Assembly: GCA_027451985.1 (NCBI GenBank)
Contig: DAIDHS010000004.1
Coordinates: 1 to 64,000, forward strand
Origin: Elusimicrobiota bacterium
Lineage (GTDB): Bacteria > Elusimicrobiota > Elusimicrobia > UBA1565 > UBA9628
Direction: 5' to 3'
DNA length: 64,000 bases
The translations under genes were made by a program, and so were the position numbers. Shown here piece by piece: positions 1 to 64,000 of the stretch (positions are counted from its first letter, which is position 1; the number at the start of each line of letters is the position of its first letter). Under the pieces are notes generated by a model, which made no database searches, was not told the DNA's origin, and worked only from the letters and a program-made list of their open reading frames with translations.

Positions 1-156
1 AGTGCAACCGAAACGGACCCAAGCCAATCGCAGCCCAAAAGACGCCGGGTAACTGCGGGCTCGAAGAAGAAAGCCGCGCCGAAAGCCAAAGCGAACGAAC
101 CGAATCCCGTCTTGCGTCCCTGTTCCCGTGTCATTTCTTTTCAGAGGCTCCTTTAA
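1..156 (+). CDS. C-terminal tail of a basic protein (5'-truncated)
   Basis: The first frame is open from the window edge to a TAA at 154-156 and gives about 51 residues. They include a Lys/Arg/Ala-rich stretch (KRRRVTAGSKKKAAPKAKA) like the disordered basic tails of nucleic-acid-binding proteins. Its stop overlaps the stop of the convergent pal gene, which is the usual spacing for convergent genes here. No domain is visible, so the function cannot be given. It could also be chance open frame, because only 52 codons can be seen. Confidence 0.4.
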   Translation, partial: SATETDPSQSQPKRRRVTAGSKKKAAPKAKANEPNPVLRPCSRVISFQRLL

Positions 157-677
157 TTCCCGGCCATGCCCGCGGGCTCGGCTAACAGCGTGTCGGCTCG
201 GCGGTTTTGCCGCCAGCAGGACGAGGTCATCTGCTGGCAAATCGGTTTGTCCTTCCCGTAGCTGATGGTGGCCACGCGGTGCGGCGCCACACCCAAGAGC
301 GAGTAGTAGCGGCGCACGGCCTCGGCGCGGCGCTGACCCAGAGCTAGGTTGTACTCCTCGGTGCCGCGCTGGTCGCAGTTTCCGGCCACCTGCACGGTCG
401 CGTCGGGATGGCCCTTGAGCCACGCCGCGTTGCCGCGCAGAAGCGCGCGCATGCGGGCGCTTAGCTCCGCGCTGTTGAAGGCGAAGTGCACGGTTTTAAG
501 CTCCGGAATCGAGCGCATCACGCTCGTGCGCACCACCGGCTCGGACGCGTTGGTCGTGGTCGGCGCCGGAGCGGCCGGAGCCGCCTGCGCCTGGGTGTGC
601 TGCACGTGCGCGCATCCCGCCAAAACCAGGGCCAAAGATCCCGCGGCCAGGGCCGCGAACTTCATCGTGTTCTTCAT
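153..677 (-). CDS. pal: Pal-like peptidoglycan-associated lipoprotein
   Basis: A 174-residue lipoprotein. The signal peptide ends in a lipobox LAGC with the acylated Cys at residue 22. A short Ala/Pro/Thr linker follows, then an OmpA C-terminal domain from about residue 60. The domain shows the HFAFNSAELS strand, the peptidoglycan-contact region GNCDQRGTEEYNLALGQRRA and a terminal NRRAD motif. Pal proteins anchor the outer membrane to peptidoglycan and work with the Tol complex. A Tol-like operon lies at 45.5-52.4 kb, but this gene is separate from it. It starts 4 bases after the stop of the DUF1232 gene, so the two are probably cotranscribed from the promoter at 1354-1382. Confidence 0.9.
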   Translation of the reverse strand: MKNTMKFAALAAGSLALVLAGCAHVQHTQAQAAPAAPAPTTTNASEPVVRTSVMRSIPELKTVHFAFNSAELSARMRALLRGNAAWLKGHPDATVQVAGNCDQRGTEEYNLALGQRRAEAVRRYYSLLGVAPHRVATISYGKDKPICQQMTSSCWRQNRRADTLLAEPAGMAGN

Positions 678-681
678 AGAT

Positions 682-1344
682 TCAGTTGTCCTCCTCCTTC
701 CAAACGCCGACCATCTTTTTTTTCCTGAACCGGCGCTCGTAATAGAGCAGCGCCAGGCTCAAAATCGCGAAGTCATCCAGGTAGCCGATTCCCGGGATGG
801 TATCCGGGATGAGATCGAAAGGGGTGATGAGGTAGAACAGGGCGCCGTAGGCCACGAGCTTGTCCGTCAGGGTCAGCTGCGGCGAGCGGATGACGTCCAT
901 GAGCCGGGAAATGCATCGCTTCCAGCCTTTGCCCCAGGAGGCAAAGGAGAAGATGCGCTTTTCCTGACGCTCCACCGCGCCGCGCTTGCCCGCGTCCGAG
1001 CCGATACGCGAGAGCCCGGTCTCCAGGACGTCCGAGTTGTTGGCCGCCTCGGCCAGGAAATTGGGAGCCAGGCCCAGGGTCTTCTCCACCGACTTCTGCA
1101 AAGTCTGCCCGCTTTCGCTTAAAATTTCACCCACCACGGTCGAATCGGGAGAAAGGACACCCTCGGCCACGAGCGTGTGGACGGCCTTGGCGCAGGCGGA
1201 CGCGTAGGGCTCGGGCAGTTCGCCGCGCAGGGGCTTTTCCTGCCAGCGCCGCAAGGTCATGCCGGAAAGCCCGAAGTAGGGCGCCGCGCGCTCCGGGGAG
1301 AGCTTGGTTTCCTTAACCAGACTCAACATTTGTGAATATCGCAT
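682..1344 (-). CDS. DUF1232 (YkvA-like) protein with N-terminal helix-turn-helix-like segment
   Basis: A 220-residue protein. The C-terminal part (about 160-200) carries the DUF1232/YkvA signature: a hydrophobic helix followed by LITPFDLIPDTIPGIGYLDD. The family is small, membrane-associated and of unknown function. The first 40 residues (LSPERAAPYFGLSGMTLRRW) resemble a helix-turn-helix, unusual for plain DUF1232 proteins but common in longer versions. It is the first gene of a two-gene unit with pal. The ATG at 1344 is favoured because a TAGAAT -10 box ends nine bases upstream, which would leave almost no 5' leader. The DUF1232 assignment is firm; the function is unknown. Confidence 0.8.
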   Translation of the reverse strand: MRYSQMLSLVKETKLSPERAAPYFGLSGMTLRRWQEKPLRGELPEPYASACAKAVHTLVAEGVLSPDSTVVGEILSESGQTLQKSVEKTLGLAPNFLAEAANNSDVLETGLSRIGSDAGKRGAVERQEKRIFSFASWGKGWKRCISRLMDVIRSPQLTLTDKLVAYGALFYLITPFDLIPDTIPGIGYLDDFAILSLALLYYERRFRKKKMVGVWKEEDN

Positions 1345-1353
1345 GACGGCTGT

Positions 1354-1382
1354 ATTCTAGAAAAACCTCCGTTCGAAATCAA
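1354..1382 (-). promoter_or_regulatory. Promoter of the DUF1232-pal unit
   Basis: On the minus strand TTGATT (1382-1377) and TAGAAT (1359-1354) are 17 bases apart, the ideal sigma-70 spacing. The predicted transcription start falls about 3 bases before the ATG at 1344. Confidence 0.6.
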
Positions 1383-1462
1383 TGCCTTCCCTTGCGGCCG
1401 CGCCGCGATCAGGACTGAAGCCCACGCAGTCTTAGGTGTCCTGGTGCAAAATGCGTCGGCGC

Positions 1463-2053
1463 TTAGGAACGGGACATCCCGTAGAAGGAGTCGAAGAGTC
1501 TAAGTGCGGCCCGGAAGGATCGGGACGGCGCGTTGGACGCGGTGGGCGTAAAGGGCGGCGGGCGGTTGCCCACCAAGGGCCAGAAGGCGCCCCAGTCGGC
1601 GCAGCCTAAGAACTGTCCGTTGTCCACGCAGCGAGCGCAAGCCTCGAGACTAACCTGCTGGAAATCGTCCCAGCCGAAGGGATAGTCGGCCATGGAGGCG
1701 GACACCGTCTTGCCGGGCAAGTGCGCTCCGTCGTGCGACTCGTCCGGCAGCGGCCAGGAGTCGCGATAATAGGGCGAGCAGGGCTTGCCCTTGGCGCATT
1801 TGGCCGCCTCATGGTCCACATAGAAGCCCGCGAGCGTACGGGTCAAATTGCGGTCGCTCTCGCCCGACAAGGACGGCCACTCGCAAGGGCGGCCGGATCT
1901 CGTCGTCATGTTCGCCACCTGGATGATGCGCACGCTGCGGCAGATGGGCGCGGCCGCGTTGGGCGTGAAGGCTAGGTGAGCGGCCAAAACGGACTCGCCG
2001 TCCTCCGGATCGATGGCCCAATGCACGTCCACGCGCCACATCCCGTCCTTCAA
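1463..2053 (-). CDS. Hypothetical protein, probably the body of a frameshifted secreted protein
   Basis: An open frame of 196 residues from a TTG at 2053; it is also open further upstream without an ATG. It contains several Cys residues and a region rich in Trp, Asp and Pro (residues about 60-150), and I recognise no family. Directly upstream, in a different frame, is a textbook signal peptide (start 2183 or 2192) that ends at a TAA just after the run of four A at 2094-2097. Removing one base of that run joins the two frames into a 239-residue secreted protein. The gene is therefore either broken by a one-base insertion or affected by a sequencing error. It lies downstream of the EXORDIUM gene on the same strand. 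Confidence 0.55.
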   Translation of the reverse strand: MKDGMWRVDVHWAIDPEDGESVLAAHLAFTPNAAAPICRSVRIIQVANMTTRSGRPCEWPSLSGESDRNLTRTLAGFYVDHEAAKCAKGKPCSPYYRDSWPLPDESHDGAHLPGKTVSASMADYPFGWDDFQQVSLEACARCVDNGQFLGCADWGAFWPLVGNRPPPFTPTASNAPSRSFRAALRLFDSFYGMSRS

Positions 2054-2081
2054 AGGAAGCTTGACCGGGCCTGATCGGCGT

Positions 2082-2192
2082 TTAACTGCGCGGAAAAGGA
2101 CTCCGCGGCCCGAGCGGGCCCACGGACGCGAGAAGCCCGGCGGATAAAAGCACCAGGACGGCTCCGTTCCGGCGCGAGTTCATCGCATCCAT
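2082..2192 (-). other. Out-of-frame signal peptide fragment of the gene at 1463-2053
   Basis: From the ATG at 2192 (or 2183) the frame encodes a basic N-terminus, a Leu/Ala-rich core and a Gly/Pro cleavage-like region (MNSRRNGAVLVLLSAGLLAS), then stops at 2082. Such a signal peptide leading nowhere, with the matching body one frame away, is the evidence for a frameshift at the A-run 2094-2097. Confidence 0.55.
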
Positions 2193-2278
2193 GGGCATAG
2201 TATACGTGGGCCGCAGGGCTCCGCCTGGGCCCTTGGGCTCAGGCAGGGCGCGGCCGAACGGCCCAACGTTTCGGCGCC

Positions 2279-3364
2279 TTAGCGAGCCGAGGAGGCCAAA
2301 GAAGCCGGCGAAACGGCCGGCGCCTTGTAGCTCTGGGCGCAATAACCGCCCTTGGCGTTGACCCAGTTCTGCTGGATGAGGTAGTTCATCCCGCCCAAAG
2401 TCGTGTTGTACTGGGCGCCCGAGGAGGTCTTCTGCTCCGTACCGAAGGTCCAGGCGCACATATCCGCGTTCTCGCCGCCCTGCTGGCTGTACCAGGCGTT
2501 CAAGTCCGGATCGGTGGTGGCCTCCTCCATCTCGTGGGAGATGATGCTGGCCATGCCGTCCGCCGCGGTGCTGCCGCTGATGGTCGCGGTCTGCGCGTTG
2601 CACGCGTCCGGGCACTGGTCGGGGTCGCCGATGAAGGCGTACTTGACGTCCTGGCCCGCGATGGCCCCGTGGTCGTGCCAGCCGCAGTACTGCGAGCAGA
2701 AACCCGAAGTCTCGGTCACGTCCGATGAGGTGAGCACGAAATAAATCCCGTGCGAATCCATGGGCAATTTGCCCTTGCCGAGGGCGCCGGCCACGATGGA
2801 CGCGATGTCCTGGTCGGAGAGCGCGGTCTTGTGCGAGTAATTATCCGAAGTCGATCCTTTATAGGTCACCTTATTGGTCACCGCGGCGCCGTTGCCGTCG
2901 TAGTAGGTGGTGTTGATGTTGAAGTACGGCGAGCCGCCGATGTGGGAAACGAGGTTGGTCAGCACGCGCTTGGCCAGCGCGCCCGCCTTTCCGCTCCAGT
3001 TCCCGTACCAGATGTAGTAGACGTCCACGCCGCCCAGGATGAGCGGGCCGCCGTGGTAGTCGATGCCGTTTCCGGAGGCCCCGCTGAAGGACTCTCCGAA
3101 AAACGGGTGGTGGCTCATGGTGCCGATGCCCTTGCCGTTGGGCCGGGGGCCGAACGCGGGAGACACCACGCGGACCTTGGGCCGGACCGGGAACGGAACG
3201 GGCGCCGGCGCGGTCTTGGCCGCCGCGCGCGCCTCCTGGACGATCCCATTGGCCGAAAGGCCGCCCGAGCCGTCGAAATTGACCGCCTGCGCCCGGCCTT
3301 GCGCCCAAGCGCCCGCCGCAACGAAGAGCAGCGCCGCCGAAAGCATTCCTGTCGTCTTTTTCAT
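2279..3364 (-). CDS. Secreted EXORDIUM/phosphate-induced protein 1 family protein
   Basis: A 361-residue protein with a Sec signal peptide (residues 1-21, cleavage after AWA). It matches the phosphate-induced protein 1 (EXORDIUM) family first known from plant cell walls. Visible hallmarks are GGPLILGGVDVYYIWYGNW (about residues 105-123), HGIYFVLTSSDV, Cys-rich FCSQYCGWHDH and SHEMEEATTDPDLNAWY. The His-Glu in the last motif suggests a metal-binding or peptidase-like site, but no enzymatic activity is established for the family. A strong Shine-Dalgarno (AGGAGG) precedes the ATG at 3364, so unlike many neighbours this mRNA has a leader. Plant members act in growth signalling at the cell wall; the bacterial role is unknown. 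Confidence 0.85.
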   Translation of the reverse strand: MKKTTGMLSAALLFVAAGAWAQGRAQAVNFDGSGGLSANGIVQEARAAAKTAPAPVPFPVRPKVRVVSPAFGPRPNGKGIGTMSHHPFFGESFSGASGNGIDYHGGPLILGGVDVYYIWYGNWSGKAGALAKRVLTNLVSHIGGSPYFNINTTYYDGNGAAVTNKVTYKGSTSDNYSHKTALSDQDIASIVAGALGKGKLPMDSHGIYFVLTSSDVTETSGFCSQYCGWHDHGAIAGQDVKYAFIGDPDQCPDACNAQTATISGSTAADGMASIISHEMEEATTDPDLNAWYSQQGGENADMCAWTFGTEQKTSSGAQYNTTLGGMNYLIQQNWVNAKGGYCAQSYKAPAVSPASLASSAR

Positions 3365-3489
3365 GCGTTCCCTCCTTATTAGGACCCCGGGCCGCGTCCT
3401 GCGCGGCTCTAGGCCTAACGGCCTGATTTAATCTGGGCCTAAAGACCCACGGGCAAGAATAGCAAAAAACCGGCCGCGTTTAACTTTTT

Positions 3490-3495
3490 TATAAT
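3490..3495 (+). promoter_or_regulatory. -10 box predicting a leaderless mRNA for the GIY-YIG gene
   Basis: A perfect TATAAT is followed by exactly six bases and then the GTG start at 3502. The normal -10 to +1 distance would put the transcription start on the start codon. No good -35 hexamer is visible. Confidence 0.65.
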
Positions 3496-3501
3496 ATCCG
3501 C

Positions 3502-3852
3502 GTGAAACCGGCCTACCGCCGCATGATCTCGCTTCTGGCCCAAGCCGCGCCCTCGCCGACCGAGCCGCGGGAGTGGAGCGTCTATATCGCGCGCTGCGCG
3601 GACCAGACGCTCTACACCGGCATCGCCAAGGACGTGGCCAAGCGCGCCGCGCAGCACAACGCGGGGCGCGGCGCGGCCTACACCCGCGCGCGTCGGCCCG
3701 TGGAAATCGTCTACGCGGCAAAGGGCTTCACCCGCTCCGAGGCGCTCATCGAGGAGGCGCGCATCAAGGCCCTGCCCCGCGAGGCCAAGCGCCATTTGAT
3801 CGCCCCGGGGCAAACAGCTAGAATACGCCCAGACTCGCCCAAGGAGATTTGA
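3502..3852 (+). CDS. GIY-YIG endonuclease domain protein (UPF0213/YhbQ-like)
   Basis: A 116-residue protein made of one GIY-YIG domain. The paired motifs appear as VYIARC and LYTGIAKD (about residues 24-40), followed by the conserved Arg and His (KRAAQHNAG), a Tyr (AAYTRARRPVEIVY) and the Glu-containing helix SEALIEEARIKALPR. Small stand-alone proteins of this type are predicted structure-specific DNA nucleases, mostly uncharacterised. The GTG at 3502 is chosen because TATAAT ends six bases before it. The ndk gene follows 5 bases after its stop and has its own promoter inside this gene's 3' end. Confidence 0.85.
   Translation: MKPAYRRMISLLAQAAPSPTEPREWSVYIARCADQTLYTGIAKDVAKRAAQHNAGRGAAYTRARRPVEIVYAAKGFTRSEALIEEARIKALPREAKRHLIAPGQTARIRPDSPKEI
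3796..3824 (+). promoter_or_regulatory. Probable ndk promoter
   Basis: TTGATC (3796-3801) and TAGAAT (3819-3824) are 17 bases apart. Transcription would start near 3831, giving a short leader that contains the AAGGAG ribosome site at 3841-3846. Confidence 0.5.
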
Positions 3853-3857
3853 AAGCC

Positions 3858-4316
3858 ATGCCCATCGAGCAGACCCTCATCCTCATCAAGCCCGACGGCG
3901 CCGCGCGCCGCCTGACCGGCTTGGCCGTCGACCGCTTGGACGCCTCCGGCCTCGAGATGGTCGCGGCCAAGATGGTCTCCGTGTCCGAGGACCTGGCCCG
4001 CAAGCACTACCAGGACCTGGCCGGCAAGCCTTTTTTTGAAAACCTCATCCGCTACATCCGCGGCGAGTTTCACGGCTTAAAGGACCACCGCATTCTGGCA
4101 TTGGTCTACCGCGGCGAAGGCGCCATCGCGCGCGTGCGCCAAATCGCGGGAGCGACCAACCCCGAGGAGGCCGCGCCCGGCACCATCCGCGGCTCCTTCG
4201 GCCGCGTGACCACTAAGGGGCAGTTCGAGAACGTCATCCACGCTTCGGGCAACGCCGCCGACGCCGCGCGGGAAATCGCCCTATGGTTCAAGCCCGCAGA
4301 AATTCTGCCCTCGTAA
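3858..4316 (+). CDS. ndk: Nucleoside diphosphate kinase
   Basis: Transfers the terminal phosphate of ATP to other (d)NDPs through a phospho-His intermediate, keeping nucleotide pools balanced. The chain starts with the family motif EQTLILIKPDGAARR. It contains the helix DLARKHYQDLAGKPFFENLI and the active-site NVIHASG, in which the His is the phosphorylated residue. At 152 residues it is slightly longer than the usual 140-150. The ATG at 3858 is preferred over the in-frame TTG at 3849 because AAGGAG at 3841-3846 is properly spaced from it. The downstream hydrolase-like gene overlaps its end by 34 bases. Confidence 0.95.
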   Translation: MPIEQTLILIKPDGAARRLTGLAVDRLDASGLEMVAAKMVSVSEDLARKHYQDLAGKPFFENLIRYIRGEFHGLKDHRILALVYRGEGAIARVRQIAGATNPEEAAPGTIRGSFGRVTTKGQFENVIHASGNAADAAREIALWFKPAEILPS

Positions 4317-5221
4317 CCGCGCTGGCCCTGGGCCTCGCGGGACTATCGGCAACCCCGTCCGCCGCCTCATCCGCGGCCGCTCCGGCCGTGTCGACCCAGA
4401 CGATTTCGGTCCGCGTGCCAACGCTGCCCGGGTCTCCGGTGAGCTTCACGACCTCGGACGGCTGGACGCTCTCGGCGCAGTACCGTCCGGCCGAGCATGG
4501 AAAGCTGACGCTAGTCCTCGTTCCCGGCGTCGGCGAGCGCCGGGACGTCTGGTCGGACTTGGCCCACGCCCTGGCGCGCGCCGGCTACGGGGTCCTCACC
4601 CTCGACCTGCGCGGGCAGGGCGGCAGCACGATGGGGCCGGACGGCAAGACCGCGTCCTGGCGGCAGTTTAGCGACGTCCGCGACGGCAACGACTTTTTGG
4701 CCATGGGCAACGACGTTGCCGCGGCCGCGGTGTACTTAAGCTCCGTCGCGGGCGTGTCCGTCTCATCCATCGGCTTCGTCGGCAACGGCCTGGGCGCGAC
4801 TTTGGCCGTACGCTATGCGGCCGTCCACCCCGAGATTCCGCTCACGGCCCTGCTCTCGCCCACCTTGAACGGCGAGAACGTGCCCATCATCAGCGCCCTG
4901 CGCGCCTACGGCAGCCGGCCCATCCTCATCGCCTACTCCCTGAGCGATCGACGCGTGGCCAACGCGGCGCCGCTCATCTTCGCCGTGGCCAAGCTCTCCG
5001 CCGGCGCGGCCAACGCGACGCTGGTCACCACACACCTGCCGGCCGACTATCTCTTTGACCGCTCCGTCTCCGATCGGATCCTCAATTGGATCGAGACCGC
5101 GCCTCAAGCGGCCCAAGCGGCGGCCGTCGCGGCGTCTACGGCCGCGGCGACGGGCCAAATTCAGATTAGCACGCCCTCGGCCGCGGCGCCGCCCGCGGCC
5201 TTCCCGGCGCCGTCCCTCTGA
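4283..5221 (+). CDS. Secreted alpha/beta-hydrolase-fold protein lacking the nucleophile Ser
   Basis: A 312-residue protein with a signal peptide (about residues 1-29). An alpha/beta-hydrolase core follows: VLVPGVGERRDVW (oxyanion loop), VLTLDLRGQG, then the nucleophile elbow. The elbow reads GFVGNGLGA (residues 165-172), where the usual G-x-S-x-G is G-N-G-L-G. The catalytic Ser is thus Gly169 (codon GGC). An acidic residue (SLSDRRV) and a downstream His (THLPADYLF) remain at about the expected places. The C-terminal 50 residues are Ala-rich and low in complexity. It is probably a non-catalytic or altered member, though a Ser-to-Gly sequencing error is possible. It sits between ndk and murQ in a run with overlapping or nearly touching genes. 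Confidence 0.75.
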   Translation: MVQARRNSALVTALALGLAGLSATPSAASSAAAPAVSTQTISVRVPTLPGSPVSFTTSDGWTLSAQYRPAEHGKLTLVLVPGVGERRDVWSDLAHALARAGYGVLTLDLRGQGGSTMGPDGKTASWRQFSDVRDGNDFLAMGNDVAAAAVYLSSVAGVSVSSIGFVGNGLGATLAVRYAAVHPEIPLTALLSPTLNGENVPIISALRAYGSRPILIAYSLSDRRVANAAPLIFAVAKLSAGAANATLVTTHLPADYLFDRSVSDRILNWIETAPQAAQAAAVAASTAAATGQIQISTPSAAAPPAAFPAPSL

Positions 5222-5222
5222 C

Positions 5223-6128
5223 GTGTCCAGCCGCGCCGAACTCTACGCCCGCCTCGCCACCGAGAAGCTCAACGCCAAAAGCCGCGGCATCGATTTAAAA
5301 AACGCGCGCGATATCGTGCGCCTGATGAACCGGGAAAGCGCCCAGGCCGTGCGGGCCGTGGGAAAAGAAGGCGCGCGCATCGCCCGCGCCGCGGAAATGC
5401 TCCGGGGCTGTCTTGACGGCGGCGGCCGCGCGCTCTTCGTGGGCGCGGGCACCAGCGGCCGGCTGGGAGTCCTGGAAGCCGCCGAGTGCCCCCCCACCTT
5501 CAACACGCCGCCCGCCTTGGTGCGCGCGGCCATGGCTGGAGGCAAGAGTGCGGTCTTCGCCTCCAAGGAAGGCGCGGAGGACGACGCGCGCGCGGGGCGC
5601 TTGGCGGCTGCGGGCCTGGGGCCCAAGGACATTCTGGTCGCCGTCGCGGCCAGCGGCGTCACGCCTTTTTCCCGCGCGGCGCTTCACGCGGCGCGCCAAG
5701 CCGGCTGCCGCACGGTTCTGGTCACCTCGAACCACCTGGCCGCGGCCAAGGCCGCGGACGTGGTCATCTCGCCGCGCGTGGGGCCCGAAATCGTGGCCGG
5801 CTCCACCCGGCTTAAAAGCGGCACCGCGGCCAAACTGGTCCTAAACGCGCTGACCACCACCGCGATGATCCGTCTCGGCAAGGTCTACGATGGCTGGATG
5901 GTGGATTTGAAGCCCACTTCGCGCAAGCTGCGCCTGCGCGCCCTGCGCCTGGTGGAAGTTCTGGGCCGCGTGCCGCCCAGCCGCGCTCAAGCGCTCTTCG
6001 AGGGCTCGGGGCGAAGCGTCAAACTCGCCGTCTTGCGCGCACGCACAGGCCTAAGTCTTACCCGGGCGCGCCGCCTCATGAAGGACAGCCGCGGCAGCCT
6101 GCGCCGGGCCTTGGCGCGCGCAGCCTAG
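5223..6128 (+). CDS. murQ: N-acetylmuramic acid 6-phosphate etherase
   Basis: Cleaves the lactyl ether of MurNAc-6-phosphate to give GlcNAc-6-phosphate and D-lactate in peptidoglycan recycling. The SIS-domain signature is clear: GAGTSGRLGVLEAAECPPTF (residues 74-93, with the catalytic-type Glu in EAAEC), AASGVTPFSRAAL, and VGPEIVAGSTRLKSGTAAKLVLNALTTTAMIRLG. The length of 301 residues is normal. The GTG at 5223 lies one base after the stop of the hydrolase-like gene; the frame is open upstream, but the family alignment begins here. NagZ and NamZ are encoded within 5 kb, which supports a recycling role. A kinase making the MurNAc-6-phosphate substrate is not in the window. Confidence 0.93.
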   Translation: MSSRAELYARLATEKLNAKSRGIDLKNARDIVRLMNRESAQAVRAVGKEGARIARAAEMLRGCLDGGGRALFVGAGTSGRLGVLEAAECPPTFNTPPALVRAAMAGGKSAVFASKEGAEDDARAGRLAAAGLGPKDILVAVAASGVTPFSRAALHAARQAGCRTVLVTSNHLAAAKAADVVISPRVGPEIVAGSTRLKSGTAAKLVLNALTTTAMIRLGKVYDGWMVDLKPTSRKLRLRALRLVEVLGRVPPSRAQALFEGSGRSVKLAVLRARTGLSLTRARRLMKDSRGSLRRALARAA

Positions 6129-6685
6129 CCGCGCAGCCGGAAGGACTTCAAGAACGCCATGAACAGCCCCCGGTAGTTGAGGTAGGTGCTTTCGCTCGAG
6201 GACAAATCGATCAGGTAGTAGCTTTGCCCGTGAGGCGCGGGCACGAAAGCGGTGAAGTGATGCAGGGTCGTTTCGCCTGCGGGCAGGCGGCCGTCCGGGA
6301 GCACGCGGGTCACGTTCGATTCAAAGTAGCGCGCCAGAGTCCCCGAGACGCGCAGGGCCTGGACCACGCTCGAATCAACGCTCTCGCCCTTGCCCCCATC
6401 GCGCAGGTAGTCGATTTCCTTCTTGTACGAGACGAATCCCGCGCTGCCGTCCTGCATGAATTCGATGTCGATGCCCGCGCGATAGTCCCCCGCTGGGTTT
6501 TGCGGCCCCAAGATGTGCACCAGCGCGCCGCCCTCCTCCTCAAAGGCGGTCCAGCCCGGCGGCAGCAGGCAGGAAAAATCTCCGGAGGCAGGCTCATAGG
6601 GCGTGCCGGCGGCGAAGAGAGCCGCAGGGGAAAGCAGCGCCACGGCCGCAAAAGCCGCGAACGCGACGCCAAGAACCTTCTTCAT
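6125..6685 (-). CDS. Small secreted protein of unknown function
   Basis: A 186-residue protein. MKKVLGVAFAAFAAVALLSP and the following AALFAA make a clear signal peptide with cleavage near residue 26. The mature part begins YEPASGDFSCLLPPGWTAFEEE, a pattern (short strand, then PPGW) seen in PsbP-like or lipoprotein-type beta domains. I cannot name a family. The ATG at 6685 overlaps the upstream gene's stop as ATGA, so it is translationally coupled to the large secreted protein and probably acts with it. Its stop overlaps the convergent murQ stop by 4 bases. An in-frame upstream extension to 6787 is rejected because it would bury the signal peptide. Confidence 0.75.
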   Translation of the reverse strand: MKKVLGVAFAAFAAVALLSPAALFAAGTPYEPASGDFSCLLPPGWTAFEEEGGALVHILGPQNPAGDYRAGIDIEFMQDGSAGFVSYKKEIDYLRDGGKGESVDSSVVQALRVSGTLARYFESNVTRVLPDGRLPAGETTLHHFTAFVPAPHGQSYYLIDLSSSESTYLNYRGLFMAFLKSFRLRG

Positions 6686-8847
6686 CGGTGCGCTCCGAAG
6701 AACTCCTTCTGCGCGGCGTAAGCCCGCGCGGCCAAGGACAGCGCCAACCGGCGGCCCATCTCCTTTTTCTGCTGCAAACTCAAGCACTTGGACGACAAAA
6801 GCGGAGCGGGATGGACGGCCGCCGCGTCGGCCGAGAGAGCCTTATCCGCAGCCGCGACTTGGCTGGCCGTGACCAGGCCCGTTTGCTCCAGCGCAGCCGT
6901 GTCCTCTTTCATGGCCGCTTCGTTCGCCTTGGCCTCGTCCCGGGCCTCGGCGGAGAAGCGCAGTTCGCAGTCCGCAGCGTTGGAGAGTTGCGCGGCCGGG
7001 ATGTCCCAGCGCCGGCCCAGAAAATCCGGCACACCCGCGCGCGTCGCGGAGAGCGAGTGAACCAGCTCGTCGCGCAGGGAGCCGGGCTCGTTTCTCCAGC
7101 GTCCGTAGATTAGGCGCGCGTCTTTATCCAAAAACTCTCCGCCTCCTCCCTTGCCCGCGAGGACGGCGTAGAGAATCTCCTGGGCCGTGCGGGCGTAGAC
7201 CTGCGCGTAATAGGGCGCCGCGTCCCAGCCCTGCTTGGCCGCGTCCGCAAGCAGAAGCTCCTTCAAGAGCGTGCCGGCCATCTCCCGCCGCGAGTACGCA
7301 CCGCGCCGGCTGCCATCGGCGTAGACGGAGGTTTTTCCCCACGGCCCGTCCGTGACGCTCTTCGCCAAGGCGTCGCCTTCGTTAGCCTTTAAGTCCGGAA
7401 ATGGCAGGTGGCGCCGGGAGTAAAAACTCTTGGAGTCCGGGATTAAATCATCGTGTTTGAACCACAGGGCGCCGCGGCGCACCAGAAGCGGCCCGGGAGA
7501 CAAGACGATGGTATAGAGCGTCTGACCCTGGGCGTCGGTGCGCGTTTCAAGGCAGCCGCGCGCGGCCGCGCCGCAGCGGCCGGGAGCGATCACAATCGAG
7601 GGAATTTGGGAGAGCAGGAAATCCAGGGCGCGATTGCGGCCCAGGCCCGCCTTCTGTTCGATTTGACGCAGAAGATAGACCACGTCCTGCGAGTACGGGG
7701 CGTTTTGCAGGAGCTTTTCCACATCCTGGGCGCTTACGGCCTTGGGCGACTGAGGCAGGGGAAGCGGAAAAACTTGAAAATCGACCGTGCCCGGAGCCGC
7801 GGCTTGGCCCAGCCGACCCGCCGTTCCGGCCGCCAGCGCGCGCATCTCCTGAGCAGCGCCGGGAAGCGCCCCCGCAATGGTGACCACGGGTGCGGCCATC
7901 GGCGCTGCAGGAGCAGGGTGCAAAGCGGCCGAGGCGGGCAAGGCGGGCGCGGAGAGCGGCTGCGCCAGAGGGACTGCGGATCCGGGCGCTTGCGCCGCGG
8001 GAGCGGGCGCAGCGGCGGTCGGAGACGGTACGGCTTTCGCGGGAGCCGCGGGCGACGCCGCAACGGCAGCGGCTGGAACCAGGGCGGACGGCGAAGCGGC
8101 CGCGGGAACCGCAGTCGCTGGCGCAATCGCCGCGGCAGCCGCCGCCCGGGCGGCGGCAATAGGAGCCGCGATGGCGGCGACGGATTGTCCCACGGAGAGA
8201 TTGGGAGCCGCATCGCTTTGAGAAGAGTCATCGAGCACCGGCGGCTCGACGGATGTTCCGACCGAGATGGAAGCGGGCGCCGCGGACGGAACCTCCTGAC
8301 CAACGGAAAGAGCATCTCCGGAATCATTCTGCACCGAGTTGTCGAGCACCGGCGGCGCAACCGGAGCCACGGCCCCAGGCGGAGCGACCAAGCCCGCGGG
8401 AGCCGCAGCCTGGGCGGCGGGTTGGGCGTCCAAGGCGCTCAATTCCTCGGGTGTGAAGTAGCCGGAAATGTCCGCGCGGGAGCTTTCAGGAAAATAACTC
8501 CAATTAGCGCGCAGGACATCGCGGATGCGCTGGGTCTGCTCCGGCGTTAAATTCTCCTTGCCGCCGCTCTGATCGAGGATCATGTCGACCTGGAGCAGGG
8601 CCTTCAAGCGCTGGGCTCCGGCCGCGCGGGAGAGCGCCGCCTCCACGCCGGAGGCGTCCAGCGGCGAGGAGGCGCCTGGCGCCCAGACGCTGCCGTCAGG
8701 CCTGACTTGATACTGATAGCGGGAGAGGAGGCTTTCTTGGGCGGCGGACAAGGCTTGCGCGGCGGCTCCGGGTGGAGCCAGCAGCGCGCACACGGCCGGG
8801 ACGACGGCCAACAAGCGCCCGCGCAGAGCCCTCATGTTCAATTTCAT
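6682..8847 (-). CDS. Large secreted Ala/Pro-rich protein of unknown function
   Basis: A 721-residue protein in three parts. After a signal peptide (residues 1-30, cleavage near GAAAQA) comes a helical N-terminal segment (about 31-140). A long Ala/Pro/Val-rich low-complexity linker (about 140-350) contains two copies of a PPVLD-S-Q-D-LSVGQ repeat. A folded C-terminal part (about 355-721) has IAPGRCGAAARGC, SPGPLLVRRGALWFKHDDLIPDS and a terminal helical region with isolated Cys residues. The linker suggests a span across peptidoglycan or the periplasm. It is the first gene of a two-gene unit with the small secreted protein, convergent with murQ and divergent from nagZ. No catalytic motif is visible. 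The start could also be the Met at codon 5. Confidence 0.75.
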   Translation of the reverse strand: MKLNMRALRGRLLAVVPAVCALLAPPGAAAQALSAAQESLLSRYQYQVRPDGSVWAPGASSPLDASGVEAALSRAAGAQRLKALLQVDMILDQSGGKENLTPEQTQRIRDVLRANWSYFPESSRADISGYFTPEELSALDAQPAAQAAAPAGLVAPPGAVAPVAPPVLDNSVQNDSGDALSVGQEVPSAAPASISVGTSVEPPVLDDSSQSDAAPNLSVGQSVAAIAAPIAAARAAAAAAIAPATAVPAAASPSALVPAAAVAASPAAPAKAVPSPTAAAPAPAAQAPGSAVPLAQPLSAPALPASAALHPAPAAPMAAPVVTIAGALPGAAQEMRALAAGTAGRLGQAAAPGTVDFQVFPLPLPQSPKAVSAQDVEKLLQNAPYSQDVVYLLRQIEQKAGLGRNRALDFLLSQIPSIVIAPGRCGAAARGCLETRTDAQGQTLYTIVLSPGPLLVRRGALWFKHDDLIPDSKSFYSRRHLPFPDLKANEGDALAKSVTDGPWGKTSVYADGSRRGAYSRREMAGTLLKELLLADAAKQGWDAAPYYAQVYARTAQEILYAVLAGKGGGGEFLDKDARLIYGRWRNEPGSLRDELVHSLSATRAGVPDFLGRRWDIPAAQLSNAADCELRFSAEARDEAKANEAAMKEDTAALEQTGLVTASQVAAADKALSADAAAVHPAPLLSSKCLSLQQKKEMGRRLALSLAARAYAAQKEFFGAHR
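8179..8355 (-). repeat. Two 22-residue repeats in the linker of the large secreted protein
   Basis: Residues 165-186 and 202-223 of the protein at 6682-8847 share the pattern PPVLD(N/D)S-Q-D-----LSVGQ-V. The copies are 15 residues apart and differ at several positions, so this is an old internal duplication and not an assembly artefact. Confidence 0.7.
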
Positions 8848-8884
8848 TTTAGCGTTCCGCTATTAAGCAAATATTGCGAAATCA

Positions 8885-8890
8885 TATAAT
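8885..8890 (+). promoter_or_regulatory. -10 box predicting a leaderless nagZ mRNA
   Basis: A perfect TATAAT, then six bases (GCCGTC), then the ATG at 8897. The predicted transcription start is the A of the start codon. Confidence 0.65.
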
Positions 8891-8896
8891 GCCGTC

Positions 8897-10372
8897 ATGA
8901 CGGATCCGAGTCCCTGGTCCCGCCTGATCTTTCCCGGCTTCCACCTCGGCAAGGACTCCCCCGTCAAGGCGGAAAAGCTCGCGCGCGCGGGCGTGGGCGG
9001 CTTCTGTCTTTACGGCGGCAGCGCCGTGGAGACGGCATCGTTGACCGCGCGGCTGCAAAAAATCGCCGAGGGGCGCCTGGTGTTCTGCGCCGACTACGAG
9101 GACGGTTTGGCCTCGCAATGTCCCGACGGCACGGCGCTGGTTTCTAACATGGGGTTGGGCGCGGCAGGTTCGGCGGCTCTGGCCTTTGCCAAGGGGCGGA
9201 TCACGGGCCTGGAGTCCCGCGCCGCGGGCGTGCGCTGGGTCCTGGCGCCGGTGGTGGACTTGGCCGTGCGGTCCGAGAATCCCATCGTCAACATCCGCGC
9301 GTTCTCCTCCAATCCAGCCCTGACCGCGCGTCTGGCCCGCGCTTATCTCCAGGGTTTGAAGTCCGCAGGCGCCTCCGGGTGTCTCAAGCACTTCCCGGGC
9401 CACGGCGACACGGCCAAGGATTCCCATCTAGAACTGCCTAAGGTCCTAGCCGGCCGGGAGACGCTTTTGCGGCGCGACTTGGCGCCTTTTCGCGCGCTGG
9501 CCCGCTCGGCCGCAAGCGTGATGCTCGCGCACTTGAGCGTCCCGGCCCTTTCGAGGGAGGATCCGATTTCCTCGCTCTCGCCGCGCATCATCGCGCTGCT
9601 GCGGCAGACGCTTGGATTCAAAGGACTCATCGTGACCGACGCGCTGGACATGGGCGCAGCTGCGGGCCAGCGGGAACCGGGCTTGGCCGCCCTAGCCGCG
9701 GGTGCGGACGTGCTTCTGGTCCCCGCCGATCCCTGGGCGCTGATGCGCGGACTCAACGAGGGAATGTCCCGGCGTCCCGAACTCGAAGGCTTGGCGCGGA
9801 CGGCTTTGCGCCGAATCGATGGCGCCTTCGGCCGGCCGGAAAAAATCCGTAGCGCGGCGGAGATCCGGACGGCCTTAAAGCGCGTGGGCTGCGCCGCGCA
9901 CAAAAAATCGGCGGCGGCGATGGCTCAAGCTGCGATCACGGCGGTAGGCCGCAGCCCGGAACTTGGCCGCAAGATACGGTACTGGGAGCCGGACGAGATC
10001 TCTCCCGCGCGCTGGAAAGGGAGAACCTTCGTCGGCGCCCTGCGCGCCGCTGGTCTGCGCGTCCTAGCCGGGCCCCGCGTCGAAAAAGACGAGACGCTGC
10101 TCGTCGCCTCTTTTCTTTCTCCGCGCGCCTACACCGGGCGCATCGCCTACCCGAGCTCCCAAGCGCGGGCCGTCGCCCGGATCGCAGCGAGGGCAAAAAC
10201 GGCGGTTCTAATCTCCTTCGGAAGTCCTTTCGTCTTTGCCCAGTTCCGGCTGCCGGGCCTGTGCACCTTTTCCAAAAGCGCGGAAAGCCAGGAAGCCGCG
10301 GCTTTGGCGCTTCTCGGAAAAAGCCTGGCTCCGGGCCGCATGCCGGTGCGCCTTTCGCAGGATCAGCGGTAA
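8897..10372 (+). CDS. nagZ: Glycoside hydrolase family 3 beta-N-acetylglucosaminidase (NagZ)
   Basis: Removes terminal GlcNAc from GlcNAc-anhydroMurNAc or GlcNAc-MurNAc in peptidoglycan recycling. The GH3 barrel spans about residues 1-300. It has the NagZ-specific loop KHFPGHGDTAKDSH, carrying the Asp-His catalytic dyad, and the nucleophile motif VTDALDMGA. No signal peptide is present, so the enzyme should be cytoplasmic. At 491 residues it is longer than E. coli NagZ (about 340); the C-terminal 150 residues look like a reduced version of the second GH3 domain found in Gram-positive NagZ. It is convergent with namZ, overlapping by 10 bases. Confidence 0.88.
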   Translation: MTDPSPWSRLIFPGFHLGKDSPVKAEKLARAGVGGFCLYGGSAVETASLTARLQKIAEGRLVFCADYEDGLASQCPDGTALVSNMGLGAAGSAALAFAKGRITGLESRAAGVRWVLAPVVDLAVRSENPIVNIRAFSSNPALTARLARAYLQGLKSAGASGCLKHFPGHGDTAKDSHLELPKVLAGRETLLRRDLAPFRALARSAASVMLAHLSVPALSREDPISSLSPRIIALLRQTLGFKGLIVTDALDMGAAAGQREPGLAALAAGADVLLVPADPWALMRGLNEGMSRRPELEGLARTALRRIDGAFGRPEKIRSAAEIRTALKRVGCAAHKKSAAAMAQAAITAVGRSPELGRKIRYWEPDEISPARWKGRTFVGALRAAGLRVLAGPRVEKDETLLVASFLSPRAYTGRIAYPSSQARAVARIAARAKTAVLISFGSPFVFAQFRLPGLCTFSKSAESQEAAALALLGKSLAPGRMPVRLSQDQR

Positions 10373-11604
10373 AGCAAGTAGGGCCGGCGGATTTTGCGGA
10401 ACCAAGCGTCCTGGGCGTCGAACAACGCCTTTATCCGCGAGAGAGAATCGCCGCGCGCAAGCATCGCACGGAACTTGTCCGTCCCCATGGTCTCCTTGAG
10501 CTCTGGCCAGCGCCACTGAAAGTCCTTGGGCTCGCGCCGCATCAGGGACTGATTCAAGACCAGGAACACGTTGACCGGGCGCATGACCCGTCGATTCGTG
10601 ATGATGAGCCTGAGGCCGCGGCAGCGCTCGTCCTTATAGCGGCTGTCAACGGGCGTAAAATCCTGCCGGACGAAGCGGATTCCAGGCAGATGGGCCGCGC
10701 GCAAATCCTTCAGGGTGGCTTCGGCGTCGAGCCACGGCGCGCCGACTAATCGAAAGGGTTCTGGCGTGCCCCGGCCTACGGAAAGGTTGGACGATTCGAA
10801 TATCCCGATGCCGGGATAGAGTTCGGCGGCGTCCAAATCCGGGATGTTCGGCGAGGGCGGCGTCCAGGGAAGCCCGGTCTGGTCGTACCACATCGAGCGC
10901 CGCCACCCCGACATCGGAACGACCAGAAGTTGCGGGTCCTTCAACTCCGCGTTGTAGAAGCGGGCCATCTCGCCGGCGGTCAGGCCGTGGCGTACGGGCA
11001 CGGGGAAATACGACGTCGGGGACTCCCGGCGAAGGGACAAATCATCCAGAATCGGGCCTTCGATGATGTTGCCGGTGATGGGGTTGGGTCGGTCCAAGAC
11101 CACGAACTTGATGCCCGCTTTCTTGGCCGCTTCCATGGCCATGGCCATGGAAGCCAGGTAGGTGTAGAAGCGGGCGCCGACGTCCTGCACATCGAAGACC
11201 AGAGCGTCCACGCCAGCAAGGTCCCCGGGCGTCGGGCGCATGCCGGAGAAGCCCCCGCGGTAGAGGCTTAAAATCGGGATGGTCCGACCATCGAGCGTAA
11301 GCGCGGTCGATCTGATATGGGCGGCCTGCGTGTCGACGAAAAACCCATGCTCCAGCGCCAGGATCTCGACCAGTCTGACGCCGGACGCCGCGGCCAGAAC
11401 CTCCGCGGTGGAGCGGCCTTGGCCGTCCTGGCTGGTATGGTTGGCGATGAGGCCGACGCGCAGCCCTTTAAGCGGGGCGAAATTTTCGCGCTCGAGCACA
11501 TCGATGCCGAGAAGGACCTTCGGGCGGCGCGCCGGCGCAGCGTGCGCCGCGGATGGGAGCACGACGAGAACTGCCAGGGCGAAGGCGGCCAGGCGCGCCT
11601 CCAC
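10363..11604 (-). CDS. namZ: Exo-beta-N-acetylmuramidase NamZ (DUF1343 family), secreted
   Basis: A 413-residue protein with a signal peptide (residues 1-22) and the DUF1343 core. Landmarks are LKGLRVGLIANHTSQ, LEHGFF, DVQDVGARFYTYL, DRPNPITG, PVRHGLTAGEMA and GIFESSNLSVGRGTPEPF. Characterised members release MurNAc from the non-reducing end of glycan chains. With NagZ (GlcNAc removal) and MurQ (MurNAc-6P breakdown) it completes most of a wall-sugar salvage route. The start is a GTG at 11604, a little after the stop of the ABC-2/PilZ region that lies downstream of it on the map; these are separate same-strand genes. The signal peptide implies periplasmic action. Confidence 0.88.
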   Translation of the reverse strand: MEARLAAFALAVLVVLPSAAHAAPARRPKVLLGIDVLERENFAPLKGLRVGLIANHTSQDGQGRSTAEVLAAASGVRLVEILALEHGFFVDTQAAHIRSTALTLDGRTIPILSLYRGGFSGMRPTPGDLAGVDALVFDVQDVGARFYTYLASMAMAMEAAKKAGIKFVVLDRPNPITGNIIEGPILDDLSLRRESPTSYFPVPVRHGLTAGEMARFYNAELKDPQLLVVPMSGWRRSMWYDQTGLPWTPPSPNIPDLDAAELYPGIGIFESSNLSVGRGTPEPFRLVGAPWLDAEATLKDLRAAHLPGIRFVRQDFTPVDSRYKDERCRGLRLIITNRRVMRPVNVFLVLNQSLMRREPKDFQWRWPELKETMGTDKFRAMLARGDSLSRIKALFDAQDAWFRKIRRPYLLYR

Positions 11605-11605
11605 C

Positions 11606-12007
11606 TCAGACGCTCCAGTAATCGCGCGGGGGATCTTCGTCCTTGGGCGACTGCTCCATCCGGACCATATCGATGAAGCGCTTCAAGAGACCTTCCTGCC
11701 GGCCGGTCAAGGCGAAAGTGACGCCGTAACTGCGCTCGGGTTTGGGCGAGCGCGTGGGCGGGCCGGACTGCCAGACCACGACGCCCGAGAGCCTCAACCT
11801 GTCGCGCCGGCGCGCGTCCGGATCCCCGATTTCGAAATCATAAGTGGAGCCGCGGTGCAGGTCCACGAAGCAGGCCAGAGCCGCGCCTCCCATGCTGATG
11901 TCCGTCATGCGCCCCGTGCCCAAGGGATCCCGCGAGGATCCGGCATAGACGGCCACCGGAAGGTCGCATGGGAAGCGTTGATGGTAGCGCCTGAGAGGTC
12001 CGTTCAT
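11606..12007 (-). CDS. PilZ domain protein
   Basis: A 133-residue protein. RRYHQRFPCDLPVAVY near the N-terminus and GRMTDISMGGAAL after it match the RxxxR and (D/N)xSxxG c-di-GMP-binding motifs of PilZ domains (here R-x3-R as RYHQR). The C-terminal half is a beta barrel typical of the fold (YDFEIGDPDARRRDRLRLSGVVVW). The ATG at 12007 overlaps the upstream permease stop as TGATG, so it is coupled to the ABC-2 exporter genes. That suggests, as an inference, control of the exporter by c-di-GMP. A longer reading to 12151 runs inside the permease gene and is rejected. Confidence 0.85.
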   Translation of the reverse strand: MNGPLRRYHQRFPCDLPVAVYAGSSRDPLGTGRMTDISMGGAALACFVDLHRGSTYDFEIGDPDARRRDRLRLSGVVVWQSGPPTRSPKPERSYGVTFALTGRQEGLLKRFIDMVRMEQSPKDEDPPRDYWSV

Positions 12008-12801
12008 CAGCTTGAGGTGGAGGTGTACCGGCTGACCGAGTTTAGCCAATATCGACGGGAGAAGGCAAGAAGAGCCAGGCAGAAGCCGAAAGAATAGAGA
12101 ATCCAACCCGGAGAGAGGAGCCCCAAAAGGGCCTTGGCCGGGAACGTGCACATCACCGCCACAGGAACGACGAAGGTCAGCGCCCAGCGCGCGGTCGGGC
12201 CGTAGATATCAATGGGAAATTTTCCCATGAACATCAGATCACGGTAGACCCAGATGCTGTTCTCCAACTCCTGCGTGCGCACGGCCAAGCCCGCGACCAG
12301 CACGTGAATGGCCATGGCGATGGCCACGCCATTGAGGGTCAAGAGGGCGTAAAGCGCGTAGCGCGTCAAGCCCAGGGCCGGCAGGCGCTCGAAGACCATG
12401 GCAAGAAGCACGAAGACCGGCAGCGCCGTCGCCAAGTCCAGAAAGTCCAGCGTCGCGAACATGATGCGGAACAGGGGCGAGCAGGGTTGGACGAGGTAGA
12501 AGTCGAAGTCCCCATCCTCGACCACGCGGCGTGCGCCATAGATGCCGCGGAAAAAAATCTGCGCGCCTAGGTCCACCAGGTTGAAGGTGAGAAAAAACAG
12601 CGCCATGTCGGCGAGGTCGTAGCCGCCCAGCGTCTTCACGTTTCGGAAAATGGCGATGACGAAGGCGAAGAAGAACAGGATGCGGATGAGCTTGCCCAGC
12701 AGGAAACCGACCGAGCCCAGCGGGTGCGACATCTGGGCCTTGAGGCTCATCGAGGCCATGCGCGCCCATATCCGCAAGTAGCGAGAAAACGCCTTGGTCA
12801 T
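12007..12801 (-). CDS. ABC-2 type transporter permease (DUF990-like), second subunit
   Basis: A 264-residue integral membrane protein with about six hydrophobic segments, including GFLLGKLIRILFFFAFVIAI, MALFFLTFNLVDLG and a C-terminal ILYSFGFCLALLAF. The amphipathic loop FRGIYGARRVVEDGDFDFYLVQPCSP is the family hallmark: a G-x-Y/D region followed by LVQP or LVRP. The start at 12801 gives an ATGA overlap with the first permease. Together with the neighbouring permease and ATPase it forms an ABC-2 exporter; substrates of this subfamily are mostly unknown. PilZ follows with a TGATG overlap. Confidence 0.88.
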   Translation of the reverse strand: MTKAFSRYLRIWARMASMSLKAQMSHPLGSVGFLLGKLIRILFFFAFVIAIFRNVKTLGGYDLADMALFFLTFNLVDLGAQIFFRGIYGARRVVEDGDFDFYLVQPCSPLFRIMFATLDFLDLATALPVFVLLAMVFERLPALGLTRYALYALLTLNGVAIAMAIHVLVAGLAVRTQELENSIWVYRDLMFMGKFPIDIYGPTARWALTFVVPVAVMCTFPAKALLGLLSPGWILYSFGFCLALLAFSRRYWLNSVSRYTSTSS

Positions 12802-13592
12802 CCGCCCTCTGCGGCGTAGCTGCGCAGGCCCCGCCGCCACAGGCGCGAGGCCAAAAACAGCATGAGCGCGAGCCACGCGCCCTGGATGGCCAGCACCCGC
12901 AGCGTCTCACCCGGCCTAGCGCGCTCCAAGTAGATGTTGATGGGAAAAAATACTAGATATGGGAAGGGGCTTAGGTCCAGGATGTGGCGGATCGCTTTGG
13001 GCAGGACGTCCAAAGGAAAAAACGCGCCCGCGGCGAATTGAATGAAGAGCTCGAAGCAAAATAGAGGCCCGCCGGACTCGGAGGTCCAAAAGGCGAGCGC
13101 GCTGACCATGAACTCCATGATGAAGAACAAAAGCGAAGACATTGCCGTAGCCGCGGCAAAGCCCAGCCACGCGGCCCAATGCCGGGGAACGTAGAAGCGC
13201 GCGCGCACCAGCGCCGAGAAAATCGCAATCTCAATTATCGCGGAACCCAAGTAAACCGTCTTCTGCGCCAGGTCCAGGGAGAGGCTGTAGCCCCCGTAGC
13301 TCATGGGCCGCACTAGATAGGAAGAGATGCGCCCGCCCGAGATGTCGCCGACCAGTTCCCAGCCGCGGCCGGTCAGGACGAAAGAGCGCAGGACGTTAAT
13401 GGCCAGAACATAGCTGATCATCTGGGCCCTGGAGTAGCCGAAGAAGCCCTTATGCCCGTTCATGAGCGCGAGCCAGAAGTAGTAGAGGCTCGCCAGCACG
13501 GCCACGCCGCCCACGCGGTCCATGATCAAGGACGAGCGGCGCTGCAGGACGTTTTGCAGCGCGATGCCGTAGGCGGCCAGGTACTTGCGCAT
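12798..13592 (-). CDS. ABC-2 type transporter permease (DUF990-like), first subunit
   Basis: A 264-residue permease with about six membrane spans. The conserved loop GRGWELVGDISGGRISSYLVRPMSYGGY matches the G-x-L-x-x-Y-L-V-R-P signature shared with its partner. It starts 9 bases after the ATPase gene, and its stop overlaps the next permease. Paired, non-identical DUF990-type permeases with one ATPase are the standard arrangement. The substrate cannot be read from sequence; lipids, polysaccharides and drugs have all been proposed for relatives. Confidence 0.88.
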   Translation of the reverse strand: MRKYLAAYGIALQNVLQRRSSLIMDRVGGVAVLASLYYFWLALMNGHKGFFGYSRAQMISYVLAINVLRSFVLTGRGWELVGDISGGRISSYLVRPMSYGGYSLSLDLAQKTVYLGSAIIEIAIFSALVRARFYVPRHWAAWLGFAAATAMSSLLFFIMEFMVSALAFWTSESGGPLFCFELFIQFAAGAFFPLDVLPKAIRHILDLSPFPYLVFFPINIYLERARPGETLRVLAIQGAWLALMLFLASRLWRRGLRSYAAEGG

Positions 13593-13600
13593 GGCGCGGA

Positions 13601-14590
13601 TTAGGCCGCCGCGCCGCGTTCGGAGCCGGAGAAGATGCCGCGCACCACGTCGTCGACGGAAATCTCTTCGATGGTCAAGTCCTCGACCGGCCAGCGGCGC
13701 AGCAGTTCGGCCGCGCGCTCGGAGACCTTCTCGCGGGGGACCTCCAGAACCGCGCGCGTGCCGCCTTTGGAAACCACCGTCCCAAGGGAGGATAAATCGG
13801 CGGGCGACGGCCCCGCGAAGTCGACCCGGATGATTTTGTGCCGGGCGTGGCGCGCGACCAAATCCTTAAGCCCGCCGTCGTAGAGCAGGCGGCCCCGCTC
13901 GATGACCACGACGCGCGAGCAGAGTTCCGCGACGTCGTCCATGTTGTGGCTGGTCAGCAAAATGGTGGCCTTGTGCCGGGCGTTGTAGTCCTTGATAAAC
14001 GCTCGGATTTTTTTCTGCATGACGACGTCCAAGCCCAAGGTGGGCTCGTCCAAGAACAGCACGGAGGGCCGGTGCAGAAGCGCGGCGGCCAGTTCCGCGC
14101 GCATGCGCTGGCCCAAGGACAGCTTCTTGACCGGAACGTTCAGGCACTCGGACAAGTCCAAAAGATCCACTAGCTCGCCCAAGTTGCGGCGGTAGTCCTG
14201 CTCGGCGATGCCGTAGATGGCCTGGTTGAGGCGAAAGGTTTCCTGCGCGGGGATTTCCCACCACAGCTGGCTTCTTTGTCCCAGCACCAAGGAGAATCGT
14301 CGCTGCAGCTGAGCCTCCCGTCGCCAAGGGACATGCCCCAGCACCGTGGCCGCCCCCGAAGTCGGAGTCAGGAGACCCGAGAGCATCTTGAGCGTGGTCG
14401 TCTTGCCCGCGCCGTTGGCGCCCAAAAAACCCACCAACTCGCCCTCCTCAATAGAGAAGGACAATCCGTTGACCGCATGCACGAGGCGGATACGGCGGCT
14501 GAAAAAGGAACGCACGGCGTTTAAGAAACCGGGCTCCTTTTCCGGGGTCTCGTATACTTTGGTCAGGCCTTCAACTGCGATGCAGGGCAT
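13601..14590 (-). CDS. ABC-2 type transporter ATP-binding protein
   Basis: Energises the two permeases downstream. Walker A is GANGAGKTT, the Q-loop region is LVLGQRSQLWWE, the signature is LSLGQRMR, Walker B is SVLFLDEPTLGLD and the H-loop is LTSHN. A loop before Walker A (EPGFLNAVRSFFSRRIRLVHAVNG) is typical of this exporter subgroup, as is the C-terminal DUF4162-like tail. Two ATGs are possible. The one at 14590 is preferred over 14596 because TAGAAT at 14602-14597 is followed by exactly six bases and that ATG, as in other leaderless genes here. The length is 329 residues. Confidence 0.92.
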   Translation of the reverse strand: MPCIAVEGLTKVYETPEKEPGFLNAVRSFFSRRIRLVHAVNGLSFSIEEGELVGFLGANGAGKTTTLKMLSGLLTPTSGAATVLGHVPWRREAQLQRRFSLVLGQRSQLWWEIPAQETFRLNQAIYGIAEQDYRRNLGELVDLLDLSECLNVPVKKLSLGQRMRAELAAALLHRPSVLFLDEPTLGLDVVMQKKIRAFIKDYNARHKATILLTSHNMDDVAELCSRVVVIERGRLLYDGGLKDLVARHARHKIIRVDFAGPSPADLSSLGTVVSKGGTRAVLEVPREKVSERAAELLRRWPVEDLTIEEISVDDVVRGIFSGSERGAAA

Positions 14591-14596
14591 GGCCAT

Positions 14597-14602
14597 ATTC
14601 TA
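14597..14602 (-). promoter_or_regulatory. -10 box predicting a leaderless ABC exporter mRNA
   Basis: On the minus strand TAGAAT is followed by six bases (ATGGCC) and the ATG at 14590, so the upstream ATG at 14596 would not be transcribed. Confidence 0.5.
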
Positions 14603-14644
14603 CCAGTTGAGGAGGCCGGGCACGAAAAAACCGGCAGGAATTGC

Positions 14645-14650
14645 TATAAT
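14645..14650 (+). promoter_or_regulatory. -10 box of tRNA-Gly
   Basis: TATAAT ends 11 bases before the mature 5' end of tRNA-Gly, giving a short 5' leader for RNase P to remove. Confidence 0.5.
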
Positions 14651-14661
14651 CGAAAATCGAC

Positions 14662-14735
14662 GCGGGCGTGGTTCAATGGTAGAACAGGTCCTTGCCAAGG
14701 ATCAGACGGCGGTTCGATTCCGCTCGCCCGCTCCA
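14662..14735 (+). tRNA. tRNA-Gly (GCC)
   Basis: The acceptor stem GCGGGCG pairs with CGCCCGC, followed by discriminator T and an encoded CCA. The anticodon loop is TTGCCAA between CCT and AGG stem strands, so the anticodon is GCC. The T-loop GTTCGATTC is present. Only this one of the three tRNAs in the window carries its CCA in the DNA. Confidence 0.93.
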
Positions 14736-14746
14736 GATTTAATCGA

Positions 14747-15214
14747 ATGACCAAAGTCTCACAGCGCCTCATGATCAGCGCGCCGCGCGAGTCGGTGCGG
14801 CTTTACCTGCGCGACCTGGAAAACATCGTCAAGTACAGCCGGAGAATCCTGCAAGTCCAAGTCTCCTCGCAGAACGAGCAGCGGGCCGCCTTCGAAGCGT
14901 CCGGCCGCTGCCTTGGCCTGCCCTGGAAGTCCGCCTTCGAGGTCGAGTTTTCCGCCGACGGCGGCCTCGTATTCTCAGCGGCCAAAGGGCCGTTTGGGCT
15001 GGTTCGCGCGGCCTACCATCTCCGCCAAGTTTCCGGCGGGACCATCCTCTCCCATGATGAGGAATACCGTCTTCCCCTCCTTCTGCGCCCATTAAGCCCG
15101 GTGTTCCGGAAAATTCTTTCAGAGACGATGGAGTTGGAGCTGCGCGTCGTCAAAGAAGGCGCGGAGCGCTTAAACCGCCAGATCCGCCTGCGCGAAATCG
15201 AGTCGGCGCTTTAG
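14747..15214 (+). CDS. SRPBCC (START-like) superfamily protein
   Basis: A 155-residue protein with the layout of the SRPBCC ligand-binding fold. A first strand (VSQRLMISAPRESVRLYLRDLENIVKYS) is followed by several beta strands and a long C-terminal helix (RKILSETMELELRVVKEGAERLNRQ). Members bind hydrophobic ligands or act as cyclases and co-chaperones. Nothing in the sequence gives the ligand. It begins 11 bases after tRNA-Gly and is probably on the same transcript. Its stop is 4 bases from that of the convergent small membrane protein gene. Confidence 0.7.
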   Translation: MTKVSQRLMISAPRESVRLYLRDLENIVKYSRRILQVQVSSQNEQRAAFEASGRCLGLPWKSAFEVEFSADGGLVFSAAKGPFGLVRAAYHLRQVSGGTILSHDEEYRLPLLLRPLSPVFRKILSETMELELRVVKEGAERLNRQIRLREIESAL

Positions 15215-15218
15215 GCCG

Positions 15219-15419
15219 TCAACGCGGAGCGGGGGCGTCCAGCTCCCGCATTTTCTTCCGAGACAGGAGGAGCCAAACCAAGCCGCAGACCGCCGCCCTG
15301 GCCGCCGTCCCGGCCGCCGGACGCGAGAAGACGAACTTGGCCGCATAGAGCAGGAAGCCGGCCAGAAAGACCCAGCGTGCGGATAAGAGAATTCGCTTGA
15401 GCCTCGCCGCGCGCGTCAT
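15219..15419 (-). CDS. Small two-span membrane protein
   Basis: A 66-residue protein: basic N-terminus (MTRAARLKRILLSARW), one hydrophobic segment (VFLAGFLLYAAKFVF), a short Ala-rich loop, a second segment (AAVCGLVWLLL) and a basic tail. The ATG at 15419 is supported by AAGGA five bases upstream, located just after the stop of the DDAH-like gene at 15427, so the two are likely cotranscribed. No family is recognised. Confidence 0.55.
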   Translation of the reverse strand: MTRAARLKRILLSARWVFLAGFLLYAAKFVFSRPAAGTAARAAVCGLVWLLLSRKKMRELDAPAPR

Positions 15420-15426
15420 GACATCC

Positions 15427-16323
15427 TTAATATAGGAAGGTCTTAAGCCCGTAGACACTGCCGCCGGACTTGAGGAATTCGGAGGTGTCTACCTCTACGA
15501 CGTCCAGGCCCACCACGCCGATTTGCCGCGAGACCACGGGCGCGCCCTTGGGCACCAGCGCCGTGCGGGAATCTATAATGGCGGCGCTGCAGGCCAAAAC
15601 TCCGCCCGCTTCGGGCTCGGGGGCGCTCAAGACGACGGGGAAGACCTTCAGGATCATCTCCAGGCTCTCGCTGGAAAAAGCCGACGGGTAGATGAGCGCG
15701 GCCTCGGGAGTGAGCGGGCAAAAACAGGTATCAAGGTGGAAGAAACGCTCGTTGACCAGCTTCAAGGCCACCACGGGCGCGTCGAAAACTTTGGCCACTT
15801 CCTCATAGGACTCGATTTCCGAACGAAAACCGTAACCACCCCAAATGAGCCGCTTGGCAGGGTGCCACGCCGCGTCGCCCGCGCCCTCGAAATAGCGGGT
15901 CGAATCCTTGAAACGCGCGATGCGATAGCCGCGGCGCGTGAACCACTCCTCGTAGGCCGGGATTTCCCGGCGGCGCAGCGGGTGGCGCATTTGGCTCAGC
16001 AGGCAGGTCGGACGGCTCTCTCCGTCCAGGCCCGCCAAAGTCTGGTTGGAGCAGAAGGTCATCTCCTCCAAGCCCGGCACCGGTTGGATGAGCTCCACGG
16101 GCTTGCCCGCCGCTTCAAAGGCTTGGCGCAGCGCCTCCCACTGCCGGCGGGCCAGCGCCTTGTCGATGGTCCCGGCCTGGCCGACCATGTAGGGATTCTT
16201 CACGTCGAGCACGTCGAAATAGTCCGGCGGGCACAAAAGCACCGACTTTGGGTGTCCCATGTCGGGGCAGTTCTTGAGCGAAAAGCCGCGCAGGTCTGAG
16301 AGAGTTTTGTACACCCGGCTCAC
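15427..16323 (-). CDS. DDAH/amidinotransferase-fold protein lacking the catalytic Cys
   Basis: A 298-residue protein of the guanidino-modifying superfamily (dimethylarginine dimethylaminohydrolase type). Visible landmarks are VLLCPPDYFDVLDVKNPYM (residues 28-46), GLEEMTFCSNQTL, YFEGAGDAAWHP (Asp/Glu substrate site) and FFHLDTCFCPL with the catalytic-type His196. The final motif, normally GG-x-x-R-C, reads GGSVYGLKTF: residues 291-292 are Tyr-Gly where Arg-Cys is expected. The nucleophile is therefore absent, and the protein may be a binding protein or have another activity. The GTG at 16323 is chosen for its GTGA overlap with the upstream stop and a GGAG site 8 bases before it; GTG 16314 and ATG 16260 are alternatives. 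Confidence 0.8.
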   Translation of the reverse strand: MSRVYKTLSDLRGFSLKNCPDMGHPKSVLLCPPDYFDVLDVKNPYMVGQAGTIDKALARRQWEALRQAFEAAGKPVELIQPVPGLEEMTFCSNQTLAGLDGESRPTCLLSQMRHPLRRREIPAYEEWFTRRGYRIARFKDSTRYFEGAGDAAWHPAKRLIWGGYGFRSEIESYEEVAKVFDAPVVALKLVNERFFHLDTCFCPLTPEAALIYPSAFSSESLEMILKVFPVVLSAPEPEAGGVLACSAAIIDSRTALVPKGAPVVSRQIGVVGLDVVEVDTSEFLKSGGSVYGLKTFLY

Positions 16324-17618
16324 GCGAAGTTCTCCGAGACGAAGCGCACGGCGAACTCGTCCGCCGTGCCCGTCCAAGCCTCCCGGCTTTCCCCCGCCTT
16401 GACGGCCGAGATGCGCCCGCCGTCCTGGCTCCGCCAAATCCAGCAGTCGCCGAAGCCCAGATGCGCCCCATCCGCGCGGCCGTGCGCGATGGGCACGAAG
16501 ACCACAGGGCGTCCGGCGCGTCCCAGCACGCGCCCCGCGAGCAGGCGGAAAAACCGGCGGCGAAAAGGCGTTTCGCGGGAAAACTCGCCGGACAGGGCCG
16601 AAATGCGCGCGCCGATTTCCGCGCCGCCCAGGCCTGCGGCCCGCGCGGCGGCGCGCAGAACCGCCTCGGTCGGGGCGTCCAGACGGCCCGCCGCGCAGAC
16701 GCTCAAAGCCCCGGGATTTGCGCCCAAGCCCAGGGCCCTGGCTGCCGCCCATCCCGCACACAAAAAAGGGACGTTGCCGCGCAATGGGCTCTGGAGCGGC
16801 AGTTCCGCCTCGAAACGCCTGAAATCCTCGTTCTCCCGCAGGGAACGCAGCGCGGCGCCGGCTGGCGGCGCCTCGGGCCGGCGCCAAACGTCCTTCATCC
16901 ACTCGCGCAAGACGTAGAGCGCGCGGCCGGTGGCCGGCACGCCGCCCGAAAGAACCATGCCGACCTCGCCTCCGGCCTCCAGCCGCGAGAACAGTCTCCA
17001 TGGAAACAAATCCAGAGCCGTGCGCCGCATCAGGGAGGATTTCCCGAAATCCCGGCTCAGCGCCGTGCGGTAAACGCCCAAATGGGCCCCGGCGACGAAG
17101 CCGGCGTAGAGCCCTTCCTCGTGCAGAGCCAGCATGTCCAGAGCGAAATCATCGACGGCGATGACCAAGCGCGGCCGGCAAGGCGCCTGGCGCAAAAAAC
17201 ACAGGGCCAGCACGGCCTGGCGCACCATCTCCACGTTGAGCGCCGCGGCGTCGCCGTAAGCCGGCGGGTGCGAGAGCAGGGCCAGAAGGGCCGCGGGCTT
17301 GCCCGCGTCTTGCTCCGCCTGGCGGACGGCTTGGCGCGCGCGCTCCAGCGGCCGGCGCAGATCCTCGAAGGGCGTGTGGTAGTCCTTGGCGATGGCCCGG
17401 AACACGCGATCTTGGATGGAAAGCGCGGCGGAGGAGGGAATGCCCGCCAGAGCCCGCGAGACCAGAAACCCGGCGCCGGCGAAAATCGGCTGCAGGCCGC
17501 GCTTAGCCCAGGCCGGTTTGGCGGGCAGGGCGGTTCCGTTCTGCGAGGCTCGGGCGATCATTCCCATCAGGTCCCCGGGAATTTTCGCGGCGCCGTTGGC
17601 GCCGGGCTCCATTCGCAT
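16320..17618 (-). CDS. Hypothetical protein coupled to the DDAH-like gene
   Basis: A protein of about 432 residues with no recognised family and no signal peptide. Features include an Ala/Leu-rich helical N-terminal half with PLERARQAVRQAEQDAGKPAALLALLSHPPAYGDAAAL, a hydrophobic core LVIAVDDFALDML, and a C-terminal part with RPVVFVPIAHGRADGAHLGFGDCWIW. The stop overlaps the DDAH-like start as GTGA, so the two products probably work together. The ATG at 17618 is chosen because a TAGAAT box ends eight bases upstream; an earlier ATG at 17636 would lie inside or before that promoter. Confidence 0.65.
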   Translation of the reverse strand: MRMEPGANGAAKIPGDLMGMIARASQNGTALPAKPAWAKRGLQPIFAGAGFLVSRALAGIPSSAALSIQDRVFRAIAKDYHTPFEDLRRPLERARQAVRQAEQDAGKPAALLALLSHPPAYGDAAALNVEMVRQAVLALCFLRQAPCRPRLVIAVDDFALDMLALHEEGLYAGFVAGAHLGVYRTALSRDFGKSSLMRRTALDLFPWRLFSRLEAGGEVGMVLSGGVPATGRALYVLREWMKDVWRRPEAPPAGAALRSLRENEDFRRFEAELPLQSPLRGNVPFLCAGWAAARALGLGANPGALSVCAAGRLDAPTEAVLRAAARAAGLGGAEIGARISALSGEFSRETPFRRRFFRLLAGRVLGRAGRPVVFVPIAHGRADGAHLGFGDCWIWRSQDGGRISAVKAGESREAWTGTADEFAVRFVSENFA

Positions 17619-17626
17619 GATGGCGA

Positions 17627-17636
17627 ATTCTAACAT
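17627..17636. promoter_or_regulatory. Overlapping divergent -10 boxes
   Basis: TAGAAT on the minus strand (17632-17627) serves the gene starting at 17618. TAACAT on the plus strand (17631-17636) precedes the ATG at 17640. Only 21 bases separate the two start codons, so polymerase binding on one strand should exclude the other. Confidence 0.4.
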
Positions 17637-17639
17637 AAA

Positions 17640-19004
17640 ATGATAACTTCTCTAGGAATGCTGCTCTTGGCCCTTCTTCTCGGCTTATGCCCTTCGGCGC
17701 GCGCGGCGAAAGCCCCGGTCCCGACGGCCGCGGCGTCCTCCGGCTACGTGGTGCGCGTGGATTCGGGCGTCGTCTACTTGGACTTGGGCTCCGCCTCCGG
17801 CGCCCGCGCCGGCCAGGAGTTCCGCGTCTACACCTTGGGCCCCGCCCTCATCGACCCCGCGACCAGCCGCAACCTGGGCCGGCCCAAGAGCTTCGTCGCG
17901 GACGGACGCATCACGGACGTTGAGCCCCTGTATTCGGAAGGCGCCCTGATTGCCCCCTCGGCCTCGGTCGCCGCGGGCATGCGCGCGGAGCTCGGCGCGG
18001 CGCCAGCCGCGAAGCCCGCCGCGCCGCCCAAAGCCGCAGAATCCGCGCCGGCGGCCGGGCGCAAGCCGCGCTGGCGCAGCCCGTGGTTCGATTTTCCCGC
18101 GACCGCGTTCGCGGTAGGGGATTTTTCGGGCGCGGGCAAGCCCGAAGTCGCGCTGGCCTCGCGAAAGACCATACGCCTTTATCCCTATCCGCCCGTGAGC
18201 ACGGCGACTTTGGCGCAATTCACCGTCCCCGGCATCGGCTCGCGCATCGTCTCCCTCACGGCCAACGCCCCTCGCGCCGCGCCGGCAAGGCTCCTAGTCA
18301 CTTTCTACAATGACGGCCTCGGCCGCATGGAGACCGACGTCCTCTCCGTGAGCAGCGGCGCCTGGACGCTGGAGCAGAACCTGCCCTGGATGGTGCGGGC
18401 CTACCGCCGCGCGGACGGCGCCCGCGCGCTCGCGGCCCAGCAGCTTTTGGACGACGCGACGTTCCCGTTTTCCGCCATCTATCCCATGGAAGCCAGCCCG
18501 GACGGAAGCTACAAACCGGGCGATAAGGCCCTGGACAAGACGGGATCGGACTGGCTCTACGGTTTCGCCCGCGTGCGCCTGGACTCCGCGCCGGCCGAGC
18601 TCTTCGTGACCGACTCCCACCGGGTCAAGGCCGTCGCCGCCAACGGCACCTGGGAGAGCGGCGAGGCCTACGGCCGGACTCCGGTGCGCCTGAGCTGGCA
18701 GAACAAAATCCTGGAGTTCTATCCCCCCATTCCGGTGCTTGGCGGATCCGCGGGAACCGCGATTTTCCTGGTTCGCAACGAGTCCCGCTTCGGGGCCATG
18801 GCCGAGGCCTTCGGCATCTTCGACGGCGCCGATATCGTACGGGAAGACTGGAGCGACGGCGCGTTTTCCCCGGCCTGGACCTCCAAGGTCCCGGGCTTCG
18901 TCACCGACTTGGCGCTCGAGGGCCCGGCGGACGCCCCAACGGATCTGACCGCCGCGGTCTCGACCCGCGCGGGCAAGTCTTCCCTGTGGATTTATGATCC
19001 CTAA
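17640..19004 (+). CDS. Secreted protein with possible FG-GAP/VCBS-like repeats
   Basis: A 454-residue protein with a signal peptide (MITSLGMLLLALLLGLCPSARA). A beta-rich N-terminal domain (GYVVRVDSGVVYLDLGSASGARAGQEFRVY, about residues 35-120) recalls the barrel that senses or binds at outer-membrane surfaces (FlgT-C-like). An Ala/Pro linker follows, then a region with VGDFSGAGKPEVALASRKTIRLY and later beta strands resembling FG-GAP/VCBS blades. I cannot assign a function. Its 3' end overlaps thyX by 11 bases, starting a long plus-strand run to ybeY. Confidence 0.7.
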   Translation: MITSLGMLLLALLLGLCPSARAAKAPVPTAAASSGYVVRVDSGVVYLDLGSASGARAGQEFRVYTLGPALIDPATSRNLGRPKSFVADGRITDVEPLYSEGALIAPSASVAAGMRAELGAAPAAKPAAPPKAAESAPAAGRKPRWRSPWFDFPATAFAVGDFSGAGKPEVALASRKTIRLYPYPPVSTATLAQFTVPGIGSRIVSLTANAPRAAPARLLVTFYNDGLGRMETDVLSVSSGAWTLEQNLPWMVRAYRRADGARALAAQQLLDDATFPFSAIYPMEASPDGSYKPGDKALDKTGSDWLYGFARVRLDSAPAELFVTDSHRVKAVAANGTWESGEAYGRTPVRLSWQNKILEFYPPIPVLGGSAGTAIFLVRNESRFGAMAEAFGIFDGADIVREDWSDGAFSPAWTSKVPGFVTDLALEGPADAPTDLTAAVSTRAGKSSLWIYDP

Positions 19005-19713
19005 AAACGCGACTGCCGTTCTCGACAAGGGCTTCGTGCGCCTGGTGGAGTCCATGGGCGGCGACCAGGGCGTCGTCGACGCCGCGCGCGTCTCCTACGG
19101 AGGCGTTTCCAGGGGCGCGGAGGCGGACAAGAAGCTCATCTCCTACCTCCTGGCCCACTCCCATCTCACGCCCTTCGAGCATGCGGTCTTCAAATTTCAC
19201 GTCAACGCCCCCATCTTCGTGGCGCGGCAGTGGTTCCGCCACCGCTTCGCGGCCTACAACGAGATCTCCTACCGCTACACGCAGGCCAAGGACGAGTACT
19301 ACATCCCCCAAAACTGGCGGGCGCAGGACCGCAAGAACAGGCAGGGATCGGTGGAGGCGCCCGCGCTCGACCACGTGGCTCTGACCGAAAAGTTCTCCGA
19401 GCAGATCCGCCGCGCCTCGGCGCTTTATGAGGAGATGATCGCGGCCGGGGTCGCGCGCGAGATGGCGCGCATGATTCTGCCGGTCAATCTCTACACCCAG
19501 TTTTACTGGACGGTCAACGCACGCAGCCTCATGAACTTCGTCTCCCTGCGCGCCGACGCGCACGCGCAGTGGGAAATCCGGCAGTACGCCATGGCGCTGG
19601 CGGGCATTTTCCGCGAGAAAATGCCCTGGACCTACGAGGCATTTTTGCGCCACGGCTGGAAGGGCGAGAACCCCGAGATGGCCGCGCAGGCGCGGGAGGT
19701 CCAGGAGGCGTGA
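18994..19713 (+). CDS. thyX: Flavin-dependent thymidylate synthase
   Basis: Makes dTMP from dUMP using FAD, NADPH and methylene-tetrahydrofolate. The defining ThyX motif R-H-R-x7-S is present as RHRFAAYNEISYRY (residues 82-95). Also visible are HLTPFEHAVFKFHVNAPIFVARQW before it and the C-terminal ARMILPVNLYTQFYWTVNARSLMNFVSLR with substrate-binding Arg residues. The length of 239 is normal. It overlaps the secreted protein gene upstream by 11 bases and shares a GTGA overlap with the adaptor gene downstream. Confidence 0.97.
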   Translation: MIPKNATAVLDKGFVRLVESMGGDQGVVDAARVSYGGVSRGAEADKKLISYLLAHSHLTPFEHAVFKFHVNAPIFVARQWFRHRFAAYNEISYRYTQAKDEYYIPQNWRAQDRKNRQGSVEAPALDHVALTEKFSEQIRRASALYEEMIAAGVAREMARMILPVNLYTQFYWTVNARSLMNFVSLRADAHAQWEIRQYAMALAGIFREKMPWTYEAFLRHGWKGENPEMAAQAREVQEA

Positions 19714-20690
19714 GCCTGCGGCGCGCGCTTTTGGCCCTGGCGGCCGCGGCGCTCGCGGCGGGCGCAGCCCGCGCCCAGGACGTCCTGCAGGTCCGGCGCG
19801 GCGACATCCACATCACCGTCCGCGTCCGCGGCACGGTGCGCGCGGAGGACAAGATCACCCTCACCTCGACCATCCCCGGCCGCGTCGAGGACGTCTACGC
19901 CTCATCGACCGGGACGTGGATATTGAGCGGCAATGTGCTGGGCGATGTGGCCAGCGCGCATCTGGCGGCCATGCTCGATTCTCCGACCACCACCGACCGT
20001 TCCGTGGTGCTTTCCCGCTGGAAGTCCGATTTTCCCTTGATCCCGGTGCGCTGCCCGCAGGACTGCTACCTCCTCAACATCGGAGTGCGGCAAGGAGACT
20101 GGATCTCCTCCGGCCAGCCGCTTTTCTCCGCGGCCGAGACCCTGCGCATGACCGGGAAAGTTCCGGCGGGCAACGCCTATTTGATCCAGAACGGGCAGTG
20201 GCTCACCTATTGGGCCAAGAACGATCCGGCGGACAAATTCCGCATGCGTGTGGAGAACTTCGCGCTCGATCACCCGGGCCAGCCCCAGGACTCGGCGGCG
20301 ACCTTCGCCATGGACATGACCCCGGACCAGTATTTCCCTCCGGGAACCGCCTGGGAGGGCGTCATCATCCCGGTGGATCATCCCAACGCGCTCCTGGTGC
20401 CCACGGCCGCCGTGGTCGAGTTCGACGGCGAGACCTTCCTGCCGCTGCAGGTCTCCACGGGCATCACCACAGCCGACTGGACCGAGATCGCGGCCGGCGC
20501 CGCGGACGGCCAGAGCTACCTCCTGCTCAAGAGTTCGGAACTGGGCAAGGCTCTGCGCCATGAGCTCCGCAAGCCCGCCCCCATTTCCCAGGACGCCTCC
20601 ACCGCGCCGCAGTCTTTGGGCCAAGCGGCGCCGCAGCCACCGCAGCAACAGCAGCAGCCGGACTACGGCGGGGACATCTACGTCCAATGA
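19710..20690 (+). CDS. Secreted HlyD/RND-adaptor-like protein
   Basis: A 326-residue protein with a signal peptide (residues 1-23, ending ARAQ). It begins with a barrel-sandwich-like strand ([35 protein letters not shown]), and a second half-motif [19 protein letters not shown] follows. The C-terminal third has the adaptor-type [30 protein letters not shown] pattern. The tail is Pro/Gln-rich. The long coiled-coil hairpin of classical adaptors is missing, and no RND or ABC pump gene is adjacent. The GTG at 19710 overlaps the thyX stop and has AGGAGG just before it. The partner is unknown. Confidence 0.7.
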
Positions 20691-21925
20691 CCGAGAACCA
20701 CCCCGCCCAGACCCGGCGCGTGCTGGCCATCATCCTGGCCGGCGGCAAAGGCGAACGCTTGCACCCCTTGACCCGCGACCGCTCCAAACCCGCCGTGCCC
20801 TTCGGCGGCAAGTACCGCATCATCGACTTCGCGCTCTCCAACTTCGTCAACTCGGGCATCCAGTCCATCTACGTGCTGGTGCAGTACCTCTCGCAAAGCC
20901 TCATCGAGCACCTGCGCGCCAACTGGCGCATGGCGGGCCTGACGCGCGAGCAGTTCATCGCCGTGGTGCCGCCGCAGATGCGCCTGGGCTCCAACTGGTA
21001 CCGCGGCACCGCCGACGCGGTGCGCCAGAACATGAACATCATCCAGGAGTTTGACCCCGACGTCATCGCGGTCTTCGGCGCGGACCACGTCTACCGAATG
21101 GACGTCGGACAGATGTTGCGCTACCACCAGGATAAGGGTGCACGAGTGACGCTGGCAACCCTGCCGGTCACCCTCTCCGAGGCCTCCTCCTTCGGCATCG
21201 TGGAGACCGACGCGCAGGGCCGCGTGACCTCCTTTTTGGAGAAGCCCAAGAATCCCAAGCCCATGCCGGGCAACCCCGCCATGGCGCTCTCCTCGATGGG
21301 CAACTACCTCTTCGACGCCAAAACGCTCATGGAAATCCTGGCCTCGCCGGAGTTCTCCGAGCCCGAGCTCGACTTCGGCAAATCCGTGCTGCCGCGCATC
21401 CTGGAGCGCCTGCCGGTCTACGCCTACGATTTTTCCACCAATGTGCTCCCGGGTTTGAAGCCCTACGAGGAGCGCGCCTATTGGCGCGACGTGGGGACTC
21501 TGGCGGCCTACTACCGCTCGAACATGGACACTTTGGGGGAAACCCCCCGCCTGGATCTGGACAACCACCGCTGGAGCATCCACTCCGTGCGCTACGACGG
21601 CCCGCCCGCCCGCGTGCTAGGCGGCGAGCTCTCGAACTCCGCGGTCGGCGAGGGCTGTGTGGTGCGCGGCGCCCGGCTGCGCAACTCCATCCTGGGCCGC
21701 GGCGTCACCATCGAGGAAGGCGCCGTAGTCGAGGACTCCATCATCATGGATTTCTGCACCGTGGGCCGCGGCGCGCGGCTTAAGCGCGCGGTCATCGACC
21801 GCTTCAACCAGATCCCGGACGGGGAAATTGTCGACGGCGGCGCGGACTCCGGCCCGCGCTACTTCCACGACCCCTCGGGGCTCGCCATCCTACCGCGCGG
21901 CCGCGACGTCGGCCGAAAAGGCTGA
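20687..21925 (+). CDS. glgC: Glucose-1-phosphate adenylyltransferase
   Basis: Makes ADP-glucose from ATP and glucose-1-phosphate, the first committed step of glycogen synthesis. The nucleotidyltransferase domain shows [48 protein letters not shown] and SMGNYLF. The C-terminal left-handed beta helix includes [22 protein letters not shown] and ends with the usual [17 protein letters not shown]. The length of 412 residues is normal. The start overlaps the adaptor stop as ATGA. No other glycogen gene is visible in the window. Confidence 0.95.
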
Positions 21926-21932
21926 GGAGATC

Positions 21933-22883
21933 ATGAGTGTTAAGCGCCTTAAAATCGCCAACCCCCAGGAAGCGCTGGAGCTCCTGGGCGAGCAGGACAA
22001 GAACCTCAAGGCCGTGGAGAAGGAGTTCTCCGTCGAAATTTTCCTGGACCAGAGTGCCGGCGCCGAGGACCTCTGGCTTGAAATCCGCGGGCCCGCAGCC
22101 CGGGTCAAGAAGGCCTTTACCGGCATCCGGGAAAAGCTCTCGGGCCTGCGCGAGGCCGCACAGGACGCGGCTCCCGGGCACGAACGCCGCGCCTCCCGGG
22201 CGGCTCCCCTGCCCGAGGACGCGATTTTCCGCACCATGGACGGTCGCCTGGTCCGCGCGCGCACTCCAAATCAGAAAAAATACGTGGACGCCATCTTGGA
22301 CCGCGATTTGGTTTTCGGCATCGGGCCTGCAGGCACCGGCAAGACCTACCTGGCCGTGGCTTGCGCCCTGCGCGAGATGGAGCGCGGCGCCTGCCGCCGC
22401 ATCGTGGTCACGCGCCCGGTGGTCGAGGCGGGCGAGAAGCTGGGATTTTTGCCTGGAGACCTCCTGGAGAAGATCAACCCCTATCTGCGGCCCATCTACG
22501 ATTCGTTCTTGTCGCTCCTGGGCCCCGAACGCTGGCGCGCGCTGCGCGAGACCGAAGCCGTGGAAATCGTGCCTCTGGCCTACATGCGCGGGCGGACCTT
22601 CGAGGACGCCTTCATCGTGCTCGATGAGGCCCAGAACGCCACGCCCGAGCAGATGAAGATGTTCCTGACCCGCTTGGGCAACGGATCGCGCATGGTGGTT
22701 ACCGGCGACGCCACACAGACGGACCTAGGCTCCAAGGCCGCTTCGGGCCTCTGGCGCGCCCGCGAGATCTTGGACGGCGTCGCAGGCGTGGCCTTCGTCA
22801 ACCTCAGCGACGAGGACGTGGTGCGCCACCCCCTATTGCGCCTCATCCTGCGGGCCTACGACGAGTGGGAAAAAAAGCGCTGA
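21933..22883 (+). CDS. phoH: PhoH family ATPase
   Basis: A 316-residue cytoplasmic ATPase, typically found beside ybeY and linked to rRNA maturation or RNA quality control. An N-terminal KH-like region (about 1-75) is followed by the PhoH core: Walker A GPAGTGKT (residues 131-138), the conserved RPVVEAGEKLGFLPGDLLEKINPYLRPIYD, and Walker B AFIVLDEAQNATPEQMKMFLTRLG. A TGDATQTDLG sensor motif follows. The ATG at 21933 has GAGGAG upstream. The gene overlaps ybeY by 19 bases, the conserved phoH-ybeY order. Confidence 0.95.
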   Translation: MSVKRLKIANPQEALELLGEQDKNLKAVEKEFSVEIFLDQSAGAEDLWLEIRGPAARVKKAFTGIREKLSGLREAAQDAAPGHERRASRAAPLPEDAIFRTMDGRLVRARTPNQKKYVDAILDRDLVFGIGPAGTGKTYLAVACALREMERGACRRIVVTRPVVEAGEKLGFLPGDLLEKINPYLRPIYDSFLSLLGPERWRALRETEAVEIVPLAYMRGRTFEDAFIVLDEAQNATPEQMKMFLTRLGNGSRMVVTGDATQTDLGSKAASGLWRAREILDGVAGVAFVNLSDEDVVRHPLLRLILRAYDEWEKKR

Positions 22884-23302
22884 GAGTCCGCACCTGGGGC
22901 CTGGGTCTTTTGCCGCCTGAAGCGCGCCGACCGCGGCTTCTGGCCCGCGCCTGCCGCGCAGCGCTGGCGCGGCTGGGCGCGCGCGCCGCGGGCGATCTAA
23001 ATCTAATCTTCGTCGATCGGCGCCGCATGCTCGAGCTCAACAAGAAATTCCTAAAGCACTCGCATGACACCGACGTCATCGCCTTCGCCTACGGAGAGGG
23101 CGCGGCTTTCGGAGACGTCTTCGTTTCGGCCTATCAGACCCGGCGCCAAGCCCGCGCGCTAGGGCACACCGCTCTTAAGGAAGCTTTGACTCTGGCCGTC
23201 CACGGCTGCCTGCACCTGGCCGGCCATGATGACCGTGCGCCGAAAGAGAAGGCCGTCATGTTCCGCCGCCAGGACGAGGTGCTCATATCCCTGGGATTTT
23301 AG
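22865..23302 (+). CDS. ybeY: Endoribonuclease YbeY
   Basis: A zinc-dependent RNase that matures the 3' end of 16S rRNA and takes part in ribosome quality control. The 145-residue protein has [18 protein letters not shown] and the metal motif [11 protein letters not shown]. Family members usually end this motif with His; the Asp here occurs in some lineages. The start is a GTG at 22865 inside the phoH 3' end. Its stop overlaps the convergent lysC stop. Confidence 0.92.
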
Positions 23303-24291
23303 CCGCTAGAGGCTTCGCGCCGGCCCAAACTCCAAGCCTTATGGAGGGCGCGCAGAGCCGGCACGGCCTCCCGCGCGTCGACCTCGCAGGACGCCCGGAA
23401 CGCGGAGAACTCGACTCCGCGGCACGCTATGCCGCAGGCGCGCAAGACCTCCCGCATCGACTCGGCGTCTTTCGGGCGCAGGCCGCGCCCCACGGCGGAG
23501 ACGCGCGCCCGGCTCCCCAAGCGCGAGACGGCCAGCGCCTTGACGCCGCCTTTACCCGCTGCGTCCGCGCCGATCCAGGTGCCCTCGGCGTCGTGGAAAG
23601 CCGAACGCACATGCAGTCGCACGCCGCGGCTTTGCGCGTAGGAAATGGAGCGCGGCTGCATGACCTGGGCGCCGGCTTCGGCCAAGGCCAGCATCTCGTA
23701 AAAGCTGATTTTTCCGATCTTCCGCGCCTGGGGCACCAGACGCGGATCCGCGGTGTAGACGCCCTTGACGTCGGTGTAAATCTCGCAGGCTTTGGCCTTC
23801 AAAGCCGCGGCCAGGGCCGCTGCGGTCAGGTCCGATCCGCCGCGGCCCAGCGTGACCACGTCTCCCTTCCCGTTGACTCCCTGGAATCCCGCCACCACCG
23901 CCGCGCGGCCGCGCGCGAGCTCCTTAAGGACCCGCGCCGGGCGCACGCCCGCAATGTCGGCCGCGCCGTGCGGGCCGCGTGCGCGCACGCCGGCTTGGAC
24001 TCCGGTCAACGATGCCGCGGGAACGCCGCGGCCCAAAAGAGCCGAGGCTAGAAGCGCGATACTGATCTGCTCCCCGGCGGCCATCAGAGCGTCCAATTCC
24101 CGCGCGGGCGCCCGGCGCGCGACGCGGCGCGCGAGGCTTAAAAGCTCGTCCGTCACCTGCCCAGGGGCGGAGACCACGGACGCGACCGCGAATCCCTGGC
24201 GCCGTGCGCGCGCCACGCGGGCCGCCGCGCGCTGGATTTTCTCCGGATCGGCCAGCGAGGTGCCACCGAACTTCATCACCAAGATATTCAT
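23299..24291 (-). CDS. lysC: Aspartate kinase with a shortened regulatory part
   Basis: Phosphorylates aspartate, the entry to lysine, diaminopimelate, threonine and methionine synthesis. The kinase domain (about 1-240) carries [39 protein letters not shown] and [21 protein letters not shown]. At 330 residues it is about 75 short of the usual monofunctional enzyme. After the kinase only one ACT-like unit is seen ([31 protein letters not shown]...[20 protein letters not shown]), matching the second ACT repeat of relatives. Feedback inhibition by Lys or Thr may therefore differ. It is divergent from secA, sharing a palindromic -10 region. Confidence 0.9.
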
Positions 24292-24319
24292 GTAAGAAGC
24301 TTTTGCGCGCGGGTAATAT

Positions 24320-24327
24320 ATTATAAT
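24320..24327. promoter_or_regulatory. Palindromic bidirectional -10 box between lysC and secA
   Basis: The octamer ATTATAAT reads TATAAT on both strands (plus 24322-24327, minus 24325-24320). It points to secA with a predicted 6-base leader and to lysC with a leader of about 22 bases. Neither leader shows a Shine-Dalgarno. Confidence 0.5.
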
Positions 24328-24339
24328 TTCGAATCAACC

Positions 24340-27081
<2,742 letters not shown>

Positions 27082-27096
27082 CCGGCGGCGTAGCTC

Positions 27097-28035
27097 TTAG
27101 CGTGTTTTCGTCTTGGCGGCGCCCAGAGGCGCCTTAGCAAAAGCCGTGTTGAGCAGGTAAGCGAGCCTCACTCCGGCCATTTCGAGCCGCAGTCGGACGA
27201 TGGGCTGCATCTTTTTCTGATAAGCCGCCCCGAGCGGACGGCCGCGATCCTTCTCGTACTGCGGATAAATAATGTTCGCCGAGATGGCATGGCTCTCCAG
27301 GGCCGCGTCATCGATCCAGTCGCCCCTGGTCCAGGCCGCGGTCTTGCGCCGCGCCAAGTCATTCTCGAGGGAGCGCACCCAGAGCGCCGGGCTTTCCCTT
27401 TCCTGCACGCGCCAATTCTCGGGCAAAATCATGTCGTCCCAGAGCTCGTGCAGGCGCTTGTGCACGCCCAGGAAGACCACCTGCTCCTTGTTGCCGCCCT
27501 GATCGTGGTCGTTCTCGCAGTGCAGCGGCTGGTGCAGGTCGCCCACGAAGTGCACCGCGAACATCAGCGCCACGCGCTTTTCCGAGAGCGGCGCGACCGG
27601 ATCCGAGAGGATGTCGGCGTCCTTGCGGATCTGCGCGGTCACGCAATTGCCCTGCGGGCACCACTGCATGAGCTGGTCCGCCGCCGGATGCGCGTCAAGC
27701 GGGATGTCGATGAAATGCCAAACGCCCGTGCCTTTAAAATCATTGGGATTCATCTCAAAGACGCCGGCGCACATAAACGGCGCGGTGGCGTACTTGACGG
27801 TGTCCGCGCAGTTGGCGACCTTATCTAAAGTCACGCCCGAACCCAGGAGCGCGCGCACGGATTCGCGCGCACGGGGCGTGAGATGGTCCTGAGCGAGCAG
27901 CCCCACGATTTTATGCCCAAGCGGCCCCCAGGCCATGACGGGCGAAGAGCACATGCCCAAGAAGAGCGCGAGAATGGCGGCCAACGACGCCCCGGCGGAA
28001 ACGGACTTCCTTAATGAACTTCCTCGAGCCCGCAT
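27097..28035 (-). CDS. Secreted S1/P1-type nuclease
   Basis: A zinc-dependent single-strand nuclease/3'-nucleotidase of the S1/P1 family, 312 residues. The signal peptide ends at about residue 35, and the mature chain begins with Trp (AWGPLGHKIVG), whose main-chain and side chain bind zinc. Further ligands appear in NCADTVKY, GVWHFIDIP, HFVGDLHQPLHCENDHDQGGN and LHELWDD. The family is common in fungi, plants and some bacteria; periplasmic nucleic-acid scavenging is likely. It starts one base after the aminotransferase stop, so the two are cotranscribed although no shared pathway is evident. Confidence 0.9.
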   Translation of the reverse strand: MRARGSSLRKSVSAGASLAAILALFLGMCSSPVMAWGPLGHKIVGLLAQDHLTPRARESVRALLGSGVTLDKVANCADTVKYATAPFMCAGVFEMNPNDFKGTGVWHFIDIPLDAHPAADQLMQWCPQGNCVTAQIRKDADILSDPVAPLSEKRVALMFAVHFVGDLHQPLHCENDHDQGGNKEQVVFLGVHKRLHELWDDMILPENWRVQERESPALWVRSLENDLARRKTAAWTRGDWIDDAALESHAISANIIYPQYEKDRGRPLGAAYQKKMQPIVRLRLEMAGVRLAYLLNTAFAKAPLGAAKTKTR

Positions 28036-29220
28036 TTAGAACTTGGCCAAAAAACGGCCGATGCGCCGCGCGGCCTCGCGCAGCTTGTCTTCGGGTGCAA
28101 TGAGGGAAAAGCGCGCGTAGCCTTCGCCAAAGGGCCCGAAGCCCACGCCCGGAGAGATGACCACGCCGTACTCGAGGATGAGACGTGTCACAAAAGCTAG
28201 GGAGCCCTTCTTGGCGGCCTTGGCGGGAATCTTGCCCCACAGGTACATGCCCGCGCGACAGGGCGGCACGTCCCAGCCGGCCTCGGCGAGCGCCCGGACC
28301 AGGGCGTCGCGGCGGCTCTGGTAGATGCGCCGCGACTCTGCCACGCAGTCCTGCGGGCCGTCCAAAGCCGCGATCGCGGCCTTCTGCACGAAGGCCGGAA
28401 TGCCGTAGTCTAAAAAGCCCTTAAACTTGGAGAGCTGAGCCAGGGCCGCGGCGTTGCCCACCGCAAAGCCGATGCGCCAGCCCGCCATGGAGTAGGTCTT
28501 CGAAAAGGAGTGGAACTCGACCGCGCGCGCCTTGGCGCCGGGCAACTGCAGAATGGAGGGCGCTTCGTAGCCGTCGAAAGTCAGCTCCGAGTAGGCATTG
28601 TCGTAGGCAATGAGGCAGCCGTAACACTTGGAGAAGGCCAGCGCCTCCTTCAGAAAATCGGTCCCCTCGATGACCGCGCCCGTGGGATTGTTGGGATAGT
28701 TCAAAATGAGGACCTTGGAGGCGCGCGCCTTGGCCGCGGGCACGCGGGACAAATCGGGCAGGAACTTGTTTTCCTCCTTGAGCGGCATGAGGTGGACCTT
28801 TCCCCCAGCCAATATGGGGCCATTGTAGTGCACCGGGTAACAGGGGTTGGGCACCAGCACGCCCTGGCCCGGATCCAAAAGCGCCATCAGAAGATGCGCT
28901 ATGCCCTCCTTGGACCCGATGAGGGGAACGACTTCCTTGTCCGCGTCGAGCTTGACCCCGAATCGGCGGCCATACCACGCGGCCACGGTCCGGCGCAAAT
29001 CGGGCAGGCCAGAGGACGGCGGGTAGCGGTGGGTCCAAGGCTCTAAAGCGGAACTACGCAGAGCCTCCACCACGTGACGCGGGCTGGGCAAATCGGGGCT
29101 GCCCTGGCCTAAATCGATGACAGACAGGCCCGCAGCCTCGGCCTGACGCCGCAGGGCCGCGAGTTTAACGAAGAGATACGGAGGAAGTCCGGAAAGCTTT
29201 TTTGAGGGGGCTGGATTCAT
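28036..29220 (-). CDS. Class I/II aminotransferase, DapL/AlaC-like
   Basis: A PLP enzyme of 394 residues, fold type I. Motifs are IDLGQGSPDLPSP, the substrate/PLP loop IGSKEGIAHLL, NYPNNPTGAVI, AYDNAYSELTFDG and the PLP-Lys motif SFSKTYSMAGWRIGFAVGN, with RFSLIAPEDKLREAARRI at the end. Closest by motif are LL-diaminopimelate aminotransferase and AlaC-type alanine aminotransferase. A diaminopimelate role would fit lysC 4 kb away, but the motifs do not separate the two functions. A TATAAT on the minus strand ends nine bases before the ATG. Confidence 0.85.
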   Translation of the reverse strand: MNPAPSKKLSGLPPYLFVKLAALRRQAEAAGLSVIDLGQGSPDLPSPRHVVEALRSSALEPWTHRYPPSSGLPDLRRTVAAWYGRRFGVKLDADKEVVPLIGSKEGIAHLLMALLDPGQGVLVPNPCYPVHYNGPILAGGKVHLMPLKEENKFLPDLSRVPAAKARASKVLILNYPNNPTGAVIEGTDFLKEALAFSKCYGCLIAYDNAYSELTFDGYEAPSILQLPGAKARAVEFHSFSKTYSMAGWRIGFAVGNAAALAQLSKFKGFLDYGIPAFVQKAAIAALDGPQDCVAESRRIYQSRRDALVRALAEAGWDVPPCRAGMYLWGKIPAKAAKKGSLAFVTRLILEYGVVISPGVGFGPFGEGYARFSLIAPEDKLREAARRIGRFLAKF

Positions 29221-29229
29221 ATCGGAATG

Positions 29230-29235
29230 ATTATA
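29230..29235 (-). promoter_or_regulatory. -10 box of the aminotransferase-nuclease unit
   Basis: TATAAT on the minus strand, nine bases before the ATG at 29220; the predicted leader is about 3 bases. Confidence 0.55.
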
Positions 29236-29252
29236 GCACTCTAGGGATTATC

Positions 29253-29258
29253 TATAAT
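29253..29258 (+). promoter_or_regulatory. -10 box of the secreted protein gene at 29267
   Basis: TATAAT on the plus strand, eight bases before the ATG at 29267; the predicted leader is about 2 bases. It lies 17 bases from the divergent -10 box, so the two promoters overlap. Confidence 0.55.
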
Positions 29259-29266
29259 TTAGAAAG

Positions 29267-29878
29267 ATGAAGCGGCTCCATTATTGCCTGTTCGCCTTAC
29301 TTGCCTGCCTCTGCGCGTCAGGCCTCGCCCGCGCCAAGGCCAAGAAGCACGAATCCAAGGCCACGGCCCTGGTCGAGCTCTTCCTCAAAACCCCGGTCGA
29401 TCAACTGCCGGCCGATGAAGTGGACGAATTCATGGCCGTTGATGCGCAGAAGCTGCCCGAACGCCTGCGCGGCCCTTGCGAGGCAAAGAAGGCCCAGCTA
29501 CGGGCCTTGCGCAAGGTCTACGAGCTTGAAAACGGCGGGGGCCCGCGGTCCGGCGCGCCCGCGCCAAAGGGCTGCAGCGCCCCCCTCGAGGGCGGCGAGG
29601 CTCTGGTCCAATATCTTGGAAAAGCTGGCTTCGCGCTCATCACCCGTCAGGAGAAGGACTGGCTCGCCGCCAACACCCATTGCACCCAGAAACAGATGAT
29701 GTGCGAGTTCAGCCTGACAGTCGTGCAGCGCAAGGCGAAGGATAAGCGAAAACCCAAAACCTGGTACCTGCTCCACGCTAAGGATCCGCTCTACATGCTG
29801 GTCGGTATGAAGCGCCAGGGCCAGGTGCCGCAGGGAAGCGGCTCCTTCGGAGAAAGCAGCTTTCCCACCTGCCGCTGA
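29267..29878 (+). CDS. Secreted protein of unknown function
   Basis: A 203-residue protein. The signal peptide MKRLHYCLFALLACLCASGLARA is followed by a Lys-rich mature N-terminus, a helical region (ALVELFLKTPVDQLPADEVDEF), and four Cys residues in the mature part (GPCEAK, KGCSAP, THCTQKQMMCEF) plus one at the C-terminus (FPTCR). It may form disulfides in the periplasm. I recognise no family. It has its own promoter. Confidence 0.65.
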   Translation: MKRLHYCLFALLACLCASGLARAKAKKHESKATALVELFLKTPVDQLPADEVDEFMAVDAQKLPERLRGPCEAKKAQLRALRKVYELENGGGPRSGAPAPKGCSAPLEGGEALVQYLGKAGFALITRQEKDWLAANTHCTQKQMMCEFSLTVVQRKAKDKRKPKTWYLLHAKDPLYMLVGMKRQGQVPQGSGSFGESSFPTCR

Positions 29879-29894
29879 GCCCCGGGCGTGCGGG

Positions 29895-29923
29895 TTGCGC
29901 GCGGCTCCGCAAAGACATAGAAT
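29895..29923 (+). promoter_or_regulatory. Promoter of the HicA-like gene
   Basis: TTGCGC (29895-29900) and TAGAAT (29918-29923) are 17 bases apart. The AAGGAG at 29930-29935 is correctly placed for the ATG at 29942. Confidence 0.45.
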
Positions 29924-29941
29924 AGCGGTAAGGAGTTCCCC

Positions 29942-30130
29942 ATGAAAAGGAAGGATCTCGTCAAGCACCTCACCGACAACGGATGCGTCCTGGTGCGCGA
30001 GGGCGGCAAATACTCCGTGTTTCAGAATCCCGCCACGCAGCAGGAAACCCCGGTTACGCGGCACCCCGAGATGGAAAACTACGCCGCGCGCAAAATCTGC
30101 AAGCAGCTGGGGATTCCGCCCATCGGCTGA
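29942..30130 (+). CDS. HicA-like double-stranded-RNA-binding-fold protein, orphan and without catalytic His
   Basis: A 62-residue protein matching the HicA toxin fold: MKRKDLVKHLTDNGCVLVREGG, a strand YSVFQNP, then PVTRHPEMENYAARKICKQLGIP. HicA toxins cut mRNA with a His in the GS-H-H segment. Here that segment is GGKYS (residues 21-25) with no His. No hicB antitoxin gene is adjacent; the next gene encodes a XapX protein. It is probably a degenerate or repurposed HicA relative and not an active toxin. Confidence 0.75.
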   Translation: MKRKDLVKHLTDNGCVLVREGGKYSVFQNPATQQETPVTRHPEMENYAARKICKQLGIPPIG

Positions 30131-30151
30131 AGAGCCAGGGCCTCGGCCGCC

Positions 30152-30367
30152 ATGCGCATCATCGTCGGTCTGATCTTAAGCTTCATCATCGGATTTTCCT
30201 GCCGTTGGTTCGATCTGCCGGCGCCGAGCCCGCCGGAAATCTTCGGCGTTTTTCTAGTCGTCGCAATGACGCTGGGCTACGTGGCCGCGGGGCCGTTCAT
30301 GCACAAAAAGTCCGCGCCTCAAGCGCCGCCGGCCGCAACGGCCGCGCAGACCCCCTCCGCCAAATAA
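30152..30367 (+). CDS. XapX (DUF1427) small membrane protein
   Basis: A 71-residue protein with two hydrophobic spans. The first (MRIIVGLILSFIIGFSCRWF) leads into DLPAPSPPEIFGVFLVVAMTLGYVAAG, the XapX domain pattern in which Pro-Ala-Pro-x-Pro-Pro precedes the second span. The tail is Ala/Pro-rich. The family's function is unknown. It lies 21 bases after the HicA-like gene, so cotranscription is likely. Confidence 0.75.
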   Translation: MRIIVGLILSFIIGFSCRWFDLPAPSPPEIFGVFLVVAMTLGYVAAGPFMHKKSAPQAPPAATAAQTPSAK

Positions 30368-30376
30368 GACGCCTTT

Positions 30377-32200
30377 CTAGCGCCGCAAAGACACCACGGG
30401 GCAGTACGTCCCCAAGAAAGTCCGCGTCCACCAGTCGCCCGTTGCGCGTTTTTGCGCCAGCGTCGTGAAATGATAATCGTAGACCACGGCGCGCAGGTAC
30501 TTGGGCGGCCCATCGGGAAACGGGTTGGCCGCCATCAAGGACTCCACGGGCTTCGAGCCTTGCAGGAGCCTCGCCATAAAGTTGAGCAGCCACGGATTGT
30601 CGCGGCAGTCGCTCAAGGCCGCGAACCACATCTGCCAGTCCAGCCGCGGCTGGTAGGGCTCGACAAAGCGCGGACGTCGGTCCAAGGCGTCTGGCTTCCA
30701 GCGGAAGGGATACTCCATCCAGTCCCTGCCGTCCTGGCTGCCTTGGATGGCGATCTCGTGCCGGCTGGTGGTCATGACCGCGAATAGCCCGTAGGAGTTG
30801 ACCAGATGCCACGGATCGAGCGCCCCGTAGAGCTCGTCCGCGGGCGCGGGTAGGGGCAGGCGCCCCAGGAAATTGCCCGCAAGCTGCGCCGCGCCAAAGC
30901 CCACGGCCAGCACGGCCAGGACCGCCGCCAAAGTTCGGAGCGCCCGGGCAGCCGGGCGCTCCTCTTTGGGACCGCCGGCCAAGGCGCGCGGCCAGAAGCG
31001 CTCTAAGAATGCGTCGTCCAAAAGGAACAGGCACAGGGAAACAGTCAGCAGATTGAAGAAGCAGTAATTTCCGGTCAAGGCGATGAGCGTCTGTAGAAAA
31101 ACCACGCCCGCGAAGGCCAGAAGGCGCGGGCGGCGGGGCAGGAAAAAAAGCCAGGGCAGGACAAGCTCTATGCCGAACACCGAGGCCACGGAAAACTTTT
31201 GGACGACTTCCGGCAAGTGCGCGGCATAGTAGCCTACCCATGTGGGCAGAGGCTGGGTCCAATAGTGGTAGTCGAGCGCAGTCAGGTTTCTCCAGTTCGG
31301 ATCGCCGCTCAAGAGCTTGACGCATCCCGACTCGAACATCAGGCGGAACAGAAGCCAGCGGTAGAGCCAGACCGTCACGCCGGGCGTCTTGGTCTCCCGC
31401 GCAAGGCCCGGGCGTAGCTTCCACGGCGCCAAAAAAATGGCCAAAAATCCCGCCTCCAGCAGCAGGATGTCCCATTGGAAGCTCATGAAATTGCGTCCGA
31501 CGTTGACGATAGAAAGGTAAAGCGCCCAAAGAACAAGGCAGACGGGGCCGGGTGCCACATCGAGAACCAAGAGCGCGCCCAGGGCCGCGCCGGCCAACGC
31601 CGCGCCGCGCAGAGCCGCGTCGCTCGCGCCCAGCCAGAACAAGGTCGGCACCAAGTGATAAGCCGCCGCGCCCAAATGTTCCTTCAGGGCGGACAAAAAC
31701 TGCGCGGCAGGCAGGATGCCGTCATGGCCCAGCAGGCCGTCCGACTGAAGATAGTAGGACCCGAAGGCGGAAAAATAAACAAAGCCCAACAGGCGCAGAA
31801 AAAGCCAGCGGACCTTATAATAGGAAGGCGGCTCCAGCCGCTCGCCCCACAAGATCTGGGTCAGACGCGAAAACAGCGGCCGCTGGCGCGCGACCAAGGC
31901 GTAGAAAGCTTCGCTCGCGCGGGCCGCGCCTGGAACGCGGCGGTAGGCCCATAACGGCCAGCGCCGTCCGGCCGAGGCGAGCAGCCGAAAGACCGCCTCG
32001 GCGCCTGAGTAGGACTGGCCTCCGGGTTCGATGAGGTGCACCGCGCCCGCGAAGCGCTGCTCAGAGATGCGCGGAAAGCGCGCGGCCGCGGACTGATACG
32101 GCGCGTACTCGACCGCGTCGCCGGTCAGCGCCTTCCAGCGCCAGACCCAGCGCCGGCAAAAGCCGCAGTCGCCGTCGAAAACCAGCACCGGCCTCTTCAT
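30377..32200 (-). CDS. DCC (DUF393) thioredoxin-like domain fused to a lipase maturation factor (LMF1-like) membrane protein
   Basis: A 607-residue fusion. Residues 5-110 are a DUF393/DCC domain with the motif DGDCGFCRRWV, a predicted thiol-disulfide site. From about residue 125 a polytopic part follows with LMF1 features: YLQSDGLLGHDGILPA, NFMSFQWDILLLEAGF, LFRLMFESGCVKLLSGDPNWRNLTALDYHYWTQPLP, and the soluble C-terminus with YPFRWKPDALDRRPRFVEPYQPRLDWQMWFAAL. In animals LMF1 helps fold disulfide-containing lipases in the ER. A fused redox domain would fit envelope protein folding, as an inference. TAACAT at 32213-32208 precedes the ATG by seven bases. Confidence 0.88.
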   Translation of the reverse strand: MKRPVLVFDGDCGFCRRWVWRWKALTGDAVEYAPYQSAAARFPRISEQRFAGAVHLIEPGGQSYSGAEAVFRLLASAGRRWPLWAYRRVPGAARASEAFYALVARQRPLFSRLTQILWGERLEPPSYYKVRWLFLRLLGFVYFSAFGSYYLQSDGLLGHDGILPAAQFLSALKEHLGAAAYHLVPTLFWLGASDAALRGAALAGAALGALLVLDVAPGPVCLVLWALYLSIVNVGRNFMSFQWDILLLEAGFLAIFLAPWKLRPGLARETKTPGVTVWLYRWLLFRLMFESGCVKLLSGDPNWRNLTALDYHYWTQPLPTWVGYYAAHLPEVVQKFSVASVFGIELVLPWLFFLPRRPRLLAFAGVVFLQTLIALTGNYCFFNLLTVSLCLFLLDDAFLERFWPRALAGGPKEERPAARALRTLAAVLAVLAVGFGAAQLAGNFLGRLPLPAPADELYGALDPWHLVNSYGLFAVMTTSRHEIAIQGSQDGRDWMEYPFRWKPDALDRRPRFVEPYQPRLDWQMWFAALSDCRDNPWLLNFMARLLQGSKPVESLMAANPFPDGPPKYLRAVVYDYHFTTLAQKRATGDWWTRTFLGTYCPVVSLRR

Positions 32201-32207
32201 CGGGCAT

Positions 32208-32222
32208 ATGTTAGGTTATAAT
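32208..32222. promoter_or_regulatory. Back-to-back -10 boxes for two leaderless divergent genes
   Basis: TAACAT (minus, 32213-32208) lies seven bases from the ATG at 32200. TATAAT (plus, 32217-32222) lies six bases from the GTG at 32229. The whole intergenic region is 28 bases. Confidence 0.55.
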
Positions 32223-32228
32223 GGAGGC

Positions 32229-33041
32229 GTGATGCGAAAAATTTCGGCGGCGGCCGCTCTGGCCCTATCCCTTGCGACGCTCCGCGCGGCTGCGGGCGCC
32301 GGGACGCTCTTGGCTCCGCACATCGTGATTTCCCGCGCCGAGGCGCTCTCGGCCGGCAAAAAAATCTGGCAGAACGAGTGCGGCGGCACCATCTCGGGCC
32401 TCACGCACTGGAACCAGGGCGAGGACTTCGCGTCCTTGGGCATCGGCCACTTCATCTGGTACCCGGCGGGCAAGCGCGGGCCCTTTGTGGAGAGCTTCCC
32501 CGAAGTGCTGGCCTTCCTGCGCGCCAACGGCGCTCCCGTTCCCCGCTGGCTCCTGGCCGCCAAGCACTGCCCCTGGCGCGATCGCGCCGAATTCATCCAA
32601 GACGACGATTCGCCGCGCATGAAGAGCCTGCGCGGGCTCCTGGCCGGCACCGTGGACCTGCAGGCTCTCTTCATGGCCGAACGCCTGGAAAAGGCCCTGC
32701 CGCTCATGATCAAGAGCCTGCCGCCCGAGGACCGCGCGCGCGTGCTGGCTCAATTCGAACGCGTGGCGCAAAGCCCCGGCGGGATTTACCCCTTGATGGA
32801 CTACGTCAACTTCAAGGGCGAAGGCACGGCCCCAACCGAGCGCTACAAGGGCCAGGGCTGGGGGCTGCTGCAGGTCCTGCAGAACATGACGGGATCAAAC
32901 CCCGGCCCCGAAGCCTTGAAGGAATTTTCCCGGGCGGCGCTCTTCGTCTTGAAGCGCCGCGTGCGCAACTCCCCCCACCCCAAGCACGACGCGGCCTGGC
33001 TGCCGGTCTGGCGAAGGCGCGTGCGAAGCTACGCGCCCTAG
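32229..33041 (+). CDS. Secreted lysozyme-like family protein (putative)
   Basis: A 270-residue protein with a signal peptide (MRKISAAAALALSLATLRAAAGA). The striking block is IWQNECGGTISGLTHWNQGEDFASLGIGHFIWYP (residues about 45-78): a Glu, then a loop, then a G-I-G-H strand, which is the arrangement around the catalytic Glu in T4-type lysozymes. Later blocks include GPFVESFPEVLAFL and GIYPLMDYVNFKGEG. The family is one I remember only as uncharacterised; the lysozyme link is inference. The GTG at 32229 is chosen because TATAAT ends six bases before it; the adjacent ATG at 32232 is the alternative. Confidence 0.65.
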   Translation: MMRKISAAAALALSLATLRAAAGAGTLLAPHIVISRAEALSAGKKIWQNECGGTISGLTHWNQGEDFASLGIGHFIWYPAGKRGPFVESFPEVLAFLRANGAPVPRWLLAAKHCPWRDRAEFIQDDDSPRMKSLRGLLAGTVDLQALFMAERLEKALPLMIKSLPPEDRARVLAQFERVAQSPGGIYPLMDYVNFKGEGTAPTERYKGQGWGLLQVLQNMTGSNPGPEALKEFSRAALFVLKRRVRNSPHPKHDAAWLPVWRRRVRSYAP

Positions 33042-33068
33042 TTTCACGCGGGCGACGGAACGGGACAG

Positions 33069-33836
33069 CTAATTGGAACTGTCGCCCGGCAGCAAGTGCT
33101 GCGGGACGTTCTGGAAGGAGACCGGCTTGCCGCCGTCGAAATTAATGATCCAGGCGCGATCAAAAACGTCGTCTGGCCAGGTCTCGGGCGCCGAGGTGAG
33201 GCCGAACGCCTTGGCGATGGCGGGAATTAAGTGATGCTCCCAGGCGATAAGCACCATCTTGCCAGCGCCCGCGGGGTCTTTCATCACGGCCTGGGCCAAG
33301 CCCTCGACGTCCTCTTTGCCGACGGACGTATTGACTTGTAGGCCCAAGCTTTGGGCCAAAGGCTCAACGGTCTCCAAAGGCCTCACGTCGTGCCCGTCCG
33401 CCTTAGGCGTCATGGCGTAGATGGCCGCCGGCGGACCGAACTGCGTCACCGCGGGATTGCGCTCGAAAAATCCGACCAAGGCCTGGGCGCGCTCTTCTCC
33501 GCGCGGGCTCAAATCGTTGCCTTCCGCGGGCTTTTCCGCATGGCGGATGATGATGACCTGCGCGGGGCCCGCGGCATCGCCAGCAGCAGCGGCCGCGGGA
33601 GGTAAAGGAGCAAGCCCTTGCCCTTGCGCGGAAGCCTCAGCCGCCAGACCCAGCTGCGCGGCCACGTCGACCCAGGACATCCCCATGGACGGGATGGCCG
33701 CGCCGGCTTCGGGCGCGGCATCGGCACCCGCGGATGCCTCGAAGGCCCGGGCGCGCGGAGCGGCTAACGCCAGGAGAGCCGCGGCCAAGCCGGTCCACAA
33801 CAAGGGAGCGCGCGCCGGACGCCGGAAAACAGTCAT
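33069..33836 (-). CDS. Secreted histidine phosphatase superfamily protein
   Basis: A 255-residue protein with a signal peptide (about residues 1-32), a short Ala-rich linker, and a histidine-phosphatase domain. The phospho-acceptor motif is IIIRHAEKP, followed by LSPRGEERAQALVGFF, and the second catalytic His lies in VLIAWEHHLIPAIAKAFG. The RHAE variant of the usual RHGE is found in SixA- and PHPT-type branches. The substrate is unknown. The ATG at 33836 is supported by TACACT followed by exactly six bases; the frame is open further upstream but without a plausible start. Confidence 0.85.
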   Translation of the reverse strand: MTVFRRPARAPLLWTGLAAALLALAAPRARAFEASAGADAAPEAGAAIPSMGMSWVDVAAQLGLAAEASAQGQGLAPLPPAAAAAGDAAGPAQVIIIRHAEKPAEGNDLSPRGEERAQALVGFFERNPAVTQFGPPAAIYAMTPKADGHDVRPLETVEPLAQSLGLQVNTSVGKEDVEGLAQAVMKDPAGAGKMVLIAWEHHLIPAIAKAFGLTSAPETWPDDVFDRAWIINFDGGKPVSFQNVPQHLLPGDSSN

Positions 33837-33842
33837 GGGAAG

Positions 33843-33848
33843 AGTGTA
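33843..33848 (-). promoter_or_regulatory. -10 box predicting a leaderless histidine phosphatase mRNA
   Basis: TACACT on the minus strand, then six bases (CTTCCC), then the ATG at 33836. Confidence 0.45.
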
Positions 33849-33923
33849 GCCCGGAACGGGGCCAGGCGCGCGGGCCCAAAGTCCCAGCGCGCACAGGGCA
33901 AAAGGCCCGGCATAAAACGGGAC

Positions 33924-33996
33924 TCGGGGCACCCGGGGTTGAACCGGGAACCTCCTGCTCCCAAAGCAGGCGCTCTGCCAATTGAGCTATGCCCCG
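33924..33996 (-). tRNA. tRNA-Pro (UGG)
   Basis: On the minus strand the acceptor stem CGGGGCA pairs with TGCCCCG, with discriminator A. The anticodon stem CCTGC/GCAGG encloses the loop TTTGGGA, so the anticodon is TGG. The T-arm shows GGTTCAACC. No CCA is encoded. A TAAAAT-like -10 box lies about 15 bases upstream of the 5' end. Confidence 0.92.
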
Positions 33997-34039
33997 AACG
34001 GGCTTATTTTACAAACAATTCGCCGCCGGAGGCCGGGGG

Positions 34040-37000
34040 TTAGGCGTCCAACTCCGGCGCGCGCAGGAACAAGACGCGAAATTGCGGCTTTTCGCCCAGA
34101 GTCTTCTCGACCGCCGCAGCGTAGGCTTGGCCTTGGACGGCGTATTTCTCCCTCCGCGCGGCCGCGTCCTTGGCCGAGACCTTCTCGCTCTTGTAATCGG
34201 CCACTATCAAGCGCCCATCCTCGCGATAGAGCACATCGATGACGCCGAGCAGGACGGCGCCCTCCTGCTCGTAGACGAAGGGAATTTCGCGGCCTAAAAT
34301 CTCGGCTTTCGAAATGCGCAAACCGGAGGTCGAGCGTAAGAAAACGCTTAGGATACCTGCCGCTTCGCGCGCTGCGGAAGCCCAGCTTTCGTTCGGCTCC
34401 GCGCTGGCGAGCTCTTGTGCGGCGCGTCCGGCTGCGCGCGCGACATCCTCATCCTTGAACCGGGCGCCCGCGGAAAAATCCCAGGACTCCAGCACGCGGT
34501 GGCAAACGCGCCCTACCAGAGCCCCGCCCGCGGCGGCGCTCGCCGCGGGACCATCTTCAGAATATCCGAGCACATCGTCTTCAGCCGCAGCCGCGCGGCC
34601 GCGCTTGTCGGCCTCGCCCAAGCTCCGCGTGGGCGAAAGCGTCCACGATTCCTGGGCAGAGCGCACGGCCTGGACCTCGCGCCCGCGCCAAATCCGGGCC
34701 AGCTCCACGACGTCCAACGGCGATTGCTCTTGAAGCCTCGGTGCGGCCGGGCGCGGCGTCTGCTCAGAAGCTTTTGCTCGACGCACCGGAATTTGCAGCC
34801 CCCCCAACACCAGCGCGCCGTCTTCGGCGCCCGGCCAAGCGCCGGCCTTTGCAAGCCCCTCGCCCAACGAGCCCGCGCCAGGCTTGGGTCCGCCCAGCAC
34901 CACAAGCCGCTCCTTGGCCCTGGTCATGGCCACATAGAGCAGGCGCACCGTCTCCTTGTCCTGGCGCTCTTTCTCCAAAATCTCCAGCCGCGCCATGGCC
35001 GCGCCGCAGGCGACCTTGGGCAGGCGCAGGCCCACGGCCTCGCTCGACCAGCCCGCGAGCACCGCCTCCCCGCGCCGCCCGGCCTTGCTCGGAGGCACGC
35101 CCACGTCGGCCAAAAACACCGCCGGGAACTCCAAGCCTTTGGCCTTGTGCACGGTCAGGATGCGCACGGCCTCCAAATGCTCATCGGCCAGGGGGCTCTC
35201 GCCCTCGCGGTCGGGATTCTTCGCCTCCTTCCGGGCAAAATCGACGAACTCGCGCAGGCTGGCGCCCGAAGCCTCCGAAGCGTCCTGCGCGAGCCGCGCG
35301 AACTTGAGCACGTTCGCCGCGCTCTGTTCGCCGTGGTAGGCGCAGGAAGCCAGCTCCAAAAAGGGCAGCTCGCCCAGCACGCGCAACGCCAAAGCGCCCA
35401 AAGGTTCACGCCCCACGCGCGCGCGCAAGGAGCGTAGCGCGGCGAAAAACTTCCGCGTCCGGACGCGGCTCTCCTCTGGCAAGACTTTGGGCGCCGGGTC
35501 GCGCAGATAGGTCAAGCCCCCCTCGCGCGCCAGGCGCCAAAGCTCGGCGTCGTCCAAGGCGCATAAGGGCGAGCGCAGCAGCCCGGCCAAGGCGATTTTG
35601 TCCGAGGGGTCGTCCAAAGCCGCGAGCACATTGAGAAAATCCACGATTTCGGGCGCGCCGTAGAAGCTCTTCTCCATTTCGACCGCGTAGGGAATGCCGC
35701 GCGCCTTGAAGGCGTCCAAAAGCGGGAGTAAAGACGAGGACGAGCGCAGCAGCACGGCCGCGCCCGAGAAGCCGCGCGCTTTGCCCGGGCCGAAGGCTTC
35801 CGCGATGTGCGCCGAGAGCCACTCGAACTGGGCTTGGCGCGACTCGTCCGCTCCCAATTTCCCCTCGCCGCCATCGGCCACGACGAACTCCAGCGCGGGC
35901 TCTTGCGCCCTGTCGCGCGCTTGAGCTCCAGGGTCCGGCGGCCGGGGGACGAGCGCCTTGTACGCGGGCTGCAAGTCCTTTTCGTAGGCCATCACTTTGG
36001 GAAAAATTTCGTTGACGGAAGATAGAAGCGCGGCCGGACTCCGAAAATTGACGCTGAGCACGCACTGGGCCGCGCCGGGGGACGCGAGGATGTGCGCGGT
36101 GAAGCGCTGATAAGCCGCCATGTCCGCGCCTCGGAAGCGGTAGATGGATTGTTTGGGGTCGCCGACGACGAAAAGGCGCCCGGGCGAAAGTCTGGTCTCC
36201 TCCCAATGCCGCGCGCGGCCCGCGGGCTCCTCGGCCAAAAAAATCAGGAACTCGCCCTGCAAAGGATCGGTGTCCTGGAACTCGTCGATGAGGAAGGCGC
36301 GATAGCGGCGCTTCAAGGCCGCGCGCACCTCCGGATGGTCGCGCACCAAGTCGCGAGCGCGGCGCAGCAGGCCCTCGAAAGAGATGAAGCCGCGGCGCGC
36401 ATAGGCCCGGCGGAAGGACTCGGCGAAGGGCTTGACCAAAAGGGCCGCGCGGCGGACCAGGATCTCGTCCGCGCCGCAGGACTCCTTAGCCATGCCGCGC
36501 GCCAAAGCGTAGAGCGGCGCGCCGGCCGCATCCCATTTCTTCGGCCATTTCTCTGTCGCGATTTCCGCGTCGCTGGGCTCAAGCGCGGCGGGCCACGAAA
36601 GATTCTCCTCCTCGGCGGCCCCGGCCATGCCTTTGAGGCGCGCCAAAACCGCGGCTAGGGACTCGCGGATATTGGAGTTCCCGCCCGGATTGGGCTGGTC
36701 GCGCGCCGCGCGCTCCAGGTCCGCGGCCAGCGCATGCAGCGCGCGAGAGAGTTCCGGCTGGGCCCGCCCCGCGCGAGAGAGATCGGCGCCTTCGCCGCAC
36801 AAAGCCCGCGCCAAAGCCTCGACGCTCTCCAGCGGCGCGCGGGTCAAAACCTCGATCCAGGCGTCTTTGCGCGGCGCGTTTTCCCCAAGCTCCAAGTCCA
36901 GCCAGCGCGCCCACTCGGACTCGAACAAATCGTCGAAAAACCGCTCGGAATCGTCGACCGTAAAATCCGGGTCCACGCCGGCCTCGACGGGATAGAGCCT

Positions 37001-37435
37001 CAAGACGCGCGCGGCGAAGGCGTGGATGGTGCCCACCGCGGCCTTGTCCAAATCGGCCAAGGCCTGCCGGCAGCGCCGCGCCATCTCCGGCCGGGGGCGC
37101 TTGAAGCGCGCCTCAATCGCGCCGACAAGCTCCTCCGAAAAAACCCGAGCCTTCTCGTTTTGCGGCGCGCCCTCCAAGAAAGCCGCCGCGTCCGCGAGCG
37201 CCTGGGCCAGCCGGATTTTGACGTCGCCCGCGGCCTTCTCGGTGAAGGTCAGCGCCACCACTTCCTCAATGGCCGGAGCGTCCTGCGGGCCCAAGAGCAG
37301 GGCCGCCAGGCGGCGCACCAGCAAGGTCGTCTTGCCCGTGCCCGCGCCGGCCTCCACCACCGCGTTTTGCGCGAGGCCGAAGGCCGCGGTCTCGCGCGCC
37401 CAAGCGTCCGCCAGAGGAGCCGCGCTTTTACTCAT
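34040..37435 (-). CDS. addA: UvrD-like helicase/nuclease, AddA-type
   Basis: A 1131-residue helicase-nuclease that with AddB resects double-strand breaks for RecA recombination. Walker A is EAGAGTGKTTLLVRR, motif Ia VALTFTEKAAGDVKIRL, motif II FLIDEFQDTDPLQGEFL, motif III VGDPKQSIYRFRGADM, motif V LTVHKAKGLEFPAVFL, and motif VI LLYVAMTRAKERLVVLG. The C-terminal RecB-type nuclease site is seen as GVIDVLYREDGRLIVADYKSEK (Asp, Asp, Lys). The ATG at 37435 overlaps the addB stop. The frame is open another 1.8 kb upstream, but that part runs inside addB and is rejected. Confidence 0.9.
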   Translation of the reverse strand: MSKSAAPLADAWARETAAFGLAQNAVVEAGAGTGKTTLLVRRLAALLLGPQDAPAIEEVVALTFTEKAAGDVKIRLAQALADAAAFLEGAPQNEKARVFSEELVGAIEARFKRPRPEMARRCRQALADLDKAAVGTIHAFAARVLRLYPVEAGVDPDFTVDDSERFFDDLFESEWARWLDLELGENAPRKDAWIEVLTRAPLESVEALARALCGEGADLSRAGRAQPELSRALHALAADLERAARDQPNPGGNSNIRESLAAVLARLKGMAGAAEEENLSWPAALEPSDAEIATEKWPKKWDAAGAPLYALARGMAKESCGADEILVRRAALLVKPFAESFRRAYARRGFISFEGLLRRARDLVRDHPEVRAALKRRYRAFLIDEFQDTDPLQGEFLIFLAEEPAGRARHWEETRLSPGRLFVVGDPKQSIYRFRGADMAAYQRFTAHILASPGAAQCVLSVNFRSPAALLSSVNEIFPKVMAYEKDLQPAYKALVPRPPDPGAQARDRAQEPALEFVVADGGEGKLGADESRQAQFEWLSAHIAEAFGPGKARGFSGAAVLLRSSSSLLPLLDAFKARGIPYAVEMEKSFYGAPEIVDFLNVLAALDDPSDKIALAGLLRSPLCALDDAELWRLAREGGLTYLRDPAPKVLPEESRVRTRKFFAALRSLRARVGREPLGALALRVLGELPFLELASCAYHGEQSAANVLKFARLAQDASEASGASLREFVDFARKEAKNPDREGESPLADEHLEAVRILTVHKAKGLEFPAVFLADVGVPPSKAGRRGEAVLAGWSSEAVGLRLPKVACGAAMARLEILEKERQDKETVRLLYVAMTRAKERLVVLGGPKPGAGSLGEGLAKAGAWPGAEDGALVLGGLQIPVRRAKASEQTPRPAAPRLQEQSPLDVVELARIWRGREVQAVRSAQESWTLSPTRSLGEADKRGRAAAAEDDVLGYSEDGPAASAAAGGALVGRVCHRVLESWDFSAGARFKDEDVARAAGRAAQELASAEPNESWASAAREAAGILSVFLRSTSGLRISKAEILGREIPFVYEQEGAVLLGVIDVLYREDGRLIVADYKSEKVSAKDAAARREKYAVQGQAYAAAVEKTLGEKPQFRVLFLRAPELDA

Positions 37436-40400
37436 CGCCATTCTCCTTTGCGTCGACATCACCCAGCGCCGCCCGGGCACGCACGCGCGAGGGCCTGTGG
37501 GTCTTGCGGCAGACGGCGGAAAAGCCGCACACGGAGCAATGGCCGAAGCCCGCCTCGCCGGAGTCGGGGCGGATGGGAAATTCGCCCGCGGCCAGGCGCG
37601 CGAGGCTTTGGTCCGCCGCGGCCCAGAAGCCGGGGCGGTCCTTGGACCAGTCATCTCCGAAATAGGCTGCCTCCCGCGCGCGCGGGCTTGCCGCCTCCAC
37701 TCCCGCCAAGAGCGCCGCGTCCATTTTGGCGGCTCCGAGTTTGGCTTGGGCCAACTCGGCGTAGAAGGAGAGCTGGGTTTTGTCTTTTTTGACTGCGTCC
37801 GAGAGGCGGGTTTTGTAGTCAATGACGCGAAACCGCGTCCCCGAGGCATCCAAATCAAGGCGGTCCAGGCGGCCGTGAAGCTCGAGGCCGCTAAGCGCCT
37901 CGGGCGCGCGGCCGGGCCAGGGCGCGCGCAAATCCTCCTCGAACGCCGCCGGACGCCAACCGCCCGCTTCCGACTTGGCCAAATCCCAGGCCGCGAAGCT
38001 CCGCGCGTGCTCTCCCATGGCCCGCTTCTCGGACTCCCAAAGGACGGGATAGAGCCCCAGCGCGCGCCAGGGATGCTCGGCGAAAACGTCCTCCACCGCG
38101 CGCGCGAGGTTTTTCTCCCACGGCGCGGCCTTGTTTGTCTCCGCGTCCCAAGATTTGTAGAAACGCTCCAAAATCTTGTGGTACATCTTGCCGCGCACCT
38201 TCCGGTCCAAGGCGTCTTTCTCCGGAGCCTCCTCGACCGGCCCCAGGCCCAGCACGCGCTCGACGAAAAAGCGGAAGGGGCACTCCTGGAAAGTCTTGAA
38301 GGCGCTGGGCGAAAGCCCGCGCGCCAGAAGCCCGCGCAAAAACTCGCGGGGCTCCCCCACCAATCCGTCCAAGGCGCCGGGCGGCGACCAAGAGGACAAG
38401 CGCGGCAGGCGCGCGAGCCCGGCCTCGGCCAAGTCCGCCTCCGCGCTGCATCCCGCCAAGCGCAGATACGGCGCGGGGCTCTGCCCCGAGAGCGCCAGGC
38501 GCAGGGAAACCTCACGAGGCGAAAGCTCCTCGGGCGGGCATTCGGCGATTTTGCGCGCGGGGCTGCGCGCGCCGCGCCGGTAGACCTCCTGTTCCTCCCA
38601 AGAGAGGCCCGCAGCGCGGCAGAGCTCCAAAAGGTAGAGCGAGGGCACCTGGGCCTTGCCCGTTTCGTCCGAACGCGGATAAACGCAATAGAGCGTCTCG
38701 CGCGCCGAGGCGGCGGCCAGATAGAAAAGCAGGCGCTCCTCCTCGTAGCCCGCGGCCTTTTGGCCCACCCAGCAGCCCACCGGGTGGCGCAGGAAGGCGC
38801 GCTCGGCGTCGCGCAGCAAAGGGTCCTCGCGCACGTCGCGCGGAAAGTTTTTTTCCTTGAGGCCGATGAGGAACAAAATCTTGAAGCTCTCTCCCCGGCC
38901 GGACATGGCGTCGACCGCGCGCACGCCGCGGCCCTGGGCGGGCGCTTGGCCGCGGGCTTTCTTAAGCTTTTCCTCGAGGACGTCCAAAACCTCGTCCCAG
39001 GACGGCGCCCGGCCCAGGCGGTCAAAGGCCGCCAGGGAGCCCAAAATCTCATCAACGGCTTCGGCCGCGGCGCGTTCGGCCTGGGAAGGATCCTGCGGCG
39101 GGCGCAAAAAACGCGCGAGGGCTTGCCGCGCGGTTCCAGCGGCCTGAGCCCAGGATTCGGGCGGCGTCTCCTGCGCGGCGCGCAGGTCCGAGACCGCGGC
39201 CCAAAGCGCCGCCACCTCGGCCCGGGGAATGGAAAAAATGATCTCTTCGTCCGCGTCCTTGACCGCGAAGTCCGCATCGGCCAAGTCCTTCAGCTTTCCT
39301 TCCCACTGCAGCCAACCCGCGCGGATCTGCAGGCGCCCGATGAGCACGCGCCAGCGGTGGAGCGCGCCGTCCAAAAGGCCGTCGGGAAGGCGGAAGTAGG
39401 GCGAGAAAAACAGCTCCTCCAGGATGCGGGCGGGAAAATCGCGCCGCTTGGCCGAGAGCACGGTCCAGGCCGCTTTGGCGAAAGGCTCGCGCAAGAGGGG
39501 CACGCGCGCGGCCATGGACAGCGGCACGGCGTTGTCCGCGAAGGCCTCCGCGAGCGCCGCGCGGTAAGGTTCAAGCGTGCGGGCCAGCACGCCCACGTCC
39601 TCAAAACGCGCCGCGCCGGAGCGGACCAGCTTCGCGATTTCTTTGGCGCAAAGCCACGCTTCATCGCGCGCGCCGCTGGCGTTCATCAGCCGCAGCTTGG
39701 GAGCCTCCTCGGGCTCCGACGAATTCTCCCGCGCCGCGCCCGGAGCCTCCGCGGCGAAGAGTCGGTCCAAAGCGCCGCCCAAAGCCGTCTCCGCGACGCG
39801 CGGCTCGAGGTCTCGCACCTCCGCGGCCAAGCCCAGGATTTTCTGCTCGAAGAAGCCCTGCGCGAAGGCGAAGGCCGGGTGGCGGCGGCGATACGGGAAG
39901 AACAGCGAGGCCGGGTGGTTCTTGGCCACGGCCTCGAAGAAATCGGCCTGAAGCCCGGTCAGATCGTAGAAGCCGTAGTAGAGGATTTCCCGGAAGCGGC
40001 TTAGGGCGGGAGAGCCCTCTTCCGCCCGCCGCGCGGCCAGGCGCGCCAGGGCCGAGGAGGAGAGAAGCCCAAGTTCGTCCAGGCGCTCCTCGTAGCGGAG
40101 GGCCAGGCGCAAAAGAGCCGCGAGCTTCTGCCGTTCGGGGCCGCCGGCGTCCAACTCCCCGCCGAAGTGCTCCAAAACATCTTGCGGAGCGGCGCCCGCA
40201 TCAATGAGGTCGCGCAGGCTCGCGCGCAGACTGCGCGCGAGCGCCCGGGGCCTGGACGCGCCGCCGAAAGGCTGGGCTAATTCCGGATGAGCGTCGAGCA
40301 AATCGTCCGTCATCCGATCGAAGAAGACCGGGTCGCTCAAAAGCGTCTTGCCGGAGAAGCTCTCCTCCTCCAGCACGGAAAGCGCAAGGCTGAAGAACGT

Positions 40401-40604
40401 GTGAAAATGGACGTTGATGAGCGACAGGCCGCGCTCGACCGCGCACAGGCGCTCCAAGCGATCGGCCAGCGCGCGGGACGGCGTCACCACGGCCACGGGG
40501 GCAGGCAGACTTCCCCGCGGCGCCGCAGCGGTCAGAGATTTTAAGCGTTCGACAAAGGCGTCCTCGAGCGCGGGCTGGAAGGGGCCGCAGAAGACCGAAA
40601 GCAT
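37428..40604 (-). CDS. addB: AddB-like nuclease subunit with Fe-S cluster motif
   Basis: A 1058-residue protein: a helicase-like but inactive N-terminal part (no intact Walker A; VFCGPFQPALEDAF) and a C-terminal PD-(D/E)XK nuclease with GRLDRLDLDASGTRFRVIDYKTRLSDAVKKDKTQLSFYAEL. Four Cys of the AddB 4Fe-4S cluster can be placed: one in KTFQECPFRFFVERVLG and three in the C-terminal HCSVCGFSAVC with the exact C-x2-C-x5-C spacing. It is therefore AddB-type and not RecC. It is the first gene of an addB-addA pair. Confidence 0.88.
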   Translation of the reverse strand: MLSVFCGPFQPALEDAFVERLKSLTAAAPRGSLPAPVAVVTPSRALADRLERLCAVERGLSLINVHFHTFFSLALSVLEEESFSGKTLLSDPVFFDRMTDDLLDAHPELAQPFGGASRPRALARSLRASLRDLIDAGAAPQDVLEHFGGELDAGGPERQKLAALLRLALRYEERLDELGLLSSSALARLAARRAEEGSPALSRFREILYYGFYDLTGLQADFFEAVAKNHPASLFFPYRRRHPAFAFAQGFFEQKILGLAAEVRDLEPRVAETALGGALDRLFAAEAPGAARENSSEPEEAPKLRLMNASGARDEAWLCAKEIAKLVRSGAARFEDVGVLARTLEPYRAALAEAFADNAVPLSMAARVPLLREPFAKAAWTVLSAKRRDFPARILEELFFSPYFRLPDGLLDGALHRWRVLIGRLQIRAGWLQWEGKLKDLADADFAVKDADEEIIFSIPRAEVAALWAAVSDLRAAQETPPESWAQAAGTARQALARFLRPPQDPSQAERAAAEAVDEILGSLAAFDRLGRAPSWDEVLDVLEEKLKKARGQAPAQGRGVRAVDAMSGRGESFKILFLIGLKEKNFPRDVREDPLLRDAERAFLRHPVGCWVGQKAAGYEEERLLFYLAAASARETLYCVYPRSDETGKAQVPSLYLLELCRAAGLSWEEQEVYRRGARSPARKIAECPPEELSPREVSLRLALSGQSPAPYLRLAGCSAEADLAEAGLARLPRLSSWSPPGALDGLVGEPREFLRGLLARGLSPSAFKTFQECPFRFFVERVLGLGPVEEAPEKDALDRKVRGKMYHKILERFYKSWDAETNKAAPWEKNLARAVEDVFAEHPWRALGLYPVLWESEKRAMGEHARSFAAWDLAKSEAGGWRPAAFEEDLRAPWPGRAPEALSGLELHGRLDRLDLDASGTRFRVIDYKTRLSDAVKKDKTQLSFYAELAQAKLGAAKMDAALLAGVEAASPRAREAAYFGDDWSKDRPGFWAAADQSLARLAAGEFPIRPDSGEAGFGHCSVCGFSAVCRKTHRPSRVRARAALGDVDAKENGDE

Positions 40605-40653
40605 GAGTCTATGAAATCAAATTTGCGCCTGCGCCGGCGGTGCGTCCGCAAGC

Positions 40654-41472
40654 CTAGGCTGGAGGCAGATCGCCGGAAGTCGATCGGAAGGGCAGCAGAA
40701 TGAGGAAGACCGCCAACATGACCAGAACGATGGTGCCGCCGCTGGACAAATTGAGGTAGAACGACGCCAGCATGCCCGCCACCACGGAGAACAGGGAAAT
40801 CGCCTCGGCCCACAGGAGCGTGGCGGCGAAGCCCCGACGCAGCTGCAGCGCGGCCACGACCGGGATGACCACCAGGGCCGCAATGAGAAGAACCCCGATG
40901 ATGGGGATGGACAGCGTAATGGTGAAGGCCGCGAGCACGATGAGCAGCATGTTCAAGGCCTTCACCGGCAGGCCCGCCACGCGCGCCGAGTCCTCATCGA
41001 AGGTGATGAAGACCAGCTCCTTGTAAAATAGGGCCAGCGCCCCGGCCACGCCCGCGGCTAGGAGCAGAATGGTGTTCACGTCCTGGCGCGTGACCGTGAG
41101 GATGCTGCCGAAGAGATAGCTGAACAAGTTGGCGTTGAAGCCGCGGCCAACGCTCAGAAGAATCGTCGCCAACGCGAGGCTTCCCGAACAGAACAGCGCC
41201 AGCGACGACTCGCCGTAAACGCGCTTGCTGAGCCTCAATTTCTCGATGCCCAGGCTCGCGACCGCGGTCATCGCCAAGGCGGCCAGGATGGGATTAATCT
41301 TGAGCAGGAGCCCCAGCGCGATGCCGGCCAAAGATACATGGGCCAGCGTGTCCGCGATGAGGGAATAACGCCGGAGCACCAGGAAAGTTCCAATCAAAGG
41401 CGCCACTAGCGCGACGGCTACGCCGGCTTCCAAGCCGCGCAGTGCGAAGCCGTAGCGGAACAAATCCAGCAC
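40654..41472 (-). CDS. znuB: Metal ABC transporter permease (ZnuB-type)
   Basis: A 272-residue inner-membrane permease of the ABC-3 family with eight or so spans. Typical features are VAPLIGTFLVLRRYSLIADTLAHVSLAGIALG near the N-terminus, DVNTILLLAAGVAGALALFYKELVFITFDEDSARVAGLPVKALN, and a C-terminal VIPVVAALQLRRGFAATLLWAEAISLFSVVAGMLASF. It carries zinc or manganese inward. It is the last gene of the regulator-znuA-znuC-znuB operon, starting one base after the znuC stop. Confidence 0.92.
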   Translation of the reverse strand: MLDLFRYGFALRGLEAGVAVALVAPLIGTFLVLRRYSLIADTLAHVSLAGIALGLLLKINPILAALAMTAVASLGIEKLRLSKRVYGESSLALFCSGSLALATILLSVGRGFNANLFSYLFGSILTVTRQDVNTILLLAAGVAGALALFYKELVFITFDEDSARVAGLPVKALNMLLIVLAAFTITLSIPIIGVLLIAALVVIPVVAALQLRRGFAATLLWAEAISLFSVVAGMLASFYLNLSSGGTIVLVMLAVFLILLPFRSTSGDLPPA

Positions 41473-41473
41473 G

Positions 41474-42271
41474 CTAGCGCCCTCCTCCCCCCGCGGACCC
41501 GGAAACCGGCGCCGGATGATCGTGCGGGTGCGCCTCGGCGTGGGTTTTGCGGAAGTACTCGTCCACGGAGCGGTGGTAGAAAATCGTCTTGTCCACGCAG
41601 GCCACGTGCATGGCCTGGTGCGCCATGCGGTCGATGTCGTGGGTCACCAGCACCACGGTCAGGCGCAGTTCCTCGTTGAGGCGCTTTAACAAGGCGTAGA
41701 ACTCGCCCGCCACGCCGCTCTCGACGCCCACCGTGGGCTCGTCCAAGATGAGCGCGTCCGGCCCGCCCGCCAAGGCGCGCGCGATGAAGACGCGCTGCTG
41801 CTGCCCGCCGGAAAGGTCTCCGATTAGGCGCCCGCGCTGCGGCCACAAGCCCACCTGCTCGAGCGCCAGACGGGCCAAATCCTTGTCCTCCCGCGTCAAG
41901 AAGCGGAAAAGCCCGCGCCGGCCGTAGCGGCCCATTAAGACGGCCTCCAGAACCGTGGCGGGAAAGTTCGCGTCGAAATTGGTCGCCTTCTGCGGCACGT
42001 AGCCGATGCGCGACCAGTCCTTGAAGGAGGCGATGTCATGGCCGAAGAGCCGGACCGCTCCCGAGGTGGGCTTCAAGAGCCCCAGGACGATCTTGATAAG
42101 CGTGGTTTTGCCCGCGCCGTTTCCTCCCACGATGCCGAGATAGTCCCCCCGATGCACAGCCAGGTCGACGTTCTCCAATACCGTCTGCGCGCCGTAGGAA
42201 AAAGACACCCGCTCAAGCTCGATGATGTTCTGCGCGTGATCGACCGTGGCCTGCGGATTTCCTAGCGGCAT
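41474..42271 (-). CDS. znuC: Metal ABC transporter ATP-binding protein (ZnuC-type)
   Basis: A 265-residue ATPase for the metal transporter. Walker A is GGNGAGKTTLIKIVLG, the Q-loop YVPQKATNFDANFPATV is typical of the metal subfamily, the signature is LSGGQQQRVFIARAL, Walker B is ALILDEPTVGVE and the H-loop VLVTHDIDRM. The C-terminus carries HAEAHPHDH, a metal-binding-like His/Asp patch also seen in ZnuC relatives, which hints at zinc sensing or handover. The start overlaps the znuA 3' end by 10 bases. Confidence 0.93.
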   Translation of the reverse strand: MPLGNPQATVDHAQNIIELERVSFSYGAQTVLENVDLAVHRGDYLGIVGGNGAGKTTLIKIVLGLLKPTSGAVRLFGHDIASFKDWSRIGYVPQKATNFDANFPATVLEAVLMGRYGRRGLFRFLTREDKDLARLALEQVGLWPQRGRLIGDLSGGQQQRVFIARALAGGPDALILDEPTVGVESGVAGEFYALLKRLNEELRLTVVLVTHDIDRMAHQAMHVACVDKTIFYHRSVDEYFRKTHAEAHPHDHPAPVSGSAGGGGR

Positions 42272-43194
42272 TGCAGGGCGCCCCTCAGATTGGCCAGATT
42301 TTGACGCATCTGCGTAAAGTAGTCCTTCCCAGCGGCCGCGTCGGCCGAGGTCAGTCCCTCGATGGGGTCAAGCACCATGGTCTTAGCGCCAATTTCACGG
42401 GCGATGGTGTCCGAGAGTTTCGGCGAGATCAAACGCTCGAAGAAAATCACCCTGACGTGGTGTTTGCGGGCGAAATCCGCCACCTCCGCCAGCTGCCGGG
42501 GCGAAGGCTGGGCGTCGGGCGAAAGCCCGCCGATGGGGATCTGCGTCAGGCCGTAGTCTTTGGCCAGATAACCGAAGGCCGCGTGCGAGGTGACGATGTC
42601 TTTTTGCGCGCACCGAGCGAGTCCCCGGCGGTACTCGAGGTCCAGCGTCGCGAGCTTGCGAGTCAAGGCGCGCGCGTTGGCCGCGAAATAGGCCGCGTCG
42701 GCCGGGTCCAAGCCAGCGTAGGCGCGCTCGATGCGGCCGACGATTTTTTCCGCCAGGCGCGGAGACAGCCACACGTGAGGATCAACGAAGGAGTCATTCC
42801 CGCCGCGGCCGGTCATAAGGCCTTTGGCGGCCACGAGCACGCGCGTACGTTTGGGGGTCAAGAGCCCGGCGACCTTGCGCCCCCAGGGCTCGACCGCGCC
42901 GTTTAGGATCAACAGCCGGCTTCCCTCGATGCGCGCGACATCCAAGGGCGTCAGCTCATAATCGTGCGGCTCCGTGCCCTCCGGCGTCACATCGAAGACG
43001 TCCGCCTTGTCGCCGCCTACCCGGGACGCGAAAAAATACAACGGATAGAAGCTTGCGGCGACCTGAAGATTTCCCGCCGCGGCCGGCGCCGTGGCGCGCT
43101 CAAGCTCTCGGGCGCGCCACAAGGACGCGGCGGCCGCGGCCAGAAGCAGAAGCCCGGAAATCAGGAGCGCCGCCAAGGCGCGCTGCGCCTTCAT
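42262..43194 (-). CDS. znuA: Metal-binding periplasmic protein (ZnuA-type)
   Basis: A 310-residue cluster A-I binding protein. It begins with a membrane anchor or signal (RALAALLISGLLLLAAAAAS). Metal ligands sit in GTEPHDYELTP (His), DPHVWLSP (His), VTSHAAFGYLAKDYGL (His) and the C-terminal VLDPIEGLT (Asp). The charged His-rich loop found in many ZnuA proteins is absent, which is seen in Mn-binding or minimal Zn-binding members. The ATG at 43194 overlaps the regulator stop as ATGA. Zinc is favoured by the adjacent regulator but manganese cannot be excluded. Confidence 0.9.
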   Translation of the reverse strand: MKAQRALAALLISGLLLLAAAAASLWRARELERATAPAAAGNLQVAASFYPLYFFASRVGGDKADVFDVTPEGTEPHDYELTPLDVARIEGSRLLILNGAVEPWGRKVAGLLTPKRTRVLVAAKGLMTGRGGNDSFVDPHVWLSPRLAEKIVGRIERAYAGLDPADAAYFAANARALTRKLATLDLEYRRGLARCAQKDIVTSHAAFGYLAKDYGLTQIPIGGLSPDAQPSPRQLAEVADFARKHHVRVIFFERLISPKLSDTIAREIGAKTMVLDPIEGLTSADAAAGKDYFTQMRQNLANLRGALQCR

Positions 43195-43646
43195 TCGCCC
43201 GCTCCCGTCCAAATCCGCCCGCCGCGCTCAGGGCCCCTTGCGCCGCAGGCCTTGCAGAGGCCGAAATATTCCATCGCGTGATCCGTGATGGTCGAAAAAG
43301 CCGAGGTGCGCTTCAAGCGCGGGCGCAGGGTGCAGGCGACGTCTTCGACCGCACCGCAGCCGGTACAGGCCAGGTGATGGTGATGCGCCCGCGCCGGGGC
43401 GGCCAGCTCATAGTGCGCGTGCCCGTGCCGGAAGTCCACCCGGCGCACCACGCCGTCCTCGGCCAGGGCGTCCAGGGCGCGGTAGAGCGTGGCCAAGTTG
43501 AGCGCGCCGCCCAGGCTCTTCTGCAGCCGGGCCGCGGTCACTGGCGCGGTCTCTTTCCAGAGGGCCCGCATGAGCCGCAACCGCCCGGGCGTGGCCCGGC
43601 CGCCGCACCGGCGCAGCATCTGGGCGAAGTCCGGAGTTCCCACCAT
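43191..43646 (-). CDS. Fur-family metalloregulator, Zur-like
   Basis: A 151-residue winged-helix regulator. The DNA-binding part contains RATPGRLRLMRALWKETAPVTAARLQKSLGGALNLATLYRALDALAEDGVVRRVDF. The dimerisation part carries HYELAAPARAHHHHLACTGCGAVEDV and a second Cys pair in FGLCKACGARG, which hold structural zinc. Being the first gene of the znuACB operon, it is probably Zur, represses its own operon when zinc is plentiful and binds in the AT-rich region upstream. A -10-like TATTCT lies three bases before the ATG and six before the following GTG (43643), so the GTG may be the true start. Confidence 0.87.
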   Translation of the reverse strand: MVGTPDFAQMLRRCGGRATPGRLRLMRALWKETAPVTAARLQKSLGGALNLATLYRALDALAEDGVVRRVDFRHGHAHYELAAPARAHHHHLACTGCGAVEDVACTLRPRLKRTSAFSTITDHAMEYFGLCKACGARGPERGGRIWTGAGE

Positions 43647-43649
43647 CTT

Positions 43650-43680
43650 AGAATACAATAAACGCGAATTATTTGCAATA
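43650..43680. promoter_or_regulatory. AT-rich divergent control region of the zur-like regulator, possible Zur operator
   Basis: An AT island in GC-rich DNA. It contains the minus-strand TATTCT -10 box (43655-43650) and an inverted repeat AATAA-N7-TTATT (43657-43673) with longer flanking imperfect symmetry (CAATAAA / TTATTTG). Its position over the promoter is right for an operator of the zur-znu operon. No match to a known consensus can be claimed. Confidence 0.35.
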
Positions 43681-43701
43681 ATATCGCGCTCATACCGGGC
43701 C

Positions 43702-43730
43702 TTGACACCGACATTTGCGACCGCTAGACT
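43702..43730 (+). promoter_or_regulatory. thrS promoter
   Basis: TTGACA (43702-43707) and TAGACT (43725-43730) with an ideal 17-base spacer. The ATG at 43734 is three bases on, and the GTG at 43737 is six. Confidence 0.7.
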
Positions 43731-43733
43731 TTC

Positions 43734-45527
43734 ATGGTGAACGCCGCGGCCAAGGCGGAGAGCCCCTCCTCCAAACAATCTCTTGACGCGCTCCGCCATT
43801 CCTGCGCGCACGTCATGGCTCAGGCGGTACAGGAGCTTTTTCCCGGCACCAAAATCACCATCGGCCCGGCCATCGACAACGGCTTCTACTACGACTTTGA
43901 CAGCCCGCACCGCTTCACCGAGGAGGATTTCCCCGCCATCGAGAAGCGCATGCGCCAAATCGCCGAGGGCAACCATCCCTTCGTGGGCAAGGAAATCTCG
44001 CCTGAGGAGTCGCGCAAATACTGGAAGTCGCGCGGCGAGCCCTACAAAGTCGAGATTTTAGACGGCTTAAAAGGCCAGACCATCACCCACTACACTCATG
44101 GAACCTTCACGGATTTGTGCCGCGGCGGGCACTGCGAGAACACGCGCGCCATCCGGCACTTCAAGCTCCTGAGCGTGGCCGGCGCCTACTGGCGCGGCGA
44201 CGAGAAAAATCCCATGCTCCAGCGCCTCTACGGCACGGCTTGGCCGAGCAAGCAGGAGTTGGACGCCTACTTAAAGATGCTTGACGAGGCCAAGGCCCGT
44301 GACCACCGCAAACTGGGCGCGGCGCTCGATTTGTTCAGCGTCCAGGACTTGGCCGGGCCGGGACTCATTTTCTGGCACCCCAAGGGCGCGCGCATGCGCC
44401 TCATCATGGAGGACTGGCTCAAGGCCGAGGCCCTGCGCCGCGGCTACGATCTGGTGAACACCCCGCACATCGCCAACGTCGAGCTTTGGAACACCTCCGG
44501 GCACCGCAGCTTCTACAAGGACAACATGTTCTCGGAAATTGAGGTGGAGAAGGCGGACTACCAGTTAAAGCCCATGAACTGCCCTTTCCACATCCTTATA
44601 TATAAGAACCGTCTGCGCAGCTACCGCGACCTGCCCCTGCGCCTGGCCGAGCTCGGCACGGTCTACCGCTACGAACGCTCCGGCGTGCTCCACGGCCTTT
44701 TGCGTGTGCGCGGCTTCACCCAGGACGACGCGCACATTTTCTGCGCGCCCGAGCAGATCGAAGCGGAAGTCGACGGCTGCGTGGACTTCGCGCTCGAGGT
44801 CTTCAAGACCTTCGGATTTTCAAAGTACGTCATGGAGGTTTCCACTTGGGATGCGGCCAAGCCCGGCGACTATTCGGGCGCGGCCGAGGACTGGGAGCGG
44901 GCGCAGAAAGCCTTGGAGAGCGTCTTGTCCAAGCGCGGCATCGAGTACTCCCTCATCAAGGGCGAGGCGGCTTTTTACGGTCCCAAAATCGACGTCAAGC
45001 TCATCGACGCCATTGGGCGCCCCTGGCAGCTTTCCACCGTGCAGTTCGACTTCAACCTGCCGCAGAAGTTCGGCTTGGAGTACGTCGCAGCCGACGGGTC
45101 GCGCCAGCGCCCGCTCATGGTCCACCGCGCGCTCTACGGCTCCATCGAGCGCTTTTTCGGCATTCTCATCGAGCACTACGCGGGCAACTTCCCGCTCTGG
45201 CTTGCGCCCCTCCAGGTCAAGGTGATGTCCCTGACCGATGCCCAGGCGCAGGAGGCGCGGGAGCTCTCCGATAGGCTTTCGCGCGCGGGCCTGCGCGCGG
45301 CGGCGGATATCCGTCCCGAGAAAATCAACGCCAAAATCCGCGACGCGCAACTGGAAAAAGTCCCATACATGGTCGTGCTGGGGCCGCGCGACGTGGCCGC
45401 GGGCGTGCTGTCGGTGCGCCTGCGCGACGGTCGGCAGTTCCAAGGCGTCAAAGAGGAGTCCTTCGTGAACACACTCAGCCGCGAACAGAATCTCAAGCTG
45501 GCCGCGCCGTCCTGGGAGGGCGCGTGA
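43734..45527 (+). CDS. thrS: Threonyl-tRNA synthetase without TGS domain
   Basis: Charges tRNA-Thr. The editing domain begins almost at once with the H-x3-H pair in RHSCAHVMAQAVQELFP (His22 and His26) and ends with LCRGGHCENT. The class II core follows with motif 2 YRYERSGVLHGLLRVRGFTQDDAHIF, zinc ligands in MNCPFH and the final HRALYGSIERFFGILIEHYAGNFPLWLAP; the anticodon-binding domain closes the protein. At 597 residues the N-terminal TGS domain (about 60 residues) of bacterial ThrRS is missing. ATG 43734 or GTG 43737 may be used. No T-box leader is present because the promoter abuts the gene. Confidence 0.96.
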   Translation: MVNAAAKAESPSSKQSLDALRHSCAHVMAQAVQELFPGTKITIGPAIDNGFYYDFDSPHRFTEEDFPAIEKRMRQIAEGNHPFVGKEISPEESRKYWKSRGEPYKVEILDGLKGQTITHYTHGTFTDLCRGGHCENTRAIRHFKLLSVAGAYWRGDEKNPMLQRLYGTAWPSKQELDAYLKMLDEAKARDHRKLGAALDLFSVQDLAGPGLIFWHPKGARMRLIMEDWLKAEALRRGYDLVNTPHIANVELWNTSGHRSFYKDNMFSEIEVEKADYQLKPMNCPFHILIYKNRLRSYRDLPLRLAELGTVYRYERSGVLHGLLRVRGFTQDDAHIFCAPEQIEAEVDGCVDFALEVFKTFGFSKYVMEVSTWDAAKPGDYSGAAEDWERAQKALESVLSKRGIEYSLIKGEAAFYGPKIDVKLIDAIGRPWQLSTVQFDFNLPQKFGLEYVAADGSRQRPLMVHRALYGSIERFFGILIEHYAGNFPLWLAPLQVKVMSLTDAQAQEARELSDRLSRAGLRAAADIRPEKINAKIRDAQLEKVPYMVVLGPRDVAAGVLSVRLRDGRQFQGVKEESFVNTLSREQNLKLAAPSWEGA

Positions 45528-48500
45528 AGAAGGCCGCCGTTCCCATCCTGGCCGCGTTCCTGGCCGCCGGAGCCTGGTCCCAGGCTCGCGCCAGCTTTTG
45601 GAGCTTTCTCTTTCCCAAACCCAAGACACCCAGCGTCGCCGAGGAAGCCGCCTTCGAGTCCGCCGCGCAGATGTTCCATCAGACCCAGACGGACAAGCTC
45701 GCCGTGGTCCAGGCCCTGCAGAAATATCTCCAAAATTATCCCGATTCCCCCCACGTCGATGACGCCACCTTCCTGGAAGGGCAGGCCTATCTCGAGTACG
45801 CCCTTGCCATCCTGAAATCCGAGAACGCCTCCAAGGAAAAATCCGCCGAGCGCGCGCTCGAGCCCCAGAACCCGGTAGCCATGGAAGCGCTGGCCAATGC
45901 CAAGGCAGCCTTCATGGCCGTAGCGCAGGGCGGCAGCGACCTGGCCTCCTCGGCCCAGTACCGGCTGGGAGAAACCGCCTACGATGGACAGCATTGGAAC
46001 GAGGCCGTGCTCGATTTCCAGAAGGTAAGCAAAGAGTTTCCCAAATCCTACATCGTTCCGGAGAGCCTCATCGGCATTGTGGACGCCGCCTTGGCCCAGG
46101 ACGATTTCTCCGATGCCGAGGCCAACTTGTTCCTGCTGGGAGAAACCTTCCCAAACTACCTCAAGGTGCCCTCCGTGGTCTACGCACAAGGCATCGTGGC
46201 GTTGCAAAAGGGCGACTACACCACCGCGGAGCGCATGTTCAAGAGCCTCAACACCCCCGAGGCCGAGTACTACCTGGGTAAGACCCACATCCTGGCCAAC
46301 AAGCCTTTCCTGGCCGCGGCCGACTTCGAGAGGCTCCTGAGCGAGCACCCGCAGAGCGACCTCGCCCCCCAGGCCAGCTTTTTCCTGGGCGATTCCTTCT
46401 TTCTGGCCAAGGATTACGACGGCGCCATCGAGAAGTACCAAGACTTCCTGGCCAAGTACCCGGACAATCCCCTGCGGGTCTCGGCCATGTTCCGCTTGGG
46501 TTCGTGCTACTTCGAGAAGAAAGATTTCGTCCAGGCCCGCGCCAACTTCCAGGCCGTCCTCGATCGCTACCCCCACGATTTTTTTGCGCCGCTGGCCCAG
46601 TACTTCATCGCCGAGTCCTACCTGACCGCCGGGCAGCTGCGCCAGGCCCTTTTCGCCTACTCCAAGGCCATCACGGAGTACCCCGAGGACATCCGCATCT
46701 CCCCCTTGGCGCGCTTCAAGCTCGCCTGGACCCAGTACCAGGTCGGCGACATGGACAACGCCGTGCAGACCTGCCGCAACTTCCTGGCCCTCTACCCGAC
46801 CGACGCCCTGGCCAAGGACGTCTATCTGGTCCTGGGCAACTCCCTCATCAAACTTGGACGGCATTCCGAGGCAGCCGACGCCTTCCAGCGCATCCTGGAC
46901 CTCTCCCCCGCTTCCGAAGTCGCGGAACAGGCGCTGTTCTCCATTCTGCAGGATCAGTACAACCAGAAGAGCTACGCCTCCATCCTCACCTCCTACCAGT
47001 ACCTGCTGCGCCGCATGCCGCCGTCAAACTCCCGCTGGAGAAGCCTCAGCTACCTTTATGCCGCAGAAGCTTACCTGGATCTCGGCCAGGTTGACCAAGC
47101 CCAAAGACTCTACGAGATGATCTTGAAGGTCTACCCCAACGACCCCACCGCGCTCTACGCCCAGGACGGTCTGGCCTGGTGCTACTCTTATAAAGGAGAC
47201 GACGCGGACGCCATCGCCGCGCGCAACAAATTGAAGGACATGATCGCGGCCAGCGGCTCAACCACCGCGTTTGCCCTAAATGGCCTGGGCCTAGCCGACA
47301 GCCTCTTCAACCAGGGCAACTACGACCAAGCCTACCAGCTCTACACCCAATTCGCGGCCAGCGAGCCCCAAAATCCCCAAGTGCCGGCCGCCCTCTACCG
47401 CGCGGGCTTGAGCCTTTACCACGAGCACTACTACTCGGACGCGATCACCCAATGGCAGAAGCTCATCGCCGCCTATCCCAAATCACCCGAGGCGGTGAAG
47501 GCCTCCTACGAGGCGGCCGACACGCTCTTTAGAGCCCAGAAGTACCCCGAGGCCACCGCAGCCTACCGGCAGATCATCGGCGCATACCCGAACAGCGCGC
47601 AGATCCCCACGGCCTATCTGCGCATCGCCCAGGCTTCCTTCAACGCCAAGGACGACAGCGCCGCCGTCAGCCAGATTCAGGACTTCCTGACCCGATTCCC
47701 GAATTCATCCGAAGTGCCGGGCGCCCTTGATTTGCTTGAGGCGGTCTTTGACCGTAACCCCCAAATGGACTACCAGTCCATTCTGCGCGGACTGGCGGTC
47801 CCGGGCTCGACCACGACGGTCGCGGCCGATGCCCAGTTCCGCCTGGGCCGCCGGTGCTTCGAACAGAAGGACTACGCTTGCGCGGCCAAGGAACTGCAGA
47901 AGTTCAGCGTAGAATACACCGACAACTCGCAGCTGCCCGAGGCGCAGTTCCTGCTGGGAGAAAGCTACGTCCAGGACAACAAGCCCGACTTGGCCGCCGC
48001 GGCCTACCAGCGTCTGCTCAACAACTTCCCCGCGGACGACAATACCCCCCTGGCCCTGTTCCATTTGGCCGGCGCCTTCTATGGGGAAAAGAAATACGCC
48101 CAGGCCGCGGACTACTACGGCCAACTGGCCGAGAAGTATCCCAACTCGGAATATCTCAAACCTGCAGAGTTCAACCTGGCCCTGGCCGACAAGGCTTTGG
48201 GCCGCCTCGACGAGGCGCAGGCCGCCTACGACCGCTACGCCTCCTTGGCCGGCGGCTCGGCCGGCACGGCCGCCTACTGGCAGATTTACTCCATCCAAAA
48301 GCAGCGCCACGACGATCAGGACGCGGTGGCCACCCTCGACAAGATCAAGTCCGCGGCCGCGCCCGGGTCGCAGGACTATCTCGAGGCGTCTTACCGCATC
48401 GGAGAGATGTACCAGGACATGGGGCGTCCCGACGAGGCGCTAAGCGCCTGGGAGGAGATGCGCGCCGACAAGCCCTTGAACAGCCCGTTCCGGCTCCAAG

Positions 48501-48727
48501 CTCTTATCAATTTGGCCCAAGCCTACGAAAAATCCGGAAACGACGCCAAAGCCATCAGCGTCTACGACGACCTGGCCATGAGCGCGGGCAAACCCTTGGC
48601 CCAGCAGGCCGCGGCGCGGGCCAAGGCGCTCCGGAAGCTGGAGGACGCCCCGGCGTCCTCTCCGGCGCCCCAAAACTCTCAGAACAGCAAGGGCGGCGGC
48701 GCCACGAGCGCGGCCGCGGGACAATAA
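45524..48727 (+). CDS. Large secreted TPR protein of a Tol/Exb-like operon
   Basis: A 1067-residue protein with a signal peptide (about residues 1-23) followed by many tetratricopeptide repeats through the whole length. Repeats of the form LAxFxLAxxYYxxxDYxxAIxxYQxFLxxYPxSP recur (for example FFLGDSFFLAKDYDGAIEKY, LFHLAGAFYGEKKYAQAADY). These are of the outer-membrane-lipoprotein/YbgF (CpoB)/BamD type. The tail is Ser/Gly-rich. The GTG at 45524 overlaps the thrS stop as GTGA. Next come TolQ- and TolR-like genes, so it probably serves as a periplasmic scaffold for that machine, as CpoB does for Tol-Pal. Confidence 0.88.
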   Translation: MKKAAVPILAAFLAAGAWSQARASFWSFLFPKPKTPSVAEEAAFESAAQMFHQTQTDKLAVVQALQKYLQNYPDSPHVDDATFLEGQAYLEYALAILKSENASKEKSAERALEPQNPVAMEALANAKAAFMAVAQGGSDLASSAQYRLGETAYDGQHWNEAVLDFQKVSKEFPKSYIVPESLIGIVDAALAQDDFSDAEANLFLLGETFPNYLKVPSVVYAQGIVALQKGDYTTAERMFKSLNTPEAEYYLGKTHILANKPFLAAADFERLLSEHPQSDLAPQASFFLGDSFFLAKDYDGAIEKYQDFLAKYPDNPLRVSAMFRLGSCYFEKKDFVQARANFQAVLDRYPHDFFAPLAQYFIAESYLTAGQLRQALFAYSKAITEYPEDIRISPLARFKLAWTQYQVGDMDNAVQTCRNFLALYPTDALAKDVYLVLGNSLIKLGRHSEAADAFQRILDLSPASEVAEQALFSILQDQYNQKSYASILTSYQYLLRRMPPSNSRWRSLSYLYAAEAYLDLGQVDQAQRLYEMILKVYPNDPTALYAQDGLAWCYSYKGDDADAIAARNKLKDMIAASGSTTAFALNGLGLADSLFNQGNYDQAYQLYTQFAASEPQNPQVPAALYRAGLSLYHEHYYSDAITQWQKLIAAYPKSPEAVKASYEAADTLFRAQKYPEATAAYRQIIGAYPNSAQIPTAYLRIAQASFNAKDDSAAVSQIQDFLTRFPNSSEVPGALDLLEAVFDRNPQMDYQSILRGLAVPGSTTTVAADAQFRLGRRCFEQKDYACAAKELQKFSVEYTDNSQLPEAQFLLGESYVQDNKPDLAAAAYQRLLNNFPADDNTPLALFHLAGAFYGEKKYAQAADYYGQLAEKYPNSEYLKPAEFNLALADKALGRLDEAQAAYDRYASLAGGSAGTAAYWQIYSIQKQRHDDQDAVATLDKIKSAAAPGSQDYLEASYRIGEMYQDMGRPDEALSAWEEMRADKPLNSPFRLQALINLAQAYEKSGNDAKAISVYDDLAMSAGKPLAQQAAARAKALRKLEDAPASSPAPQNSQNSKGGGATSAAAGQ

Positions 48728-48746
48728 ACAGGAGGACACTTCAGGC

Positions 48747-49364
48747 ATGAACTCAATCAACTTCTTGAGCGCAATCAAGCACGACTACACGCTGGCCATC
48801 CTTTTCTTCTGCTCGATTCTTTCCATCGTCTTCATCATCGAGCGCTGGCTCTATTTCCGCACGGCCACGGCCGACAAGGGCGACGAGATCCTGGCCCGCG
48901 TGCGCAAGCATCTCGACGCCGGCCAAGCCCAGCAGGCGCGGGACTACTGCCAAAAACAGCCCTCCGTCGTCGCCCAAGTCGTGGGCTACGGTCTGGCCTG
49001 CGCGGGACAAACCCGGCGCGACATGGAAGACTTGCTGGCCACCAAGCGCCTGGAGGAGCGCATGAAGCTCGAGCGCTTCCTGGCGGTTCTGGGAACTCTC
49101 GGCAACATCGCGCCCTTCATCGGCCTCTTCGGCACGGTCGTGGGCATCATCGACGCTTTCCAATCCCTCGCCCTGGCCGGCACCGGCGGCCCCACGGTCG
49201 TGGCCAAGGGCATCGCCGAGGCGCTGGTCGCCACCGCCGGCGGCCTGGTCGTGGCGATTCCCGCCGTCATCTTCTACAACTATTTTATGCGCCGGGTGAA
49301 AGCGGCGTCGACGGAAATGGAAGTCGCCTCGACCCGCCTGGTGGTGATGCTCGGAGCCAAATAA
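48747..49364 (+). CDS. tolQ: MotA/TolQ/ExbB proton channel protein
   Basis: A 205-residue inner-membrane protein with three spans: [17 protein letters not shown] near the N-terminus and the paired C-terminal helices [28 protein letters not shown] and [25 protein letters not shown]. The last two are the proton-channel core with the conserved Thr and Gly-Leu-x-Gly-Thr-Val-x-Gly-Ile pattern. It pairs with the two TolR/ExbD proteins to convert the proton motive force into motion. It has a ribosome site (AGGAGG) after the TPR gene. The tolQ versus exbB name is a judgement from the operon. Confidence 0.93.
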
Positions 49365-49805
49365 ATGGCCATCGGTTCCGGGGCCAAGGGCGAAGAGCCC
49401 ATCACGGCGATCAACGTCACGCCCCTGGTCGATGTCTGCCTGGTTCTGGTCATCATCTTCATGACCATCGCGCCCTTCGCCATGGTCGTGGGCATCAAGG
49501 TCATGGAGTCGCGCGCGGGCGCGGCCAAGGGCAAGGTCGCGGCCAGCCAGAACGTGCGCGTGCGTCTCTCGCTTTCCGGCGAACTCACCGTCAACGGCCG
49601 GCAGGTCAATCCCCAGAGCCTGGAGCCCGCCATCGCCCAGGCGCTCGTGAAATCCAAAGATCGCATGGTCATCGTCTCTGCGGACGACGGCAATCACGTG
49701 GGCCAGGTCGTTTCGATTTTAGACGTCGCGCAGCAAGCCGGAGCGATCAAGCTGGCCATCCTTAAAAACGCCGCCCCGGCCGCGCGCGGCCGGGGCAAGA
49801 GTTAG
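49365..49805 (+). CDS. tolR: ExbD/TolR protein 1
   Basis: A 146-residue protein with a short cytoplasmic N-terminus and one membrane span carrying the proton-relay Asp ([20 protein letters not shown]). A periplasmic domain follows with the TolR core [14 protein letters not shown] and [28 protein letters not shown]. Its start codon directly follows the TolQ stop. The C-terminal Arg/Gly tail is encoded by a perfect 24-base palindrome. A second copy follows. Confidence 0.92.
49773..49796. repeat. 24-base perfect palindrome at the end of tolR copy 1
   Basis: Each 12-base arm is GCCCCGGCCGCG or its complement, with no central loop. It is all G and C and lies in the last codons of the gene, 9 bases before its stop. 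As RNA it can form a strong hairpin between the two tolR copies; no T-run follows, so it is not a classical terminator. Confidence 0.55.
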
Positions 49806-49808
49806 GCC

Positions 49809-50219
49809 ATGGCCGGCACGCAGACTGAAGACGACGACATCGTCGCGGGTATCAACGTCACGCCCTTAGTCGACGTCTGCCTGGTTCTGGTCATCATCTT
49901 CATGGTGACTGCGCCCCTGATGTCCACGCCGCCGCTCAAGGTCGAGCTGCCCCGCGCCCACGGCAAGAAGGGCGACGAGGGCGACAAGCTGACCATCACT
50001 TTGACCAAAGACGGCCGGACCGCGCTCAACTACCAAGTTTACCCGGACGACGCGTCTCTGGAGACCGCGCTGCGCTTGAAGCTCGCCGAGAGTTCGTCCA
50101 AGCTCGTCATTCTGCGCGCCGACAAGGACGCGCTGGAGGGCCGCCTGACGGATTTGATGGCCCGCGCCAAGGACGCGGGCGCGCTGTCCCTGACCATCGA
50201 GACCGAGGAAAAAAAGTAA
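49809..50219 (+). CDS. ExbD/TolR protein 2
   Basis: A 136-residue paralogue of the preceding protein, with the membrane segment [20 protein letters not shown], again including the proton-relay Asp, and the periplasmic KLTITLTKDGRTALNYQ and SSKLVILRADKDALEGRLTDLMARAKDAGA. The first 20 or so residues of the two spans are nearly identical in DNA and protein while the rest has diverged, consistent with an old tandem duplication. Two ExbD proteins next to one ExbB/TolQ are typical of gliding- or secretion-type Exb systems and of some Tol systems. Confidence 0.92.
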   Translation: MAGTQTEDDDIVAGINVTPLVDVCLVLVIIFMVTAPLMSTPPLKVELPRAHGKKGDEGDKLTITLTKDGRTALNYQVYPDDASLETALRLKLAESSSKLVILRADKDALEGRLTDLMARAKDAGALSLTIETEEKK

Positions 50220-50232
50220 AGCGGTTTTTTGA

Positions 50233-51282
50233 GTGAACTCGTCACGAATGCCCGTCGCCGTCGCCTTGTCCGTGGGCCTGCACGCCGGGGCCCTGGCGCT
50301 TTTTCTTTACTCCCGCGCCCACCAGCCCCAGCAGCCCAAGATCATCTCCAACGTGGCGCTCCTCATCCAGTCGCCGCAGAGCCCCAACGCGCGGACCGTG
50401 GCGCCTCCGGTCAAGCCCACGACGTGGAATTTCTTGAAGCTCGCGCTGCCCTCCCTGCCCAAGGCCCTGCCCCAGGCCATGACCGTGAAGCTTCCCGACG
50501 AGCCCAAGCCGCTCATGGCCGAGACTCCCAAGCTGATGGACCGCGGCCAGCGCATGGCGCCCGAACAGATGAAAGCTCTTGACTTGAACCGCTCGCGCCA
50601 AATTCAGGCCCAGGGCATCCAGGAGCATCTCTCCTTCAGCCACAGCGCGCAAACGCTGGCCGCGCTGCCGCGCCTGCAGGATGTGGGCGAGCGCCAAGTC
50701 GCCAATTTGCCGCAAGCCATCAAGCTCGACAACGAGCGGCGCCAAGCCCAGGCCATGCAGGTCCTGGGCGCCGCGGAGAACCTGCCCGCGCCGCAAGTCG
50801 CGCAGGCGCCGGCCCCGCTGCAGGAGGCGGCGCCCGAGCCTTCCGGGCCGCCGCCCAGCGCCTTAAGCTCCATTTTGCCCTCGCAGGAGCTTTCCATGGC
50901 GCCGCAGCAGCGCCCCGAGGAAGCGCCGGCCCTCAACGCCCTGCCCCTGCCCAAGCAGCAGCGCAAGGCGGCCATCCTGCCCGAGAACAAGAAGGGCGTG
51001 GACATCGAGGGGCCGCTGGCCGACCGCAAAATTCTTCACTACGAGATTCCCGCTTTCCCGGACTGGGCGCGGCAGGAAGGCGTTCTGGAAGCCGACGTGG
51101 CCATCCATTTCTGGGTCTCGCCGGACGGCGCGGTCCAGTCCGACATGAACATCGAGCGCACCTCGGGCTACGGCCGGCTTGACCGCCTGGCGATGGAATC
51201 CCTGGCGCGCTGGCGCTTCGCGCCCATCAACACGAACGAGCGGCAGTGGGGCATCATCACTTTCCGCTTCGTCCTGGAGTGA
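50233..51282 (+). CDS. TonB/TolA-like energy transducer
   Basis: A 349-residue protein. The N-terminal anchor is PVAVALSVGLHAGALALFLY (residues 7-26, with the SxxxH-type helix found in TonB). A long Pro/Gln/Ala-rich linker (about 40-260) can span the periplasm. The C-terminal TonB domain shows YEIPAFPDWARQEGVLEADVAIHFWVSPDGAVQSDMNIERTSGYGRLDRLAMESLARWRFAP. It should couple the TolQ/TolR motor to an outer-membrane partner. The GTG at 50233 is used because it precedes the anchor properly; the next in-frame ATG would shorten it. The next gene starts 3 bases after the stop. Confidence 0.88.
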   Translation: MNSSRMPVAVALSVGLHAGALALFLYSRAHQPQQPKIISNVALLIQSPQSPNARTVAPPVKPTTWNFLKLALPSLPKALPQAMTVKLPDEPKPLMAETPKLMDRGQRMAPEQMKALDLNRSRQIQAQGIQEHLSFSHSAQTLAALPRLQDVGERQVANLPQAIKLDNERRQAQAMQVLGAAENLPAPQVAQAPAPLQEAAPEPSGPPPSALSSILPSQELSMAPQQRPEEAPALNALPLPKQQRKAAILPENKKGVDIEGPLADRKILHYEIPAFPDWARQEGVLEADVAIHFWVSPDGAVQSDMNIERTSGYGRLDRLAMESLARWRFAPINTNERQWGIITFRFVLE

Positions 51283-51284
51283 AC

Positions 51285-52400
51285 ATGACACGAACAATCC
51301 TGACTTTGGCGTTCTCCCTAACTTTGACGGCGGCGGCCGCGGCGCAGCAAAGCCCGGCGGCCCTGCCCGGAATGGACTCGGGCTCCGCGACACCCGCCGC
51401 GCAGACCTCCCCGGCGCAAGGCTCCGGCGCATCGTCTTCGCCGGCGCAGGCGCAAGCCTCCCAACCATCCGCCTCAGGGCAATCTCAGCCCTCCCCAGCG
51501 GCTTCCGGCGCTCCGTCGGCGCCGGCCGCTGTGACCAACGCCCAGGGCATGCCGACCGAGGTGACCATTACAGGCTCCGGGGGCTCCGCGGCGAAGGTCG
51601 GCGGCCAAAAGCCGCCCCTGGCCATCACGGTGGATCCCTTCGCGACCATTCGGGGCGACTTGAAGCCCGATCCCTCGCTGCTCCTGGCCGTCTCGCCGCT
51701 CACGGTTTCCTGGCAGAAGACGCACCCTGATTTTCTCGACAACCAGCGCGTGGTGGAGCCCTGGCGCACGTCCTTCGGCCGCGGGCCGGGCATCGTTTTC
51801 GGCGTGCGCAAGGAGCTCGACCGGGCGGTGGGACGGCACTTGAGCGACCAGGAAGCCGCGCATTACGGCTGGACGCTCACCGTCGCGGACGAAGCCGGCC
51901 GCGTGTTCTACCGCTCCGGCGGCCCGGACAGCCCGCCGGCCGAAATCGTCTGGTCGGGCGAGAACGAGGACGGCGAGTGGATCAGGGCCGGCCATTCCTA
52001 CTCAGCCGTCTACTCCTTCACCGCGCCCGACGGTTCACCCTACACCATCGCCGGCGATCCGCTCCTTTTCCACGGCATCGTCCACCAGGAAGCCACCGGT
52101 CTCTACATCAGCCTCGACTCCGAAGCCCTCTTCGGCCTGGATAAGTCGGCCCAGTCCCTCCAATCCGGGGGCCTGGACCTCCTGCGTTCGGCTGCGGACC
52201 TTATCAAGCGCGACTACTCCGGCATCCCCATGAGCGTGCGCGTCTACGCGGCGACCGGAGACCTGGGCCAGTCCCAAGCTTCGGCCGTGGCGGCCTACCT
52301 ACAGCGCGAACTCATGACCCCGTCCGACAACATTGGCGAGGAATCCTCCGCCGCGCCTTTCGCCGATCAGCGTGTAGAAATCGTCGTCCTAAATCGCTAG
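51285..52400 (+). CDS. Secreted protein with a FlgD-like Ig segment and an OmpA-like C-terminus
   Basis: A 371-residue protein with a signal peptide (MTRTILTLAFSLTLTAAAAA) and a Ser/Ala/Gln/Pro-rich linker (20-95). A beta-rich middle has HYGWTLTVADEAGRVFYRSGGPDSPPAEIVWSGENEDGEWIRAGHSYSAVYSFTAPDG, resembling the FlgD-type Ig module. The end, IPMSVRVYAATGDLGQSQASAVAAYLQREL...ADQRVEIVVLNR, looks like the last half of an OmpA peptidoglycan-binding domain. It closes the Tol-like operon and may be its wall-bound partner, comparable in position to Pal. Family membership is inferred from these two pieces only. Confidence 0.72.
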   Translation: MTRTILTLAFSLTLTAAAAAQQSPAALPGMDSGSATPAAQTSPAQGSGASSSPAQAQASQPSASGQSQPSPAASGAPSAPAAVTNAQGMPTEVTITGSGGSAAKVGGQKPPLAITVDPFATIRGDLKPDPSLLLAVSPLTVSWQKTHPDFLDNQRVVEPWRTSFGRGPGIVFGVRKELDRAVGRHLSDQEAAHYGWTLTVADEAGRVFYRSGGPDSPPAEIVWSGENEDGEWIRAGHSYSAVYSFTAPDGSPYTIAGDPLLFHGIVHQEATGLYISLDSEALFGLDKSAQSLQSGGLDLLRSAADLIKRDYSGIPMSVRVYAATGDLGQSQASAVAAYLQRELMTPSDNIGEESSAAPFADQRVEIVVLNR

Positions 52401-52433
52401 AATCTCCTTGTCTGGACGTATCATTGCGTTCCT

Positions 52434-52439
52434 TATAAT
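52434..52439 (+). promoter_or_regulatory. -10 box of the gapA operon
   Basis: TATAAT; the predicted start near 52446 leaves a leader of about 24 bases carrying TAGGAGG before the ATG at 52470. This contrasts with the leaderless genes nearby. No clear -35 is visible at 17 bases. Confidence 0.5.
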
Positions 52440-52460
52440 GAGGGATGCCCAGGCACCTAG

Positions 52461-53489
<1,029 letters not shown>

Positions 53490-53523
53490 ACGCGGCACCA
53501 CTTTTCAAGGATCGTGCGGACCG

Positions 53524-54432
53524 ATGAAGAAAAAAGCCGCCGTGTTGGGAGTCCCCATGGATATGGGCGCCTCCAAGCCCGGAGCGGCCCAGGCACCCGA
53601 GGCCATCCGCCGCGCCAAGCTTCTTGACGTTCTAGACGCCGCCGGAATTTCCGCGGAGGACTGCGGCGACATCGATATCCCAGACTCGCCGCCGACACCC
53701 GCTCCGGCCAAGTCCAAGAACGCCCAGGCCGTGCTCAAAGTCTGCCGCGAACTAGAGAAGCGGGTGCGCCGACTGGTCAAGGACGGCCGCACGCCCGTAG
53801 TTCTGGGCGGAGACCACAGCCTCGCTATGGGCAGCATCGCGGGCGCGGCGCGGGCCCTGCGCGACGAGGGCAAATCAATCGGCGTCATATGGGTCGACGC
53901 TCACGCCGACATGAACACGCCGCGCACAACGCCCAGCGGCAACCTCCACGGCATGCCGACCGCGCATCTCCTGGGCTTAGGCGACCGCGCTTTTGCGCGT
54001 GTGGGCGGCTTTTCGCCCAAAGCCGCGGCGGAGAACTTCTGCTTCGTGGGTCTGCGCGACGTGGACGAAGAAGAAGCCGTCACTTTGCGTAAGTCCCAGG
54101 CGCGCGTCTTCGCCATGCCAGCCATCGACCGCTACGGCATGGGGGCCGTCATGGAGCGCGCGCTGGCCGCCGCGACCCAGGGCACCGCAGGCTTCTACCT
54201 CAGCTTCGACGTCGACGCCATAGACCCGCAGAATGCGCCCGGAACGGGCACGAAAAAACGCGGCGGGCTCACCTATCGTGAGGCGCACCTGCTCATGGAG
54301 ATGGCCGCGGAAAGCGGCAAGCTCGTGGGCCTGGATTTGGTGGAGGTCAATCCGCTGGAGGACGAGCACAACTCGACCGCGGTGCTGGCGGCGGAAATCA
54401 TCGCCTCCGCACTGGGAAAGAGGATTTACTGA
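53524..54432 (+). CDS. rocF: Arginase family enzyme (probably arginase)
   Basis: A 302-residue manganese hydrolase. Metal ligands are seen in GGDHSLAMGS (His), IWVDAHADMNTP (Asp, His, Asp) and YLSFDVDAIDPQNAPGTGT (two Asp). SGNLHGMPTAHLLG and GGLTYREAHLLMEM are the motifs that separate arginase from agmatinase and formiminoglutamase. It should split arginine to ornithine and urea. The position between gapA and pgk is unusual: the ATG at 53524 is 35 bases after gapA, and its stop overlaps the pgk start as TGATG. Confidence 0.92.
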   Translation: MKKKAAVLGVPMDMGASKPGAAQAPEAIRRAKLLDVLDAAGISAEDCGDIDIPDSPPTPAPAKSKNAQAVLKVCRELEKRVRRLVKDGRTPVVLGGDHSLAMGSIAGAARALRDEGKSIGVIWVDAHADMNTPRTTPSGNLHGMPTAHLLGLGDRAFARVGGFSPKAAAENFCFVGLRDVDEEEAVTLRKSQARVFAMPAIDRYGMGAVMERALAAATQGTAGFYLSFDVDAIDPQNAPGTGTKKRGGLTYREAHLLMEMAAESGKLVGLDLVEVNPLEDEHNSTAVLAAEIIASALGKRIY

Positions 54433-55649
54433 TGAGCCCCGAACCCGTCAAAAGCCAAGCCTTGAAAGTCCGCCGGCTACAGGATCTTCCCGTGGAGGGC
54501 AAGCGCGTCCTGGTCCGCGTGGACTACAACGTCCCCATGTCCGGCGGACGCGTTGCGGACGACACGCGCGTGCGTGAAACCCTGCCCACGCTCAAGCGCT
54601 TGATTTCGGCCGGCGCGCGTGTGTCCCTCATCGCGCATTTGGGACGGCCTAAGGGCAAGCCCGAGCCCAAGTACAGTTTAAAACCCGTCGTCTCGGTGCT
54701 GGAGAAGCTTCTGGGACAACACGTGGCCTTTGCGCCGGACTGCGTGGGTCCCGAAGCGGAAAAGGCCGCGGCAGCCCTGCAGCCCGGCGGCGTTCTGCTG
54801 CTGGAGAACCTTCGCTACCACGCGGGCGAGGAGGCCAACGACAAGGCCTTCGCCAAGAGCCTCTCCAAACTGGGCGAGGTCTTCGTGCAGGACGCCTTCG
54901 GCGCGCTGCACCGAGCGCACGCCTCCACCGCGGCTCTGCCGGCCCTGCTCCCATCGGCCGTGGGGCTTCTGGTGCAAAAGGAGCTCGAGTTCCTCGACCG
55001 AGTCATCGGCCACCCCGAACGCCCGTTCGTGGCCGTCATCGGCGGCGCGAAGGTCTCGGACAAGCTGGGCGTCTTGAACAAGCTCGTCGAGCGCGTGGAC
55101 GCCCTGCTCATAGGCGGCGGCATGGCCTACACCTTCCTCGCCGCCCAAGGCGTTTCCATCGGCAAATCCCTTTTAGAGAAGGCCAAGATGCCGGACGCGC
55201 AGAGCATCGTGGAGAAAGCCTACGCGCGGCAGCTCGAGTGCCTGCTACCGGCCGATCACGTGGCGGTCAAGGAGATCAAGGCTGGAGCCGAATCAACTCT
55301 CACGCAAGGCATGGCCGTTCCGCAAGATCTTATCGGCGTCGATATCGGGCCGCGTACCGTCGAGTTTTTCACCGAACACATCCGGAGCGCCAAGACGGTG
55401 TTCTGGAACGGTCCCATGGGCATCTTCGAAATTGACGACTTCGCCAAAGGCACGCTCTCCGTGGCCCAGGCCATCGCCAAAGCCACGAAATCGGGCGCCA
55501 CAACCATCGTGGGCGGAGGAGACAGCCTGGCCGCTCTGGCCAAGGCCGGGCTCTCAGGCCAAGTCAGCCACGCCTCGACCGGCGGCGGCGCGAGCCTGGA
55601 GCTCCTGGAGGGCAAGGTCCTGCCGGGCCTGGCCGCCCTAGCCCTATGA
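54432..55649 (+). CDS. pgk: Phosphoglycerate kinase
   Basis: Makes ATP from 1,3-bisphosphoglycerate. The motifs are VLVRVDYNVPMSGG, LIAHLGRPKG, DAFGALHRAHASTAALP and FLAVIGGAKVSDKLGVL-like GGAKVSDK. The nucleotide-binding GGGDSLAALAKAG and the terminal STGGGASLELLEGKVLPGL close the chain. The length of 405 residues is normal. It is coupled to the arginase gene by a TGATG overlap. The bare 39-base gap to secG holds a separate -10 box. Confidence 0.97.
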   Translation: MSPEPVKSQALKVRRLQDLPVEGKRVLVRVDYNVPMSGGRVADDTRVRETLPTLKRLISAGARVSLIAHLGRPKGKPEPKYSLKPVVSVLEKLLGQHVAFAPDCVGPEAEKAAAALQPGGVLLLENLRYHAGEEANDKAFAKSLSKLGEVFVQDAFGALHRAHASTAALPALLPSAVGLLVQKELEFLDRVIGHPERPFVAVIGGAKVSDKLGVLNKLVERVDALLIGGGMAYTFLAAQGVSIGKSLLEKAKMPDAQSIVEKAYARQLECLLPADHVAVKEIKAGAESTLTQGMAVPQDLIGVDIGPRTVEFFTEHIRSAKTVFWNGPMGIFEIDDFAKGTLSVAQAIAKATKSGATTIVGGGDSLAALAKAGLSGQVSHASTGGGASLELLEGKVLPGLAALAL

Positions 55650-55675
55650 TTGGCCCTATCGCGGCAACAAACTGA

Positions 55676-55681
55676 TATAAT
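55676..55681 (+). promoter_or_regulatory. -10 box predicting a leaderless secG mRNA
   Basis: TATAAT followed by seven bases and the ATG at 55689. It shows that the in-frame ATG at 55650 is not the start. Confidence 0.6.
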
Positions 55682-55688
55682 AGCCTCT

Positions 55689-56024
55689 ATGTTCTACCAT
55701 TTCATTTTATCCGTGCATGTGCTGGTCTGCGCGCTTTTGGTCCTTGTGATTCTCCTGCAGACGGGGCGCGGCGCGGGCCTCTCAGTCTTCGGAGGCGGCG
55801 GGGACTCTCTCATCACGACCCCGACGGGCTCCAATTTCCTCAAGACCGCCACGCAGGTCCTGGCCGGCGTCTTCGCCGCCACTTCGCTTTTCCTGACGCT
55901 CCTGACCAACCGCACAGGCATGAGCAGCGTCACATCCCGCTTCAGCCTTCCGCCGGCGACGGCCTCCCAACCCGCCGCGCCGGCCGCGGCCCAGCCGAAA
56001 GCGGAGGCCCCGGTCAAGAAGTAA
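55689..56024 (+). CDS. secG: Protein-export membrane protein SecG
   Basis: A 111-residue member of the SecYEG channel. Two spans are seen: FILSVHVLVCALLVLVILLQ and a second hydrophobic segment in FLKTATQVLAGVFAATSLFLTLL. The connecting loop TGRGAGLSVFGGGGDSLI is diagnostic. The Ala/Pro-rich tail is longer than in E. coli. The start at 55689 is set by the -10 box; a longer reading from 55650 adds 13 residues not seen in SecG. The gene follows pgk, and tRNA-Leu comes 7 bases after it. Confidence 0.94.
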   Translation: MFYHFILSVHVLVCALLVLVILLQTGRGAGLSVFGGGGDSLITTPTGSNFLKTATQVLAGVFAATSLFLTLLTNRTGMSSVTSRFSLPPATASQPAAPAAAQPKAEAPVKK

Positions 56025-56031
56025 GGCTTTT

Positions 56032-56113
56032 GCGCGGGTGGCGGAACTGGCAGACGCGTACGTTTGAGGTGCGTATGCCGCAAGGCGTGAGGGTTCGAGT
56101 CCCTCCCCGCGCA
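56032..56113 (+). tRNA. tRNA-Leu (GAG)
   Basis: Acceptor stem GCGCGGG with CCCGCGC and discriminator A. Anticodon stem TACGT/GCGTA encloses TTGAGGT, so the anticodon is GAG. The variable arm is long (GCCGCAAGGC), as expected of a class II tRNA, and the T-loop GTTCGAGTC is present. CCA is not encoded. Confidence 0.92.
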
Positions 56114-56123
56114 CTCTAGCGCC

Positions 56124-56987
56124 CTATCTCCTCCCACCCTGATTCCAACGATCAGGCCGGCCCTTCCGGTACATGCGGCGGCGCCGCAGCCGCCTCCGGA
56201 GCGGCCCGCGCCCGCGCACCGGCAGCCGATTACTCCGCCCGCCGGGGAAGCGCCGCACGCGGCGCGCACGAGCGCCCCGGATCATCTCCCGGCGCAATAG
56301 ACGCCGGCGGGCGGCCGGCATCCTCCGCCAGAACCGGCGCAACGCGCGTTGGCGGCGCAACAGCCGGCGCATGCGCGCGCGGTAACGCAAGAAATGCCTC
56401 AGAGCATGCGGTCTCGCAGGAGCCCGCCCGCGAGGAACATCCGTCTCCTGGTTCGGAGTCAAAATCTGCGGCGGTCCACCTGATGTGCCCGAGACGGCGA
56501 CGCGGCCCTCGTCGAAAACCCCGACGTCGGTCGTACCCTCCGCCGTCAGGCCCACCCCGAACTCGGTGCCGCGCACCGCAGCCACTGCATCTGGCGTCTC
56601 AACCTGCAGCGCCTGGCCGCTCAAGAGATGGTGGATTTTAGCCAGCAGACCACCGGAAGCGAGAGAAAGCTCAGTCAAAGATCGGGCGTCTGAGCGCAGT
56701 GTGAAGTCCGTGTCTTCGTTTAGGGACACGAGGTGAAGACCGTCAAAACCTACCTCGGCCGAAGAGCCGGGACCAGTCGTCACCCGATCACCCTGCTCCA
56801 AGGGCATTCCAACGGCGGCGGGGACCGAACCGGAGGCGCCGCCGGGAAACACCGAGACGGCGCCCTGTGTCGAGACAACGCGCGCGTCCCATTCGCCGGA
56901 CGAAGCGTCCTCTTGCGCGTGGACGGCGGCCGGAAGGGCCGCGGCAAGCGCCAAAAAATAAATTAAAACGGACTTCGGCTTGGGCAT
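56124..56987 (-). CDS. Secreted FecR-domain protein with an arginine-rich C-terminal tail
   Basis: A 287-residue protein. A signal peptide (MPKPKSVLIYFLALAAALPA...) is followed by a FecR domain at about 33-180: ARVVSTQGAVSVFPGG, PLEQGDRVTTGPGSSAEVGFDG, LLAKIHHLLSGQALQVETPDAVAAVRGTEFGVG and VFDEGRVAVSG. This is the fold of FecR-type surface sensors. The last 103 residues (from PRGRAPARPH) hold about 43 Arg and almost no acidic residues. Opposite-strand reading of the tail is also Arg-rich because of the codon bias, but the FecR frame has the signal peptide. The ATG at 56987 starts the signal peptide; a GTG-type start further up is unlikely. Confidence 0.8.
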   Translation of the reverse strand: MPKPKSVLIYFLALAAALPAAVHAQEDASSGEWDARVVSTQGAVSVFPGGASGSVPAAVGMPLEQGDRVTTGPGSSAEVGFDGLHLVSLNEDTDFTLRSDARSLTELSLASGGLLAKIHHLLSGQALQVETPDAVAAVRGTEFGVGLTAEGTTDVGVFDEGRVAVSGTSGGPPQILTPNQETDVPRGRAPARPHALRHFLRYRARMRRLLRRQRALRRFWRRMPAARRRLLRREMIRGARARRVRRFPGGRSNRLPVRGRGPLRRRLRRRRMYRKGRPDRWNQGGRR

Positions 56988-57037
56988 GAGCGGGCAAGGA
57001 CCACCCGACAATTAAATAACAGGGGTCCGAAAAAAAA

Positions 57038-57838
57038 TCAAGCCCTGGGAGAGGGATCGTCCTGCGGCGCGGCCAGCGCGGACGCCTCGTAAGCCAAAGC
57101 CGCAATGGAGGCCAGGGCCGCGGTTTCGGCGCGCAGGGTCGCGGGACCAAGACCGAACAAAAGCGCGCCCTCGGCCTCGGCGAGCTCCACTTCCTCGTCG
57201 GCCCACCCGCCTTCAGGGCCGATGAAAAGATGCGTGGAAAACTCACCACCTTTGGCCTCGCGGAGGGCTTGGGACAGGACCGGGCGCAGCACGGAGGCTG
57301 CGCAAACCCCGGGCAAGGCCTCCCAGGCGAACAGTGCGGGCCCGCGGCCTTGGCAGGCCTTAAGCGCGTCGCGCAGATGAACTGGCTCGCGCAGTTCCGG
57401 AAGATCCGCGCGCCCGCACTGCTTGGCGGCGGCCACCACGATGCGCTTAGAGCGCTCCATCTTGGCCCGGGCGGAGCCCTCAGGGACCACGGTCCGCTGG
57501 GTTAAAAGGGGTGCGAAAGCCGCGACGCCCAGCTCCGTGCCCTTCTCAAGAAGCCAGTCCCAGCGCGCCTGCTTCAAAAGGGCCTGGTGCAGAACGACGC
57601 GCACGCGCGCGGGCGGCGGGGCATCCTCCTCGATTTCCCGTTCGATGGTTCCGGCGACGGATCCGTCCTTGCGGATGTCCGAGATGACGCCCGCGAAGCG
57701 GCGGCCGCGGCCGTCAAAGAGCCTAAGCGCATCGCCGGGGCGCAGACGCAGGACTTTGGCGATGTGGAAGGCCTCGGGCCCCTTAAGTACGAAGGATTTC
57801 CCAGCTAGGGCTTCGGGAGGAAGAAAAAACTGCGGCAT
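57038..57838 (-). CDS. rsmE: 16S rRNA m3U1498 methyltransferase
   Basis: A SPOUT-fold methyltransferase (266 residues) that modifies U1498 of 16S rRNA. The N-terminal PUA-like domain has HIAKVLRLRPGDALRLFDGRGRRFAG. The SPOUT part shows LHQALLKQARWDWLLEKGTELGV, FIGPEGGWADEEV and the knot LGPATLRAETAALASIAALAY. It lies right after dnaJ, the common hrcA-grpE-dnaK-dnaJ-rsmE order, and is probably the last gene of that operon. A run of eight T on the coding strand directly follows its stop. Confidence 0.94.
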   Translation of the reverse strand: MPQFFLPPEALAGKSFVLKGPEAFHIAKVLRLRPGDALRLFDGRGRRFAGVISDIRKDGSVAGTIEREIEEDAPPPARVRVVLHQALLKQARWDWLLEKGTELGVAAFAPLLTQRTVVPEGSARAKMERSKRIVVAAAKQCGRADLPELREPVHLRDALKACQGRGPALFAWEALPGVCAASVLRPVLSQALREAKGGEFSTHLFIGPEGGWADEEVELAEAEGALLFGLGPATLRAETAALASIAALAYEASALAAPQDDPSPRA

Positions 57839-57850
57839 AACGGAGGCGCT

Positions 57851-59038
57851 TTATTCCTTTCCGAAAATTTTCCGAAAAATTCCGCCGTCGTCCTTCGCGT
57901 GAGTTTCGTCGCGCCGCGCGGAGCCGTTGGCGGAGGCGCCGGTCGCCTCTTCGCCGCGCAGGCTGCGCGCCAGCTCCAAGAGCAGTTTTTCCTGATGGGG
58001 CGTAAGGGACTTAGGCACCTCGATTTTGACGCGCACGAGCAAGTCGCCGCGGCCCTTGCCGTGGAGTTTGGGCATGCCTTGCCCGCGCACGCGCAGCATG
58101 GCGCCGTGCTGAACGCCGGCCGGAATCTTGATGGTCAGGCGTTCTCCATCAACGGCGGAAATCTCCAAGGAAGAACCCACCGCCGCCTCCGCGATGTTGA
58201 TCCCGCGTTCGCTGATCAAATCGTCCTCCGTGCGCTCGAAGCGTGGGTCGGTCTTGACCCTGACCAAAACATAGAGATCGCCCGAAGCCGTGCCGCGCGC
58301 GCCGGCCTCGCCCTCGCCCGAAATGCGCAATGTGGCGCCGTCGTAGACGCCGGGAGGAATCTTGACGGTGAGCTTGGCCTCCTTGCGCGAGCGCCCGGCG
58401 CCTCGGCAGGTCCTGCACGGGTTTTCGATGATTTGTCCCTCGCCGCGGCAGGCGGGGCAGGTCTGGGACAGCGAGAAAAAACCTTGCGAGAGCTGCACGC
58501 GCCCGGAGCCGCGGCACTGGCCGCAGCGCTTCAAACCCGAGCCCTCTTTGGCTCCCGTGCCGCCGCAGGTCTGGCACACCTCCAGGCGCTCGAAGCTCAA
58601 CGGTATCTGCGCGCCGTGAAACGCCTGCTCCAGGGAAATCTCCGTTTCGTACTTAAGATCCCGGCCGCGGTGCGAGCCCCGCCTCCCGCCGCCGCCCGTG
58701 CCCGAGGCTCCAAAGATGCTCTCGACGAAGTCTTCGAAGACGTCGCTCATGTCCGCGGACTGGCCGAAGCCCCCAAAGCCGCCGGCCCCGAAAGGCCCGG
58801 CCCCGGCGCCCGCCCCCGAAACGCCGGCCTCGCCGAATTGATCATAGAGCCGGCGCTTTTGCGGGTCCGAGAGCGTTTCGTAGGCCTGATTGGCCCGGCG
58901 AAACTCTTCCTCAGCGGCTTTGTTCCCAGGGTTGCGATCCGGGTGATGCTTCAGGGCCAGCTTCCGGAACGCGGCCTTGATCTCCGCTTCGGAGGCATTG
59001 CGCGCGACTCCTAGGACCGAATAGTAATCCTGCGCCAT
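57851..59038 (-). CDS. dnaJ: Chaperone DnaJ
   Basis: The DnaK cochaperone, 395 residues. The J domain (1-70) has HPDRNPG. A Gly/Phe-rich linker ([20 protein letters not shown]) leads to four zinc-binding C-x2-C-x-G-x-G units: [24 protein letters not shown] and CRTCRGAG. The substrate-binding C-terminal domains follow ([39 protein letters not shown]). The gene starts 13 bases after dnaK and is followed by rsmE. Confidence 0.97.
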
Positions 59039-59051
59039 GGAGCCCTAAAGG

Positions 59052-60917
59052 CTAGCGTTTCTCATCCACGACCTCGGCGTCCACGACCGTGTCTTCGCCG
59101 GGACCCTTCTTCGCGTCCCCGGAAGGTTGCGCGCCCTCCCCGGCCGCTCCGGCCGGGGCCTTGGCGCTTTCCGCCTTGTAGATTTCCTCGGCCAGCTTGT
59201 GCGAAACCTTCATGAGATCGTCCTTGGTCTTGGTGATGCGGTCCGCATCGTCGCCCTTCAAGGCCTCCTTCAAGTCGGAGATGCCCCGCTCGATGGCGGC
59301 GCGCTCTTCCTGGCTGGCTTTGTCGCCATGTTCGCGCAGGGCCTTCTCGGACGCGGCCAAAACCGCATCGGCTTCGTTCTTGGCGGCGACCTTCTCCTTG
59401 AATTTTTTATCTTCCTCGGCGAAGCGCTCGGCTTCCTGCACGAACTTCTCCACTTGATCCTTGGAGAGCTTGTTGGGCGCCGTGATGGTGATGTGTTGGG
59501 TCTTCTTGGTGCCCAGATCCTCGGCCTTGACGCTCAAGATGCCGTTGGCGTCGATGGAGAAGCTGACCTTGATCTGCGGCACGCCGCGCGGCGCCGGCGG
59601 GATTCCGTCCAAGTCGAACTTGCCCAGCGGCACGTTGTCGGAGGCCTTGGGGCGCTCGCCCTGGAGCACATTGACCGTCACCGCGGGCTGGTTGTCCGCG
59701 GCGGTCGAGAAAATTTGCGATTTCTCGACCGGGATGGTGGTATTGCGTTCGATCAAGGGCGTCATGACTCCGCCCAAAGTCTCGATGCCGAGCGTCAAAG
59801 GCGTGACGTCCAAGAGGAGCACGTCCTTGACCTCGCCGGTCAGGACCGCGGCTTGGACCGCGGCGCCTGTAGCCACGCACTCCATCGGATCGATGCCGCG
59901 CTCGACTTTCTTACCCACGTAATCCTCGACAAACTTCTGCACGATGGGCATGCGCGTGGGGCCGCCCACCAGGATGATCTTGGTGATGTCGGCCGGCTTC
60001 AACTTCGCGTCGTTCAAAGCCTGGTCGATGGAAGCCTTGCAGCGCTTGACGATCGGATCGACAAGCGACTCGATCTTGGCGCGAGTCATCTTCAGAGCCA
60101 GATGCTTGGGCACATTGTCGACCGCGGTGAGGTACGGGAGGTTGATCTCGGTCTCCATGGTGGTGGAGAGCTCGATTTTGGCCTTCTCCGCGGCCTCGCG
60201 CACGCGCTGGAAGGCCATGGGGTCCTTGCGCACGTCGACGCCGGTCTCCTTCTTGAACTCGCCGGCCACGAAGTCGATGATGGCGCTGTCCATGTCCGTG
60301 CCGCCAAGCTGCGTGTCGCCCGAGGTGGAAACCACTTCGAAGACCCCGCCGCCGAAGTCCATGACCGTGACGTCCAAGGTACCGCCGCCCAAATCGAAGA
60401 CCATGATCTTCTCGTCCTTGCCCTTCTTGTCGATGCCGTAGGCTAGGCACGCGGCCGTGGGCTCGTTGACGATGCGCACGACCTCCAAACCCGCGATGGA
60501 GCCCGCGTCCTTGGTCGCCTGGCGCTGATTGTCGTTGAAGTAGGCGGGAACGGTGATGACGGCCTTCTCCACCTTGTCGCCCAGGAAAGCCTCCGCGTCG
60601 CGCTTGACCTTCTGGAGCAAAAACGCCGAGAGCTGCTGGGGCGTGTACTCCTTGCCGTCTGGGGCCCTGTACTTGTGGTCCGTGCCCATTTTACGCTTGA
60701 AGGCCATGAACGTGCCGTCGGGATTGGCCACGGCCTGGCGCCTGGCCGGCTCTCCGACCAGAAGTTGCCCGTCCTTGGCGAAAGCCACGTAGGACGGGAA
60801 GGCCTTGCCGCCGATGGAGGTTCCCTCCGCCGACGGAACGATAGTCGCCTTGCCGCCTTCCAGTACCGCGGCAGCGGTGTTGGACGTTCCCAAATCAATG
60901 CCGATAATCTTGCTCAT
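59052..60917 (-). CDS. dnaK: Chaperone DnaK (Hsp70)
   Basis: A 621-residue Hsp70. ATPase motifs are [63 protein letters not shown] and [13 protein letters not shown]. The substrate domain has [17 protein letters not shown], followed by the C-terminal lid with an acidic end ([14 protein letters not shown]). The N-terminus uses ...[12 protein letters not shown], usual for the clade that carries SNS instead of TNS. A strong SD (AGGAGG) lies in the grpE end, and the start overlaps the grpE stop as ATGA. Confidence 0.98.
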
Positions 60918-61468
60918 ACATCCTCCTTAGTTCGCGTCTCTTTCGTTCCTTGCGAGATGCGCACCCGCGCGGGGCGCAGCACCTTGTCGTGGAGGGTAAA
61001 CCCGGCCTGAAGGACATCCAGCACCGTGCCCTCGGGGCTCTCGGACTCGACCGCGCCCATGACTTCGTGGCGCAGCGGGTCGTAGGGTCTGCCCAGTGCG
61101 TCCATGACCACGATCCCCTCCTCCTTGAAAATCTTCTCGAACTCCTTAAAAATCCCTTCCATGCCCCGTGCCAAATCCGAGTCCGCGTGCGCGGCCTGAA
61201 TTTGCCCGTGGGCCATCTGGAGCAGATCGTAAATCGGCAAAAACTTCAAAAGAACCTCGGCCTTCCCCGCCCGGCGCAGCTCGGGCTTTTCCCGATCAAC
61301 GCGCTTGCGATAGTTCTCGAACTCGGCCTTCAAGCTCAAAAGCTGGGCGAAGTAGTCCGGCTCGGCGGACGCCTTCTCGGCCGGCGCGGTTTTGCCCTGC
61401 TCCGCGTCCTCAGCCACGGCCTCTTCCCGTTCCGGCACGCCTTTTGCCCGAGGCTCGAACCGGCTCAT
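60914..61468 (-). CDS. grpE: Nucleotide exchange factor GrpE
   Basis: A 184-residue DnaK nucleotide exchange factor. An acidic disordered N-terminus (about 1-35) precedes a long coiled coil ([49 protein letters not shown]). The C-terminal beta domain shows [47 protein letters not shown]. The ATG at 61468 overlaps the hrcA stop as ATGA; an extension to 61489 is rejected. Confidence 0.95.
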
Positions 61469-62559
61469 TCCTCGTCCTCCTTGGCCCACCGCGCCAAACG
61501 CGCGGTTACCAGACCGCTCATGTAGTCGACCAAGCTCATCATGCGCGGATATTCCATGCGCTTGGAGCCTAGAATTCCCAAAATGCCGACGACCCGGCCG
61601 TTATAGTTGTAGGTGGTCGTCACCAGGCTCAAGCTGGAAAGCTCGGGAATTCCACTTTCCGCGCCGATGCGCACCTGCGGCTTGGGCGCGGCATCGCCCT
61701 TGCCCTGCAGCCGGATTTTGAGCTCCCGGCCCAAAAGGCCGGCGATGGCGTCTTTTTCGCTGATAACGCGCATGAGCGACTGCACCACCTTCAAATCGCC
61801 GATTTCCTCGGCCTGGCTCAAGATGTTGTCCGCCCCCTCGACGAAGAGAGCCCCTGGCTCGACCATGCTGCCCACCTGCTGGAGCAGGTTATCCGCCAAA
61901 AGGCTCAGGTCCCTGAACTCGTCCTCAATTTGCTTGAGCTTGGCCATGACGAGGGCCTGGGCCTGGGATACGCCGCAGCCGCGGATGTTCTCGTTCAAAA
62001 ACCGGTTGAGCGTATTGATCTGCCGCGCCGACGGCGCGAAAGACAGCTCAATAGGCCAGTGCCGAACCAAGCCCGCCTCGGTCACCAAAATCGCCAGCAC
62101 GCTCTTGCCGCCCAGAGGGATAATCTCCAAGCGCTTCAAAGTCTGCCGGGCCGCCTGGGGCGAAAGCACCAAGCCCGCGCTGCGCGAGACCCGAGACAAG
62201 AGGCGCGAGGTCTCGGAAAGAAGGATGTCCAACTCCTGCATGCGCTCTTGATACTGCCGCTCGATGCCCTCTTTTTCATCCGCAGCCAGTCGTTGGACAT
62301 CGGCCAGATAGTCCACGAAGAATCGGTAGCCCTTGTCGGTGGGCTCTCGGCCGGCCGAGGTGTGCGGCTGGTACAGATATCCGTCTTCCTCAAGCTCCTG
62401 GAGGATGTTGCGGATGGTCGCCGGCGAAAGCTCGAAGCGCCCTTCGTCCGCGATGATGGACGAGGAGACCGGCCGCGAAGTCTTGATGTAGTAGTGCACG
62501 GCCCATTGCAGGATGTCCTTTTTCCTGCGTTCCGCAATTTCGGGCTTAAGCTGGCGCAT
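61465..62559 (-). CDS. hrcA: Heat-inducible transcription repressor HrcA
   Basis: A 364-residue repressor of the chaperone operon. A winged-helix N-terminus has ILQWAVHYYIKTSRPVSSSIIADEGRFELSPATIRNILQELEEDGYLYQPHTSAGREPTDKGYRFFVD. The rest has GKSVLAILVTEAGLVRHWPIE and the terminal PRMMSLVDYMSGLVTARLARW. It binds the CIRCE operator upstream (62604-62630) and falls off under heat shock when GroEL is busy. The start at 62559 has an AAGGA only one base before it, too close for a normal ribosome site. Confidence 0.95.
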   Translation of the reverse strand: MRQLKPEIAERRKKDILQWAVHYYIKTSRPVSSSIIADEGRFELSPATIRNILQELEEDGYLYQPHTSAGREPTDKGYRFFVDYLADVQRLAADEKEGIERQYQERMQELDILLSETSRLLSRVSRSAGLVLSPQAARQTLKRLEIIPLGGKSVLAILVTEAGLVRHWPIELSFAPSARQINTLNRFLNENIRGCGVSQAQALVMAKLKQIEDEFRDLSLLADNLLQQVGSMVEPGALFVEGADNILSQAEEIGDLKVVQSLMRVISEKDAIAGLLGRELKIRLQGKGDAAPKPQVRIGAESGIPELSSLSLVTTTYNYNGRVVGILGILGSKRMEYPRMMSLVDYMSGLVTARLARWAKEDEE

Positions 62560-62603
62560 ATCCTTATATAAGGAAGCAGGCTTGGGACCGCCCCCAACCT
62601 AAA

Positions 62604-62630
62604 TTAGCAATCATAAATATCGACTGCTAA
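62604..62630. promoter_or_regulatory. CIRCE operator
   Basis: TTAGCAATC, nine bases, GACTGCTAA: a perfect 9-N9-9 inverted repeat. It differs from the consensus (TTAGCACTC-N9-GAGTGCTAA) by one base in each arm, changed symmetrically. It covers the predicted transcription start of hrcA-grpE-dnaK-dnaJ. Confidence 0.9.
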
Positions 62631-62631
62631 T

Positions 62632-62660
62632 ATTATAAACCACGGCAGGCTTTGAGTCAA
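62632..62660 (-). promoter_or_regulatory. Promoter of the hrcA-grpE-dnaK-dnaJ operon
   Basis: TTGACT (62660-62655) and TATAAT (62637-62632) with a 17-base spacer, the best promoter in the window. The predicted start near 62625 lies inside CIRCE. Confidence 0.8.
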
Positions 62661-62682
62661 GCCCGCCGGAATCGATGAGACG

Positions 62683-63291
62683 CTACTTGCCCAGCTTGCC
62701 GCCGGTGATCACCTCGTCAATGATCCCGTAGGCCTTGGCCTCTTCGGCCGACATGTAGTAGTTGCGCTCCATGTCTTTGCTGAGCTTCTCGAGCGGCTGA
62801 CCCGTGTGTTTGGACATGATTTGTTCCAATATCTCGCGAGTCTTGGCCATCTCCTTGGCCTCCAGAACGATGTCGGTCGCCTGGCCCGAGATGCCGCCCA
62901 CCAGGGGCTGGTGGATCATGATGCGCGACTGCGGCAGGGCGAAGCGCTTGCCCTTGGCGCCCGCGGCCAGGATGACCGCGCCGAAGGACATGGCCATGCC
63001 CATGCAAATCGTAGTGATGGGGGACTTGATGAACTGCATGGTATCGTAGACCGCCAGGCCCGCGGTCACCATGCCGCCGGGCGAGTTGATGTAGAGGTTG
63101 ATGTCCTTGCTGTGATCGTCCGAGTCCAGGTACAAAAGCTGGGCGATGAGCACGTTGGCCGAGTCCGTGGTGAACTCGCCCTCGTAGCCGCCGACGAAGA
63201 TGATGCGATCCTTCAAGAGGCGCGAGTAGATGTCGTAGCCGATGACGGCGCCCTGATTGGCGCGCTCGATGACTTGCGGGATAAGATTCAT
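62683..63291 (-). CDS. clpP: ATP-dependent Clp protease proteolytic subunit with Asn in the triad
   Basis: A 202-residue serine protease ring subunit that works with ClpX or ClpA/C. Landmarks are [34 protein letters not shown], the nucleophile Ser102 in [14 protein letters not shown] and His127 in [11 protein letters not shown]. The third triad residue lies in [19 protein letters not shown] as Asn177, where most ClpP proteins have Asp (ERDxFMSA). Asn-type ClpP proteins are known to be less active alone and to work in mixed rings, but no second clpP is in the window. An SD (GGAGG) precedes the ATG at 63291. Confidence 0.95.
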
Positions 63292-63310
63292 GGTTCCTCC
63301 AGTTCCCGGA

Positions 63311-63316
63311 TATTCT
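63311..63316 (+). promoter_or_regulatory. -10 box of the helicase gene
   Basis: TATTCT, eight bases before the ATG at 63325; the predicted leader is about 2 bases. Confidence 0.4.
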
Positions 63317-63324
63317 ATCATCTC

Positions 63325-64000
63325 ATGGTGGCAAAGTCAGCCGTGACCAAAGAACACTTCACTCGCCTGTTGGAGTTGCTCGAAATCGAGCGGGAAGCGG
63401 AGAAAGAGGAGAACATCCGCGAGATCCGGCGCTTCCCCCTGTCCACCCGCGAGGCGCTGGGCAAGACCGCGACGGGCCTGCTCCTGGAGGGCGTCGAAGA
63501 GGGTCTGGGCGGCATGCCGCTTTTGGCGCTCTACAAACCCAAGAACGACGGCGCGGAAGACGGACTTTCGCCCTTCCACGCCATGAGCTCGGGCGACAAC
63601 GTACTGGTGAGCTTCCCGCCTGGCACGGAGCCAACCGGTGCGGAAGGGACGCTCTACAGCGTCGAGGAGAGCCGCACCGTGGTCGCGCTCTCAGGCCCCT
63701 CGCCCCGAAAATTTCCCCGCGGCGCCTTCCAAATCGACATGCTGGGCTCGGACGCCACCTACCGGCGCATGAAAAAGGCGCTCTCCTCGGTAACTGAGGC
63801 CAAAAAAAGCCGTCTGGCCGAGCTGCGCGAGATCGCCATGGGACAAAGCGCCCCCGCCAAGAGCCGCGCCCACGCCGTCGCTTTTTTCAACGAGGGCTTG
63901 AACGAATTCCAGCGCCAAGCGGTCTCGCGCTGTCTCGCCGCCGAGGATGTCGCGCTGGTCCATGGCCCGCCGGGCACCGGAAAAACCACGGTGCTGGTCG
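63325..64000 (+). CDS. SF1 helicase of the IGHMBP2/UPF1-like group (3'-truncated by the window)
   Basis: The frame is open from the ATG at 63325 to the window end (225 residues). The N-terminal part ([43 protein letters not shown]) and the small beta barrel after it match bacterial homologues of human SMUBP-2/IGHMBP2. [38 protein letters not shown] is the Q motif and Walker A of a superfamily 1B helicase. Such proteins unwind DNA or RNA 5' to 3'; the cellular role in bacteria is not settled. It is divergent from clpP, with 33 bases between the starts. Confidence 0.88.

Follow-up and report, generated by a model that had tools for sequence, protein, structure and literature searches.

A putative pseudoenzyme of the arginine dihydrolase (ArgZ/AgrE) type in Elusimicrobiota and the recurrent loss of its nucleophilic cysteine

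The locus

The window, i.e. the whole stretch of DNA that was analysed, comprises the first 64,000 nucleotides of contig DAIDHS010000004.1 from an Elusimicrobiota metagenome assembly. The genus of the window genome is called g1 hereafter, and two g1 genomes were compared, the window genome and its congener G001. Two overlapping genes on the reverse strand of the window and their features are listed below.

16320-17636 (-), gene upstream of the ArgZ-like gene, coding for 438 aa, tentatively of acyltransferase type (fold class GPAT/PatA/LpxM) and a candidate partner on the basis of linkage and a structural model
16320-16323 (-), GTGA overlap of 4 nt, joining the stop of the upstream gene and the start of the ArgZ-like gene in the sequence
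15427-16323 (-), gene of the putative ArgZ-like pseudoenzyme, 298 aa, GTG start and TAA stop, from the ORF and its translation
16267-16311 (-), N-terminal arm, residues 5-19 (Y-x5-L-x-GFS-x-K-x-C), from in-group conservation
15736-15738 (-), codon of His196, the retained catalytic His, from the alignment, with the position computed from the ORF coordinates
15448-15450 (-), GGG codon of Gly292 replacing the nucleophilic Cys, residue and codon identical in G001

A preliminary description of this DNA had reported a DDAH-like protein without its nucleophilic Cys. Both the open reading frame and the missing Cys are borne out, and the numbering of His196, Cys200 and Cys202 agrees with the translation. 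The protein ends in LKSGGSVYGLKTFLY, which includes G287 G288 S289 V290 Y291 G292. Gly292 falls into a column that holds Cys in 28 of 43 in-group rows and in 15 of 15 out-group rows of our alignment, and it corresponds to Cys264 of ArgZ/AgrE when aligned to PDB chains (the chains matched carry C264 mutations according to their titles). The tail LKTFLY can be aligned with LKMFLY, which follows the Cys in relatives, so there is no frameshift. Tyr291 had been taken for a lost Arg; this was a misreading, because Cys-bearing in-group rows carry Tyr or Phe at the same position.

The window genome and its named close relatives are metagenome assemblies, and an assembly or sequencing artefact at the Cys codon might be suspected. 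The congener also carries Gly with a GGG codon, on its own contig and with adjoining synonymous differences (GTCTACGGGCTTAAG vs GTCTACGGGCTCAAG), and the two g1 copies share 95% protein identity at a dS of 0.43. A base error is therefore unlikely, and an assembly error would have had to happen twice in separate assemblies. All six rows of genus g11 and all three rows of genus g14 lack the Cys as well. We regard an artefact as having a negligible probability.

Directly after the ArgZ-like gene lies an ORF of 66 aa (15219-15419, -) with a hydrophobic middle by eye and no family over cut-off, which is perhaps a third gene of the operon. Beyond this small ORF, positions 12007-15214 hold an ABC exporter set (a PF00005 ATPase and, by appearance, two membrane proteins) as well as an SRPBCC-like gene (14747-15214, PF10604 below cut-off). 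Genes of a glycoside hydrolase family 3 protein and a NamZ exo-muramidase (Pfam) adjoin at 8897-10372 (+) and 10363-11604 (-), convergent and with overlapping ends. In several genera the ArgZ-like gene is directly followed by a gene for some 300 aa whose start looks signal-like (L068:7574-8470, L073:7211-8101, L081:7076-7993). Two of its members gave no Pfam match, and it was not seen after the ArgZ-like gene in the window.

Family and fold

Among the NCBIfam models, arginine dihydrolase NF052232 ranks first with 187.8 bits (E 2.1e-55), less than the 450 bits that its cut-off demands, and six Cys-bearing relatives tested against the same model likewise stay under this value. The cut-offs of the NCBIfam dimethylargininase models were not reached by the ArgZ-like protein. 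Pfam PF19420 matches with 34.4 bits against a gathering cut-off of 23, and the best PDB sequence matches are AgrE (Alr4995) and ArgZ (Sll1336). An AlphaFold2 model built from 16 aligned sequences has a mean pLDDT of 94. The structure closest to it is ArgZ 6juz (Z 40.3, rmsd 1.2 Å over 265 residues, 35% identity); PaDDAH 1h70 follows with Z 32.5 and human DDAH-1 with about Z 30. Judged by this model, the protein is closest to arginine dihydrolase (ArgZ/AgrE) and not to DDAH proper. The earlier label "DDAH-like" is thus right as to the pentein fold and the PF19420 match and needs correction as to the nearest known family. In a profile search of the genome assembly, PF19420 was matched by no further protein and PF02274 (ADI) by none; a weak match on contig C2 was rejected as a second copy, being short and antisense to a longer open frame.

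Recurrent loss of the cysteine

An ArgZ-like match was found in 33 of the 44 genomes of the family and in 53 of the 340 genomes of the phylum. The in-group consists of 43 orthologues, one per strongly matching genome, from three families (f1-f3) of one Elusimicrobiota order. The out-group, a small and non-random sample, comprises 15 rows: nine loci from other phyla, five Elusimicrobiota rows of the same class but different families, and a distant paralogue carried by G039. All alignment rows were trimmed at the N-terminus to the tblastn match. L046 (a duplicate of L034) and L044, L045 and L047-L052 (contigs found again, as judged from their length and position) were dropped from alignment and tree; weak matches (L027, L028 and others, G226, G225, G202, G170, G199) were dropped as well. 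L063 (partial, with Cys) stands outside the alignment, L099 (G057, partial, Ser) was counted and left outside the tree, and L053 represents G048.

The preliminary description had named the presence of Cys in all orthologues, together with a sequence error near 15455 in raw reads, as a result that would speak against it. As far as the orthologues go, such is not the case, as 15 of the 43 in-group rows lack the residue and have Gly, Ala, Ser, Asp or a stop in its column. Gly is found in g1 (2) and g19 (1), Ala in g2 (1) and Ser in g15 (1); g11 has Ala (4), Asp (1) and Ser (1, the partial G057), and g14 has Ala (2) and Gly (1). In G044 the codon is an in-frame TGA.

For the tree, 57 rows were used, G057 was excluded and the columns from residue 284 onward were removed. 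On this tree, in which 9 of 54 inner branches are open and several out-group branches are long, the Cys label changes 7 times; 5 of these changes are forced by well-supported (starred) branches, and 6-7 changes are counted over the bootstrap trees. With shuffled labels the average was about 12.5 changes, and 0 of 500 shuffles got down to 7; related rows thus tend to share the label. The count itself has no direction. Since all out-group rows have Cys, we read the changes as losses, of which, on sequence comparison, there appear to be at least five separate ones.

The copy in G044 (L029, G044:C25:6660-7547) has its in-frame TGA exactly at the catalytic Cys codon, followed by the family-like tail LKQNLW. 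Selenocysteine was rejected as a likely reading, because SelB (TIGR00475, cut-off 242 bits) exceeds its cut-off in none of the 44 family genomes (best in G044 78.8 bits; over cut-off in 2 of 14 controls). The tRNA-Sec model (RF01852, cut-off 47) is non-discriminating: it is reached in 17 of 44 family genomes and in 5 of 14 controls, the best value listed for G044 being 46.5 bits. The TGA is taken as a stop or an assembly error and, if a stop, would be another way to be without the Cys.

Active-site residues and the N-terminal arm

His196 and the substrate acids had been described as retained. This is true for His196; the substrate-side acid D87 of the family is Glu here, a conservative change. 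Within the in-group, departures occur at D87 (6/42), N93 (4/42), R167 (3/43), H196 (3/43) and D198 (3/43), all of them in Cys-less rows, and the 28 Cys rows show zero departures at these five positions. At E146, one Cys row (G052) carries Asp, and Ala is found in the Cys-less G057; D150 is invariant in 43 of 43 rows. In the Cys-bearing out-group row G184, Asp replaces N93 and Ala replaces D198; outside the in-group such changes therefore need no loss of Cys.

In both g1 genomes, 5 of the 73 positions that are invariant among Cys rows differ (M30L, D87E, V209A, H267Q and C292G). This count is not unusual, since leaving out one Cys genus at a time gives 0 to 7 departures; g14, g2 and g19 depart at 12, 9 and 6 such positions. 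H196, E146, D150, N93, R167 and D198 are all retained in g1 and g15, and g11 retains them except for R167F in G021 and E146A, R167Y and H196R in the partial G057. In g2, g14 and g19 it is H196, D198 or N93 themselves that are lost.

The retained residues in g1 and g15, and for the most part in g11, would suit a changed chemistry in which a Cys-free active site works, e.g. by His/Asp-assisted direct hydrolysis or by another reaction on a bound guanidino ligand. We consider such a scenario very improbable. Different lineages, and members of a single lineage, have put different residues (G, A, S, D) or a stop in the place of the Cys, a new polar residue does not consistently appear there, and H196, D198 or N93 are gone in the three genera just named. 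The "new chemistry" offered in the preliminary description is hence unsupported, because the replacing residues differ. Its second idea, a substitution by Cys200 or Cys202 of the DTCFC motif, was rejected as unlikely: ArgZ and AgrE carry the same HLDTCFCPL motif yet use Cys264, and neither position is constant among the out-group rows with Cys.

In the N-terminal arm, GFS at residues 13-15 is present in 40 of 40 in-group rows that reach the arm and in 0 of 5 such out-group rows (only 5 of the 15 trimmed out-group rows reach this region). Y5, L11, G13, F14, S15, K17 and C19 are conserved to 100% in the Cys-less rows. ArgZ alignments start at residue 26-28 of the window protein, after the arm. 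The arm is kept more strictly than the catalytic Cys; other positions such as D150 are equally invariant, so the arm is not unique. If out-group gaps are counted as differences, 30 positions are typical of the in-group and uncommon in the out-group, 20 of them within residues 5-22, 188-191 and 205-236.

Selection on the Cys-less gene

All dN/dS values are simple pairwise Nei-Gojobori estimates. The ArgZ-like genes of the g1 pair differ by 72 synonymous and 15 non-synonymous changes (dN/dS 0.052). The corresponding values for the upstream gene, a 454-aa neighbour and ThyX are 0.165, 0.168 and 0.144, and the Cys-less gene is therefore the most constrained of the four genes compared. Elsewhere, dN/dS is 0.04-0.19 in seven Cys-bearing pairs, 0.07-0.24 in five g11 pairs, 0.24-0.33 in three g14 pairs and 0.20-0.24 in three pairs of G044 with Cys-bearing rows; the pair G006/G004 gave no ratio, as dS was saturated. 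Divided by the dN of the upstream gene, the dN of the ArgZ-like gene amounts to 0.18-0.72 for six Cys-less pairs, 0.31-0.48 for three Cys pairs and 0.33 for one mixed pair (Cys vs Ser). The matched part is free of in-frame stops in 14 of the 15 Cys-less rows. As far as sequences can tell, a catalytic residue has been lost while the gene appears to remain under purifying selection, which is how a pseudoenzyme is recognized.

These data also bear on the scenario of a relaxed, decaying gene, in which the enzyme became dispensable in several lineages and the Cys was among the first residues to be lost. Indeed, 11 of the 44 family genomes have no match (including G017 in the otherwise Cys-less genus g11), the copy in G044 has a stop at the Cys codon, and pocket residues depart in Cys-less rows. 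MAG incompleteness may account for some of the absences, however, and the strong excess of synonymous changes in the g1 pair, the near absence of in-frame stops, the small number of g1 departures from the Cys-row-invariant positions and the invariant arm are all at odds with decay, which we find improbable. The earlier suggestion of a non-catalytic protein is instead well supported at the sequence level by the repeated loss of Cys, by pocket changes that, within the in-group, occur in Cys-less rows only, and by the persisting constraint.

The overlapping upstream gene

In 38 of the 43 genomes the ArgZ-like gene is preceded, in the same orientation, by a homologue of the upstream gene, in 35 of them within 200 nt. 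Five genomes have no such homologue in place. In four of these (G019, G048, G056, G057) the ArgZ-like gene lies at a contig end, and in G021, whose copy is Cys-less with the arm present, the upstream gene was not found. Conversely, the upstream gene stands alone in five genomes of the order (G010, G016, G017, G022, G026), in G022 and G026 at a contig end, and other families have distant homologues of it that also lack an ArgZ-like companion. No remnants of the ArgZ-like gene were found beside lone upstream homologues in five loci. Two loci of genus g10 share a similar small gene on the opposite strand after the lone upstream gene; a third locus (G017) does not. No upstream homologue was detected near the nine out-group loci of other phyla (flanks up to 6 kb), and by eye no neighbour gene is common to homologues elsewhere among eight loci. 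In G059:C63 (L110), from another family of the class, distant relatives of the two genes share a strand about 3.3 kb apart, with the Cys present; this pairing is possibly an older linkage of the two genes.

The nature of the upstream protein can be stated only tentatively. No Pfam family was convincing (six families had a match in a single member each, out of 21, best E 0.0084), and no PDB sequence matched convincingly (best E 0.64). Its AlphaFold2 model has a pLDDT of 66.7, a middling confidence. In the structural comparison GPAT1 ranks first (Z 8.0, rmsd 4.7 over 213 residues), followed by two GPATs, PatA and LpxM, all of them acyltransferases of one superfamily; a Z of about 8 can, as the tool warns, reflect a common fold arrangement. 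Further down the ranking, after the acyltransferases, come matches to phosphoenolpyruvate carboxylase (Z up to 5.9, 108 residues), and Foldseek alone returned nothing at E 0.001. All 21 aligned rows share His123 and Gly231-Gly232, which are, in our own reading, acyltransferase motifs. On this model the protein may tentatively be called acyltransferase-like.

A proposed pseudoenzyme with a binding or regulatory role

Pentein hydrolases of the arginine dihydrolase/DDAH kind use the Cys in question as their nucleophile. For DDAH this is stated in the publication on RESC5 (PMC9980740). A protein without the nucleophile should form no covalent Cys-amidino intermediate, so that, as we infer from the known mechanism, arginine hydrolysis should be absent. 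According to their PDB titles, crystals of ArgZ C264S with substrate and of AgrE C264A with L-arginine exist, which suggests that the Cys is dispensable for holding arginine in this fold. On sequence comparison, the g1 protein looks like such a C264 mutant with D87E in addition. By analogy, and given its nearly intact pocket, guanidine binding as proposed in the preliminary description is plausible for the window protein, although D87E could weaken it.

We propose that the protein is a recurrent pseudoenzyme derived from an arginine dihydrolase (an ArgZ/AgrE-type pentein) with a binding or regulatory role, possibly exerted on the protein of the upstream gene, and give this reading a probability of about 60%. 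The pocket would hold arginine or a related guanidino ligand without turnover, and the fold together with the lineage-specific N-terminal arm would act on a protein partner. The weakest link is the identity of this partner, most likely the tentatively acyltransferase-like protein of the overlapping gene; the direction of the regulation, from the pseudoenzyme to its partner, we likewise infer. We judge a pseudoenzyme acting on a co-encoded protein most likely because the likeness to the mutants, the constraint, the arm and the gene overlap coincide. Linkage and constraint alone would not establish a physical partner, as the upstream gene occurs without the ArgZ-like gene in five genomes and was not found in G021, which has a Cys-less copy. 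The dN/dS of 0.24-0.33 in g14 and the middling confidence of the acyltransferase model count against our proposal.

Since the pockets of g14, g19 and g2 are altered, ligand binding is not common to all Cys-less proteins; with a ligand role doubtful in these genera, the function common to all may be protein contact. This leads to a pure scaffold, which overlaps with our proposal minus the ligand and would serve protein-protein contact only, as in RESC5 or IF6. The unchanged arm in the three genera fits such a scaffold, and so does RESC5 itself, for which thermal shift assays gave no binding of citrulline or of dimethylarginine (PMC9980740). The almost unchanged pocket of g1 is something a pure scaffold need not show, and we consider a scaffold possible though unlikely.

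A bolder version of the binding and regulatory role would be an arginine sensor that binds without hydrolysis and controls a co-encoded lipid acyltransferase via the arm, clade-wide in Elusimicrobiota. We treat this as a speculation with rather poor prospects. If true, membrane lipid synthesis would follow nitrogen status, and catalysis, dispensable once the sensor role had taken over, would for this reason have disappeared at least five times in parallel.

Individual pseudoenzymes of this fold were already on record. Here, Cys-bearing and Cys-less members of one small protein family stand side by side, with at least five apparent losses at different stages of decay and with persisting constraint. 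They offer a natural series for how enzymes become non-catalytic and what function outlasts catalysis. Our results are also a warning that profile hits alone should not lead to the annotation of such genes as arginine dihydrolase or DDAH.

Comparison with known systems

The window protein has the fold and the HLDTCFCPL and FEGAGD motifs in common with the dihydrolase domain of ArgZ (Synechocystis Sll1336) and AgrE (Anabaena Alr4995), and its Asn93 matches Asn71 of ArgZ, a position at which Asn has a role in catalysis. In contrast to ArgZ/AgrE, it has neither the nucleophilic Cys nor the ornithine cyclodeaminase domain, it carries the extra N-terminal arm, and its profile score lies far under the NF052232 cut-off. 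The DDAH family (PF19420) shares the pentein fold but is more distant than ArgZ. Of the Cys-His-acid catalytic set of DDAH, His196 is kept and the Cys is absent in the window protein; where the latter has Asn, DDAH has Asp.

A pentein fold without the catalytic Cys is likewise found in RESC5 of the trypanosome RNA editing complex (structural rows with Z 21.5-23.8). RESC5 is described as a DDAH-fold protein in which Ala-Pro replaces Cys-His and which is non-catalytic and works in a complex, and its authors compare it to IF6, a non-enzymatic protein of related fold (PMC9980740). RESC5 is eukaryotic, shares 17% identity and has also lost the His, whereas the g1 protein keeps the His and most of the pocket. 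Publications on Cys-less arginine dihydrolases were not among the matches listed in the open-access literature and may exist elsewhere. With RESC5, a Cys-less protein of the DDAH fold was already known; what is unusual in the present case is how often the loss has occurred in parallel within one bacterial order under continued constraint.
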